Shown here piece after piece: positions 1 to 64,000 of a DNA stretch of 64,000 nucleotides. Each line of letters starts with the position of its first letter. Positions within the stretch are counted from its first letter, which is position 1. Location of the stretch: assembly GCA_004123355.1 (NCBI GenBank), contig SCHM01000003.1, forward strand, positions 1,798,001 to 1,862,000. The letters are read 5' to 3'. Made by a program: the position numbers and the translations under genes. The notes below the pieces were generated by a model that did no database searches, was not told where the DNA came from, and saw only the letters and a list, made by a program, of their open reading frames with translations. The stretch is from Amphirosellinia nigrospora. Its lineage: Eukaryota > Ascomycota > Sordariomycetes > Xylariales > Xylariaceae.

Positions 1-304
1 GGAGGTATTATATGATGGAGCACAATACCCTTCCACACCGATTAGGAAACCTTGTTCTTGTTGAGCCTCATTTCAAATAACAGACTGAACGCGTAGGCGC
101 GGTTAGCGAGAATTCTGACTCTTGGCGGATTCATCATACCCACCATGTCTTCTGCTGCTCGCTATCATAAACATATGATTTTTGATCGGCATCCGAGGTA
201 GCACGCGGTTGCATACCCCTGCAAGGCTGGATCGCCATGATAATAATCACCCAAGCTTTGGAAGAATATTTACTATGTACACACTTGCCCCTGAGGGCAG
301 ATCT
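1..304. other. No gene seen
   Basis: Only short open frames without recognisable protein character are present. The last five bases, GATCT, are the left target-site duplication of the adjacent LTR. Confidence 0.5.
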
Positions 305-684
305 TGTGACAAGGGCCTGTGCTCAGGTGCTTGGAATAAAGAGTTCAATTTAGCTAATAATCTCTTTGGGGCTCTAGGGGCTCTAGTTTCCTAATTCTGA
401 CTTCAATGTAACCTCGCCCATGCCCTCAATTTATAGACGAATTCCCAGGTCCTCTGCCTCCTCGCAGGCCTCCGAAAGCCTGACTCCTCGAGAGGGGTCG
501 AGGCTATTCAACCAATACGAGTATACAAATATATTATGTCTCAGCCCACGATAATGCCTCGGAGCGATACCTCGGAGCGATGCCGGTCTTCCAGGTCCTT
601 CCAGGACCTTCCATGAGTTTCCAGGAGTCTGTGTGGCTTCTGTGGCTAGGTCCTGTGGCTGGCCCTAGGGTGGTCCGTGTGACA
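305..684. mobile_element. Solo LTR (copy A) with 5-bp target duplication
   Basis: This 380-bp element begins TGTGACAAGGGC and ends CCGTGTGACA. It is flanked by a perfect 5-bp duplication, GATCT, at 300-304 and 685-689. Its left end resembles copies B (1272-1610) and C (58437-58772), including a shared CTTGGAAT motif, but the body is more diverged and contains small internal duplications such as CCTCGGAGCGAT. TG...CA ends, a 5-bp duplication and no coding interior fit a solo LTR left by recombination of a retrotransposon. A short non-autonomous element with ~10-bp inverted ends is the alternative. Confidence 0.8.
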
Positions 685-689
685 GATCT

Positions 690-1266
690 GACGTGGCGCC
701 TGGCGCACCTATCTTTGACATCGCTGTCCATTGGAATCGTCAAGGCCGTTGATGATGCGTAATCCGATAGCTTGCAGTAACCCAAGGCTTATCCTGATGT
801 TATGTGATTGTTACATTAGGCTGACGATACAACTCAGTTTGTCACACCATGAATCTCATAGAATCCTCTGCAGTTATCGAAATTAGTACGCCTAAGTCTT
901 CCGTACTACATTTAATGGGTGGATTACCTGACCACCTGATCTGCCAATGTATCTTACTCAGATGAGGCCTGGAAGTGGGAATGCGGTGAGGAGATACTAC
1001 GTAAGGCAGGCTTGAGCCTGTACCCCACATCCATATATCAATATCAACTAGAGCGGGAACATGGTGCCCGCATGAACAGATTGAGCAGAGCTTTGCGTGA
1101 TCCTCACCTATACCGTTGCACGAATATCGCGTCACTACATTCATAACCCTAGTTCCACACCAGTTCTGAGGTTCGCCGAACACGACCACTTTCAAGCGTA
1201 TGCATTAAAGGAGGTTCCGATTTAGTTCTCCCACTACTCTTACAGTCCCACCCAAAAGTCATTTGA
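690..1266. other. No gene seen between two LTRs
   Basis: A 117-residue minus-strand frame (842-1195) contains several Cys but resembles no family I know. I do not call it. Confidence 0.4.
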
Positions 1267-1271
1267 GCAAC

Positions 1272-1610
1272 TGTCACAAGGGCTCAGATATAAGACTTGG
1301 AATTGATTCAGATTGAGTAATAAGCAAATACGATGCCAAAGGGGTCATGAAGATCTAAGTTCCTATTCGTGCCCTTTTATGCCCAGAATTCTCCTCTCCT
1401 TTCCTACAGCTTCGTGGACCTCCGCCAACCCAAAGAGAGACCTGTATAGCCGGAGACTGAGTGTCTCGGTGTTCGAGCTCAGCTTCGGTGTCTGCTTGAG
1501 ACTCACGATAACTTCGTACGACTGCCTCAGCCTCGTAGGGTAGTGTTTAGCGAACTCCGTGTGGGGTCCGTGTGGCACTGTATCCCGCACTCAGCCAGAT
1601 CCGTGTAACA
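1272..1610. mobile_element. Solo LTR (copy B) with 5-bp target duplication
   Basis: This 339-bp element runs from TGTCACAAGGGCTCAG to CAGATCCGTGTAACA. The perfect 5-bp duplication GCAAC lies at 1267-1271 and 1611-1615. It is clearly related, in the same orientation, to copy C at 58437-58772; long stretches match, for example the GTGTCTCGGTGTTCGAGCTC block. Open frames inside it on both strands are accidental: the same LQSYEVIVSL-like reading appears in copy C because the DNA is homologous, not because a protein is encoded. Confidence 0.88.
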
Positions 1611-1615
1611 GCAAC

Positions 1616-2015
1616 GGATGAAGAACATACCTACTATTTCTCCTGTATCTGTTGAATCATATCTTTAGATACGATAGACTGAAGACCATAGTTTCTTTGT
1701 TCACTGCCGTATCATGATGTATCAACAGTAACTACGTGTCATATTAGGTCAAACTGAAGAAATAGCAACGAACTTATTAAATTCATCGGCGTTTCATCGT
1801 AGAACAAAGAAATTCGTGAACCACCCCAACTAGTTGTGTATTTAATCCCATTCATAGTGTCACCTAGGAAACATGTGTGATTTCCCGCACAGCCCATCCC
1901 CTTACAATGGCGCCAAGCAAGCTGAATGACCATGGTGTGCATTGCCCACAGATATGTCAGTAGAATAATGAGAGACTAACGATAATGCAGGCCTTCCTTA
2001 CCCCTTGAGTCCGTG
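1616..2015. other. Intergenic, presumed 5' flank of the vWA gene
   Basis: No coding or structural feature recognised. Confidence 0.4.
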
Positions 2016-2819
2016 ATGCCTGCTGGACCAGCAGAGCTGGACGACGAACGATCCGTGCCCGGGCTGCGTAAAGAGGCTTTATATATAGATCACATCGCGA
2101 AAGAGGACGACCCATATGCAACTCTGGCGTACATCAATACAGTCTTACTTATCGACGATTCGGAGTCAATGGAAGACTGCTGGGATGAAGTGGGCGACAT
2201 CATTAGAATTATCACGCCGATCTGCACCAAGTATGGTCGTAATGGGATTGGTATCGAGTTCGTGAACCATCGCCCGAAAGGCCACAGCCTATCCCGGCGC
2301 ACCGGGTACGAGCATATTGGGCTGCTGAAAGGCAAACTTGACATGCGCGATAATGTGGCGGGGATATACCACAACGTGAAGCCAAAGGGCAAGTGTCATA
2401 TAAGCGGGCGGCTGGCCTCGATCCTGGAGCCCTACTTGACTAAATATGAAACGACCCTCGACCAAAGCGGTGGTAAGAACCTGATCACTCCTATTAGTAT
2501 CATTGTTATCTCAGACCTGCAATGGTATGGTCATAGCGGCTGTCTCGAAATCATCGCTCGAATGGCAAGGAGGCTAGATATCCGCCGGGCACCTAAGTAT
2601 CAGGTTGGCGTGCAATTCTTCCGAGTTGGTGATGCCGGTCGCAAGGTAGACGACGCGACTGTCCGTTTAATAGACGATAAGATGTGGAGGAAGAGAGGAG
2701 TTAGAGATATGGTCGATATGACGACTTGGACGGGGAAACCGGGCGAGTTATCACAGCAGGGTATACTGAAGGTTGTACTTGGGGCAGTGAGACGGTCAAT
2801 TGATTTTATGGAGATCTAG
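2016..2819 (+). CDS. von Willebrand factor A (vWA)-like domain protein
   Basis: Intact single-exon gene of 267 residues; the first ATG is at 2016. It reads as one vWA-type alpha/beta fold. The metal-site motif DDSES (D-x-S-x-S) follows strand 1 (TVLLIDDSESM, about residues 44-54), and the strand 4 motif VISD supplies a conserved Asp near residue 170. The segment usually holding the MIDAS Thr (PxGGTPTG in fungal relatives) reads PKGKCHISG, so that Thr appears replaced. The ending RDMVDMTTWTG matches the RDMVDTT ending of fungal vWA proteins. No signal peptide or membrane segment is visible, so it is probably intracellular. Family members bind metal and partner proteins; the specific role is unknown. 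It converges on the minus-strand gene at 2851-3561, about 30 bp away. Confidence 0.82.
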   Translation: MPAGPAELDDERSVPGLRKEALYIDHIAKEDDPYATLAYINTVLLIDDSESMEDCWDEVGDIIRIITPICTKYGRNGIGIEFVNHRPKGHSLSRRTGYEHIGLLKGKLDMRDNVAGIYHNVKPKGKCHISGRLASILEPYLTKYETTLDQSGGKNLITPISIIVISDLQWYGHSGCLEIIARMARRLDIRRAPKYQVGVQFFRVGDAGRKVDDATVRLIDDKMWRKRGVRDMVDMTTWTGKPGELSQQGILKVVLGAVRRSIDFMEI

Positions 2820-2850
2820 ACAGCGTGTCTGCAAGTTACAATTGTAATAA

Positions 2851-3561
2851 TCAAGATATCTCGTCGTTTCTTTTCCTCCGCTTCACCATAGTGTAAAGTA
2901 GGTGTCCTTTATGACGTGCCAATATTCGCTCCAGCACAGCCGACAACTTCTTTACATCAGGGCCGTGTTTTTATCCTCCGCTAGGTTCAACGCGTCCACA
3001 ATACACAGGAACCTACCACTCTGCACTTCCAATTCAGGGAGCGACTCAAGAATAATAAGCCCTGCGTCAATGCCCTTGGCTCCGCCTTGTGTCAGAATCT
3101 CGAAATTCCCTTTGCTTAGGCCATCCAACTTATCAAACTCATCGGGAACAAGGAGGGAAAAGTTATATAAGAGAGCTTATAAGTTGGCATAGTATATGAT
3201 CTGCCTTAGCCGTGCGATCTTTAGGATACACGCGCAGCACCACGGCGTCTGGGCTGCGGACACGTAGATAGGCTGCCCACTCGCAGCCAGCCATTCCAGC
3301 ATCGAAATTGTAGCCCTCGCCATCGAGGGTATAAATGCTAGGGCCTGGAGACATCCAGTGATCTAATAATAGTTTTTGAACGCCGCGATTGTAGAGATGG
3401 GCCGGAAATTGCTTGCCGATGTTGTAGCCCCTTTTGTCTTCAAGTGCCTCGAAATGAGCCACGCAATTGAACACGTTGTCGAGCGCCTTACTCAGCTTCT
3501 GGAAGTCCCCTTTTGTCATCCTCTTTAGACCAAGAGCGCGTCGAAGTATAGACCCTGCCAT
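2851..3561 (-). CDS. Unrecognised protein, frame-disrupted
   Basis: Reading from an ATG at 3561 gives MAGSILRRALGLKRM, then a well-composed globular sequence (LDNVFNCVAHFEAL, HWMSPGPSIYTLDGEGY, AAYLRVRSPDAVVLRVY). Near 3165-3185 the frame must shift to continue as LLVPDEFDKLDGLSKG, and near 2965 again to continue as KKLSAVLERILARHKG, ending in a basic tail (VKRRKRNDEIS) with the stop at 2851. Both breaks need only one base. I do not recognise the family. A 3' extension in a minus-strand open frame back to 3606 starts at TTG, so 3561 is preferred. It is either a decayed gene or one with sequence errors, and it is convergent with the vWA gene. Confidence 0.45.
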
Positions 3562-3606
3562 TAGGTTTAGTCGCGAGATTTTGAACAGTTCAGAAGAGTA
3601 TCGCAA

Positions 3607-4276
3607 CCGAAATCCTACTTAGCAAATCAAATATCATGCCAGTTCAGTGGGCGAAAATCAACCTGCACGACATAAGAAGTCCAGCTTCTATTACATTTGT
3701 TCGCATCAAAGAAAAAAGGGACAAAGAAGCATTCTAGATAGCTTTCAGCCAACCACTTCAGTGGCCGGTCCGGCATCACTTTAATCCTGATCTCCCTTTC
3801 TTTCTCTTTATGAGCCGCACCTCTCTTAAATTCGATTGGAGTGGTGTGAATACAAGCCTTGCTCTGGTGAAGCGGTCACGAGGAAGCCGTACACCTGTCA
3901 ATACCCTCGGAGGTTTGATCAAAGGGAGCATTTCGCACTAAATCCACATATCACGCAGCCAATGATACGTAGTTATGAAAAACGCCTGAATCAAATGAAA
4001 CCAATAGTAGCTAATTACATGTCAGATAGACGCTGGCCCTACTGTGATGTCTTCTCCCACCTTCCCAGCCCCTTGGAAACTCTCGTAGCCTGTTTGTATC
4101 GGATGGGGCTAAATACGGAAAACATTGTTCAACATTGTAATTAGGGTAGGCCCAGACAAAGCAGCAGCTACATAAAAGGAAAAAACGTACCGAACTCCAC
4201 AACATAAGTCCGACGATGTGAAGTGAAACCCCGTAGTGAAGGCCATCTCCCAACCCAATTTTCTTTTGACTGATGC
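3607..4276. other. Intergenic
   Basis: A 102-residue plus-strand frame (3836-4144) has no recognisable character. Nothing else is seen. Confidence 0.35.
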
Positions 4277-5310
4277 CTACTTCGTTCCACTCGCATCTTG
4301 ACTGTCGCTTGCGCCAGTCAGCACTTTTGGCGGCTCAAGGGAGCTCTGTTCTCCAAACTCGATTTCTGCTGCCGTAGTGCTTGAGGGGGGCAAAAGAGGT
4401 TCTGTACCATGTCGGACCTTAAGGGGGTCATCACTAGTGCTTTCTGAGCTCTTTGAGCTTTTTGGTATATCAGGATGCGTCATAGTTTTCTCAGGCTTTT
4501 GCATCGACTGATCATCTTCCGAGCGTTTGTTCTGTGATAATCGCGGCCGCTTCTTGCTCCTGCTTGAGGCCAACTCGTCCAGTGAGCTTTGCTCCTCTGG
4601 TTGGCCTCGCTTTGTGGATTGGGGTTGCATAGACTCTCCTACTGAGGTGGTTGGAGTTGCATGAGGTGTCGGTTGCCCTCCGGTCTCCGTTGTGCTCTCT
4701 ACTGTCTCAGGTGGCGAACGTGCGACCGATTCCAAACTGAGGGTATCGAATTGGCGGGTTTGCGCATCTCCATTACGAGCTTTTGTACCGTTGCGTTTGG
4801 AGCGTTTCTTCTTCCAACTTTTTCTGATCTCCATGATCTTCTCGTGTTTGCGATCATCCGCCTCTCGCTCATGACGAATATACGCGTCGAAATAACGGAT
4901 TAAGCAATCAAAAGACATTATCTGCACCAAGTTCATGAAGTTACCCCAATGATGTGGACGATTACCGCCCTGGAGGCCGTGGTCCTGACATTGGCACCTC
5001 AAGGCACTGGGACACATTATAACATAGTTAGCTGTGGTGACCCAAGCATCGTGCAGTTCTTTTGCCCGTTGTTCTCTTCTCTCAGCAAGGCCAGAATAAA
5101 TTCGTCAATATTGTCAGAGCGGCTTGCAACATCGCGGACATCGTGGAGGAAGGCCTTACGGTCTTGAAGCGCAAAACTCGTGGTATTGAATCGTCGATGT
5201 AGTGTTGTGAAAAGGGCATCGGGAGGAAGTTCGAACTTGGCCCAAGGCCAGCGCCATTCACGTTGAAAGACGGGATCTGGCGTTGGGAGACCTAGTTTCA
5301 TTTCATTCAT
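4277..5310 (-). CDS. Conserved-looking protein with disordered Ser/Lys-rich tail
   Basis: Starts at ATG 5310 with MNEMKLGLPTPDPVFQREWRW and an N-terminal globular stretch of about 75 residues. Near 5085 the frame must shift by one base; the other frame then continues smoothly through ERREQRAKELHDAW, a Cys/His-containing patch (CPSALRCQCQDHG), and YFDAYIRHEREADDRKHEK. A basic KKKRSKRNGTK segment follows, then about 150 low-complexity residues rich in Ser, Thr, Pro, Lys and Glu, to a stop at 4277. The basic clusters suggest a nuclear protein (inference). No family recognised. The frame change is probably a sequence error, as for many genes here. Confidence 0.5.
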
Positions 5311-5695
5311 TTTCGCGTTTGGTGTTTGTATATATGTAGCTCCTTGACGAAGTTGGTTACATCGCGAGGGGTTTGTGCTGATGCTGTCCTTAACTACAGC
5401 CAGTCAACCGGAAACAGAGTAATTCCGGGCGCGAAACCGTGTTAATAGCGTCCTTCAAACTGTGGAGAAGCTGATGTGCAACACAAACAGTTTGAGACAC
5501 CTGAGACACAGACGAGATGGTCTTCCGAAAGTGCTGAAGTAGGGGGGGCGGCACTCAGACTCAAAAAAGGATAGCGGCTGTATTAATTACTGGGCGCTTG
5601 GATATAAAAACAACAAAACAATGACCGCTTTTTGCTTTCTACTCACTTAGCTACATTCGGGGACTAATTTCAAAATTTCGACAATATATTCCGCT
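5311..5695. other. Intergenic, 5' flank of the 5310 gene
   Basis: No gene seen. CTCTTGAAT at its right end is the left target duplication of the MITE. Confidence 0.4.
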
Positions 5696-5704
5696 CTCTT
5701 GAAT

Positions 5705-6035
5705 CAGGTCGAATTCTTGGATGTCACGTTTTGATAACCACACGTTAAACTAGCCGCATGCGGAAGTCAGCCCCACTTTAAGATCTAATCTGGCTATTTG
5801 ATTAGCTAGGTGAACGATATAGCCCCGGTTAAATCTGCAGGTTTAGCTACATATGTACTATTAAGATTAAATAATATTTTATTTATTTTAGTAATAATAC
5901 GTTAAGTTTTGCTTATACAATTGCTAACTTAGAGTTATGTGCTATGTATAGATGGTTATTCGTGGGGTAAACGCTTCTAAATGCGGCTAGTTTGACGTGT
6001 AGAAATCAAAACGTGACGTCCGAGAATCCGACTTG
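5705..6035. mobile_element. MITE with 55-bp TIRs and 9-bp TSD (MULE-like)
   Basis: The left arm (5705-5759) and the reverse complement of the right arm (5981-6035) match at 47 of 55 positions. Both begin CARGTCGRATTCTYGGAYGT and continue through CACGTTTTGAT and AAACTAGCCGCAT. Six of the eight mismatches are transitions. A perfect 9-bp direct repeat, CTCTTGAAT, flanks it at 5696-5704 and 6036-6044. The 331-bp interior is AT-rich and non-coding. Long TIRs plus a 9-bp duplication are the signature of Mutator-like (MULE) elements, so this is a non-autonomous MULE-type MITE. It lies about 150 bp beyond the 3' end of the DyP-glycyl radical enzyme gene. Confidence 0.88.
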
Positions 6036-6185
6036 CTCTTGAATGAACAGATATCTTAGTCAAGGACCTATTGCCAGATAACCCCGTAAGCTAGCAGCCC
6101 AGAGCACCCGGGCTAACTCAGTACTATAATGGGTCAATCATAGAAAAGCACGTATTCAGATGATCTACTATCTCACTAGAAACAC

Positions 6186-9100
6186 TTAATATTCATGATT
6201 GCCCCTCTTTAACCTCGAATACGGCCTCCGCTGCTGCTGTTCCTGGTAATCCGGGAACATGGTAGGATAGAACTCGGACCACCCTCCCATGCGGACACGG
6301 AGGAGGTTGTATTTCTCCGGGTCCTCAGACGCAGCCTGATACGTGTCGAGATCGGCGCACGTCAGAGTCAGCAGGTTCCCGCCCACGGTACCCTCGGCGA
6401 AAGCGCCGACGAACTCCTTCAGAGAAGCGAGCGGGAAGTCCTCTGGGATGTTCATGTCGATGGGCGCCGCGTTGGAGATGCCGATCTCCACCGAGTCGGT
6501 CTTGTAGCTCGCGAGCGCCTTATAGATATTGTTGTGCGGCGGCGCCGCGGGGAGGTCCTGTGGCGCCGGGACGGGCGACATGTCCGAGGCGATGGGCATA
6601 CCCTTGCGGCGCCCGTCGGCGGACGCGCCGCAGCTGAGCCCGTCGCCTACGAAACCCTCGAAAGTGCCCACGCCCGGCGTCACCACGAACTCGAAGTCGG
6701 GCCCGTGTTTGGCGTAGATGCTCTCGAGAACGGGCTTCAGACCCGTCGGCTTGCGCACGGCGTCGACGCAGAGCCGTACCATGTTGTCGATGAGCCACGT
6801 GCCTAGTTCCTTGACCTCCTCGTCGCGGTCGCCGCTCGCCCACTTCGGGAGCGCCAGCGCCACCTCGCGCAGCTCTTGGTACCGTACTGCGTTCGCGGCG
6901 GCGTTGGCGGGGCCCAGGCTCTTGTCTTGGAAGGGCTCGATCATGTTGTGCCCCCAGTCGCAGATGAGACAGCGGACCAGCTCCGATAGAGTCACGCGTG
7001 CGGTTGAGGGGTCGAAGACGAGCTTTTTGATGGCATAGAGGGAATCGATTGTGTTGGCTACGCCGATGCAGAGGGGTGCGACTGGGACGTGTTAGTTGTG
7101 CTTAGATGTTGTCGTGACTTGAGCTATCGGTGGGTCAGGAGTAATGGGCTTGTGATGAACCCTTAAGCTGTTGAGGTGGATAGAGATGAATGAGAGAAGG
7201 AAAAAGCCAAAAGAGATTTAAAAAAAAAACGAGTACTCACTAATATGGAATTTCGCGCCACCAGCTGTTAAATCACGCCCCGACTCAACGCAGCCATCAA
7301 GGAGCGCGGAGAGCAGAGGCAGAAGGGCATATACCCTCAAAGTTGCCGTAAGCGCTCAGCACAACATTGTAGCTCCGCTGCACGAGCCAGGCAAGTTGCT
7401 GAAGGAAAAGCTCCTTGAGGTGCTCGAAGTCCTTGATCTTGGACGGCACCGGGGTCCGGAAGGCCTGCTTCAGGCCGCGGAGATGCACCGATCCCGCGTC
7501 GCCGTAGGTCGAGCCCTGGTTGAGGGTCTGTTCCAGCGCCGCCATGGGCTCGACGTTGGTGAAGGTGAACTCGGACGCGCCGGTGAGCATGGGCTCGAAG
7601 CACCCGTCGGCCGCGTAGTTGCGCGACCACGCCGTGGTGACGGTCTCCCCCGAGCGGAAGAGGCCCTCGCAAAGCTTGTCGTCGTTGAAGAGGACTGGGT
7701 GGGCGCCGCCTGAGAGAATCGATGCGGCGGCTTCGTCGATGTATTCTTGTCCTATGCTCTTGTATAGCCGTAGCGAGACACTCGGTGCGTTGACGGGGAC
7801 GCGGCGTGAGGCCTTTAGACACAGCAGTGTGACGGGGTTGGCACCGCCCTCTGGAGTCTCAGAATCGGTCGGCTTGTACCCGCCGATGGTAATTTGTTGA
7901 ACCCACTGATTGATGCCACCGCCCTGGGGAAAGTTGCCGCCGAGACCGTTGATGGAGGTGGTGCCGTAGCTCCGGTAGTCGTAAATGAACGCGCGGTTCA
8001 CGAAGGCGTTCTCGCCAATCTTGATCCAGAGGCAGTCTATGATCTCCTGGGCGTAGTCGAGAGTGATCTTCTCCTTGAGATCTTTCTCGAGGAAGGGCCA
8101 GAGGATCTGGTCGATTCGGCCGAAGGCGGTGAGCTCACCGACGAGATGGAGACAGGCGTGGAGGGAGAAAATGAGCTGTACGGCATCTTGGAAGCTGGCG
8201 GGAGGAGAGTGCACGAGACGCTCCATGCGGTCTTTGACGTCGGCCATGTTGGCTTTGTCATCTGCATCGGTAGCTTGGTCGTGTGCTCGGCGGGCGATCT
8301 CTACCCAGTTCGTCATGTATGCCTGAACGCCTTTGAACGACTCGCTAGCAGAGACGTAGAATGACACCTTCTCGGCGCTGTCTTCTTGCTTCCCGGCCTC
8401 CTCGGCCCGTTTGTCGAGATCTGCAACCAGACCGGCTAGCCCTTGATCGACGAGAGTTTGGAAGTTGGGGACAACGTGTCCCATGGCCGACCCTTCACTG
8501 AGCTGGCACTTCAGCCATGCAGCAATGGTTTCGTCTTCAGTCAAATAGGGAACTACCTCCTTTCCTCTTCCTAAGGTGAAGTCGGGAATCGCGCCAACGA
8601 CAAGCTCCTTGGCCGCTATGCGGACCAGGCCGGTCTCTTTCGCGATCTTTGAGTCTGGGGAGGAGAGAAGATTGGCTAGGGTCGCGAAATTCGCAAGCCC
8701 CTTCCGTTCAAGAATCGACTCGGGAACTGCGTCCTTCTTGACGACAGTGAGTAGGTCTTTCAGGTGTGGTAATTCAGGAAAGTGTTCACCCTTCATCCAC
8801 CCATCTCGCCAATGATTGAATGTTCTTGATAGGAGGCTCAACACGCGGACACTGGGCTGGTCGCCCGCGATATAGTACCCCTCTGCCATCTGATGCATGT
8901 AATCTTGGCTGTTATAGAAAAGGTAGCCATTTTTGCTGCGAAGCTTCCAATGGGGGTCTTCATAGGTATCGTCTCCAGGCCGGACGCCAGAGACCCCGAG
9001 CTCACGGGCCGCGGGAATGTACCAATAAGTACCGCCCTCGCCTTGTATGAAATCCATCAAGCGATCAAGAGGTCTCTCTGGACGGTCGCCAAGCATGCTC

Positions 9101-9936
9101 TGCAGGATGTCCTCGAACCGCTGTTGCTCATTGCAGAAGGCCACAAACATGACGCCTTCCTCGCGACTGGCGTGGCCGTCGGACTCGTCGTATGGCAGAG
9201 CCTGACGCAGCAGTTTTCTCTGGTCGCGGTTATGGTCCAGAGTATGAGCACGGTGAATATGAGCATTGGCGGATTTGGAAGCCTGCTGAGAAATTATCTC
9301 GCCGTTCGGTCGCCGCCCAATTACCGAATCTAGGGCCTCGCCGGGCTGGGAGCTGATGTCAGGCCAGTCGAAGACGAATTTCTGTGTGAAGCCGAAGGTA
9401 GCGCCGCTGTCTGGGCCATTGCCACCGACCAGAATGTCTTCGGCTAAGCTGATAGGATCATTGGGGTTGCTGATGTGATCGACGTAACGACCACCCATGA
9501 CTCGGCCATCTGGGCGCTTTCCCAGTTCCAGGCTCTGTATGTCATTGGCGAGCGGGAATAGATGTTGGATGAAGGTCGCAACAATCTCTGCCGCGGCTTT
9601 GCTGTCACGAGACTTGATATAGAGCAGGACATCTCCACCGGTGTCCTTGAAGTGGAGGCCGTGTTTGAGGACTTCGGTCGAGATCTTGATCTCCCGTTCA
9701 GTCCATTGGCCCCAGAGTGTCGGGGAAAAGCCGGCAATGAAAGCTTCGTCGGGGTGGTTGGTGTTGATCTCCTGGTCTAGGTTTTGGATGATCTTGAGCA
9801 GCTGTTCTTGCGTGCCCTTGTCGTGTTTCTTGAGAAAGATAGTCAAGATGTGACCGTAAATCGGTCTCATAGGAAGACCGCGCTGAGCAAGCCCGAGGGC
9901 TGAGCGGAGCGCTCTGTCCATTGTGTTCTTCACCAT
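6186..9936 (-). CDS. DyP-type peroxidase fused to a glycyl radical enzyme
   Basis: Starts at ATG 9936. Exon 1 runs to 7241, a 159-nt intron (7240-7082, GTGAGT...CAG) follows, and exon 2 is 7081-6186. One frame change in GAGGGTA near 7334 is required; removing one base gives about 1,196 residues. Residues ~1-345 form a DyP-type heme peroxidase: TGGDVLLYIKS (~99-109), distal Asp in GRYVDHISNP (D153; the usual GxxDG ends in His here), proximal His in ANAHIHRAH (H226), distal Arg R244 and GVMFVAFCNEQQRFEDI. Residues ~346-1196 are a complete glycyl radical enzyme: thiyl Cys779 in GCFEP, LLDGCVESGRDLTAGGAKFH, and the C-terminal radical motif RVRMGGWSEF. The single-Cys CFEP site resembles dehydratase or lyase relatives, not PFL with its Cys-Cys pair. 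Substrate unknown. Such enzymes need a radical-SAM activase; none is in the window. Confidence 0.88.
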
Positions 9937-12900
9937 TATGTCTTTGAAGCTCTGATTACCGTGAGGTAGTGAAGATGGCTAGAAAATGGAACATGCGGAT
10001 AGGCATCACAATAATATATTATCCATACCGTAACCTTTAATTGTACTTAGGCCTAGTAGCCAGGTAACTAGCTAGCCACAATGAACTCCCATTTCATTTC
10101 CGGTCCCTTCGTTGCACGTGTGGCCTCATCATCCATTAAGAACGAGGTGTGGTTGGACGTGTCTCAACTCATGCACATTTATGCAACCTGTGGTGCGGGG
10201 TGAGCTGTCGAATTGAGTCCATATTCATATTGGGAGCGATGTGGAAGGAATCCGGCCATAGACATGACATCCAAGTCCAATAGAAGCCCGAGTCTGTGCC
10301 ACCATTACGTGGTCACCGTTCCGTCCTTCCGGCGCACACCGATCAATGTATCAGCTCTCGCCGGGATACGCTAATCGCGGATCTTAGCTGTCCTCGGAGA
10401 TGTTAGTCGCTTTGATGCAGATATTGTCGCCTCTCCACTAGGTAGTGTTTACTATCTCTCGTATTTTCTAACAATCAGGGCTGTCATAGAACCAATGTGT
10501 ACGACCTAGCGTAGCGGTAATACATAAGTAGATAGCAGAATCTAATGTCAATGTATTTGGCCTAAAGTGGCTCTCACTGGTCCATGTACGTGTCGGAGGA
10601 AACCAAGACAACGTACAATGTCTTCAAAAGTGCCACTCGGGGTTTGTACTGTGACTATGTGCGGGCGCTGCAAGCCCCCAGCCTTACACTTGAAAATTTG
10701 ATGATTTTGCTCGAAAGAATCCGACAACACCCGGTAAAATTCGGGGAGACCTGTATGCATTTGCAAGCATGTTATTTTTGAGGTCCTCGTTGTGCTTGCG
10801 ATCATCTCCCAAGCCGTAGTTGCACAATGTTAGTGCATCAACGGTACCAAGCAGAGAATGTCTGGGGTCAGGTGTGGTTATACTACAGTATGGCTAAGGG
10901 CAATATTATTGGGATAGCACAGAGATGAATGCAGTTGAATTCTTTCAAACCTTCCGACTCATTCGGTAGGCTGCGCCAAATGACGTATTTAGTATATTCA
11001 GTATGCACTCATTTATTTAGTCTTCATGAAGAGGCTGGCTGACCCTGCAGGCACTAATGTGACCAGGTCAGCTATGGACCTGCCACCTCATTGCGGCCGC
11101 ACGTCTTCATTACACTCAACTTGCATTTCAGCAGCAGATATCCCATCTCTAGGGATTAAATGTGTCGAATAAGGGCGTTCCGTTTACCAAACAGACAAGA
11201 TTTTGGTTGGTACGCTACAACAAGTGCCTATAATAGCCTCTCTTACACAGCGACGTCCTCCCCACCCTAGACTATTGGCTCCACTCCACTATACCCGATA
11301 GATTGAGCGTTTACGCCAATAGGCATGCAGCTTGAATTCAATTGGCTACGTATATGCTCTCGGCACTAGCCGCATTAGCGGGGTTATCGCACCCGTACCA
11401 TGCGAAGATCGTTATAGTGGTTCGCTGAGATATAAGAGACAGTTTATGCTGCGTATCATTCATAGAAACCTGATATAGCTTCGTGCATATCAAGTTACGT
11501 AGTTCTTTAAGTTCATCGAGTAGGTATCGCTAATTAAAAAATGCACTCGGTGGCTACTTGCAGATCCTGCCGAGGCTACACTACGAGATGGGATACAACT
11601 ACTTCACACTCACCTAAGATGGTAGGCGGATTCCCTCATCTTTTTCTCTTTGACTCTTTTAGTTGATCGCCACTGTAATATTTGGAGGGTAATAGCTGAT
11701 TGTGGTCCATAACTCCGACGGCTATGAGCCGTGGACTCTATTAGAATAGAAAGTGTAAAGGTGACATGGTGAATGTTGGGTTCTGCATAAAATGACATTC
11801 ATTCCCGGGTGGCGTAACAGCAAAGTCCGTATCGCATGTGTCCAAACCTAATCATATCTAGTTCGTTGACACTAAATATAGTACATGGATAACCGCATGC
11901 GGGCTCTACCTAGGTACGGCACCTCGCGTCACAACAATTAAGACAGGAGGAAATCTGTCATATTGAGAGATCAAAAAGCAAATAAGGTGTCGTGCTGATA
12001 CATTAGTCACAACATCTCCGGTGCATAGCATCGTGTTTACAACCCCAAGTCGCGTGCAGCAGCTGCAACGGCATCACTAAGTCAAACGAATCCCCTCACG
12101 TTTGCTGTCGCTCTAAAATGCACAAGCCGAGTGGGGAGGAATGTCCTCGTTACGTGTGTATGATTGGCGGTCATTTTGATCGCCATCATAACTGCATGAA
12201 CTTGGCAAACTCTGTTAGTGAACATGTTGACACCGTCAACTTGCATCTAGCGAGACCACTAACGGCACTGTCGAAATAGAAAGGGGCAGTTACTGGATAT
12301 TATATTTTTGGGGCCGGTCAAATGGGCTTCAAAATCGTGTTACTCTACGTGTTTATCAAATGATACAATGTAAGTTCGGTAATAATTTGAGTGGTCAGCA
12401 TGCTGTAGGAATGGTTAAAGCCTGATTTGTCAAGCACTTCGCAATGGATGGGCACAGGTGGTATTGAAGTAGTCGATACAGGGATGATTTCTGGCCGATT
12501 TGGCTGTTGAATAATCAGAATTGCGATTATATGCTTTAATAATAACAGTGTTACCGGTAACAAAAACCGTTTAAGGTTACAGGATAAGCAGATATTTGGA
12601 AAGCATCTTATCACACACTCGAGATTAATAATATACGACAAGGAACGCAAACTAATATTGACTAACAGTATTTATATAGCCAAAACAGAACACCTGTATA
12701 AGATAACAAGGTTAAGTGAGAGGTTTCGTAAACAAAATTGATCTGAGAGGATAGTAATAATAAGGTGCTGAGAGCGTGATACATAAAGTGGCGTTCAATG
12801 GATCAAGGAAGAATACCAGTTATTCGAAAGCAGAAGATACGACGTCGATTTGTTGACAAAACCGGGACCGACACCTGAGGCCGACAAGTGCACTAGATTG

Positions 12901-13054
12901 CGATGTTCAGTTAATTCTAGGTATTGTTGACGACTCCTTGTAATCAGGGCAAGAGCTAGACCAAGGGTGCTCAGTGACGCACATCGCGCCATAGTCAGAA
13001 CACTGTCAACAGTGTTGCTGAACAAGATAACCAATTTTAGCCAGGGGCTACATT
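9937..13054. other. 3.1-kb spacer without recognisable genes
   Basis: Only short uninformative frames. A 12-bp perfect palindrome, GTTACCGGTAAC, occurs near 12553. No repeat with target duplications was spotted. The right side is the 5' flank of the peroxidase/radical-enzyme gene. Confidence 0.4.
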
Positions 13055-14919
13055 TTAAGCCTCTTCGCTTATTTCTTCATCGTTATCATCTTCCTCTTCA
13101 CTTGTTCCTGCATTGTCGTCATAATCCGTAATCTCGAGGGCCAGTTCGGGAACTCCAATTCTATACTCAACTTTCTGTCGAAGCATTTGCCATACGAGAC
13201 TTTCGACTCTTGAGTTTTCAGTATCCAATTTATCCCTAGTTTGCGTAACAACAGCAATCCACTTATCCATATTTTCTCTAGCCAGCCGTCTGCACCACTC
13301 TCGTCGATATCGCCCATCTGCCAAACTATCGGTGGATTCCTCATCTCAGGTAGCGGGATCTGTCCCAGTAGGAACAATTCCACGACACCTAAAGCCCAAA
13401 CATCTCCTGATGCACCCCTGAACATATTGGAGCTGTACTCGGGAGGGAGGTACCAAGGGGTTCCACCGGCTGCGTAGCTGTCGCCGCTGTTCTTCGTCGA
13501 CAGACCGAAGTCGATTAATATGGCCCGCGATCGGCCGAGTATAGAATATTGGCGGGTTTGATATCGTTGTGGATGATGCCTTGGCTGTGGATACAAAGTA
13601 GAGCCGTAGAGATATCTCTAAGAACCCGCTCCGCATCACCTATTGTAAGGGTACAAAACGGGTTATCAGATTCGGGGTACGATAATGCGCAAGACTAGGT
13701 GCGTCGATGTGTTCTATATATAGGGAGAGAAACCGGGCGTCGGCCTCATAAAAACGCACGATACAAGGCTAGAAGGGTCAGCTAACAATTTTGAGTATAA
13801 TTCGAGGCCAGGAAGGGGATCATACATGCCGTTTCAATCCAGAGTGGTTTTTACTTCCGTGAGCCACATTTCGGCAGTATTGATCAAATCAGAAGCACCA
13901 TCCGAGGGTTTGTGGACACGGAGCACCTTGACGACTATCATTTCACGCGGAAATCTGGAGTGAGTCGCGCCGAACACCATCGAGTTGCTGTTGACCATTA
14001 TGTTTTCGCCACGCGATAAAGTATAATCCTCACCACTGGAGTCAATGACCTTGGCAACCTCGCCTTTTTTAAGCTGCTCCAGTGGATGGTATACCATAGG
14101 GATGGGGTGAGTTAAAGTAGGGTCAACATCGTTAGTGGGTGTGGCGGGTGGGGCAGCTTGGAAGACAATAACTGCACCATCCGTGTTTTCTATCTGCCTG
14201 GCCTTCGACCTTTCATTGATAGTCTGTGACAACTCGAGATGTCTCTTTCTTGGGGGTTGTGTGAGGGCCTTGGCTTCATTTCCTTCCCCGTCATCAACGT
14301 CTTTACCAACAATAAGCCCTCACGTCGGAGGATCGAGAAGTCCAGAATGTGAAGGTTTGAATTTGTGAAGGCGGACCAGCATCCAGGATCTAAGGCTTTG
14401 CAGTCCTTGCATTCGAGCCGAGATTCTTCCGGGGACTGGGATGAATAGGAGCTATGTGGGTTGTCGTTTCGCTTCCTTAATACAATAGTTTGCAGCGAGT
14501 AGCTCACGATAACTACGCTGTCTTGAGCTGGATCGAAGTAAAAGCGACAGCGAAAAACTGCGCTTTGCTGACTGGAAGATTCTGGCTCCTGAAAGGTTAT
14601 ATTGATATCGTATCCTATATCGTTATGAGACTGAACCACAGCAAACTTGCTCACGCGATTTCCACTATTTAGTTGGGCATTTGAGTCTAAAATAATAGAC
14701 TGCTCCTGCTGCTCTTGAAAACCTCGCGATGATAGGTTAAGAACTACAGGAGTCGAAGCGGCCTTTATTAGGATCCTTGGGTGTCCTGGTTTGGATTCTG
14801 GTTCTTTTCGATGTTCTGGGACGGGGCGGGGGGATCGAGTGATCGAAGGAGCTTTGCGAACTGGCTAAGCGTGGTATTGCTGTCCCGAGGGTTAGATTCT
14901 GGTCGTTATTATCTTCCAT
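13055..14919 (-). CDS. Ser/Thr protein kinase, multiply frame-disrupted
   Basis: Starts at ATG 14919 (MEDNNDQNLTLGTAIPRL). An N-terminal domain of the type seen before fungal kinase domains follows (AVFRCRFYFDPAQDSVVIVS, then WSAFTNSNLHILDFSILRR). The kinase domain then shows EMIVVKVLR with the ATP-binding Lys, a helix-C Glu in AEMWLTEVK, the catalytic loop IIHNDIKPANILY (HND instead of HRD), IDFGLS and GTPWYLPPEY. The C-terminus is acidic (TSEEEDDNDEEISEEA) with the stop at 13055. Continuity requires frame changes near 14763, 14230, 13700-13600, 13520 and 13320, and possibly introns. All key kinase residues survive, so it may be functional with sequence errors, but a decaying gene cannot be excluded. 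Confidence 0.68.
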
Positions 14920-15771
14920 GATCAACGTCTACTTTCACGAGAATGTTCATCCATCGAGGTTCACTCGAAATGAATTTACTCGAATTTATGTTTCGCTTTT
15001 AATGAGGGGGCTGACAGTGACACAATACAGAATCATGAGACACGTCGTTTCACAATTAAGAACAAACAACCCAATCGAAGTTGAGGGATACAAAGATATC
15101 TAATGCTATTTGACAGTAGGCTTTCTCTCGGAGGATATAGTATCACAAGACACCACTACGAAACCTCACTTATCGAGGTGTTATTGAGGTCATGCCATCC
15201 CCTAGTACTTATATGTGAAACATGATTACTATTATAATGTGATGAAGTCTACAATGCGAACAGCACTTTATTTACTACGATTGAGACGATGTTACGAGTT
15301 CACCATTCAATCGCTCATGAATAAGCTATCGGCCCATAGTTCGCTATTAAAATACTATCCGATTTGAGGGATACTTATGTAAGTAGTTAACATACCTACT
15401 CGCGTCTAGGGAGGATGTTTTTAAGAAGACTCTTATTTACGCCACTTGTTTACATATTGGTGTTTGTGATTGGCTGCATAATAGCGCATTGACATTGGTG
15501 CTCTGCGTACTTGAGTCGAAGCTCGATTACTCTTTACATCAGATCTCTAATATTCACGGGGTATCATACAATGGGTTGCATTCTTGATTAAGCCCGACGT
15601 CAAGCGTCGTATTGTCTGATATCAGTACATGTCAGTGCCTCCCAGCTGGAATATGGATCCCGCTTCAATTGAACACTCCTCCAGTGCAGTTATTGCCATC
15701 CGAAGTACGCCTTTCGCGAGAGTTGAGATGATAAGCGAGAAAAAACGTTTCAAGAACTGAAACAGATTTGT
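14920..15771. other. Intergenic
   Basis: No feature recognised; moderately AT-rich. Confidence 0.35.
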
Positions 15772-16539
15772 CTATTCAGCGCCCTTCTTCTTCTTCTTGC
15801 CGCCGCCGACATTGCTCGTCTCGGGGACTGAGGATAGATGAATGAGTAGTGTCCCCCATTGTTTTTCCCTCGTGTGCTCCCGCTCATCCTCTTTGACCTT
15901 TGACATCTCATCTTCCCAGCTTGGATGCGCTGGTGGCCACTCAAAGCCCTTCAGATACGGCTCGGTGAGCTCATCATCAGCCTATAGGGTGGCGCATTAG
16001 CTGACGAAGCAGAGAGAAAAGATGAAAGTCAGATAACAAAGCAGCCAATCATAGTCTCTGCCTTTAGATTCCGTGCGGCTCACCTTCTTCTTTTGTGTCT
16101 TATAGATAGCATCAAACGCGTCTTTGATTGTAACGCCGAACTTGTTCCGTGCGGTGACCGTAGTGCCGAGCGGGAATTGCAAATCGATTACTCTTACTAA
16201 CGGGTTGATCAGTGGCTTGGTAAGAATGTCCTTATCCTCGACGCTTGTGGCTGATGTGTTGATCTTCCTGTATATATAATAGTGTGCAAGTAGGAACGAA
16301 TGATTGCAAAGCGCCTACCAGCCGGATTTCTGTGTTTCCACAGAGACCTTGAGAGGCGTTTTCGTGTGGTCTATGGACAATTAGCTTCCGTTAGAAAACT
16401 AAAGCCACAGGGTCTTACACATCTCCTTCACGCTAGGCACGCCAGGCACGCTGGAGCTCTTCCTATGAGCCTTCTCCTTTGGCGGTGAAGATGAGAGGCC
16501 TTGGACGGCGGAGTCGACTTTGGACAAAGGTTCCGTCAT
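15772..16539 (-). CDS. Fungal conserved-type protein of unknown function (four exons)
   Basis: A clean four-exon model: 16539-16419, 16370-16319, 16267-16084 and 15981-15772. The introns are 48, 51, 102 and similarly short, all GT-AG with phases that agree; total 188 residues. Residues 1-40 are Ser/Pro-rich. The core reads DILTKPLINPLVRVIDLQFP, followed by TARNKFGVTIKDAFDAIYKT and then ELTEPYLKGFEWPPAHPSWED. The tail is basic and lysine-rich (GGGKKKKKGAE), which could be a nuclear signal. The INPLxxxIDLQFP segment recalls small fungal DUF6699-type proteins, but I would not assign it firmly. No signal peptide. The gene is undamaged, unlike most neighbours. Confidence 0.72.
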
Positions 16540-16689
16540 GGTGAGTTGAATGTGTTTCTGAATGCAAAGGCACGAGTGTTAGGTGGTTGAGTCCGTGTCG
16601 ATTTAGCTTTCGGCGCAACTCGTCAGCTTACAGAAGGGAGGAACAGCTACGACGATGACTGAATAATGACGGATACTAGATGCTTTTGT

Positions 16690-16990
16690 CGCTGCTGATG
16701 ACGCAGTAACAGAGATTGAGTACGTAGGTAGGTAGCGAGATGTTTGTTTGGCGAGTATGTAAGACAAGAGAGGGGAAACCTGAGAGCCGAAAGAAGGGGA
16801 AGGAGAAAGAAGGAGGGGAATGTCGGGGACTAATAAAAAGGGCGCGTTGAAAGGAGGGCAGATGAGCGAGGAGGGGTTCCTGTCGCGGAAATGTCTAGAC
16901 TGGCTAAGATGCAAAGTAACACTGTGAAATACTTACTTGGCTACCTACAAGTAGGTATGTAGCTCGGGTACCTATCTCGGTAAAACAGTA
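16690..16990. promoter_or_regulatory. TAGGTA/TACCTA motif cluster upstream of the 16539 gene
   Basis: Several copies of TAGGTA, TACCTA or TACCT occur within 300 bp, e.g. GTAGGTAGGTAG near 16721, GGCTACCTACAAGTAGGTATG near 16940 and GGTACCTATC near 16969. Similar clusters precede CDC4 and RecQ. A regulatory role is inferred from position only. Confidence 0.35.
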
Positions 16991-19048
16991 CCTAAAGGAT
17001 TAGCGAACCGCTTCAGGTAGGGTGAGGAGAAGAGGAGAAGAGACGAGGGGTTGAAGGTGTACGAGGTACACGTGAAGAGACGATCGACGACCAGCTGATA
17101 CAGTTCCTATTTTACGCTGTCGTAATTCGTTGCCGTAATAGGCGACAATACTATTACCTAGCATGGTATGAACGCGCGGGTCGGAAGGCAATTAAACCTG
17201 AGCCATTGGCATCACTTACCCAAGACAGCTGCAATCCATGCTATAGCTCTGAAGCGAAACGTCCCATTTGGAATTTGCTGGTAGTGCAGCGAGTGGCTAT
17301 TCTAAGTGAGGAAGTCATTTCTGCAAGGCACTGACGTGGGATGATACAAATGCAGTACATAGCGACTATCAGTGACATCGCGTGACCTCGGGCCTCGATG
17401 TTCAGACGGCCTCTGGCATGATTTTCGCCTACAGCCCACTATTACGCTGAGCTCCGCGTCGGTAAGCTAGGGAGGGAAGCTAGGGGCGTGAGAGCTGCTG
17501 ACAACGTATCATCATGCATAGCTTGTTACCCGATGTAGTTTGGCGTGTGTTATTACTGGCTTAACAAGACTCAGACACAGCTGCGCTATTGTGTACAAAA
17601 CCTGGGGTAAAATCCGGGGCGATGGGGCATTTCCCTTCCGGCCTTCTTCCAGCCCCTTTAGTGTCCTTCGCATCCCCACTTCTGCCCACCTCTGCTGCAA
17701 GACAGTACTCTAAATGGTGTAAATGGTGTGGTACTATGTACTCAGTACAGCCACCCAGGTTAGTGGGGCTCTAGCCTGTCGATGAGAGCATATGACGTTG
17801 AGCGAGACCCCTCATCAGGAACAGATCCTCGCCGGTCCCTCTTCCGACAGCGCCTACGGAACGAATTGAGTCGGGAGAAATAGAATTCTGTGCTGTTGTT
17901 TTCAAGCTTGGTTTCAAGTGCGCCCAAATGAAACAAGTCACATGCTCGACCTGCTGAGTACAACTGGACGAGCCCCCGCGATGGCCAATCACGGCACCCG
18001 GCACCTTTGGAGCATGGCACATATCAATAAGTACCTATGGAAAACAGAATTGGGAAAGACAGAGGGTTGTGCTCTATGCTGCTATGCTATGACGGATAAT
18101 CTCCTTATTGGTTCGTTAAAGGAGGGTACCGAGTACTACGGTACGGCAGGTATAGCCCGCCTAAGGTTACTTGTAGTTGCGATACACCAAGAGCAGTTCT
18201 ACAATCACAGGGTACGGGCGTAACGGCCTTCTCCCAGCCAAGATCCTGAATGGGTTCTGTTAAATCCTAGAGCTAACACATACCTATTCTTGTGATGCAA
18301 AACAACCTCCCTCTCCAACAGACTTGTATAGACCACCATTTCAGAGGGAAATTTCCTGATCATGGTTCAAGCGAACGAACACGCAATCAATAACCCCGCT
18401 TTCCCCTGCCCATCCGAGACAGCGAACCTGCGTAGTGTACTTGTACATACATACATAAACAGTAAACCGGAATAGGTGCATTTGAGTGGGGATGGGAGAC
18501 TGGGGTAAGTTTGTTCGTTTTCGGTCAGCCACAGACTAAGACCATCGGCAGACACGGGAACTCCGACTATTCCTCTAGCCACAGACTAAACGCAAGGGAG
18601 AGCACAATCGGAAGGCCGGGAGGAACCCGATCATACGGTAGCCATCTTGGTGTGGAATCTGATGGTCGTCGCATTTGGTTAATGCAGGGACTATACAGGT
18701 AAGCTTCGAAGATACGCGAGCCCGTGGTGCCATGAACATCAGCCGATCATGACCTGTTTACGATGGATACATATAACTGGAGCCAAAGTCGCGTCTCGGA
18801 AGCATGGCACCACAGATAACAACAGTATGCAAAGGAACGTCTTATTGGTATGAATCGCATTATCATTAAAGAGTAAAGGAGTGAACCCTCGCCAGCAGAG
18901 CGCGAATGGTATTAATCGAGCACGCAAACCGAAACTAGCATTATCCCCTCCACCGCCTTCGACGACCTGATCAACAGCTCATTACGGCTTCAACGAACGC
19001 CCGCGTCAAGCTCGAAACATCGTCCCACGAACTTAATATGATGCATCA
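16991..19048. other. 2-kb spacer
   Basis: No gene recognised. GGTGTAAATGGTGTAAATGGTG-type short duplications occur near 17710; otherwise unremarkable. Confidence 0.35.
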
Positions 19049-19441
19049 TCATACATCACGTTGCTGCTTCTGGCCTGAGCCCGCCACGCCTTTCACCGTT
19101 TCGTCTACCATGCCCGTGGCGCCCTTGGCCGTGTTGCTGACGCCCTGAGTCGCTGAACCGGCAATGTTGCCCACGCCCTCGGTCGTCGATCTGACAGTAT
19201 CGCTAACGCCCTCGACCGCTGGCCCCGCGATGTTGCCTACGCCTTCAGTTGTAGCATGGAGTGTATCGCCAACACCCTCGGTGGTCTTGCCGAGGGTGCT
19301 GTTCAGACCTCCCATGAGGCCACCCTGGCCTTGGGCCTTTTCGCCGCCTGACAAGATGTTATTAACGCCGCCGACAAGCCCACCTAAGAGCCCACCTTCT
19401 TGTTGCTGACTCTTCTTCGTTTTGTCGGGTGCGCTTGCCAT
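19049..19441 (-). CDS. Small LEA-like repeat protein
   Basis: Intact single exon of 130 residues starting at ATG 19441. After a Gly-rich N-terminus (GGLLGGLVGGVNNIL) come imperfect 11-residue repeats of the TTEGVGNIAG / AVEGVSDTVR / ATQGVSNTAK type, as in group 3-like LEA proteins, which are disordered and form amphipathic helices on drying. There is no Cys and no signal peptide. It lies upstream of a run of larger LEA/DUF3659-type genes and shares their Ala/Thr/Gly repeat style. Predicted role: cytosolic stress or desiccation protectant (by analogy). Confidence 0.75.
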   Translation of the reverse strand: MASAPDKTKKSQQQEGGLLGGLVGGVNNILSGGEKAQGQGGLMGGLNSTLGKTTEGVGDTLHATTEGVGNIAGPAVEGVSDTVRSTTEGVGNIAGSATQGVSNTAKGATGMVDETVKGVAGSGQKQQRDV

Positions 19442-20227
19442 GGTTGCGGTGATGCTAAGAGTTTAGAGCCTGGTTTGTTTTGGAGAATGCCAAAGAATGA
19501 ATCGTTTAAATTCTGGATAATGATCTTCCAGTCTTAAGCCGTGTTGACGAGCGGGAACTACAACACAATTGGATTCCGCACAGCAGAGGCGATGTTATAC
19601 CATATAACGTCCAAGCGGTCTAAAGAAGTTGCCTCCCGTCTCTTAATGGGCGGCGACGACGTAGCATGCCCGTCATAGACTTACTGGGACATAAGGTTAT
19701 ATTGTTGATGCTGAATGATGCCACCAAGATGATGCGCTAACGTTTAATATTGGCTTACCAAACTGCGGAGAATACCCGAAACTATCACACTCTCAAACCT
19801 TATCGACGTCAGCAGTTGCAACCACTAACGAAATACTGCCTGCCTTGTTCATTAGATATACACCTAAGAAAGCTATGGGCCTAAAGGTCCTTTGATCATA
19901 CACTATACTAGCTGAAGGCTGATTATGGCTGTATTACTCTGCTGGTAACTGGCTAAATAATTTTACAATCATGGAATATTCAACCCTCAGCTACGTCTAT
20001 CCGCTTGACTCTGCGAACGGCCTAAAAGTTCGAGTTATCTCAGCAATAAAAACAATGGATTACTTATTATTAGCGTCATTTTCCTAAGTCCTATTTGTTT
20101 CTGACTTGATTTGCGGTTCCCGATCTTTCGCATTAACCTCATCCCACCCAATAGGCCGGTGTCATGACCATGAAAACGCCCGCTAAAATGACGCCGAAAT
20201 GCAGTCAGGATGCATGACTCGCTGACT
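19442..20227. other. Intergenic
   Basis: No feature recognised. Confidence 0.35.
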
Positions 20228-22336
20228 TCAAATTAACCTAAGATACGGCCAATGACGGCGTTTTCTGGCCTTCAGACTTCTGGCTGCTTGGTCAAACATA
20301 TTCGCGTCTGTGGAAGGTTGAGCGTCATCATGCTGTTCCGAGCTCGCATCAGGGGTAACCGCTTCTTCATTTGACTGTTCTTCGACACTACTAGCTTCCT
20401 GCTGTTTCTTCTTCCCAAAGATGTTGACCGTTGGTCGGGAATCGAAGGCATCTGTGGCATTGACCTAGGCACGAAAGATTTAAAGCTCGGGCCTGATGGC
20501 ATCTCGGGCATCTTAGTTGGCACGTATGACTTTACACCAGTCCCGGCTTGCTGCGCAATCCCATCAGATATCGCATATAAGTGCTCTTCTGTGCCTCGCT
20601 CGTGTCTGCAACAGGGGAGATGTCCTCGTCGTCATCGGGGAGTGGGACAGCCGCAGCCGCAGCTGTGATATCGAGAGGTGATTCATCTGGAATATCTATC
20701 CCATCACCCTCGGTGCTTGTGAGCTCTTCGGTAGTTGAATCAGGGCCAACAACAACGCCGTCCAATTTTGGGATCTCCTGACCGTCGGGGGTCGTAGTGA
20801 CAGGTTGCTCACGGGTTCGGGGGTTGGTTCGCGAACTTGGGATATCCACAATATCAGAATCATCAGCAAACCATTTGAGATGAGGTTGCTTGCTTCTTGC
20901 GTCATCTGTTCGTACTCGTCGTTCTTGTCACGTATAAATATGCTCACGTGTGCCTGGACTTCATCATCGACGTTTTTGATGATCCTTCGCGAAAGAGGTC
21001 GTACGCCTGATGGTCCTTGGACGGATGGCACAGAATGTGCGCTCTGGACGAAGTAGCCGCCGCTCCAATACCATTCTCACCAAGAGAAGTATAGTAGTCG
21101 TGAATCCCTATGCCCTTTAAGAGCGCCATACGCTCCAGTCTTCGGGCCAGTTCTTGTTGCTTCAACAGTGCGCCGACGAAGGTGAAATGGTCTGATAGGT
21201 ACTCGAAAGAGCGTCCGACGTTCCCGCGGTTTATGTACGCTAGTCCTTGACTAATTGTATCAACGCCTTGCTGATATCCTTCTGTAAAGAGTTAGTTGTT
21301 GTAGCTCGTCGTCTCTTATTGACTTTCTCGAGCCCCATGTGTATACAGGGGTACAAGGTGTTTGCAGGGAACAACAGTGCCGCAATCAGATTAACAGAGG
21401 AGCCACTTACCCTTCACCGACTCCTTATTGAGGTTTCGCATACTCTTCATACCCTCCATGATCTGCTGCCGATGCATAAACGCAGCGACGCCCCCAGCAG
21501 CGATGGCGCCAACGGTACCCGTCTGCACAGCAACCAACTGCCACCCTTTCCACGCGGGGCTGGACGGACCTCTAGAAGGGAGGCCTGCGGCAGTTCGCTT
21601 GAACGCAGTCTTCCCGAACGCCGCGGGCGCCGCGGAGAGAGCCGTCATTACGTTGAATACGGTGCTCATTTCTGGTAATTCGAGAAGGCGCCGTAGACGA
21701 ACATGGATCGCGCAAGCCCGTTGAAGGGCGTGTCGAAGGTTAGGATACCTTGGATCAGGGGGAATATGGGGGTGTTAGAGTCTTCTTCTTTGGAGGCGGA
21801 GAGTTTCTCGTTTAGGATTAGGAAGAGCGTGTCGGATGCTACGAAGCCGCTGGTGATTGCTTGTTAGATGGATATTTCTCGATATCAATCGCCTTACCCC
21901 ATTCGTGGGAGATAACTTACCCCATGGAATGTGCGACTAATATTACCCCGACGTCTCGGTCGTGAGGCGGCCATGGTTTCTCGCAGCGTGCTTTTCGCAC
22001 GTCTATTACTCTTTCTTTCAACCTAACAACTAAATATCAGCACAATTACCTTCTCTCGACGATGGGTGCGTATCACCCCAAACCTACCACTCAAGAAACG
22101 CGACAGAGCATTGACCCAGCTCGCCCTTGGTGTCGTACTTTGGGTATACGACCGATTCGACATTGTCGTCCGGCAGTTGTTTCGCGACTTGTGTCCTCAG
22201 ATCTTCTGGAAGGTTCGGAATGTGTCGTCGTTGCCCTGTTGGTGTTAACTAATACCGACCGGTGTTTTAACGAGAAACAAGAAATTTGACTCACCTTGAA
22301 ACCGTGCAAGAAGCACAGCAAAAGCGTTCGCGGCAT
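20228..22336 (-). CDS. Fungal alpha/beta hydrolase (DUF676/lipase-like) with long acidic tail
   Basis: Exons: 22336-22295, 22235-22088, 22022-21921, 21849-21411 and 21281-20228, all GT-AG. It opens with LLLCFLHGFKG (oxyanion-loop strand). The nucleophile elbow is VAHSMGG (A-H-S-M-G), split by intron 3; LIQGILTFDTPFNGLA follows. A hydrophobic segment (GTVGAIAAGGVAAFM) may insert in membrane. Then come the substrate-cap region and VDDEVQAHVSIF, typical of this fungal family. The C-terminal ~200 residues are acidic, Pro/Ser-rich and end in a basic segment (KARKRRHWPYLRLI). One-base frame changes are needed near 22208 (CC), 20973 (A5), 20865, 20570 and 20460. The introns and catalytic Ser survive, so sequence error is the likelier cause. 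Substrate unknown; presumably an intracellular esterase or lipase. Confidence 0.72.
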
Positions 22337-23073
22337 CGTATGTTTGTTTACTTCAAGTTACCAATCTACCTCGATACCTGCCAGGTGTGTAAATGGTAGC
22401 CTGTGAGAGTGACTAGGGGTATACTAATTATACTTAGGTGTGTAAATAACTAAGAATATGGATTGTTATGAATGCCATTGATAAGTACCTAGTAGTACTG
22501 ATGGCAAGCCACAGGCGTATGATCGCTCTTAGCCGTTGTGATATTGTGACCAGTTGCCGCCGTGTTACCTGCTACTGCATCATCTATGCGCCACCCTCCA
22601 TTGTGCTTCGAGATACGTCATTCAACGTCATTAGTTTGCGTACTACTCTTTCATTAGATCCTTGATTTTAGGCTCCCTAAGCTTTAGGCTGCCCTAGACT
22701 ATATCCGAAAGCCATTTGTGCTGTGGCATGTGAAATGACCTTGAGGGGCCATTGAAGGGTTGCAGCGTGCCTACTGGCGATTTTAATGGGACATATTATG
22801 CTATTGAACATATTAATTGGAAAAATTATGAATCATATCGTACAACAGTAATTTTCCCAAACCACAACAGAGACAGATTGAAAGATAAACAGTAATAAAT
22901 CGTTTTGTCATAAAACCATTAACATGAGCTTCCAATCCCAACCATCCGACTTATACAAGACACAATGAACCCTTTACATATTACATCCCAGTAGTAGAAG
23001 TACATTCGTAGTTTTAAATCCTAGAAGAATTAATTTTCGCCCGCTATGACTTTTCTTTTGAAAGTTTGACCGC
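22337..23073. other. Intergenic
   Basis: No gene. AT-rich from about 22780 to 23000. Confidence 0.35.
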
Positions 23074-26000
23074 TTATTTCTTCTTGCCGGTGATAGGAGC
23101 CAGGACAGAGCCTAGTCCTAGGCCATCAAGGACCTTAGTAAGCCCAAGGCCGCCCAAGAGATTATTGACAAGACCACCCAGACCGAGGCCGTTGAGTAGC
23201 TTGCCTACGAGTCCCAGAACACCGCTGAGCAGGAGGCCCACGGCAGCAATAATCTGGAACAAGGGCTCGGACAGCAGACCCCACAGGGGGTTGATACCCT
23301 TCTTGGCCTTGGGGAGGTTCTCTAGCTTGCGCTTCGCGGCCTCTATAGTCTCAGTTACTGTGCCTGTGAGCTCCTTTAGGAGTTCAGCCAGATGGTATTC
23401 TTCGGGCGTCGCCTCGCCGCCGGCGCTGTGGTGCTTGGCCTGCGCCGAGATACGGCCGTCGGGGTCGAGCCCGCGGATCACACCATTAGCTTCGGTGAGG
23501 ATCTTGCCGCCTTCTTCGATTAGGGGGCGGACTTGCTTGACGAGCTCTTCCTCGTCGCGGTCCTCTTCGGACTTGGCTTCTTCTTGGTTGATTCGCTGTA
23601 GATAAAAATGTTAGTCGTATTTCTCAGAGATAGTGTATATTCAATTCAAAGGATTCTCTCCAACTTACATCAACAATCATTCTGCAAATAGGCTTGATCT
23701 TGTCAAGCGACTGTGCAATGCAGTACGATATCTGCTTGGCGATCTTGGCGTCCTGTTCTTTCCTCAGGCGCTGTTCACGCTCCTCTTCTGTCTCTCCCTC
23801 CGGCTCGGGCTCAGGCTCGGGCTCAGGCTCGGGCTCGTCGGGAATCTCCGCGAGAAGCGAGCAGTGTCCGAGAACGTTACCCTTCTGATCGATAACATCA
23901 CCATCGTCATCAATCTTCTTGCCGGCGCATTGGCTGAGCTCACCCGTAGTAAGCTTACCGATGACATCGCCGTTCTCGTCAACGACATTGCCCTCGCGGT
24001 TCACCTTGCGCCCAGACATTGGGTTGACGTCCTTCTCGACCTCGGGCTCTTCCCACCGTTCCGCGTGTCCCAAGACATTTCCGTTCTTGTCGCAGATGTC
24101 GCCATCGTCGTCGACGGGGCGTCCAGCCAGTACCTTCGGGTCGCCCGAGACTATTCGGCCTACGACATCTCCGCCAGCCGTCACGACCTTGCCCTCCTTG
24201 GTTACGGTGCAGCCTGAGAGCTCGGTAAAGGGACCCTCTTTCATACCCTCGCGCTCCGCCTCAGGGATAAGCTCGCACTTGCCGATTACGTCGCCGCCCT
24301 CGTTGCGGATAAAGCCGTTCTTATCGCACATCTTGCCGATGAGGCGCTGTAGCGAACCCTCGATCACGCGACCGTAGATATCGCCATGCGAGTCAACCGC
24401 GTTGCCGGCCTTGTTAATTCGCTTACCGGCGAGAGAGGACATGTCGACCTCCGGCTCAGGCTCCTCGGGCTCGGCCTCCCAACGCTCGGCACGGCCCAGC
24501 GTGTTTCCAGCCCGATCGAGGATATCGCCATCAGCATCGACGGCCTTGCCCTTGAGCTTCTTGGCATCACCTTCGACGACAATACCTATCTTTTCCCCGT
24601 TAAATAGGACGTCGCCGTCGTCACCGACAACAGCGTCGGGGAAATCCTCAAACGGTGCGGGCTCCTTGGCATCCTCACGTTCGCCGTCCGGGAGCGGCTC
24701 GGCCTTGCCAATAACGTGCCCAGCATCGTTGAAGATCTGGCCTTCGTCACCGACCTTCTTACCGGCTAGGTGCTTGACAATGCCCTGCACAACATGACCC
24801 CATACTTGACCCTTGTCGTCTACGACATTGCCTAATTTGTTGACCTTCTTATCTTTCAACATGGAGTAGTCAATCGGCACCTCTTCGGGCTCCTCGGGTT
24901 CTTCTTCCTCTTTTCGTTCGGCGTGGCCGATGACGTTGCCGTTTTTATCGAGGATGTCACCGTCGGCGTCGACCTTCTTTCCGATCAGCTTCTGCCAGTC
25001 ATCGCCAACTACGACGCCGACCTGGCGGCCTTCATATATGACCTTGCCGAACTTGTCGACTGTTGCGTCAGGGAAATCCTCAAATGGTGATGACTCGTTC
25101 TGGATGGCTTCAGGGAGGACCTCGACCTCGCCGATGACGTTGCCGCGATCGTCCCAGACCTTACCGTCCTTGTCGGGCACCTTGCCGGCCATCTTCTTTG
25201 GGTCGCCACTCTTGACCCTTCCGACTGGGTTACCCTTCTCATCAACGACGTTACCAGCCTTGTTGATCTTCAGGCCTCAAGGATCGACACACTTGGCCCT
25301 GCCGCTTCTTCGGCCTGCTTCTTCGCGGCCTCGATGGCATCTAGGCGTTCGGCAGCCTCGGGAATCTCCTCCTTAATGCGCTCGACGATGCTACCCTCAG
25401 GCACCAAGTCAACCTTACCAAGTTGGGTATCGTTATCGCCGAGGAGGTTGCCATGCTCATCGATGCCCTTAATTTCTTTGCCAACTAGGCTCTTGTAATC
25501 CTGCCCCTCCGCCAACTTGCCCAGAATCTTGCCATTCTGATCTGTGATTTGGCCATCCTCTGCAATATTGAATGGGCTCTGGAACATGGCAATGACCTTT
25601 CCGGCCACAGATGAAGTGAAGGATGGGATCTTAATTGGTGCTTGCTTCTGGGCTTCCTCCAGGGCATTCAGTCGGTCAGCGGCCTCAGGAACCTCCTCCT
25701 TTACGCGTTCGGCCATGGAGCCCTCGGGCGCGATGTCTATCATGCCGAGGACGGTGTCGTTCTCTCCTAATAGGTTTCCATGCTCATCGATACCCTTGAC
25801 TTCCTTTCCAATCAGGTCCTGTATGTCCGAGCCCGCGGAAAGCTTGCCCAGGACTTTGCCTGATTGATCGATGACCTTGCCACCATCGGCAATGGTGAAA
25901 GGACCGTCGAACAAGGCGACAACCTTGTTCCGTATCGAAGGCGAAAACGAAGGAATATCGTCCATGGGAATTGGAGCTTGCTCATCGAGTCCTTGGGCTT

Positions 26001-27149
26001 TGGGGCCTATCTTCGACGGGGATTCCTCAGCTACCCCCTGGGCTTTGGAACCGACAGCTGATGGGGCGTCTTCGCCTGTTTCTTTTGCTTGTTTTGTAGC
26101 TCCCTCTACCGCATCTCCGGCAGGTTCTGTTGCGCCATCGGCGACATCACCAGCTTTTTCTGTTGCGCCGTCGGCGACATCACCGGCAGCTCCGGTTGCG
26201 TCCTCGGGGACATCACCAGTTTTCTCTGTTGCGCCGTCGGCGACATCACTAGTTTTCTCTGTGGCGCCGTCGGCGATATCACTAGTTTTCTCTGTGGCGC
26301 CGTCGGCGACATCACTAGTTTTCTCTGTGGCGCCGTCGGCGACATCACCGGCAGCTCCTGTTGCGTCCTCGGCTACGTCGCCAACGGCATCCGTCGCTCC
26401 TTCGACGGCATCGCCGGCAGCGTCCGTGGCACCTTCAGCAGTCTCGCCAACGGCGCCCGTAGCATCCTGGGTTCCAGTAGCTTCTCCGGCCGCATCAGTG
26501 GCGCCCTTAGCTGTATCGCCAACTGTGCTAGTGGCGCCCTTCGCAGTGCGTCCTACACCGCTGACGGCAGAGCCCGCGGTCTTTCCGGCACCGCTAACGG
26601 CAGAGCCTGCCGTTTTAGCAACACCTCCGAGAGCGCCTCCAAGGCCGCCGCTACCACCTTCATCTTCATTTTCATCTTCAGCTTCATCTTCTTGGTGTTG
26701 GTCGTACTGATCCTCTTCGTCGTCCTCGCCTTTTGCGTGGTCCTTGACGGATTGTGTGGTATAGTTAAGATTCGACGCCGTATCCTCCAAGGGCTCGGCC
26801 TTGCCAACGACACCGCCGTCTTCGTCTAATATGTCTCCCTCTTGTGTGACGACGTACCCGGCAAACTTTGACGCCTCGCCGTCCGTCACCTTGCCGATGG
26901 GGTTTCCATCGTCGTCGATGACTTCGCCGCTGTCGTTAATGCGGCCCGCCGCTGGCACCATCTCACCTTCGTTATCGCCGCTTGAGCTCCCCAAATTTGA
27001 CTCAGACACGTCTGGCATTGATCTCGGCGCCGACTTTTGGTCTTGGGGGTCCGGGGAGCGGGAGCATTGTTTTCTGATCGGTTTGTTTGCGACGCGGCCT
27101 TGCCCTGAGGGCTGGCCACGTCCTTGGCTGATTCTGCGATGCCCGACAT
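23074..27149 (-). CDS. Large DUF3659/LEA-like repeat protein
   Basis: Exon 1 27149-23669, 73-nt intron, exon 2 23595-23074. With single missing bases supplied at AAAA (27034-27037) and at GG (25273-25276) it makes 1,334 residues. ATG 27149 (MSGIAESAKDVASPQG) is preferred over 27018. Order: a disordered N-terminus; DUF3659 units (GEVIDDDGNPIGKVTDG type); a LEA-like block of 11-residue DVADGATEKTS repeats (about 26,100-26,600); two more DUF3659 blocks; then about six long double repeats of the form VDADGDILDKNGNVIGHAE. A Glu/Pro-rich EPEPEPEPE linker leads to a helical C-terminus with a Gly/Leu-rich LGLGGLVNNLLGGLGL segment. No signal peptide. LEA-like proteins protect other proteins and membranes during water stress; that role is by analogy. 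Confidence 0.85.
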
Positions 27150-28968
27150 GGCGGCGGGATGGGTAGTAGTTACAAGATTCTCGTGTGTGGTAGGTTCTTG
27201 GGTATATCTAGAGGTCTGAATTGGATATGGATCAGAGTCGTGGGCTTTGGGTCTAATGGGGTAGTTTGGATTAAACATTGGGGTTTTGAGTTACATTCAA
27301 ATGTTGAGGTTGTGTCGTGGGTTTGATATTTAAACGTATTCTGAGGTTCTGTCAATGATAAAGGAAAGCTCTACATACGTCACTCACTGGTGGAGGGCAA
27401 GGCTTATTCAATGAAATAATGCCATTCCTCTCACGCTTTCCACAGGTTTAACCCCTTCGTACATAATGTTCGACGTCATGTCCCTGGGTTCGCGTTGGAG
27501 ATACATGGCTAGAACGTCATTCAGGCCGCCACATGGAACCCATGTTGAGAACTCACATCCTACTCAAGCCACGGATGAGGCTACTTTGCATGAACACAAC
27601 CTTGCCGATCCGAGAACGAGGTGGGTAGGCTATGATGGTATCAACAGCGAACTATCCACCATAACCCAGCGAATCTAGGCTTGCTAGTTGTTACCCGGTT
27701 GCAGTCGTGTGGTGTTTAAGTCAGGTCTATGTGTGACTGGGAGCTAATCCCCGTCGTGGATGGCCAGCCTACCTTGTCATTGGCCAAAGGGAGAGGTTAG
27801 GCGGCCAGAAAACAAGAATTTCGACATGAAGGCTCACGTTTCACAACGACACTACTGGGAGCGCTTTCTCCGGATCTCGATCTCAGTGAACCATCTCACC
27901 GTGTCATGATGGATGCCGCTGCTTGTTCCAAGGGTCCGGTTGCATAGCAAGCACATGGATATTAGAACCGAAACCAAAGACCAGAACTCGCCAGGAGTTA
28001 CCATGTAAACATGGCGTGTAGTTCCCATCCCCTTGGATCTTCATCAGCCACGCAAACAATGACAGCCACACTTGACGAGGGTTCGTTACGAGCTGCCTAG
28101 GTCGGCTTGAAGGCCGTTGGATCGTCGTTTTTAGTATCATCGCGGCGCGGTCTCGGCGATCCGATAGCGTGCGCAGAGCAGTGGGGAGGTGTGTCTAGAG
28201 CAAGTGTCTAGAGCGAGCGGAATAGAGTGCCGCGAGGATATAGGGCGTGTAACATGGTCCATGGCGGATGGTAGGGGGTGGAGGGATAATGCGCCCTCGC
28301 CTGATTGTTGCAGCAGCTGGCCCTCGCCCAGGCAGGACCCAGGCAGGACCCAGGCCCCAGCAATAAGCAATACTTAAGCTAGTGGGGAAAGTGATCCGCA
28401 GCTAACGTCACCCTGGTCACCTTCCCGGGCGTCGAAGATCTCGTAACCGGTTTTCCGGCGTCCGTCAAGCCACACAACGAATGATCCACGTCGAATCAAC
28501 GTCATAAGCAGCTTAGTGTAAGGAGATTCATGCGGCTAAGGAGCAAAGCTACCGAAGAACGGCCTCTAGACAGACTCCAGAGTTATCATAACCTCTAATG
28601 TTTTGAGGGGGGGTTTTTTTTGTTCTCATTAATCCCATATGTTGTGAGATGCTCGTACTGTGGTATTTATCCTTGACCACTATCCATAAGTGGCAATAGC
28701 TGCGAGAATATGAGTGTTTGTTGCACTATGCAACGATGGACGCCACACATATTTTAAGGCATGTTACAATATGCAATGATTTTGATGTTATGGGAGGATT
28801 AGAGATGGTTTGGTCAACTGCATGGCGAGTATTCCTGATATATATACCTCGTATCGTCTCTCACGATTATGTCCTAAGCATTATGTCGTCTCCCGTATAC
28901 CTAATCGCAAGTAGATCTGCCCAGCTCCCTTCTTCCTTGAATATTCCAAAAATAGCATTTGACTTTTC
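27150..28968. other. 1.8-kb spacer between the two DUF3659 genes
   Basis: No gene. Small tandem duplications: AGTGTCTAGAGC at about 28190-28213 and CAGGACCCAG at about 28330-28352. A G7T8 run lies near 28605-28620. Confidence 0.4.
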
Positions 28969-30823
28969 CTATCCCTGAGATTCAGAAGGTTGACGTGAAA
29001 AAGTGGTAGGAATCCGTATCGTGAGCTGTATCCCATCCGTCGTTGACTTCACATCCAAAAACAGATCTGACGGGCTGCCACCCGTATGTGCATTGACTTT
29101 AGGCTTCTGCTCCTGCTTTTTCGTTTCCTCGGCGTCTGCTTTGGTAGATGATTTTGACCTATTTGGTGGTTCATGAAATTTGCCAATAATCTTGCCGTCC
29201 GAGTCGAGAATATTGCCTTGATGGTCCACTTTGAGGCGACCTAGGAGATCGCCGGGGATCTCGGTAGGAGATGGCGGGTTAACGAAGTTTTCGGACACGT
29301 AGCCCACGATCTCTCCTCCATCTCCGTAGACTTCCCCATCATCTGACACCTTCTTGCCCACCATAGCGGGTAGGTCTCCCGTCGCATGGCCTAATACCTC
29401 ACCCGACTCGTCAACTATGTTGCCAACATCATCGACCACGTGGCCCGCGAGCCCCTGCGCTAATCTTGCGAGGTCCGTGGGAGGTGAAGAGTCGATGTGA
29501 GGGATCTTGGGTATTTTGGGGATTGGAGTGATACTGGATGACGTGGAATGCACGGACGGGTCTAGAACCTCCTCGGGAGGGTCTTGCGAGTCGTCCTCTG
29601 ATATGACGGGCAAATCATCAGTACTTCGCAGGTTTTCGACGCTGGGTAGATTTTCGACACTGGGTAGATCCTCAAAATCTCCAAGATCGTTGCTCTCTCT
29701 TCTTTGTTTTTCATATTGTGGTGTGTTATTCGCCGTCTTTTCTAGCCTTTGAAATGGAATTTCGATGCTCCGTTGCACATGCGCTGGTCTGCCCATGTTA
29801 TCAATTACGTGCGCGTCACCAGTCTGATCATCAGTTTGAGGGGCCCCATGTGGCTGCTTTTAGTACCCGAAGCTGAGCTTGGTACAGCGGGGCGAGCTGC
29901 CTGCGAGATGTTGGAAACATCGGGTTCGCCCATTTTGTTAGTAGGTTGAGCTATCGGCTCGTTGTCTTCGGTGTCCCTGAATGTTCCATCGGCCGCCTTA
30001 GAGACATCAGCGGGTTCTGGCGGGTGAGGGGTTTCGCTATCTTGCGATTGTTGTTGTGAGTTAGCACGGCCCAGCCTCTCGTCTTTCTGGCCGCCGTTAG
30101 TGGCCTGGCTAGCTCGATCGTTCGGAGTTTGCGTCTCATCCGCCGAGGACTTGGCGGGCCGGGGGGTATCTTCCCCAGAGCCATGAGAGCCATTGCCGGC
30201 CAACGAGTTCACGAAATGACTCATCTCGGGGATACCTCTGTCTTTAAAATACTTAGCTATGCCGGCCGGGAATTGAAATCATCATCAGAAGTGCTGTCCG
30301 CATCATCTTGGGCGAGAGACTGTCTGTTGCGCTGCCCGAGTCCCCTGTGAACTTGCCTGCTATACCCCTGGTCAAACCATCGGCAGACTCCTTCGCTGAG
30401 TCCTTGGCGCGAGATATCTTGTCCTTGAAGCTTGGAGGAGAGTCTTTCGCACCCTGAGAGGCTTGTCTGGAGAGAGGAGAACGAGCGCCCGTGCTCCGGC
30501 TGGCAGTGTCGGCGGGGTGAGGATGTAGTTATCGACTAAGCCGGTGGTATCAGAGCCTGCGGCTTCGCCCAGCTCGTCCGACGTAGCCGACACGTTCGTC
30601 AGAGGTGCGAGGTTCGTAGACTTGGCAACGCTGTCGATGAATGATTCGCCCGAGGGATCTGGCGACTCGGACACGACGGAGCGCGGTGCATCATTCGCCG
30701 ATTTCTGTGCAGAGCTCTGTCGCGTCAATTGGGGAGATGGCCGCGATCGAGTCGGCGTCTTTGTTTCCCTCGCCGGCTTGAACAGCTTCTTCGGGGAGTC
30801 TGGGGGGCTAGAGCGTCTGCCAT
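28969..30823 (-). CDS. DUF3659-containing hydrophilic protein
   Basis: Starting at ATG 30823 and supplying five single bases (at G6 30802-30807, near 30490, near 30330, near 30270 and at GGGGCCCC 29840-29847) gives 619 residues with no internal stop. The N-terminal 400 residues are disordered, rich in Ser, Pro, Asp and Glu. The last 230 hold DUF3659 units (VVDDVGNIVDESGEVLGHA, KVSDDGEVYGDGGEIVGYV, KVDHQGNILDSDGKIIGKF). The C-terminal tail DLFLDVKSTTDGIQLTIRIP is beta-like. It lies in tandem, same strand, with the larger DUF3659 gene 1.8 kb away and is probably a diverged paralog. All five breaks are apparent one-base deletions, which points to sequence error. Confidence 0.78.
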
Positions 30824-32932
30824 GACTTTCGTGAAGTGTCGGATCTGATTCGCACGGGAGAATAGGAAGAAGATAAAAAAGATGCCCAAAAAATGTTATG
30901 TAGAAGATCTATGTCAGCTACCGAGACGTTCATCTATTTCGTCAATGAAAAGCATTGCATTGCCACTTTTCTTGATAGAGTTTCAGCCGAATCAGTTGAC
31001 GCACGGCATGAATACGCCTACTACAGTAAGTCGGTGGGTAGGCTAGGCAGGTATGGTTTCATAGGCTGTCTCATGGACAGGATCATGGACTTTGTGCCAT
31101 TACGAAAGGCTTTCGATGGCTCCAATATCCATGCTGACAACAACTCTACATTGCGTCATAGATCTGACCTACAGGACCTACCTACCTACTGAAAGTAGAC
31201 AGTGGCAACTTATACCCCAGCCAAGCAGGCTTCCGAACCGAAGACCACAGGCCTTTCAGACACTATTATTTTTGAAAAGAAACCAAGAAATATAAAAAAA
31301 ATAATGAAAAAAAGAGTCATATTAATATTTCCATCAAAGCAATTGTAAAAGCATATTTGACTTCATTTATTTTATCTTTAGATCTAGAGTAGTGTTTGGG
31401 AGGGCTATGATATACTTGTATGTGTGGTCTTTTAGCCGGCCCACTCTGATCCAAAACAAGGGCCGTCCCTGCTGCGGACAGCGCTGGGAGACGCTAGCTC
31501 ACTCCCGCCACAAGGACACGTTTATTGGTTGCACAATCCCCAAGCAACACGGCTAATAGTGGGCGTATCCGCAATCAGCTTTGAATTGTCGGAAAGCTCG
31601 TAGTAACACCTGTACGATGGGAATGTTATGCTTAAAATATCATCCGACAAGAAATGCAGAGGTAGGCTACTATTTATCTCACATTTAATATCGAAAGATC
31701 AATCATTTTCATCTGAGAAATGTCTCAGGCGGGAGGTACTCTGAAAACGAAGACGTGTAAGCTAAGCCCAATTATGTAGGATGACAATTGCAAAACTCCA
31801 GCAGTGGGAAATTGGTACGATGGTAATTGATATGGTAACGAGATTAATTATGAATTAATGAGGCCTTTCAACGCTGTCCACATCATCCGAAAGTTATAGG
31901 TGTCTGTCCTGGCAGGTAGGAGGGGCCAAGTCAACCACACCCTTATAGAACATGTAGGAAAACATTTCGAGCTGCGGCGGCATATCCTTGGCAAGCCCAG
32001 CTGAAATACAGCTTCCTAAGTGAGATATATCGCAACAGGAGAAGCCAAGACGTGTAGTCCCCGATCATGAAAAAAGCGCAGGTACCCTTATAGGTACCGG
32101 GAATGATCGTACGACTCGTTCCGCTCGAGCCCTTGACCAAGACTCTGTCAAATGTTATTATGTAGCAGAACTAACAAAAAAGGTAGCCTTTTATACCTAT
32201 TATGCATCGCGCCCATACTATGAAGCCCTACTACATACGAAAATATCCTCGCTAGAGGAAGCGGTGATAGAGAGAAGCAATAAGTCGTCACTTCGTGAGG
32301 AGTGGGTGATCGTAGTAGAAGTGAAAAGGGGTCGGTTAAGATTCGATTACGCCGAGTCCGAAAATTGATGTCGTTCCCAGGTAGCCAAAGCTATACCTTA
32401 AATACCAATTACCCAGCACGGGCGGCATAGACGCGCATCAAAGGCAAATGGCTTTGATAGATAATTGATTGAGTGATTAACTTTTGTCCCATATATATAG
32501 GCACTTCTGTCCCAGTACCCTCATTATATACCTAAGGTATAGTCAGCAATAACCTCCAGGATACCAAGGTTATCCAACGCCTATTCTACCGAACACTGAC
32601 AGCTTAATATGTTGCAGATTCCCAAGTCGATGCAAATAATTAATCACCAAAACGGTGTTGAGGTCTACCGCTCGCCTTCCCTCACATCCCTCATTAGGTT
32701 TTGGCGGAATTCCCATCCGCTACCTCGCTTCCTATTACCTAAATAAATGGTAGACTGCTAGTAGTAGCCGTTCGCCATCGTATCATAAACCTGCGCTGTT
32801 ATACGGAGCAATGTCGTCAGCTTTGCTTGTATCAACTAGTGTCGCTTGGCCAACGATCAGTTCGGTGGGCACTTCAATGTTAAGGGGTAGGTGAAGACTT
32901 AAGGGGTATAGGAAAGCCGCTGGAGACGGTAG
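30824..32932. other. 2.1-kb AT-rich spacer
   Basis: No gene. TACCTA-like motifs occur near 31170-31200, and a GGTACC...GGTACC palindromic pair near 32081-32099. Confidence 0.35.
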
Positions 32933-33627
32933 CTAGCTCACAATCCAGTTTTTGATTGCAGGTAATCCGCCAAGCGTAGAAGGGAGAGGTATTCGTGTAT
33001 AGGAGAATGGTAGTACGTACAAAAGTGACAGAGTCAAGTCTCCATGAATTCTCGCTTTGAGGGTGACTTCAATCTCGAGATTCAGTTCGAGATGCAACTT
33101 CAAAGAGGGTTTTCCGCCGCTATCTTTCTGCGGCTGCTGCATCTGCATCTGTTGTTGTTGTTGTTGCGTTTGCATCTGCTGCCGTTGGTATTCCTGTTGT
33201 TGTCGTGGCTGTGGCTGCTGCTGCTGCTGCGGCCGAGGACGTGCTAATTGCCTATGTTGCGTGTTTTCTTTGTCCGAATTCTCGGCCCATGATGGCTGGT
33301 TGCGACGACGACGCGCCCGGCGTGAACCTCCTTCGGATTCCGCTCTCGCTTCTTTTACGGGCGTCTTTTCCTTATTCGGCGACGTCGGTTGCTTGTCAGG
33401 TTCTGTTCTCCTGTCGCGATCAGTGAACTTGTAGTTTTTTGCTGGCGCTCCGCTGGCTGGCTATTCTTTTCATGGCCATCCGTCCCAATCTCTTGTTGGT
33501 CGTTCATGTTCTCTTCCGCTGCTTGCTCTTCCCCGACACCCGGTTCGTTTGACTCCGCACTGTCCTCTTCGCGATCTTGCCGTTCGCTGCTTGGCTGCTG
33601 AGTGCCATCCTGGGAACCCGAAGACAT
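32933..33627 (-). CDS. Gln-rich protein with conserved 'LELNLEIEVTLKARIHGDLTLSLL' type tail
   Basis: ATG 33627 (MSSGSQDGTQQPSSERQ). The acidic, polar N-terminus changes frame near 33360-33440, then continues through a basic patch (GGSRRARRRRNQPSW) and a Gln-rich run (about 33130-33240). It ends with a strongly patterned tail, LNLEIEVTLKARIHGDLTL. That tail is nearly identical to the one at the 3' end of the 35538 gene on the opposite strand. A GTACGT donor sits at exactly the position of the GTGAGT donor in the paralog, so the last ~25 residues read to the stop at 32933 may be intron. The alternating hydrophobic/charged tail suggests a beta-strand assembly element. Function unknown. Confidence 0.62.
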
Positions 33628-34124
33628 GTTGACGGTGCAATCGCTATCTCTGACGGGCCGAAATATGATTGACTTAAGTATTTGGAGTTTGAAATACCGA
33701 TTCTATCAGATTGCATCAGCAGAGGCCATTAGTTTTATTCTTTATCGTCCGATATAGCCAGCCGTGACTATACCCGTGCGATAAGTCCAAGCGCGCCGGG
33801 TTAATTACCGTCCAAAAATGGAAATCCTTGTCACTCGTATGCAGAACTAATAACCCCTGCTTATGCATGCGATTCCTAGCGTCATGTACTTAAATTGGAT
33901 CATCCCTGTTACAAATGAGGTCATGACATGGCCAGTCTTGGCTGAAAAGTCTTGGAAGTGGGTTATACGATCGCGTCCGATCCGATAGCAATACCAAGAG
34001 GAGAAGACCAGGGTTTCGAGCCAGTTTTCTTCCGACACTCCAACATTCAAACGGGAGGCCGCCGCCACCTTGTCATCTCATTATTTTCTGATAGCTAGCA
34101 AAGTCACTTTCAAGTTCCGGTGGG
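33628..34124. other. Intergenic, 5' flank of the 33627 gene
   Basis: No feature recognised. Confidence 0.35.
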
Positions 34125-34830
34125 TTGTTCCGCGGTACCACGCACATCACAGAAGATCATACTGTACCGCTTCATGGCTCTTTCGACTCTAGGATTATTG
34201 ACCGTCGGGCAATTCCAACAGTAATTGGGGTTGCCGAAGCAATCGACGCCCAAAAGAAACAGAACGCGCAAGCGAAAGAAAGAATCAAATTTCATCTCAC
34301 AGCCAAGTTCTCTCACGACGACGTTTCCCCGTCACAGACTGCATATGTGGTCTTCAAGGACAATAAGGTAATGTCAGAAATGGCATCTAATCCACAGTGC
34401 TAAATTAACGCCCCGCAAGCTTTACTTAGATCACCCAGCAAACCCAGTCGACGGCTTCCGTTTTAACGGCTTCTATTTCGGTTATCCGTGTCCGGAGGAA
34501 CATCAGGGCTTAGTCGCACCCATAGACGCTGATCCACCTATGCTCAACTGGATCTATGCTGATAAGGATACGGGGTTGCTCCGTCACGGATCGCGAAAAG
34601 ACACGGCTGGTCATATTATAGGCCCTTGGAGCTGGACAGAAGATGAGGAGTTTTTGGTTCTCGAGGATGAGCAATATTTCGTCGCTGTTCAAAACGACGA
34701 CGGCTCCTGGTGTGTTCATTATGACAAGAACGGAGACCTGGATGAGGTAATGGCAGATCGAGATGTAGTAGAAATCGAACTCCATCGGGAGTTGCAACTA
34801 GGTGTATCTAGCCGGATGACTAGAGATTAG
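34125..34830 (+). CDS. Fungal conserved protein of unknown function, 5' end unresolved
   Basis: Exon 2 (34430-34830) is convincing: HPANPVDGFRFNGFYFGYPC, APIDADPPMLNWIYADKDTG, GHIIGPWSWTEDEEFLVLED, then a tail to MTRD and the stop at 34830. These FRFNGFYFG and WIYxDKDT...GPWxWTED blocks are, as I recall, shared by an uncharacterised fungal family. A GTAATG...TTAG intron (34368-34429) joins an upstream frame from about 34125 (VIGVAEAIDAQKKQNAQAK, FHLTAKFSHDDV). That frame has no ATG and is one base out of phase with exon 2, so either a base is missing or the real first exon lies elsewhere. Cytosolic by default; no motif hints at activity. Confidence 0.6.
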
Positions 34831-35537
34831 GAACTATAAAATGAATTAATGTAATACACCTTGCAGGCGATGTTCGTGTATAGTAAAGTTCTTGCATATG
34901 CAGAACATACCGAAACTTTGGTAACCTAGCCGAATTTCGTAGTACGCTGGCAGATGGGACAGCCAAAACAAACTTAACCTAAATATACTAGATTTAGACC
35001 CGGAAATACATAGGGAGTACATATGGTCAACATATATCCTTAACAGGTTCCATCCATTGCTGTCTGACTTCTTACTTTTTCAGCGAGAGATCTCATGCCT
35101 CAACGTGGCTTGATGTTGAGCCACTCTAGATAGTCTCACACCAACTGTGCAATTAGCAAGACTGCGGAATTTGTTACCGATTAAAGAAATGATGGTACAG
35201 CAGGCAATGGTGTGGGAGGGTGTGAGTGGTCCAGAATATGGGCTGGGCCGGAATACCCCAGTAACAGTGATCCTGGACACATCGGCTCATGACGTTGTCC
35301 CCGGACGATGCATTATTTGCCCCGCACACCAAACCCTGAAATTCCGTTCGCCTGACGTCGATACCGAGAAGTGACAAAGTTAAATGCAGTCTCGATCATT
35401 TAGCAATTAAAAAATCATGTATCCCATTGCTATCTACTAATCTTAAATATTCTTTTTGCTCGTCCATACTATAGTAAAACTGCACTAGATCACCTCATCC
35501 ACACCTTCCTATCTCCACACAATATACCAATATCATC
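34831..35537. other. Intergenic, 5' flank of the 35538 gene
   Basis: No gene recognised. Confidence 0.35.
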
Positions 35538-36018
35538 ATGTCTTCACAAAGCCCAAGCGGCCAAAGCCAGAGCAAGAGCAGAAGCCGAGGTGGCCGTCGC
35601 TCGCGTCGCAACCGCTCCCAAGTTCCAGCAGCACCTCAACCCGATATAAAAGGGAGTACGGCAGCGAAGACGACTACGAGGCACCACCACCTCGCAGACG
35701 ACGTCAACAAACACAACAACAAAGTCAGCAGAGCCAGCAAGGTGGCGGTCCTCTTGGAGGCCTTCCCTCGGTGGTGGCGGCGTCGGTGACGCGCTACCCG
35801 TCGGCAATGTCGGTGAGACGGCCAACGACCTCGTCAATAGCGCTCAAGGGACGTTGGGTAATGTGACCGGAAATGCTCTCGGCGGCGCCCTCGGAGGCGG
35901 CGGCGGAGGTGACAGTGGCAAGAGCGATACGCTCAAGCTGAGACTCGATCTGAACCTTGAGGTAGAGGTCACGCTTAAGGCAAGAATCCATGGTGATTTG
36001 ACGCTAGCTTTGTTGTGA
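35538..36018 (+). CDS. Arg/Gly-rich protein with conserved beta-like tail; inverted paralog of the 33627 gene
   Basis: ATG 35538 (MSSQSPSGQSQSKSRSRGG) opens a Ser/Arg/Gln-rich N-terminus. Two one-base frame changes (after GATATAAAAGGG at about 35652, and in CCCTCGG at about 35770) restore EYGSEDDYEAPPPRRRR, a QQQSQQSQQ run and a Gly-rich linker (GGALGGGGGGDSG). The tail is LRLDLNLEVEVTLKARIHGD, ending LTLALL with a stop at 36016-36018. A canonical GTGAGT donor at 36015 with a CTAG acceptor at 36082-36083 would instead add SVLQS and stop at 36102. The donor position is shared with the 33627 gene, which supports splicing. Function unknown. Confidence 0.62.
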
Positions 36019-36147
36019 GTATCCTTCATCTCATTCTTCTATGCCTTTTAAACCTATCCCATTGTTTTTCTCTCCTTCGCTAGATCTGTCCTTCAGTCGT
36101 AGTGTTGTTCTGTGGTTTTCGTACATAGATGAGTTCCATGATTTGAT

Positions 36148-36327
36148 TTCCCGACTGTTTCTTGGCCGTGTTCTGATGCTCTTTTAAAGGGACGGCTAGA
36201 CATTTCATTTTGCGATTTCTGCGATGTGGTACATGCTTTCCCGACTGTTCCTTGGCCGTATTCTGATGCTCTTTTAAAGGGACGGCATCTAAACATTTCT
36301 TTTTGCGATTTCTGCGATGTGGTACAT
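36148..36327. repeat. Tandem duplication, two 90-bp units
   Basis: Two adjacent copies (about 36148-36237 and 36238-36327) share CCCGACTGTTTCTTGGCCG, TTCTGATGCTCTTTTAAAGG, GACGGC and TTTTGCGATTTCTGCGATGT. Differences are a few substitutions and small indels. It lies just 3' of the 35538 gene. Minus-strand frames read 30-residue repeats through it (VPHRRNRK...PLKEHQNTAK), which I take as incidental. Confidence 0.85.
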
Positions 36328-39300
36328 CGATCATCCCAGAGGTAAAGCCACCTCTTTGCTCGATGCCGGTCTCCTTCCCCTACCTTTGCTACCGTTTCGC
36401 TCGCCCACGCAAAACATCCCTCACTCACAAACACCCCACACGACTACGAACATCGCTAATACGTTTAGGAATTAATAGGACGAGCTAGAGTTCCTCATTG
36501 CTTTCACTCACTTGAACCTACAATTGTTCTATTGTTACGGGTATATATTAGGGCGTTTGGATATAGGATGGTTGTCATGCCCCTGCAGATAGATGACGAA
36601 AATATTCCCCCGCTTTGGCAGATATAAGCGACCCCGCTGCTTTGTATATTCTTATACACTTAATACTATTCATTTTGTTCACCTTGAAAACATGCCTTCC
36701 TTTTAAAAACGTGTCAGCATCTCCGATTCAACTTTCTTTGGCCTTCGCAGTCGTACTTGAAACCACATACGTATCCGCAATTGCTGTAAATACGTAACTT
36801 GACTTGCTAATACTATCCGTACGAATAATTCAATTGAGGTTCAAGATAAGAATTAATTTTATTTTACCACAGTTCTGAATATTGACTACAACTTGTACTT
36901 AAATCATTGCTTGGATTGTCATGGACCCTGCCATATACAAGCTACTAAGTAGGTTATCTATCTTTATTGTTACGCAAAGTCTCTAAAAACCAGCTCCATA
37001 GACATAACTTGGCCATATACAGATATTCTCTTTTGTCCGTGCCTTCATGACACGGATGTCATCCGCTTCGTAAGCTACGTAATGCTAAACCTCATACTTG
37101 GAGTAATTACAACAGACTATCAAAGAAAGCTCTACTGAGGACATCACAAGCAAAGCTATCACCTCATACTAGATTAAACCTCGTTTTACTGCAAACCATA
37201 GCGTTAAACTTGGTATGGTGCTAGCACAGAAGAGTTGTTTCTTAGAGCCCCTTTCCACATTTTACCAACATCATTTAAGCATCCCACTCGAGGTTGTGAG
37301 TTAGATAATAATCTAAGAAGTTTTCGAATATTCCATATAATCTGATAGCTCTGTATCAAGTTCTCAAGTATGAGTATATCTAATACTTGTTGTCACGCAA
37401 AAGGGCCTAGGATACCTTGCACTGTAGGCTGTTCACCTAGTCTCCGCTATATACCTACATCCAGAATGGGAAATTACTGTGATAGCCCCGTTACTGGAAA
37501 CGATTCCATGTGCCTGCCCGGTGCTCATGAGTTCATAGCCATGAATTTTAAGGTCTAATAAATGACACATGGAACCAGCAACATGTTTTGATCTCATCCT
37601 AGTGTCCTCTATGGGCCCCCTTTATTCCACAATATCTGTGGTATTTCCCTTAGGATAAAAGACATGTGCGCATGTGGCTAGAGGCAAGAGTCCAGCTCGC
37701 AGTTCCAGCGAGATTTCAGGCCCCTTGCAGAATCACAAGAGTCAATTTACATGCATGCCTCGATAACCTGACACTGCCCATCCAGCTATTCAGGCCCAAC
37801 ACAAGGCAGACAAAAGGGCCAATATCAGGCCATAGAAGTTACGAGAACTACCATTCCAATACAATACGTATACATAGGCGGTTATTTGCACATGCGTGCC
37901 CATAGGGAGACAATGTCATAAAAAGGTAATCCTAGGCAAGCTTTTCACAGCCACCTTGCTACGTACATAGAAAAAATGTGAGTTTCTCCTGACGAGAAGT
38001 GGCAACCACGAATTCAAGCTCGAGGATTTATCTTAAGCCTGACCAGTCGCCGAGAACGCCGAGAGTCAGTAAAAACGTACATGCGTACTTGTGTACTGCG
38101 TACTTCTGAAGTTCATGCGCCGAGAACAGTACCCGCCTTATTTACGTGGCTCCTGCCACAATAAGTTATCGAGAAGGCCCACGATGTAGGTATGTTTGGT
38201 GCTGGGCGGAGGACATGATCTTGCCTTAGCTGTAGAAAAGGTTATGCTATAAAGTACAATACATTTCTCCCCTTCACCCACACAACAATCTCCCAGAAAA
38301 TTGTACACATCTGCCAGCACACCTCTCGAAGAAAACATCTCGAAGAAAGCAACAATAAGGACGCAACAATCTCTTGTGAGTTGACTCCGCTCTATTAGAC
38401 ATGTGTTATTAGTCTCATTAGCTGGCAAAAAGCAGAAGATTCTCTGGAATCTGCAGCCCAAGTCTTCTGCATCACCCAAAGAAAAAAAACACTCCCAGTC
38501 TCTTGTGAGTTGTCTTTAATTATCCAAATACATGTTAACTAGCCTCGCATGCTAACAGAAAGTAAAGATTACCCAGCATCACATCTTCAGCTTTCCACCT
38601 ACTCAACGCGCAGACGCAGTCGCACAACATACTGAACGCCACCTCCTGCCCTGGCGTCGAGGCCCTTGACCGCCTGGAGGCAATCAACCAACGTTCAGTG
38701 TTTTTATCTCCGCCTTTGCTTTCTCATTACGCTATGGTGGGGCTCTAGCCCTTCTCTGTGTGTTCATTCTTAAGTCTCGCAAGATCGATGATGATAACCG
38801 CCCATCGAGAACACTCGGGTTCGTCGTTTCATATTGAAGATGACGATGGTGGATCGTCCAAGGCCATGTTGAAGAAGTCGATGTGTGATCACCCGAGGCC
38901 GTATCGAATACTTCGTTTAGATGCTAGCACAACATGTCCTGTCCTGGCACTGGATGGACTGAAGGCACTGAGATTACTCGTGCGAGAGTACCTCTCAGGC
39001 TATGGTTGTTTTGCAGTTTGAAGGAGGTTAACAGCACAGTTCGTGTTCTCACTCTGGTTTCTAGCCTTGTTCATCAAGAACAAGCTCGGTTTGATTTTCA
39101 CGTGGCAGCTTTTGCAGCTTGCTCTTGTCCTCAAGAGCTTGCAGACGCAAGCTAGGTTCTTACACCACCACATTTGGCACAAGGAGTTTTCACTTCAAAG
39201 GCTGCGGCCTGGCGTTTTCTACGCTGGAGTAGATAGGGAATAAAAAGCCATAAAAACACTGTTATGATTGTTTCCTCATCGTGACTCTATTTGTATAGAC

Positions 39301-39383
39301 ATGATCTTCGTGATGTTTCTTAGATGCTATGCTGTAGATGCTTAGACTAAACTGAGAGATACATTCAACATTCAGCCAGTTCT
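36328..39383. other. 3-kb AT-rich spacer
   Basis: No gene supported. ATCTCTTGTGAGTTG-like 13-bp repeats occur near 38369 and 38499. Short frames at 38138-38479 and 38758-39155 have no recognisable family. Confidence 0.35.
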
Positions 39384-42367
39384 CTATTCTACCGTCCTCC
39401 ACCTCTGCTCCAACTGCCCTACAGCCTGGGTAATTCTCCCACTCCCAAGATCAGCTGCAAAGTCCATGACCTGCTGGCCATATCCGGCGCCTTGTAGTGC
39501 GTTGGAGTTGGCGAAGCTGGAGTCGACGCCTGGCGCGCCGTACGTGTTTTGCTGGAGCTCGCCCGCAAGCGCGTAGTGCGAGCTCATGGTATTGAGCATC
39601 CTCTGCCGCTGTAGCGCCATCTTCGCTTGGTTCATCATCATACGGGCCTGGGGTATCGTCTCTCTGTAGACTTGCCGTCGTTGCGTTGAGAAGTCCAGTA
39701 GTCTCTTCAGGTTGGGCGGTTCCTTGCTCCCACACTCTGTGTATAGCTTCCGCATTCGTTCGCTGTACATCTCGCACACTGGGAATCGTGGGTCAATAGA
39801 AGGTTTGTTTATCAACGCGTTAGAGCAAAAGCGTCGTCCTCCTCGGAACTGGGAGAGAGAGAGACAGAGAGAGAGAGAGCTCTGGAGATCACTTACTAAC
39901 GCTGTCTGCTAGTAGATCACCGCGAAGTTCCATCATCTTACCTAGCGGACCAAGCCGCGCGAAATCGAGATAACACTCCGGACAAATCGTACAGTCCTGC
40001 CACCCATACCAGCGGAGATTCGGCCTCTCCTCATTGCGCAAACACAACGGAACCGAGGCATACTCCTCGAGCGCCGTCGGGTCGAGCGTGTAATACATCT
40101 CATCCAACCGGGCGTAAACTTCCATAACCGCGGGTGTTTCATATTAAAGCAGCAAAGTTGCTTCACCCCAGGCGCGACATCGTGCTTCCGCACCCAGAAG
40201 CGCGTGACGCCCAGCGGCTCCAAGACACCGATATAACACGCCGAACAGACGCCGAAGTCCTTCGGGTTCGATGAAAGCGTATACCACACCCCATCGACGA
40301 TACCCTCTTCCTCACACACCTTCTCCCGCCTGAGCCGCGCGATCCGCTCCAGAACAGCGACCAGTCTTTCTCCTGGCGCGCCAACGACGTGAGGACACGG
40401 ACGTTGAACGCACCACGGGCGCAGCGGACTTTATTTGTGAGACCCTGAGCAATCTTCCACTTGCTTTCTTCCCCTGAGTGTGAGACCTCATCATAAAAAC
40501 ACGCGGCACAGAGGATAAGACCTTGCGGACCCGTCCTAGGAACGAACCACTTCCGCCCGTTCGCCAAGTCACCTTGGAAACCGGGACATGGTGGTATCGC
40601 TATACGCGCTTTCACCTGCCCGGCGAACCCAACCCAGTCGTCTCGGCTCGCCTTCTCCTCATACTCCGCCTCGACAAACGGGGTCGCCATATCGCAGGCC
40701 CAGACATCGTCGTCGGGTTGGGGTTTCGCGCAAGGAGCAAAGCGGCCCGCGAACTGGTTCGTCCGAATCTTATCCTCGAGACAGGCCTCACAAGCCACGA
40801 AGTGCGGGATATCCTCGCCGTTGCGCGGCGCAAACCACTTTATCCCCGCGGCCGACCTTCCCCTGACGCCTCCAACACCCTTGCAGTCTGGGACCGTGGC
40901 CCGCCTCCCCATCCACGCTACGACGTCTCGCAGAGACCCCGAGGCTACCGCGGCTTTCCAGAGGTGGGATCTCATCCGCGCCTTGCTGAAGCGGCATACG
41001 CGCGGCTTCGCGTCGGCGTACCGCGTGCCGCGGAACTCGGAGTGGAATGCCGTCGCGTGGATGTAGTCCACGTAGCATCGCGAGCAGACGAGGAAGTCGG
41101 CTGCTTCGGGGTGCCAGTACCATTCCGCTGTGAAGGTTACCGGGCTGTCGACGCATGCCGTGACTGCCTTTGGTGGCGGAGGACGCTGTGCTGGGTGTGT
41201 TTGCAGGACTACACCCTGTTGCGGGAATGGATAGCTGGCTGGTGGCGATTGAGCACTAGGAGCGGGTGAATTGTTCTCGCTGGAAGACCTGTGAGATGGC
41301 GGCTATAGGCCTGGTATCTAACGCGACTCTGGCCCGGGGGTGATCCTGGGTGAACGGAGCTGGCTTACTAAGAGGAGTCTGTGTCGGACCCAATGGGGTC
41401 TTTGGGGGATAGGTGGTGAGGAGAGGCGTAGGGGCTGGAATGAGGATTCGAGCGAGAGATGTTGTGGAGGTGGTGATGCCGGCGGAGAAGTTTTGCCAGA
41501 AACACCGTCGAGAGGATCGGTGTTGAGGTTAACTGTCTGATTCAGGGATGCCCTGAAGACGGCGTTGGATATCTATACGGTTTTACCTGAGGTTCCTCGG
41601 ATCGAGAAGTAGTCGAAGCTTTAGGAGAGGTTTGCAAAACGCTGGCTGGTGGCTGGCATAGTTGAGACCCTTCACTGAGAGACGCAGGTGCTTGAAAGTC
41701 ATTTTGAAGAGTTACACTAATGCCAAGGGGATTGGCCTGCTGTTTGACAGGCTCATGAGGAGACTGTGATGCTAAAATGCTCGATGGAGCTCCGGTGGGA
41801 CTTGAGGGGAGAGGAGGAATATGAATACTGGGGGATTCTGGGGGAAAGATGCGGTTTAGTTGGGGATGGGGCCCGGGTGGTGGAGGGGATAGCTGGCCCA
41901 TGTAGTTGGACTCGGTAGCCCAGAAACAGGCGATGGCAAAGGTGAAAAGGAGGCGTTTGGGCTGGCTGATTTTTCTGGACGTGGTTGATTAGGAGGTGAG
42001 AGAGGAATATCTGCCGCTAAAGCCGTATAGGGCGGGGCGGCCCCAGAGGAGGCGGTGGTGGTAGGGGTAAATCCAAGGAGGCATGGCTATCAGGACTAGT
42101 TGGAACATAACTAGTTGAGGGAGAATGAGCATAGAGGACAGAGGGGCTACTCGATGTTCTATTTTCAAAGCCGGCTGGTCTCGGCGGGAGGGGTGGAGGT
42201 GGGCCAATGGGTGTTGAGGAGACGGCCGAAGTCCGTGGAGGTGGTCCCGGAGGCGGCGGCGGAAAAGTTGAGACTGGATACTGGGGAGAGGTAGTATAGC
42301 CGGTGATCGGCGGCCTTGGACTTCGGGGCGGCAGCGGTGGCGGTTGGTTGGATGTGTGGTGTGACAT
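39384..42367 (-). CDS. Proline-rich protein with repeated CxxCY motifs
   Basis: Starts at ATG 42367 (MSHHTSNQPPPLPPRSPRPP); an upstream in-frame ATG at 42394 is possible. About 400 Pro/Ser-rich, disordered residues precede a globular part with five cysteine motifs of one design: VCSRCYVDYI, ACEACLEDKI, LCAACFYDEV, VCSACYIGVL and ICPECYLDFA. Each lies in a repeat of about 70 residues with a KWF/RFWVR-type strand. A 52-nt intron (39900-39849) packed with GA repeats precedes the last exon (FCSNALINKPSIDPRFPVCE, ending QLEQRWRTVE). It resembles fungal proteins often labelled 'Ser/Arg-related nuclear matrix protein', a label I would not trust functionally. Several one-base frame changes (near 42040, 41880, 41560, 40350 and 40150) interrupt it. 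The paired Cys suggest zinc-ribbon-like repeats (inference). Confidence 0.66.
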
Positions 42368-44215
42368 GATGGATGCTGTCTTAAGATTTGACATAAGTAT
42401 TTACACGCCAAGTCTAATTCGATCAAAGTCAAAATTTTTGATCGCCGATCTCACAAAGACTAGACTGGAAAATACCCAGAGACAATGCCTGCTAGGGTTA
42501 TGAATTTCTACTGAGACGACTGGACAAGAGGCGGTGTGCCCTCATAGAATCTGCATCATGAGACAGAGCCTTCGCTGTTCAGCTGTAATCTTGTCTGAGC
42601 AGTCTCCTCATAGCTTCATTTCAAGTAAGTCTAGTCTAAGTGGAGCAACTGTGCGGACACTGTTTGGGCCGTCTTACCCGGGAGCTGAACAATGAAATAG
42701 GCGGTATTAAATGAGCTTAACAATGGTACATATTTAAAAAGCTGACGCTTTTCTTTCTTTCTTGTAGATGCTGTAATACTTCAAAATCGATGATCATTCT
42801 CGATCGACGATAATTATTTCAGATGTTGGGATGTACGTGACAAATATCACCGACCGCCAAGAACTGCATATTGCTTAGTCTTGTCCGACCTAAGTCTCCG
42901 GAATGGGATAACTATTGGGCCTTAAAGGTGTAAAAGGGTACACGAACTTGTACTATTAAGGAGAATCGGATTTGAAATCGACATAATGACGTAAAATGAC
43001 TGCTGAACCATATGTCTCAAGACTTGGTTCGCTCGAGAGTACGTCTGATTGGAGAGCCTAGGCAAATCAAATAAGTTCGCCCCGTGTGAAAGTCTAGTTG
43101 GTTCGCGTGACTTGATAGGTTTCTCTAATTAAAAAAAACTGTAGTGTAGGCAGCGACGTCGACTACAGGTAATCTCTATATTGTACTGAACAACCGGTCG
43201 AAGCGGGCGCCTGCTCCTCTATCATGCTACGACGGTTAAGCAACCGGAATATCATTACTCTGGCCTGTTCTCTCTACCAAGGTGTACTGAAAAGTGTGTT
43301 TTCGGCAACATTTAGAAAACAAGCAGACAGAAATGTGTTGTCGGTACGTACATGCGGGACCGATGAATCGACATTGATCCTCGGCAAACAAACCTCCAAT
43401 CATAATGACGGCTTACGAGATACCGGGTGCTTCAAAACAAAAACAGTCCCAACACGGAGGACCGAATATTCGGTACCGCGTTTTACATGTCAGTTCGCAA
43501 TACCGTAGTCTTTGCACGTGGGTGTCTAGTTGTCTATACAAGGCCAATCAACAAGCTAGATTAACTTAGCAGGTTTAGTCATCGGAAAGTAGGAGCAGGT
43601 ATGTGTAGGATATTGCTTTGCTGAGTGGCTTTCACACCGATAAGCCTGCAATAACGTGCCCGAGGCATATAAATTAAGAAGGACTTGATAATGTCCATGC
43701 CCGCATCACACTCGATTGAAACAGCGCTTCGGGACCGTGTGCCATCGACTAGGTATCTGCATCCACCCGCACGCGCACATATTGTTTAGTGTAAGATGGC
43801 GCGTGAACTGCGGCAGCAGGGAATCCCAGGAGGTGTGGGCAGGCCGTCAAGGCTCGCTTGGCATCACAGCCGTGTCATCTTCGCCATCTTTCTTGTGTAC
43901 AAGTATCTGATGGTAAATCTCATCACCATATGCCCGTTACGGAATCCCTTTCAGTTCTAGCCTTCTTCTGCCTAAGGTACCATATAAAGAGTGAGCCCAG
44001 TCTTTCCGCCAGATCCCTCGGCGGATATGACGGTGGCACCTGGTGTCCTATATATCCAGTACTTGTGGCTTGTGAGCGTCATTTACAACCTGGATGATGT
44101 GAGATGTGGCACTAGCGTGCCACCCGAATGGCAGCCGAACAAGACATCGTGGAAATGTCAAATGTGGTAAGCCTCGTGTCCTGCCCTGTCCGGTCCCGGT
44201 CTATGAGGTGAAATG
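42368..44215. other. Intergenic
   Basis: No gene recognised. Short frames around 43224-43508 and 43716-44097 lack family resemblance. Confidence 0.35.
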
Positions 44216-44219
44216 CCCG

Positions 44220-45460
44220 TGCAGGCCCGTCGTAGGTCTAAGTACTTAGGTAAGACGGATGAGGAGGACGGGAATGTTGGGGTCGCGAGTGCATCGCTCT
44301 AAGTTAAGTGCTTACAGTTGCATACCTATAAGTATATTTAGCGTTGCGTACCTGTGAGGTATAGGTAGGAGGTTAGTAGTGGCACCTGGGCAATGACCAT
44401 CAATAAGGGACCGGCAATACGTGTATAGAGGCCAGTCAGTCAGCCAGCACTCACTGGTGCACTCAGTGGTGACGACCACCCTGTAGCAGCCTGTAGGTAC
44501 CTAGGCAGGTAGAGTACGGCGATACATACCTACCTAAGTACCAGTTGAGCGTTTGACGCGCTAGCGACACTGTGTGGCCGCTTTGTGTCATATGTAGACA
44601 CAAATCAGTGGTACTATTGAACGGATGCATTCCCCCTCATCCCACGCTCCCTTCTAAGCCTTGCCGCCAGTACCGTATATCTGGTAGGTACATTTAGGTA
44701 CTGTACTTATTCTCAACGGCCGCCGGTTTGCGTGCCACTGGAGGCTGCCAGATGCACCCGCAATACATCGTTTGTTGCTGCCTTCAAACCTGCTATTCAA
44801 ACTATTCAAACGTTCAAACTGGAATTATTGAGAGACATAGGTACCTAATCGTAATGCTTCGCCTCCCTTCAATGCTCTCCAGGGATACCTATCTCCATGT
44901 CTTTATTTGCGCATGTTCTGCCCCAGTGTCATTCTACAGTGTACAGAGGTAGTGTTTACAGCACCTACATACCTATACTAAGTAGGTATAATTAGGTACT
45001 TTACCCTCTATGTGCTTAAGAGAGGTCATGTAGGTACCTATTCGAGATTTGAGGTTTGCGGACGGTGCGTGGCACTTGACCAAAACCTGTAAGTTTGCTG
45101 CACAGGTCGGCTGGTGAACACCTATTCGGGGCAGGCATCGGCCACTCAATGGATGACTGGGCCAAGGCACCTGGCCCGGGTGCATTCGCTCCCCCACAGT
45201 GTTTTACACCGTGCGCCGTCCATGTCGAAATAACCCTCCTCAGTCTACCTTACCCTTAGCGTCGAGACCACAGTACCTACTACATGTACCACTTCGCCTG
45301 CTACCTACCACCAACACCAACCTCCGTTCGCTCACCCCTTCTCATCCTCTCGCCCACACCACGCCAACCTCGGGCATCTATTTTCCCCTCCGTCTACCTT
45401 AAGCAACCATTTCCTCCACAACCGACGCTCTTCCCAAATACCTACCTAGGTAGGCTTACG
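44220..45460. promoter_or_regulatory. Dense TACCTA/TAGGTA cluster upstream of CDC4
   Basis: More than a dozen TACCTA/TAGGTA hexamers or close variants occur here, e.g. TAAGTACTTAGGTAAG near 44239, GTAGGTACCTAGGCAGGTAG near 44492, CATACCTACCTAAGTACC near 44525 and CTACCTAGGTAGG near 45442. A hairpin TTTGTGTC-N7-GACACAAA lies near 44583. Position upstream of CDC4 suggests a promoter feature; the binding factor is unknown. Confidence 0.4.
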
Positions 45461-45803
45461 ATAGGAGTTAGGGTACTGTGTTTTTGTGGGCTCGCCGAGT
45501 CGTGGGCTGGTTTCGCGTGGCGTTGTGTTGCGTTCTGTTGCTTTGCGTTGCGTTGTCCTGAGTCCCGAGTCCTGGGTTCTGAGTCCTCTTGGAAGGCCGT
45601 TCTGCTTAGTACATCATCCACGATCCCACGATCCGTCATACTCGTTCCTTCGCTTTGATCCTCGACCGATACGGCCGTCACGTTCTCGCGCACTGCGTTG
45701 CCTCGATCCCTCGACATATTTCCCGTTTCCTTTTCTAGCATATATGACTTGGTCGTAGTAGCTGTAGCCGTGTGTTGTCGACCAGGGGATTTCAGCCGCC
45801 GGC

Positions 45804-48800
45804 ATGGAAACCAAACGCCCTCGTTCGCGCCAGACCACCGTTGAGGTCAACTTCGATGAACCTGACGCCGTCTCGCCCATCCCCGAATAAAATTTGGTCT
45901 AGCGGAATGTATCGAGACAAAGACGGTCACCACCACTACCACCACAAAGCGCTCGTATCCGCCGCTGCTTGTCCGCGAGTCGAGGCCTCTTCTCTCGCTC
46001 GATGCCAAGGAGTACCCCCTCGCCGGAAAGCCCACGCCTCCCGAACTCGCCCGCGTCGCCTTCAACATAGACAGTTCCGATTCTGTATCTTGGCGTGCCG
46101 GTCAAGATGGTCTCGATCACCACGATGTATGTTCCTCCTCTCGTCTCCCTCTGTCGACTTTGCGTTTTAAATGGATTGTCATACTGATTTCGCCACCTAC
46201 CAGTCCCAACTGTCAGCCAGCGATGATTCTACTCAAGCCATCAAGGCTGAAGACGCCTTGGACCACTCTTTTGCCGAGTCACACTCGTCTCCAAACCCGC
46301 CTCTCCGTCATTCCAGGCGTCGTCTCGGAAAGCTCTCAGAATGTTTTAGTCAGGCTCGCCCACAGTAGCCGGCACCGTCAAGAAGGGCCCTGGCCGCCTC
46401 TCTCTCCGATCACAAGGCGCGACCGAGAGGTTTCGGCGGCGTCGGCAGTCGCGCACTTCTCGCTCGAGCTCGCCGAGACGAAAGAAGATCCAGCGAGAGG
46501 GCTACTGGTAGCTTCCCCGTCACCCCTGATATTATTGATCTCCCTCCAAACCTTATCAAGCAACCTCTGAAACTTCGGCGTCAAACTTGGACTCGTTCGA
46601 GACTCCCCAGTCCGAGTCCAGCCAGCAGCAATCCTTCTTCGATATCTCCAGTCCAACTGGAAGCGATTCCCATACCGCCTTTAGTAATGTGGCTACTCCC
46701 CCCATAACTGATGCCGATGTGGAGGTTGAGTCGTTCGTCGATGCTGACGAGTCACTCCAACGGTCTATTCGAGCTCTGCACCATCCTCGACCCATCAACA
46801 CTATCGTAGCCCAGGACGCCAGCCTACCTAGCCCGCGGCTGTCTCCAACCCTACAGGCGTCACAACTGCACACCACAATTCGTGATGAGGGTGAGGCTCA
46901 GGCCGAAGATGAATCATCAGGCACGGCTGTTACTAGAAGCCAGGATCAGAACACACCAGAAGACGAGTTGAATCTTTCTATCCTAATGCCCGAAAACGAG
47001 TCAACGGCCGTGACTCGTTATGACGGCTCCCAGACAAGCCAGGCAACTTACATGGATAGCCGCTCTATGCTAGAATCCTTTGATGCGATGCCTCGGAGAT
47101 GAAGTCTTTCATGATGTATCAGTTTCTTCGACGGTGTTCCAGAAAACTCTGCATGTCGTTGCGAACGTTGTCAATCCTGCGCTTAAATGCGACGTGCTAC
47201 GGTATCTCCCCTTAGAGCTCACCTTCACATTCTTTCCTTCCTTGATCATCGAGACCTTTGCCGTGCCACTCAAGTATCCAAATATTGGCGAGGTATTGAT
47301 AGCAACGAGACTGGTTGGAAGGAATTGTTGACCGTGACGGCTATGCGTTGGCCTCCGGTGAACTAGATAGGGCCATCAGAGAAGGCTGGGCTGGCAAGAT
47401 CCGGTTGGCCCTGAGGGCTGCGAGCGAGATTTCAGCCAACTGAAACGACTCACTTCAACCGAGGCTGAACTTCATTCGAGACCTGACCCACCACTCCGGG
47501 GCTCCGAACTTCCAAGAGGAAGAGACCTTTAAATACCTTCAACTCCGACCGATCAAAACGCCGGGCTAGCAATGTAGACAACGTCAAAGATGAAAGAACA
47601 TTCACAACTGACAAACTGCACAAGTCCGGGCCCTATTTCTGCCGCAAACGCCGCCGTCATCGCCGTGCCCGACCCGCACGTTGGTCTCCCAGCTTGAGGA
47701 GACTTCACCTATTCAAGTCGTTGTACAGACGCCATTGCATGATTCGCAAGAGTTGGACAAGCGGCAAGGTAAAGCCTAGTCATGTCGCTTTTGCCGCTCA
47801 CCCACGCCATGTTATTACCTGCTTGCAATTTGATGACGACGATCATAACCGGCAGTGACGATATGCTCATACACGTTTACGATACAAAGACCGGAAAGTT
47901 GCGACGGCGGTTAGAAGGTCATGAGGGTGGTGTTTGGGCCTTGCAATACGACGGTAACGTCTTGGTCTCAGGCTCGACCGACCGCACAGTCCGCGTATGG
48001 GATATAGAGAAGGGCCTTTGCACAGGGATCTTTTATGGTCACACTAGTACTGTCCGGTGCCTGCAAATCTTGAATCCCACAAAGACTGTGAAGGATGGCC
48101 GGGAAGTAATGATTCCTGCGAAGCCGCTGATCATAACTGGTTCTCGTGATAGCCAGTTGCGCGTCTGGCGTCTTCCCGATCCCGGATCTAGAAGATATAT
48201 ACAAACCGCTCGCCTCCTAACGAGGCCGACTGCCCGTATTTCATCCGCACGTTAACAAGGCATACGCATTCCGTACGAGCGATTGGCCGCCCATGCTGAC
48301 TTTGGTGAGTGGGAGTTACGACAACACGGTTCGAGTGTGGCGTATTAGCACGGGATTGACGGTTCACGTCCTACAAGGCCACAGTCAAAAAGTCTACAGC
48401 GTCGTGTTGGACGCCGAGCGCAACGCTGTGTATCAGCAGCATGGACAGCTTCGTCAAAATATGGGATTTGGAGACGGGGTCGTGTCTCCAACACTAGAGG
48501 GACATTCTCTGCTCGTGGCCTCCTTGATCTACGTGATGAGCGCCTCGTATCTGCTGCCGCCGATAGTACGCTCCGTATTTGGGATCCGGAGACTGGACGT
48601 TGTCAGTCGACCTTGACGGCGCACACAGGCGCTATTACATGTTTCCAACATGATGGTCGCAAAGTTATTAGTGGTAGCGATCGGAATGTGAAGATGTGGG
48701 ATACACGCAACTGGCGAGTGCCTACAGGACTTGCTCACAGATCTTAGTGGGGTCTGGCAGGTCAGATTTGACGAACGACGCTGCGTTGCCGCCGTCCAGC

Positions 48801-48993
48801 GAGATAGTTTGACATACGTCGAGGTAACGTGGTGAAACCTCCAGGATTTAGTTGGAATTACGTCACTGACCTCCATTTCATCATAGATTCTCGATTTCGG
48901 CGCCATCAGGGACGGCAAAAGCCCGAGGAGCTTGGTAGACGCATTCTTCTCAACGCGCCCGAGGTTCAGCGCATCATAGAAGAGGACAACTAG
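45804..48993 (+). CDS. CDC4: Cdc4/Fbw7-type F-box and WD40 protein (SCF substrate receptor)
   Basis: ATG 45804 (METKRPRSRQTTVEVNFDEP). The disordered N-terminus includes TVTTTTTTKRSYPPLLVRES and KEYPLAGKPTPPEL. The F-box (about 47,195-47,300) reads DVLRYLPLELTF, then after a one-base shift HILSFLDHRDLCRATQVSKY. A linker precedes at least seven WD40 blades: IITGSDDMLIHVYDTKTGKL, LVSGSTDRTVRVWDIEKGLC, IITGSRDSQLRVWRLP, LVSGSYDNTVRVW, ADSTLRIWDPETG and VISGSDRNVKMWD. An intron (48827-48887) precedes the final ILDFGAIRDG exon; stop at 48991. Cdc4 proteins bind Skp1 through the F-box and phosphodegrons through the propeller, delivering cell-cycle regulators for SCF ubiquitination in the nucleus. 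Ten or so one-base frame changes run through it. The gene is essential in yeast, so these are probably sequence errors. Confidence 0.85.
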
Positions 48994-49808
48994 TGGTGGC
49001 CCGAGAGTGGGCTTAGGGATCTATTAGGACTACAATCGATAACGGGATTGTTCCCGTGATAATCACAACCATAATTACCGTCAACCGTCCCAACACGAAC
49101 AGACCAACGATTATTTCCCCGAGAACCGAACTTTTCAGTGTATTTGGAGGGTTTATGTCATCTGCCTCTTATGCAGAGCCTGCGGATTCTGTTGGCGTAC
49201 CTATATGAATATCTCCAGACATCAACTGGGCAGTCGACGATTGAAAGCTTGTTACCAAAAGGCAATAACTCCACAACTTGTCGTTGCCTATACAGCTACA
49301 GCCGGCTCATTCGAGCTATATCACCACACGCTTATGATAACGAACGTGCCGACTTCGGCCTTTTTCTCAACTTTTGATTCCACCAGTAACACGTCGGTGA
49401 CACGACTGGTTGGTATGTTATCTTTCCCCTCACACAATAGACATCACAACTGCGGCAGCAGTATCACATTCGAGGCATACAGCGGTTGATTCTGTTGAAG
49501 CATGCATCTGTTTAGTCTGGCATCATTCCTAGGCGAGCATTGATGAAAGTCATAGGTGGCGTTACGGGCGTTTCAAACAAGAGAAACAGAAAAAAGCATA
49601 CAAGGCGTAATCAATGTCTGTAGGAGTAAGGTTTGCCTGGCTAGGGGCAAAAGTGTTTTTGTTGTACGTTTATTTGTCGTTGAATCATAGCTCATAGGCA
49701 TCGACATGACTGTGTGATGAGCCGATACAATCTTCATTTCCCTGCCCTAGTTGCCTCTTGCTCTATGTGATACCCATCCTCTGCCTTAACATTCTCCATG
49801 GTGCTAAA
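48994..49808. other. Intergenic between convergent genes
   Basis: No gene recognised. Confidence 0.4.
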
Positions 49809-50526
49809 TTACCATACCATGCTGTTGTCCGAAGTTGCGATGACCACGACATCTGGCGCCGTGCATTCCTTGATATATTGCAAACCCGTCTTGTTCTCCG
49901 TGCATGTCGGTGCCAGCGTCAGGGCGGAGGACTGATCGATCGTTACACTGTAACATCCAACATGCACAATGTCAGCTCATTTATCAGTTCATATTTTGGG
50001 TTTCGGAGATTATCCAGAACCGGGGAAGTGACATTTTGTTTCTTTCTTTTTTTATACTTGGTCCACTTTCTTATCTCTACTCACCCTTCCTCGCAAACCC
50101 ACGTCTGGTTGACGGCCAGGAGCCACGCGTCCCAGTCGACGCGCGCGCTCGTCCTCACGGGGTACTCCTTGCCACCGATGGTAATGGATCGCTCGAGGCA
50201 CGTGTACCAGGTCTCGGAATCGTTGATCCACTCGCCGCTTCCGTTCATTATTTGTTTGCAGCGCGCACCCGGTCGAGATTCCGGTGGGGGATTGCTGATT
50301 TCGAAGGCGAGTTGGGTTGAGTTTGGGGGGCGGTCGGCGTGTATCGGGATACTTCGTAGCGGAGGTATGTGATCTGGCTCAGGGAGAAGGATCTGGGGGA
50401 TTCTGGGGAAGGGCAGGATTGTGCTGGGAGTGGTAGATGTGATGACGATGGGAGCACGTGGGTTCTTGTTGGTGTTATGAGGTGGATGAGCGCGATGATG
50501 GTCGAGCTTAATATTTGTCTATACAT
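49809..50526 (-). CDS. Small secreted cysteine-containing protein
   Basis: ATG 50526 opens MYRQILSSTIIALIHLITPT, a plausible signal peptide. Exon 1 50526-50085, 137-nt intron (50084-49948, GTGAGT...CAG), exon 2 49947-49809. One missing C in the C6 run (50325-50330) must be supplied; the result is about 193 residues. The mature part has six Cys (AQSCPS, GARCKQ, WYTCLE, TWVCEEG, PTCTEN, KECTAP), so three disulphides are possible, with a Trp/Asp-rich centre (GSGEWINDSETWYTC, DWDAWLLAVNQTW). No enzyme family recognised. Size, signal peptide and even Cys count make it a candidate secreted effector or cell-surface protein; this is inference. Confidence 0.66.
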
Positions 50527-51063
50527 TTTCACTTTTTAGAATTGATTCTGCGGTTGTTGTATCTGGTGTTTAGTAAGTAGGAAGAATAATTAAACCGCAA
50601 TAGACACTTTTTTCATTATCTGTCAAGCTTAAAATTATCTTGTGCTGCGCCGGGTAAAGTGTGACCATGGGTTTCAATTGACTCTACTTGCGTATATGCT
50701 GCAAGCCGGGATGGCCATCTCACCTGGCACATCGTAGACTGAGTGTCGTGTTTATCAGATTGGGCAACATCTGCCACTTTATCCATATTGTCACACCACA
50801 TCTTTTGATCATATTTAAGAATTGATGTGTGCACAGCATGACGCAGTCAATTTGGGATGAACCCCTATTGCTCGTTTACATGTGGAGCAAATAGCTGACT
50901 TTCATTACCAATATAATTACAAAACACTTATAGAAGCCGTTCCTTGCGGTCTTCACCCTTATAATACACACCCATAACCATCATATTTAGAGAAAAAGAT
51001 GAGCATGCCCATAAAGCCCGCGCATCTCGTCAGAGAAGTACGTATAAGCGCATTATCTTTATT
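50527..51063. other. Intergenic
   Basis: No feature recognised. Confidence 0.4.
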
Positions 51064-53450
51064 TTAGCTGAACTTGTCATTAGGTTTGAATCCCGCCTTT
51101 TCGCAAGCTTTCGTGAACTCCTTAAGCAGCGACTATAAATTCACGTTAAGGAGGCTATCAACAATGACTGGAGATGGGGCAAAAAACATACCTCGAAGTC
51201 ATGGTCTTCCAGCGACCCAAACACTTTGTTTTTGTCCAGTTTGAGCTGTGCCACTCTGGGGCTCTTGATGCCGAAAGCAATGCGGGCAAGGAGCCGTGGG
51301 TCGTCCCGGACATCACAGGCCGCCAAGATGGCGCGGATACCCGCTACGTCAACGCTCGGCTTGGGTTCCTGGGCAAGCGCAATCGGTTTCCCGGTCAGGC
51401 AATACGTGCAATTCCCACACTTGGACTTCCCGTCCGGGAGCTCCATGCCGAAATACCCCGTGAGAGCCCCAGCGAAGCATTTCTTGTCGGTCAGCAAGTC
51501 GCAAACGGCCTGGAATCGCCCCATGGCATCCTTCTCACGATCTTCCATCTCGGCATGTAATTTGTCGGTGATCTCGCCTACTTCCTTCGGTGTGCTGGGT
51601 AGTTTCTTGAGGACCTTGTACCGGTTTACCACGCCTGTTGCTTTGAGCTTGATCATGCCTTGATCATTAAATCGATTCAGCTTCCTGATGAGGTCCGCGC
51701 GCAGTAATCCGGCATTTTTCGCAACGGCGGGGACATCGATACTATAAAACTTTTTCGCCTTCTTAGAATTTGCAGCGATGGCTTTCGCTTCGGGCGTTGT
51801 GTCTTGCTTAATACGGGTATCGTAGCCTGGCCCGGCTTCAAACTGATAAGAGCTGTATTCGGGGGTGATGGCTCGAATAAGACCAAATCGCAGCTCGATC
51901 GTTGCGAGGATGATACCAAGTGCGTTAGCTCTCACATCATGTTCCTTCCCTAATGCTAATTGGCTTAACTTGATTACTTCATTGCCACCAGCCTCTTTTA
52001 TCTTGGGTTGGGTGATGAATAGGTCCTCTAGTAGTTTCTGTAGTGACTGCCGAGAAGGCAGGTCGCCTCGGACAAAGCTCTCTCTCAACCAAAAGTCGTC
52101 TCTACATAGGTACAGCATACAGAAACTTGGTTTCCCGTCTCGCCCAGCTCTGCCGACTTGTTGGGAATATTCTTCGATTGTGCTAGATATGTCGTAATGT
52201 AGGATATTTCGAATATCCGCCTTGTCAATACCCATTCCAAAGGCGATAGTAGCCACCACAATGCGGACGCTACCTGCCATAAAGGCGTCCTGGGTCTGAG
52301 TTTTCCTATCCGTGGAAAGACCAGCATGGAAAGCAGCAGTGCTATGACCGGCCTTGGAGAGATGATCCGCAATATCCTCAGCCTGTTTTTGAACCGTCAC
52401 ATAAACTAGGGTAGGTCCGTCGTGTTGCTTGAGAAATTTTAGTAGCCGAGGGAATTTGTCCTCTCTCTTTCTACCGCTTCTGCGTGAAGTTGTAGGTTGG
52501 GCCGGTATGGCGAGGTGCGAAATACATTGTGTTCCCGAATATCGAAAGCCTTGCGAACGTCCTCAGCGACGCGAGGTGTGGCTGTTGCCGTGAGGCAAAT
52601 GACACGCTCAGCTTTGATCTCGGTTACGAAGCGAGCAACCTTGAGATAGTCTGGTCGAAAAGAATGACCCCATTCAGATATACAGTGAGCCTCGTCGACG
52701 GCGACGAGACGAATACCACCTGGAACATACTTGATGCTTTCGACAAACCCTTCGTTGTTGAGTCTTTCCGGTGCGCAGTACAATATCCTCAGTTTCCCTG
52801 AATTAGTTAGCTTCTAAGAGGCTCTCGTCACTGATAGGCACAGAGACGCATCAAGGAGCAGTAGCTACCTTCTTGCATAGAAGCATTGATACTCTTCTGC
52901 TCTTCGTAAGTCTTGGTTGAGTCCAGACACGCAGCAGAGATGCCACGACGTTGTAGAGCATCAACCTGATCCTTCATCAAGGCAATTAAAGGCGACACAA
53001 CAATGGTGATTCCCGAGCCTATTGCTGCCGTTTTCGATTGTCTTTGGGTTAACCCAGCAGCATCTAGTTCCGGAAAGGCAATACCAGGTACCTGATAGCA
53101 CAGCGATTTACCGGCACCGGTAGGAAATATAACAAGAGCGCTCTCTCCCTGGAGAATAGCTCTAATAGCAGCAGCCTATCACAGAGAGTGGTCTTAGTAC
53201 TGGCTATCTAGGGAGTTGGGTACACGGTTGCACACTTGTTCATGCGGAAGTCTTCGTAGCCAAAGTTCTGCTTCAAGATGGATTTTGCGATAGAGTCATA
53301 CTGCTCATGCGACGAAGCGTGCTTCACGCGCTTGCTGCCGTGTTCATCGCTGTTGTCGTGAATCGGGCGGACGCGCTTCGAACTAGCCGAGAGCAACGCG
53401 TCTGCGTCGATGTCATCGAGCAGCTCATCGCCCGAGCCGTAATCAGACAT
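51064..53450 (-). CDS. RecQ-family DNA helicase
   Basis: ATG 53450 (MSDYGSGDELLDDIDADALL) and an acidic N-terminus. Short introns lie near 53232-53176, 52868-52800 and at the 3' end (about 51190-51136). Helicase motifs run in order: I FPTGAGKSLCYQVPG, Ia VVSPLIALMKDQVDAL, II VAVDEAHCISEWGHSF (DEAH), III CLTATATP, IV TLVYVTVQKQAED, V VRIVVATIAFGMGIDKADI and VI QQVGRAGRDG. The RQC zinc site is KKCFAGALTGYFGM...KCGNCTYC. The last exon adds SLLKEFTKACEKAGFKPND. It unwinds DNA 3'-5' in recombination and fork repair. At roughly 720 residues it is a short RecQ without an obvious HRDC domain, so not a full Sgs1/BLM type. One frame change near 52445 interrupts it. Confidence 0.88.
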
Positions 53451-53574
53451 CGTAGCAATTCTCCGTTTATGGGTGTCAAAAGCTTAAACTTTCACTCAAA
53501 GCCTTGATGGACGCGCTGTCAAAAATTCACACCAATTGACTTAGTATCAAAAGAACTTCCGTGTTCGGTTTGGA

Positions 53575-53860
53575 TGATGTAGTAGGTAGTAGCATTGAAG
53601 GACGCCCCGGTACATGGGCCTACCTACATGCGGGAGCCTGCAGGGCTATTTCTAGCGCGGCCCAGCGACAGCCCTGTCCTGTAGACCACCTGGGCAGCTA
53701 TTCAGCGGTCCCCATACTTTTACCCTAGCGCTAGGTAAGTTAAGTACCTATGTCGCTATAACTAAAGTTCATTCCAACAGCACATCAATCCTCGCCAAAA
53801 GCTCAAAGTGTACCTATATTCACTGTTTTACTACCTACTAAGTACTTAAGTAGGTAGTCT
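53575..53860. promoter_or_regulatory. TACCTA/TAGGTA cluster upstream of RecQ
   Basis: Motifs such as GTAGTAGGTAGTAG (53580), GGGCCTACCTACATG (53618), CTAGGTAAGTTAAGTACCTA (53730) and TACTACCTACTAAGTACTTA (53829). Same motif family as upstream of CDC4 and the 16539 gene. Confidence 0.38.
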
Positions 53861-53949
53861 ATTTGCGTCGTAAAGCCTATTCGTCGCCCCCTTCATCTTT
53901 CAGACTGGAACAAGCGCATGTCACGCAATATCACAGCCACCCGCCCAGG

Positions 53950-55303
53950 TTAGGCGCCCTTGACATCCGGCGGCATGATTAAGGCGTTGTACACTCCTTC
54001 AGCTGCACTAGGATTACGCATCCAGAGAAAGCCAAATTCAAGCACAATGCGCATCCAGAGAAAGCCAAGTTCAAACGCATTGTAGATAAAATCTACCATA
54101 ATCATCCAGAACATAACTCTCAGCAGCGTTAGCATCCATGCTGCCAGTGTTCTTGGAATATCCGCGAGTGAGGACTTACCAACCTGTTTGCCTACTCCTG
54201 GATCCAATTCGACCTCTTCTTCCCCGTCGGAGCTCGACGCGTCTGAGGCTATGTTCTCATTATTCGCCTCAGCCTCCTCTGGAGGTTCCACGACACCCCT
54301 GGACAATTCGGCTTGCCACGCCGCCTGCTTTTCATATCTTCTCTGATATATTTCTGGAAGTAGCTGTGATCGCTGCAAGCATATCATTCCATGCCATTTG
54401 AGACCCCGGGGTGGTACAATTTGACCCGCAATCCCTACCCGCCAACCACTTGGAAGTGGCGGGCCATACAACTGATCCAACAATTCGTCTGTGAGTTCAT
54501 CATGCGAGTTAAACGCCTGTAGTTCGGCGCTGCGGGTCGAGACTGGGTCATCTTGAAGTTCGATTTCCTGAGGTTGCCTGTCGTTCGTCTGCTGTCCAAT
54601 GCTACTCGTCAAGATGGGATCAGTTTGAAGTCCCATATCCCGAGGTGGTCTGTTATCTGTCTGTTGTCCAATGCTATTCGTCAAGATGGGATCAGTTTGC
54701 AGTCCCATGTCCCGAGGTGGTCTGGTATCTGTCTGTTGTCCAGCGTTGCTAGTCGGGACGGGTTCAGTCTGGAGTCCCACGTCCCGAGGTAGTCTGTGAT
54801 CCGTCTGTTGCCCAATGCTGTTAGTCGAGATGGGGTCAGTTTGGAGCCCCATGTCCCGCGGTGGCATCCGGACGATTCGCTGTCTCAACCAATCCAAAAT
54901 CCTAGATGCCTATGTTGATGTATCCATTAGCATTCATTCTATATTTTGTGGTTACTTAGAATCCCCTTACCCTCCAATAGCCTTCATTGTCACCTAGGAT
55001 ACGAGCTTCGATGGCGTCATGTCGGAACTGAGCTCTACAAATCGGACATCGTGTCAACTGATCATGCCTCGCGTTCTGTAGAACAAGCTCCTGCAGACAC
55101 TACGGAAATCGGACGAGTAGTTAGTCTCAGGTGTTGGATACATGGCCGAGGGGGTTTTCTACTGCTGAACACGCGAACTCGCTCACCTTTTTACAGAAGA
55201 TATGACCCCATGCACAAGCTGCTCGGGGCTCGTCCAGAAGATCGAAGCAGATGTGACATTGGAACTCATCTGCTAAGGCATTGACGATAGAAGATTCGTT
55301 CAT
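53950..55303 (-). CDS. RING-finger protein with QTD repeats and C-terminal membrane segments
   Basis: Exons 55303-55187, 55099-54971 and 54909-53950, with GT-AG introns of 87 and 61 nt in phase 0; 401 residues and no frame damage. The RING is C3HC4: C16, C19, C30, H34, C37, C40, C57, C60 (QCHICF, CAWGHIFCKKC, CPICR). The first intron splits it after KK39. Residues ~95-185 hold four 23-residue repeats of the form PRDMGLQTDPILTNSIGQQT. A WRVGIAGQIVPPRGLKWHGM region, an acidic stretch (SSDGEEEVELDPG) and hydrophobic segments (LAAWMLTLLRVMFWMIMVDF, then ELGFLWM repeated) follow. Likely a membrane-anchored E3 ubiquitin ligase; the target is unknown. Confidence 0.84.
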
Positions 55304-56447
55304 CGGGCCAAATTTTGTTGATCACCTTATATGAACAAACTTGTGTGTTCACTGCGAGGGATATTGCTTTTATTGAGCGTCTTAATTGCGAACACAGTAG
55401 ACAGAGACTGGGCAAGCAAGCTGGATGTGATCCGTTGATGCATGTACCCGACATCCATATTTTCATTCATGCTAATGATACACGTCCCTATATGTCTACT
55501 CGCTGGCTAGCCCGAGGCAATCGCGCTCTTTGATAACCTACCTAAATGCACAGTCATATTGTTCCAGTAACTTGATGACTCTTCCGTTTCTCTGAGACTT
55601 TCTTTCACTGTAGTTTAAGCTACGATATAAAGGGCCATCAGCAAAAACGGCCAAGGACTGGACACCAACGAAGAAGGTAGAGGAATCATGTAGTAAAGGC
55701 TAGTGAAACTCCATTCAAACCTACAATCATACTACTGGGACTTGAATATAATTGAAGTGCCTCAGCAGAACAAGATGATGCAGGACTATTCTCTGCGCCC
55801 GAAGCTCTTGAATTATATTCGACTTACATGATGGTCGTCAAATTTTGGGGATATGAAGTCTTTATCACCATTTCAGCTCCTAACATTCCACAGGGCTTAT
55901 CAATTTGACCCTATACAGTAAATATCAGTATAAAACAAGTATGGCCGATCGGGGTTATTGAACACGTGTATCGTGCATCACCCCATACTGACTGGGCCCA
56001 GCTGAACATCCCCATCAAGGGATCGAGCTTTTTATAATGGCCTATCACAGGTGATACGAGATGTCAATATTATGCGGGTATGACACTCCTGGGCCCAGGC
56101 ACATGGTGGGCAGAACTTATAGCCTGCTGAGAGGCCAATTTGGGAACTATGTAGGCCATTGTATAGTAGGAAGACTAGCTGAGTCGGATTGTCAGGCTTT
56201 CAATTTCAAGCCTAAAACTAGAGAAGTGAATGCAAGATAGCTGCATCGCCTCTGGGTTTATCTGAGTTACATAGACTATTGAGGGAAACTTCATATATAA
56301 TAAAGGGGATCACCTGCTCATCTACACAGAGAGAAAATTCATAGCATAGTAAGCCTGCAGAACTCACCATCTACGGCAATATACTTGACGGCTTTTATAC
56401 TAGGCCTATCATTTCACTTATCCTATACACGATACTAGTATCTTATA
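55304..56447. other. Divergent intergenic region, RING gene / tyrosinase
   Basis: No gene. A TATA-like CATATATAATAAAG lies near 56291, about 155 bp before the tyrosinase ATG. Confidence 0.4.
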
Positions 56448-57976
56448 ATGTCGTCTCCTCTTATAAGAAAGAATCTTGCTGATCTCTGCACTGACGAGAA
56501 GGACAACCTTGTTAGGGCCTTCAGCGCCATTCAATGTCTCGACCCCTCAGACCCTGATTCATACTTAACTATTGCTGGCTATCACGGTATACCCGGAAGC
56601 TACTACTGTCACCATGGCGATGTGCTCTTCCCGACGTGGCATCGCGCATATCTTAACAGGCTCGAGAAGGCCCTCCAGAAGCAAGTTCCCGGAGTCACCA
56701 TGCCCTACTGGGACCAAATTGACACTCTCGCACAAGGGGTTCCAATCCCGACCATTCTCACTGATAAAGACTACCGATTTGCCGACGGCGCTGTCATCCC
56801 TAATCCGTTATACTCGTACACTCTCCAGCAGACTATCAAGGATGACGGTAAGGGTGATGGAGGCCATGAGATTGGCCTTTACGACAAGCCTCAGGGCTAC
56901 GCTACCGTCCGCTACCCATTCTCCGGCTTGGTAAATGACGAGTATAAGCATGAGACGGAGGAGCATAATAAGATATACGAGGCCATGGGCACCGCCAATA
57001 CGACGCAGAAGCTCAATACCAACGTCTTCACGTGGCTTTTCGCATCATCGTACATTAACGATAAAGGAGAGAAGCTTCCAGCGGGAGTTAGGTACAGATA
57101 CAAAGACTGTCTGAACGCCCCGAACTACACTACTTTTTCGAACACAAGCTCGGCAGAGCAGTGGAACGCAGAACACTGTGGGAGGGTGATATATCCCATA
57201 GAAAATCCGCACAACAATATCCATGCTGCCGTAGGCGGTTTTGAGGTCCAGGGGATGATGACTACGACTACATCCACTTCGCGAATGGCGACATGGGGGA
57301 GAATGAAACTGCAGCCTTCGACCCCATCTTCTTTCATCATACTTGGATCGACTACCTGTTCTGGAATTGGCAAGTCAGACACAACTCAACTCACGGGTTT
57401 ACGTTTTTAAAAGGATACAAAGGCGTTGATCACTACACGCCCCAGAGTCCTCTAGAACCCTTCAAGCGCAGCGATGGATGCACACCCATGACGTCTCAGG
57501 TATGCATAAACTTCTACTCCTAAAGTCTCATGTTATAACTTGCATAGGACGTGGCAAACATCGCCGACCTAGGTTATACCTACGACCATCTAATCCCACT
57601 CCCACGCGACAGCCGCGAAGGCCGCGAGATAGCATCAGCGCCATCACCACGCTTGAGAATCCCCAACCTCAGTCGTCGCCACATCAGTGGCACCTTCGTC
57701 ATCTCTGTATGGGTCGAGAACGACAAAGGCAAACAGGACCTAATCAGCGCCGATGCGATCCTGAGCCGCTGGAACTTGAGCAGCTGCGAGAACTGCCAAG
57801 AACACCTCGACTTTCAACACTTCGTGCCATTACTGGGGTGGGACAAAGAAGATGCTGAGGATAAGAACGGCAAGAGTAGATTCTCGTATAAATTACATAC
57901 GAGACAAAACCCGGATGGGCTTCTAGGGGACCGTGATGGTCTGCCTGGGTTGGAGTTGGATACTGAAGGCTGCTAG
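56448..57976 (+). CDS. Tyrosinase (type 3 copper phenol oxidase)
   Basis: ATG 56448; exon 1 to 57499, a 48-nt intron (57500-57547), exon 2 to 57976. One G is missing from GGGG at 57251-57254; with it the protein is 493 residues. CuA ligands: H46 (AGYHG), H56 in the C54-H-H56 thioether motif (YYCHHGDVLF) and H65 (PTWHR). CuB ligands: H255 and H259 (NPHNNIHAAVGG) and the His of DPIFFHHTWIDYLFWNW. A C-terminal beta domain (SGTFVISVWVEN, ending LELDTEGC) corresponds to the lid removed on activation of fungal tyrosinases. There is no signal peptide, so it is intracellular like classical fungal tyrosinases. It oxidises monophenols and o-diphenols to quinones for melanin-type pigments. It stands alone, with no pigment cluster visible. 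Confidence 0.92.
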
Positions 57977-58431
57977 AAGTTCGCTGCTCAGGCTTGGTAA
58001 TGAACGCGCTCATGATAAATTCTATATGGATGTTTATGAGAAGGACTTGTTTTCACAGAGAGTTTTCATCATATTTAAGGGCTATTATTCATTATGTAAT
58101 GTCAAGTCCAATATGCCGTCTTTTATACGTCTATCATCCTCTGCCCTCTCCGCGCTACTGATTCAAATTCGATGCTCTCATCTCATCGAACCTCTCCGCG
58201 CTCTACATGAGCACATTGGCACCAAAAAACGATCTGAATCGCCCGTAAACGCTTTAGGACGATAGTTAATGTCATTCCTCGACGGCACAAATATCATGCC
58301 TGTAGGGCAGCGTCGACTAACGTAGACACTGTCATGACCTGCGCCGCTAATCATGCCACGAGCTAGCCTTTTTCCTCTGTAATGGCCTCCGCCGACGCGC
58401 GCACGGCGGCGATTTGCAAGGCATGTTCTAG
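57977..58431. other. Tyrosinase 3' flank
   Basis: No gene recognised. Confidence 0.4.
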
Positions 58432-58436
58432 CCGAG

Positions 58437-58772
58437 TGCCATAAGAGCTCAGATAGAGGACTTGGAATTGGTTCAAATTGAGTAATTAGCAACTATGGCG
58501 CCAAAGGGGCCATATAGATCTAAGTTCCTATTCTCCAGGAGGGAGGACCCCGCGCCCTTTTATGCCCAAAATTCTCCTCTCCTTCGCGGACCTCCGCCAA
58601 CCTAACTAGAGACTTGTGTAGCCGGAGAAGCGAGTGTCTCGGTGTTCGAGCTCAGCTTCGGTATCTGGTTGAGACTCACGATAACTTCGTACGACTGCCT
58701 CAGCCTCGCAAGGTAGTATTTAGCGAGCCCCGTGTGGCACTGTATTGCGCACTCAGCCAGATCCGTGTGACA
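58437..58772. mobile_element. Solo LTR (copy C) with 5-bp target duplication
   Basis: A 336-bp element from TGCCATAAGAGCTCAG to CAGATCCGTGTGACA, flanked by a perfect CCGAG duplication (58432-58436 and 58773-58777). It is homologous in the same orientation to copy B at 1272-1610. Copy C carries a short extra stretch near 58540 (CCAGGAGGGAGGACC) and lacks another near 58590. The first bases TGCCAT differ from TGTCAC by transitions. Confidence 0.88.
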
Positions 58773-58777
58773 CCGAG

Positions 58778-59277
58778 CAAGAGCCTCGATACTCTTCGAA
58801 TAGCTATGACCAGCCGAAGCCGATCCCTGTAAATACTGACTGACATTAACCGCCGAGTCGGCGGGTGCTCGCACGTCAAGAGTCACGTATCCAGGTACTG
58901 TGTAAGTGCTGCTAGGAAGGGGTTTGAGAATAACCGTTGATGCGAGGGCCGAGTATTTAGTTGCTAGACGCTACAAATGCGTAACTAATCGTGATAATAG
59001 ATTATTTCATTCATTCAATGTCAAACCATTAGTTAGGAGGCGAGCAATTAAAGAAATGAGATTCTATTTGAATACCATCATCCAATAGAATCATTTGGAA
59101 ACCCATTGCTTGAAGCTAAAATCCCTCTTTCTCAATGAATCAAAGCCTCAAAAGGCGTTAACGAGCTTTCGCATAATGGCAAACCGTGAGACTCCAGACC
59201 TTCCCTAATCTCTATGCCAAAATGCAACAGACGCCTTCGCTAAATTCTTAACATTAGAACTCCGATCCCTGATCTAC
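58778..59277. other. Intergenic
   Basis: No feature recognised. Confidence 0.4.
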
Positions 59278-60099
59278 TTACATCATAGCCAATACTTCAA
59301 TGACTCTCTGCGGTTGCGTGATAAACGGACTATGCCCAGCCGAGCATCTCTCAACTCTCAACGACGGTGTCTTGGCGATGAGCATCTCCTGGAAGGGCAG
59401 AAGCATCGCCTGGTCATTCTCGCAGACCAGGAATGTATGCGGGATCCCACAATTTGATGGCACGCAATCGACGGGCAGTTCATACGCGTCCTGAGATTGC
59501 CTCTCGAGGAGTTCGAAGTATTTGTCTGCGTCCTTCTCGGGGAGGTCGCTAAAGAAAGCATACTTGGCAGTTGGGTGCACGAAAGATGAAGCGTTCTGAA
59601 TGGGAACCAGCAACGTCAGTTTCACCATATATCCGAGGGCTTTTGATGTATAACGTACACTGGCATACGGAAGCTCATGCGTCATCCATGGCGGGAAGTT
59701 GCCGCCAAAGGCAGTCAGGAGGTCTAGGCCAGGCTCGGGGATCGTGAAGGCAGCGATGAATAAGATCGCGCGGAAGCCACCCTTTTTGCCGGCCGCGGCT
59801 CGGTCGTGGATGGTGAAACCCTTCGTTGCGCCGCATCCTGGGATGCCACCATAAGAGTGCGCCGCTATTACGAACTCCTTACCGTCATCCATGCGTTTCT
59901 CGACTGCTTTTTGGATAGCCACTGCATCGTCCTTCCATGTCAAACCGGTTGTCCCAAGAGTAGGTAGCCTAGGGACGTATGTCTCGTACCCTTGCGCTTC
60001 CAGGGCAACCCGGAGGACCTCGAAATGAACCGGTGTGTGCCATGCGCCGGTTACAAGTACGATACCGGGCTTGGTGTTGTCTGCTTGGTTGGCGAACAT
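59278..60099 (-). CDS. Alpha/beta hydrolase (AB_hydrolase_6 type esterase)
   Basis: ATG 60099. The frame is open throughout (273 residues), but GTACGT at 59658 and CAG at 59596 bound a 63-nt in-frame segment with a CTGAC branch-like site. It interrupts an expected contiguous stretch, so it is probably an intron, leaving 252 residues. Motifs: GIVLVTGAWHTPVHF (strand and oxyanion loop), nucleophile S82 in IAAHSYGG, acid Asp in LVCENDQAM and catalytic His in SAGHSPF. The architecture matches the plant methylesterase/EstC-like branch of small cytosolic esterases. No signal peptide. It is divergent from nothing close, and the substrate is unknown. Confidence 0.82.
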   Translation of the reverse strand: MFANQADNTKPGIVLVTGAWHTPVHFEVLRVALEAQGYETYVPRLPTLGTTGLTWKDDAVAIQKAVEKRMDDGKEFVIAAHSYGGIPGCGATKGFTIHDRAAAGKKGGFRAILFIAAFTIPEPGLDLLTAFGGNFPPWMTHELPYASVRYTSKALGYMVKLTLLVPIQNASSFVHPTAKYAFFSDLPEKDADKYFELLERQSQDAYELPVDCVPSNCGIPHTFLVCENDQAMLLPFQEMLIAKTPSLRVERCSAGHSPFITQPQRVIEVLAMM

Positions 60100-61697
60100 G
60101 GTGACGATAACTGCTCGGTGCTAAGATCGCGGAACTTGAGGTGATAAACTAGTTGTGATGTTTCTCCATTCTTAGTAGAAACGGTCTTGCCCATTACTCT
60201 GCCTAGGGGGCAGGCTACCCCGCCATGTTATATGTGTGCCCTCCGTATGACATATCTCACCTTCATGCTATGAGTAGGCACTTCATAAGAACCGGCGTAC
60301 GAAGCGTCAGCACACTGCCTCCCACGACCGCGAAATGTTTCAGCCCAACAAACAGGGATGGCCATCGCCGACCACTCTCCCAATAGCAGCCATCGTATGA
60401 CTGACTTGCTTTAGGTTTGTTTTTTTTTGTTTCACGGCGGTCCGTGAATGGAAGAATCTAGCTGATTTCCAATTTTAGCGCCGATGTAGTAGCGAACCAG
60501 ACTACCGGAAACCTAGACACAAAGTCCTGTGCAGCTCGGTACAGCCAGAAAAAGACCGCAAGGTTACAATTGATGACCACCATTATCGTGAGATCCCGGG
60601 CTGACTATCCCGGTACAACCTATTGACGTGTCGTATTGTGAGATCCTCTTGCGTGATCGATCTCCTATCGACAATCCGGCATCGAATAGTATCAGTAAGC
60701 TGAAAAGAAAATCTCGTAGACGGGATGATGATCTGATCAGTAACACGGCAAGACATGGTCTCGGATCGGGATTACGGACGACATCGTCATCAGGATCAAC
60801 CGTCTTTACGTGACTCAAAAGATCGGCACCTCCCACACAGTTGTATACATGTTAGGTGGATGCCTAAAGAGCAAGTCTTTTCTCCATTTTTTTGTACGAA
60901 CGAAGTGTGGGGGTCCCGTGGCAGTGAAGCGCGGGCAACGTGGTAATAATAACAAAGCGTGAAGGGGAGGTGAGATCTATATGTAAGTATAACAACAACG
61001 CTAACCTAGTTGAGATTACCCGAGATCGAAAACCCCAGCATTTCGGACTATTAATAGTATGCATAGTAATCATACTCATAATTAGTGTTTATGTAAACCC
61101 AGCTGAGGTCTATTTAGCCATGTAAAAGGTGCACGGCAAAATCCAGTAGATAGCGGGCCACGAAAGCCTTGGCTAGCGCGACAAGGCAATTCCTAACCAG
61201 CAAGCTAGCTTTTTCTAGTTAAGATTGTATTTAAGCTTTACGTCAAATTTGGTTCGGTTTATGACAGTGCATTAAGATCTCCAAAAAGGGTAGTGAGCCG
61301 ACCACGATTCAAGAATCGCGAATCTATTTAGCCATAGGTAGGTGCTTCATGGTACAGAAAGCTTACAGGTAGGGTATATTGGAGTCTGCTTGGTAAAGTG
61401 GGACTATTGATCCCAGATGTTTGGAAGTATACTTATGCGCTTGTTAACATCAGTGATACCCTTCGTCTGAGTTTTCATAAACTGACTAACTAGATCGTAG
61501 AAGGCAACACAAAAGAGGTGTGAGTCATAAGTAGACTTTGAAAGCTTATATAGTAAATACTCGTCAATCGTATTGAAAATTGTCATCATGATATATACAG
61601 CTCGGACACCCATCCTTAGGATCAAGCCCTATAACAATTGTCACACAAGGTGGCTGAGAAAAAAACATCATAGTGCTCCGGTTATTAAGCTAGGGGC
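60100..61697. other. 1.6-kb spacer
   Basis: No gene recognised. Confidence 0.35.
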
Positions 61698-62845
61698 TTA
61701 GCCAAAGATATATCTGGGGTTGTTGGCGATGTTCTGCTGGAACCACTGCAACACTTGCGGGTGAGTCTCCACACGGCTATCACCCCAGGTAGCGGTATCC
61801 CATCCATGCGCATTCCAGTCACTGTTGATATAGGTCCAGGCAGCAAAGTCGTATGTCTCAACCATGTCTCGGACACGGGTGAGGTAGTCAATGAAGCTGT
61901 TCTGGTCGTTGACCGCAGGTGGCTGGGGAGCAGACTCCGCGATGATCTTGGGCTTGGTGGCGAACTGGATATCCTTCAGCACATTGGGGTCCAGTCTACT
62001 TCCAACGCAGTTGCTAGTGGAGCCGACGTTGAGGCAAACGTCGTTGTTGAAGATTGAGAAACCTAAGTAGGGCAGCTGAATCAGTACGAGGTTTTATGCA
62101 ATGCGGTTTTGAATTCGGCTATTATGTTGTGCTTACCTTGCCAATCGACGACATTGTCTCCGGGGTATAGCTGTTGGGCTGAGCCACGGACGGGGTGGAA
62201 AACGTATTGTACGTTGTGGACGGTCGATGAGACCACCTGTCTTACGTGGGCAAAGGCCGCAGGGTAGGCCCTCAGGTCGAATGTGTTGGGATCAAACGTG
62301 TTGGGGTTGGTGTTGGCGTGAAGGTTGCCGGACACCTCATAGTCGACTCGCAAGAGGAACTTTACATTCGGGTATTTGGCAAGGTACTGAGCAAAAGTGC
62401 GTAAAGATGAGTCGAACTTTCCGGCGGCAATATCGTTGCAGAGCTTGGCACCCTGATATATACTGTAACCGTGGGAGACCATATCGTCTTTCCAGCTTAG
62501 ACCGATCTCGACATAGCCGCTACACCAAAGACATGTTAGCAAAGTCTTTTGGTGACAATAGTTCTAAGTTACTGACCGGTTATTGGCGGCATATTGCGCG
62601 AGAAGGGCCTGAGAGTCAGGGTTTAAGGTACCATCGTAGATGTTGCCGTAAAGGCTGATTCCAGATGGCTTCTTCACGCCAGATTGAAAGCCATTCCACT
62701 CATTGGCATAGTTCTGGCCGACGTTGAAAATTGTTTGACCGGCACGAGGAGCCAGAGATCGTGTCTCCGCTTGAGCATCTGAGGCGAGAGGACTGGCAAC
62801 GGCCAATCCCGCCTGCAGGAAACCGAGCATCTGAGTGAAACGCAT
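61698..62845 (-). CDS. Secreted GH26-like putative glycoside hydrolase
   Basis: Exons 62845-62577, 62519-62137 and 62062-61698; introns 57 and 74 nt, GT-AG, phases consistent; 338 residues, undamaged. The N-terminus MRFTQMLGFLQAGLAVASPL is a signal peptide, followed by a short propeptide-like stretch (LAPRAG). The rest reads as a TIM-barrel enzyme: YVEIGLSWKDD, KFLLRVDYEVSGN with candidate acid/base E151, YVFHPVRGSAQQLYPGDNVV, KIIAESAPQ with candidate nucleophile E260, and FAAWTYINSDW. The spacing of the two Glu after strands 4 and 7 fits clan GH-A, and the layout resembles GH26-type beta-mannanases, but the classical GH26 signatures are not clear. Probably secreted and acting on a plant or fungal wall polysaccharide. 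Confidence 0.72.
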
Positions 62846-62855
62846 TGTGTATAAT

Positions 62856-62884
62856 TGTCACAAGGGCTGAAAATCCGTGTGACA
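62856..62884. mobile_element. 29-bp LTR remnant with intact 5-bp target duplication
   Basis: Reads TGTCACAAGGGCT then GAAAATCCGTGTGACA: the first 13 bases equal the left end of LTR copy B and the last 12 equal the right end of copy C, with nothing between. A perfect ATAAT duplication flanks it (62851-62855 and 62885-62889). It sits 5 bp upstream of the ATG of the secreted GH26-like gene, in its 5' leader. Confidence 0.82.
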
Positions 62885-62889
62885 ATAAT

Positions 62890-64000
62890 GTCCAAAGTTT
62901 TTCCTGATATTGAAGTATGCTCAGCGACGATGGTGTGTTCTACGATCGAATTCATCATCCACATTTGCCAGAACTCTATGCTCTTATAAGCTTTTACAAT
63001 TCACAGTCTTTGCCTCCTCGTAATGCTTCTCAACAATGATCACCAATATTAGATGCTGAGGTTGTCATGGTATCGTGAAACTGTGCTAAACATCGAAACT
63101 TCCCAATGGCGTATCCCATTCGCCATGGCTCTCCTAACTGGGGAATCCGACAAATTTCCGGGGACAACTACACATTAGCGTGCATAATGAAGGCTGTCTA
63201 GTAGAAGAGACTAGATCGAATACTAACGGTCTAGCTTGTTAACTGCCGTTAAAGGCAACGGGGTATTGCGGAGAGTGACGCTAGTTACCATTCGGCGGGT
63301 CCGTTTTGCGGGATGTTGGCCTTACTTCTTGGTGTCACTAACCAGAATGAAATATTTGAAAACTAGCATATGCACAATGGCCCGATGTTCAACGCACCAA
63401 GAATTTAGCCGTAATGGCTATATTGTCGCGGGCCCAGGAACCGGGGAAGTTGTCTGGATGACACTACCCCACAATCCAAATCCGGGGATATAAGGCGTGT
63501 CTTACCCCTTTCCTGATGTAATCGTGCATCTTCAAACTATATTTTCTGGCGACTCTCACTAATTTGGAAAGAGCCGAGGTTCGCTTTCGCGGCCCTAGCC
63601 TCCTAGTATACGTTTGCCACGTGGAGTTGGGCTTCGCTACCGACTTCAGTTCGTGTTTGCGGCATAGTTCTATTCGGAGATACCGGAATGTGCGGATCTA
63701 TTTCTAATTAGAAATTAGGCATCCTACCGTATAGGGTTATTAGGTATCACATGCTTCTAGAATGAATAGCAATACCCAGATTTTACATGCTTAGGATACC
63801 TAGTCTCCATGTCTTCATGCCTTTCACTTCGTTACTCGGGAGCTGATTACTATAGGTTCCTAGAAACTAATGAGAGTTAAAGAAAACATTACTGTAGTAC
63901 AACTGATGAGAGCATCATCTCGGTATGATTAAAGGCCTCTTGCCAGCCTGTAACTGATATAATTCTTGTAGTATTCCCTCGTCATACGCCCTAATATTAG
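62890..64000. other. Intergenic to window end
   Basis: No gene recognised. A 16-bp perfect palindrome, ATTTCTAATTAGAAAT, lies at 63700-63715. Confidence 0.35.

Follow-up and report, generated by a model that had tools for sequence, protein, structure and literature searches.

A DyP-type peroxidase fused to a glycyl radical enzyme: a mainly bacterial family, a frame-broken copy in Amphirosellinia nigrospora, and a possible heme-made radical

Results

Gene structure in Amphirosellinia nigrospora

The window, a 64,000-nt stretch of Amphirosellinia nigrospora DNA, contains at 6186..9936 a minus-strand gene that joins a DyP-type peroxidase module to a pyruvate formate-lyase (PFL)-like glycyl radical enzyme (GRE) module (Table 1). 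Profile search placed both domains, DyP first, within a single open frame (9936–7297), and no signal peptide was apparent on the chain by eye. The DyP residues named in an earlier note on this DNA (D153, H226, and R244) were located, codon by codon, where that note had put them, and the Cys of its GCFEP motif and the Gly of its RVRMGGWSEF motif were placed as well. The intron it proposed is plausible in its splice signals, and the predicted borders agreed with the Xylaria cubensis protein (P0003) when compared by hand. The intron, the contiguity of the genome (48.1 Mb in 11 contigs), and Xylaria orthologues that were up to 90% identical among the matches listed in a protein search all support its view that the gene is not contamination.

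Table 1. Predicted features of the DyP-GRE gene, in window positions
Feature	Positions	Strand	Remarks
Open frame, 879 aa	7297..9936	−	DyP module plus N-terminal and central GRE module; premature stop at 7297
DyP-type heme peroxidase domain	9001..9843	−	TIGR01413 match, aa 32–312
Distal Asp (D153)	9478..9480	−	
Proximal heme His (H226)	9259..9261	−	
Distal Arg (R244)	9205..9207	−	
PFL-like GRE domain	7363..8520	−	PF02901 match, aa 473–858
GRE His	8476..8478	−	
Catalytic Cys	7600..7602	−	in GCFEP
GRE Glu	7594..7596	−	
Frame break	7241..7340	−	peptide kept in relatives runs on in another frame
Intron, 159 nt	7082..7240	−	GTGAGT donor, CTAAC branch-like site, CCCAG acceptor; plausible
Last exon, GRE C-terminus	6186..7081	−	loop RVRMGGWSEF
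Loop Gly	6282..6284	−	
Loop Trp	6279..6281	−	

The description of the gene as one coding path holds for the fusion itself, but not for its whole length, since the frame is broken before the intron. There, a conserved stretch (CPSPLLS..DGC.E.G.D.T.GGA) lies out of frame with the 879-aa frame; two cysteines inside the frame-break region, C883 and C871, are kept in 219 and 218 of 220 relatives, respectively. In a splice test of single introns of 45–400 nt, the only in-frame options found, 7334–7082 (253 nt) and 7334–7058 (277 nt), both deleted this stretch and were rejected as a repair. Unlike its relatives, whose frames are intact, the A. nigrospora copy is thus either a pseudogene or loss allele or the product of an assembly error. 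Because the copy is broken, the gene may be dispensable in this species.

Conservation of the two modules

Residues were surveyed in 220 proteins of at least 1050 aa; of a starting set of 250, 24 fell below this length and 6 were fragments or unrelated proteins. On the 879-aa frame, the DyP models TIGR01413 (133.2 bits, cut-off 100.5) and PF20628 (78.6 bits, cut-off 20) were both exceeded. The proximal heme His was present in 219 of the 220 relatives, the remaining one having a gap, and the distal Arg in all. With a profile over cut-off and the Asp/His/Arg set in place, the N-terminal half is assigned by sequence to the DyP-type peroxidases; passages of Zamocky et al. 2016 (PMC5041501) place the module in the B type. 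This set and a domain-wide sequence similarity are shared with 7yzt, YfeX/deferrochelatase (5de0), encapsulated DyPs, and DypB, from which the DyP-GREs stand apart by the attached GRE module and by a distal acid that is often Glu (Asp in 142, Glu in 76, Asn in 1, and a gap in 1 of the 220). At the Trp, the DyP-GREs read YWY in 113 of 220, as opposed to YYF, YFF, or LFF in four aligned DyPs.

The GRE model PF02901 was matched with 238.8 (aa 473–858) and 51.3 bits (cut-off 24.3). The GRE His, Cys, Glu, Gly, and the Trp adjoining the Gly were each found in 220/220 relatives, as was the Gly-Gly-Trp of the Gly loop, and the Cys loop fitted DGC[YF]EP in 219, with no regex match in the remaining one. 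In the module, a single catalytic Cys is followed two residues later by the Glu, and the Gly loop (RVRMGGW) aligns with VRVAGYSA of glycerol dehydratase. By barrel profile, Cys loop, and Gly loop, the C-terminal half is thus assigned to the GRE superfamily. The Pfam Gly_radical model (PF01228) found no match in the A. nigrospora genome, the window exons, or an Asticcacaulis fusion, and was barely exceeded in one Hymenobacter relative (22.7 versus 22.2).

Two identities for the GRE module were considered and rejected. Pyruvate formate-lyase carries an adjacent Cys-Cys pair, which is absent here, and its model TIGR01255 scored 19.6 against a cut-off of 994.2. The best NCBIfam GRE model on the fusion was TIGR01774, for B12-independent glycerol/diol dehydratase, at 122.6 of the 678.2 bits needed, and the GWHD motif of glycerol dehydratase, which contains a catalytic Asp, lies opposite a gap. 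With the dehydratase/lyase-type GREs (glycerol/diol dehydratase, CutC; PDB 1r8w, 5i2a, 9f3w), the DyP-GREs have in common the PF02901 barrel, the G-C-x-E-P loop, the His, and the C-terminal Gly loop; they differ from the glycerol/diol dehydratase type in a loop reading RMGGW instead of RVAGY, in the fused peroxidase, and in that no linked activase was found. Database names found among the matches listed, such as formate acetyltransferase, choline trimethylamine-lyase, or 4-hydroxyphenylacetate decarboxylase, are probably wrong for DyP-GREs, whichever of the readings discussed below applies.

The GRE half is under purifying selection. Over four pairs, dN/dS was 0.09–0.34 in this half and 0.009–0.30 in its last 169 codons. 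Every pair had its lowest value in the C-terminal part, although in one the difference was only slight; in two of the four, the DyP half was at least as constrained as the GRE half.

Family size, distribution, and origin

A protein search gave 629 proteins at E ≤ 1e-20, and both Pfam domains were present in 120/120 among the matches listed. In two further protein searches, both domains were present in 117/120 and 111/120 of the matches listed, so the fusion is far beyond chance. Its members are spread over ascomycetes, Myxococcota, Actinomycetes, Chloroflexota, Bacteroidota, and others; the named members of these bacterial phyla are typically aerobic. DyP-GRE is a large, mainly bacterial family and no fungal oddity. 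A quick tree indicates that the ascomycete fusion is probably of bacterial origin, in agreement with the acquisition suggested before. As for phage copies, five records gave partial matches below 60% identity, and none covered 80% of the query.

An earlier notice of the fusion, cited by Zamocky et al. 2016, is reportedly that of Strittmatter 2014. The passages of Zamocky et al. themselves describe a DyP_B-PFL fusion in Chaetomium cochliodes and proteobacteria, with the domain order seen in A. nigrospora, propose its transfer from proteobacteria to ascomycetes, and call its significance elusive (PMC5041501). The fusion does occur in an ascomycete, as the earlier note stressed, but it was already in print and belongs mainly to bacteria. 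Judged against those passages, which hold no activase census of bacterial carriers and no residue survey, the further phyla, the invariance of both catalytic sets in 220 proteins, and the failure to detect an activase in several carriers are new.

Search for a radical-SAM activase

By the textbook, GREs are anaerobic and depend on a radical-SAM activase, and O2 is destructive to the glycyl radicals known so far. An activase gene is the usual companion beside a GRE gene, without being a defining feature of a GRE. In a neighbourhood scan for open frames of at least 150 aa with the radical-SAM motif C-x3-C-x2-C, none was kept at any of 12 bacterial loci of 14–23.5 kb; at one of these (L004), the fusion lies 1.5 kb from a contig end, leaving a short upstream side, and three (L092, L093, and L104) belong to genomes outside the activase census.

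The census covered nine carrier genomes, all drafts and none from Myxococcota, Actinomycetes, or Chloroflexota, and used the models TIGR02494, TIGR02493 (PflA), and NrdG2, a set that does not directly include NrdG (TIGR02491). TIGR02494 was over its cut-off in 0/9 genomes. PflA was over it in two of the nine full-length bacterial carriers, both Andreprevotia, and in both genomes the PflA gene adjoins a canonical PFL. Three others had NrdG2 but no PflA (197.5, 193.0, and 175.0 in G005, G007, and G213, respectively; cut-off 131.15). The remaining four (G001, G002, G006, and G008) gave no PflA- or NrdG2-like match: the best TIGR02493 matches were none in G001, PqqE in G002, QueE/PqqE in G006, and MoaA in G008. 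At the 12 first-look places scanned in each of G001 and G008, all 24 radical-SAM candidates belonged to other families, and 12 of 22 candidates were scored in G002 and 12 of 17 in G006. Some radical-SAM genes of the carriers are of PA0069, B12-binding, and SPASM types with no function assigned, and these were counted against an activase-free reading. The fusion was the sole PFL-like gene in six of eight bacterial genomes. Among 14 named control genomes, three had PFL-like genes and three (counted separately) exceeded the activase cut-off. The need for a radical-SAM activase, which the earlier note took from known GREs, is the point that these data call into doubt, with none detected in four carriers and NrdG2 or PflA present in the other five.

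An activase elsewhere in the A. nigrospora genome, which that note had proposed to look for, has one candidate, a PflX-like radical-SAM gene, but its NrdG2 and PflA scores are weak; the PflX-like exon had no match in 8/8 bacterial carriers. In Chaetomium, passages of PMC5041501 name a putative PFL activase.

Discussion

We tentatively favour, at less than even confidence, the reading that DyP-GREs are aerobic GREs whose radical is made or renewed from peroxide by their own peroxidase. H2O2 or an organic peroxide would oxidise the heme to Compound I, and the hole would travel via Tyr/Trp residues into the GRE module and to the Gly loop, where the Gly sits beside the invariant Trp. From there, a thiyl radical could form on the catalytic Cys and drive GRE chemistry on a small substrate. 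The fused peroxidase would then stand in for the radical-SAM activase of anaerobes or renew the radical after O2 damage. The relation between O2-dependent class I and glycyl-radical class III ribonucleotide reductases offers an analogy. In class I, an oxidant creates a radical that is passed on to a Cys in the active site of a GRE-related barrel, but it arises in a di-iron/tyrosyl subunit, not at a heme, and that subunit is unrelated to DyP. That the heme generates the radical, how the hole reaches the Gly loop, and which class of substrate is used are all inferred here, and the Trp after the loop Gly could be structural instead of a radical relay. The yet unproven suggestion, made before, that the peroxidase serves as an oxidant source comes close to this scheme.

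The heme-made radical is favoured because the fusion is kept across phyla, the catalytic sets are invariant, selection is purifying, no radical-SAM motif gene lay beside the 12 loci, and an activase went undetected in four of nine carriers; it is weakened by the O2 sensitivity of known glycyl radicals, by the PflX-like gene in A. nigrospora, by the putative activase in Chaetomium, by NrdG2 or PflA in the other five, and by the broken state of the A. nigrospora copy. A further argument for it comes from Chaetomium, where, according to passages of PMC5041501, H2O2 induced the fusion 3x and peroxyacetic acid 18.5x, although such induction fits plain scavenging too.

A further proposition, itself rather doubtful, is that DyP-GREs are the aerobic counterpart of GREs, with a built-in heme peroxidase making the radical without S-adenosylmethionine or an activase. 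The open-access literature searched yielded no GRE activated by a heme; term searches met no peroxidase or DyP in PMC11528403, on non-glycyl relatives of GREs, and no DyP-PFL passage in PMC4420034.

The peroxidase might instead act as a shield, clearing peroxide near an O2-sensitive radical in microaerobic cells while an ordinary or unrecognised radical-SAM enzyme activates the GRE in trans. The PflX-like gene, the carriers with NrdG2 or PflA, and the putative activase and peroxide induction in Chaetomium (passages of PMC5041501) all agree with this. We nevertheless consider it somewhat unlikely, given the four carriers without a PflA/NrdG2-type gene found, the PflX-like exon unmatched in eight bacterial carriers, and the 12 loci with no radical-SAM motif gene alongside; moreover, removing peroxide would not by itself require hundreds of proteins to keep the two modules covalently joined.

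Consecutive steps of one pathway, with the DyP oxidising the GRE product or making its substrate, would likewise account for two conserved sites on one chain. Adjoining, unfused PFL-like and DyP genes on a Hymenobacter plasmid point the same way, but they are frame-broken as deposited and, as a single case, count little. No conserved pathway neighbours were seen by eye at the loci inspected, and tandem catalysis leaves the radical source unexplained where no activase was found, so we regard it as unlikely. It is quite unlikely that the radical function was lost and the GRE barrel serves as a scaffold or non-radical enzyme, a large C-terminal domain of the peroxidase: the undetected activases and the divergent Gly loop, unmatched by Pfam Gly_radical in the A. 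nigrospora genome, would fit, but Cys, Glu, and Gly-Gly-Trp are invariant and dN/dS falls lowest in the C-terminal part. That the fusion or the frame break is an assembly or annotation error is very improbable taken as a whole: the fusion recurs in hundreds of records from different organisms, and only the frame break could be an assembly indel.

If the heme-made radical is true, it would be the first known SAM-independent start of a GRE and would bring glycyl-type radical chemistry to typically aerobic myxobacteria, actinomycetes, soil bacteria, and filamentous fungi. Both textbook rules, of anaerobic life and of activase dependence, would then be broken, and O2-compatible radical catalysts would be on offer. 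The purpose of the DyP-PFL fusion, called elusive in the passages of PMC5041501, would become testable.

Structure of the window copy

The DyP heme peroxidase (PF20628) fused to a PFL-like glycyl radical enzyme (GRE; PF02901), hereafter DyP-GRE, is encoded by a single gene in the Amphirosellinia nigrospora genome (48.1 Mb, 11 contigs). Among the matches listed, the closest relatives of the window protein were those of Xylaria cubensis and X. longipes (90% identity), in both of which intact DyP-GRE copies are present. The earlier note had read the gene as one coding path with a fungal intron. The DyP half and most of the GRE half do share one frame, but this frame ends at a stop where the relatives have CPSPLLSxxxDGCxExGxDxTxGGA, and the conserved peptide lies in another frame of the window (7241 to approximately 7330); the intron, with its donor, branch-like and acceptor signals, is graded as probable. 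In-frame single-intron splices at 7334-7082 and 7334-7058 were rejected, as both lose the conserved stretch, which includes C871 and C883 (conserved in 218 and 219 of 220 relatives, respectively). The window copy is broken, and the break may represent a pseudogene or an assembly indel.

Features of the DyP-GRE gene and other loci observed
Feature	Location	Coordinates	Strand	Basis or remark
DyP peroxidase and most of PFL-like enzyme, single open frame, 879 aa	window	9936-7297	minus	ORF and profile matches
Probable intron, 159 nt, GTGAGT...CTAAC...CCCAG	window	7240-7082	minus	splice signals
Last exon, remainder of barrel and loop RVRMGGWSEF	window	7081-6186	minus	translation
Several repeat-rich ORFs	window	23624-29796	minus	repeat type GKxVxxxGNVxDxxGxxxG
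ORF resembling RecQ-type helicase	window	51141-52400	minus	by eye
ORF resembling tyrosinase/phenol oxidase	window	56448-57410	plus	by eye (HHGDVLFPTWHRAY)
Second, distant DyP-like place	A. nigrospora (G000), locus L002	C5:3957291-3957956		23% identity, E 6.4e-6
PflX-like radical-SAM gene	A. nigrospora (G000), locus L060	811-2101 (C5:4.18 Mb)		named by eye
Adjacent, unfused PFL-like and DyP-type genes	Hymenobacter cellulosilyticus plasmid, locus L093	5905-9244		each with a frame break in the deposited sequence; contains loop RVRMGGWTEF

Distribution and origin of the family

Three protein searches yielded 148, 342, and 629 proteins at their respective cut-offs, and the best 120 of each were listed. 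The domain combination described in the earlier note was borne out by the deep-alignment search, where PF02901 and PF20628 occurred together in all of the best 120 of 629. These included Myxococcota (Archangium, Corallococcus, Melittangium, Nannocystis, and Polyangium), Actinomycetes (Saccharothrix, Actinoalloteichus, and Actinophytocola), Chloroflexota, Bacteroidota (Lewinella), a cyanobacterial bin, Longimicrobium, Nitrospira, Reyranella, and one eukaryote transcript set. These groups are generally regarded as aerobic. PF02901 stood alone in 9 of the best 120 of 342, and one domain only was found in 3 of the best 120 of 148; some of these single-domain proteins look like partial gene models, and unfused sister proteins may exist among the matches ranked below the best 120. 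The gene is rare among the bacteria sampled, being found in 4 of 399 genomes of one bacterial order (E ≤ 1e-40; Collimonas humicola as the centre and genome G003 included; one of the four a fragment with a stop) and in 2 of 398 genomes of the bacterial phylum (E ≤ 1e-60; C. humicola, the centre, included).

In a quick, midpoint-drawn tree of 62 rows, one group of 38 rows (support 100) comprised every named fungal row plus five unnamed ones. A separate group of 15 rows (support 94) contained beta-proteobacteria, Pseudomonas cichorii, and further rows without names. Chloroflexota and Asticcacaulis fell outside both groups, and the unnamed rows P0033, P0055, and P0061 lay nearest the fungi. The tree is compatible with a bacterial origin of the fungal DyP-GRE, in agreement with the acquisition supposed in the earlier note; such an origin was already proposed by Zamocky (PMC5041501). 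The GRE halves of Paracidovorax anthurii and P. cichorii are 96% identical despite hosts of different classes, which points to a recent transfer between bacteria.

Conserved residues and selection

We surveyed residues in 220 best-scoring proteins of at least 1050 aa, after leaving out 24 shorter proteins and 6 pieces or unrelated proteins from 250. In the DyP half, the distal Arg was invariant, the proximal His was present in 219 (one gap), and the distal acid was Asp in 142, Glu in 76, and Asn in one (one gap); Glu in place of Asp was noted in the deep DyP-GRE branch. The GRE half retained its His, Cys, and Glu, the two Gly of the loop, and the Trp after them in all 220. An earlier set of 131 best-scoring proteins, including shorter ones, gave the same pattern, with single exceptions at Gly (one) and Trp (two). 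In alignment, the radical Gly of glycerol dehydratase (VRVAGYSA) falls opposite the second Gly of the DyP-GRE loop (VRMGGWTE). By a simple counting method applied to four bacterial pairs, dN/dS was 0.10–0.32 for the DyP half and 0.09–0.34 for the GRE half, the latter value being the higher in two of the pairs. The last 169 codons gave 0.009–0.30 and were the lowest region in all four. Judged by sequence, both halves look catalytic.

Search for a radical-SAM activase

Known GREs receive their radical from a radical-SAM activase, whose gene is usually adjacent. No C-x3-C-x2-C ORF of at least 150 aa was kept at any of 12 loci (14–23.5 kb each; the P. anthurii locus with only 1.5 kb on one side). 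TIGR02494 was above cut-off in none of nine genomes (eight bacterial carriers and A. nigrospora), and TIGR02493, the PflA model, among nine bacterial carriers and A. nigrospora, only in two Andreprevotia, adjoining a canonical PFL. With G213 added to the first eight, the census covered nine bacterial carriers whose fusion is full-length: PflA occurred in two, and NrdG2 exceeded its cut-off (131.15 bits) in three (G005, 197.5; G007, 193.0; G213, 175.0). In the remaining four neither was detected (P. anthurii, Azohydromonas australica, P. cichorii, and C. humicola; TIGR02493 matches none, PqqE, QueE plus PqqE, and MoaA, respectively). The partial-fusion genome G243 had PflA above cut-off.

P. 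anthurii and C. humicola each had 12 first-look radical-SAM places, and scans of all 24 gave MoaA, LipA, HemN, HemW, BioB, RlmN, MiaB, RimO, PA0069, YgiQ, and QueE, along with B12-binding and SPASM types that matched no exact family. In A. australica and P. cichorii, 12 of 22 and 12 of 17 candidates were scored, and activase absence there rests on the TIGR02493 and TIGR02494 searches. The fusion is the sole PFL-like gene in six of eight bacterial genomes and in A. nigrospora. The latter has six PF04055 places (intron-split genes can escape this search): lipoyl synthase, a biotin synthase fragment, MoaA, TYW1 (below cut-off), a viperin-like gene, and the PflX-like gene. The search for an activase elsewhere in the genome produced this PflX-like candidate, with only weak NrdG2 and PflA scores; an exon of it had no match in any of the eight bacterial carriers. 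A putative PFL activase has been reported in Chaetomium (Zamocky 2016, PMC5041501).

Possible mechanism

The existence of the fusion is already known; as far as literature searches show, the breadth of the family, the invariance of both catalytic sets, and the undetected activase in several carriers are new. The enzyme half is not a PFL, having a single Cys, nor a standard dehydratase, whose model scored far below cut-off and whose GWHD stretch is absent. Beside the loop Gly, DyP-GRE has Trp at a position taken by Tyr in the three aligned dehydratase-type enzymes; W679, invariant in all 220 proteins, is replaced in those enzymes by Tyr or Phe. Retention of the peroxidase fusion over a wide range, together with the Trp beside Gly and the invariant W679, suggests that oxidising equivalents would pass from Compound I to the Gly/Cys site. 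The Chaetomium fusion is described (PMC5041501) as induced by H2O2 and most of all by peroxyacetic acid, which fits peroxide activation and simple defence alike. The mechanism that we tentatively prefer, while holding it somewhat doubtful, is that DyP-GRE may be a peroxide-driven GRE that activates itself.
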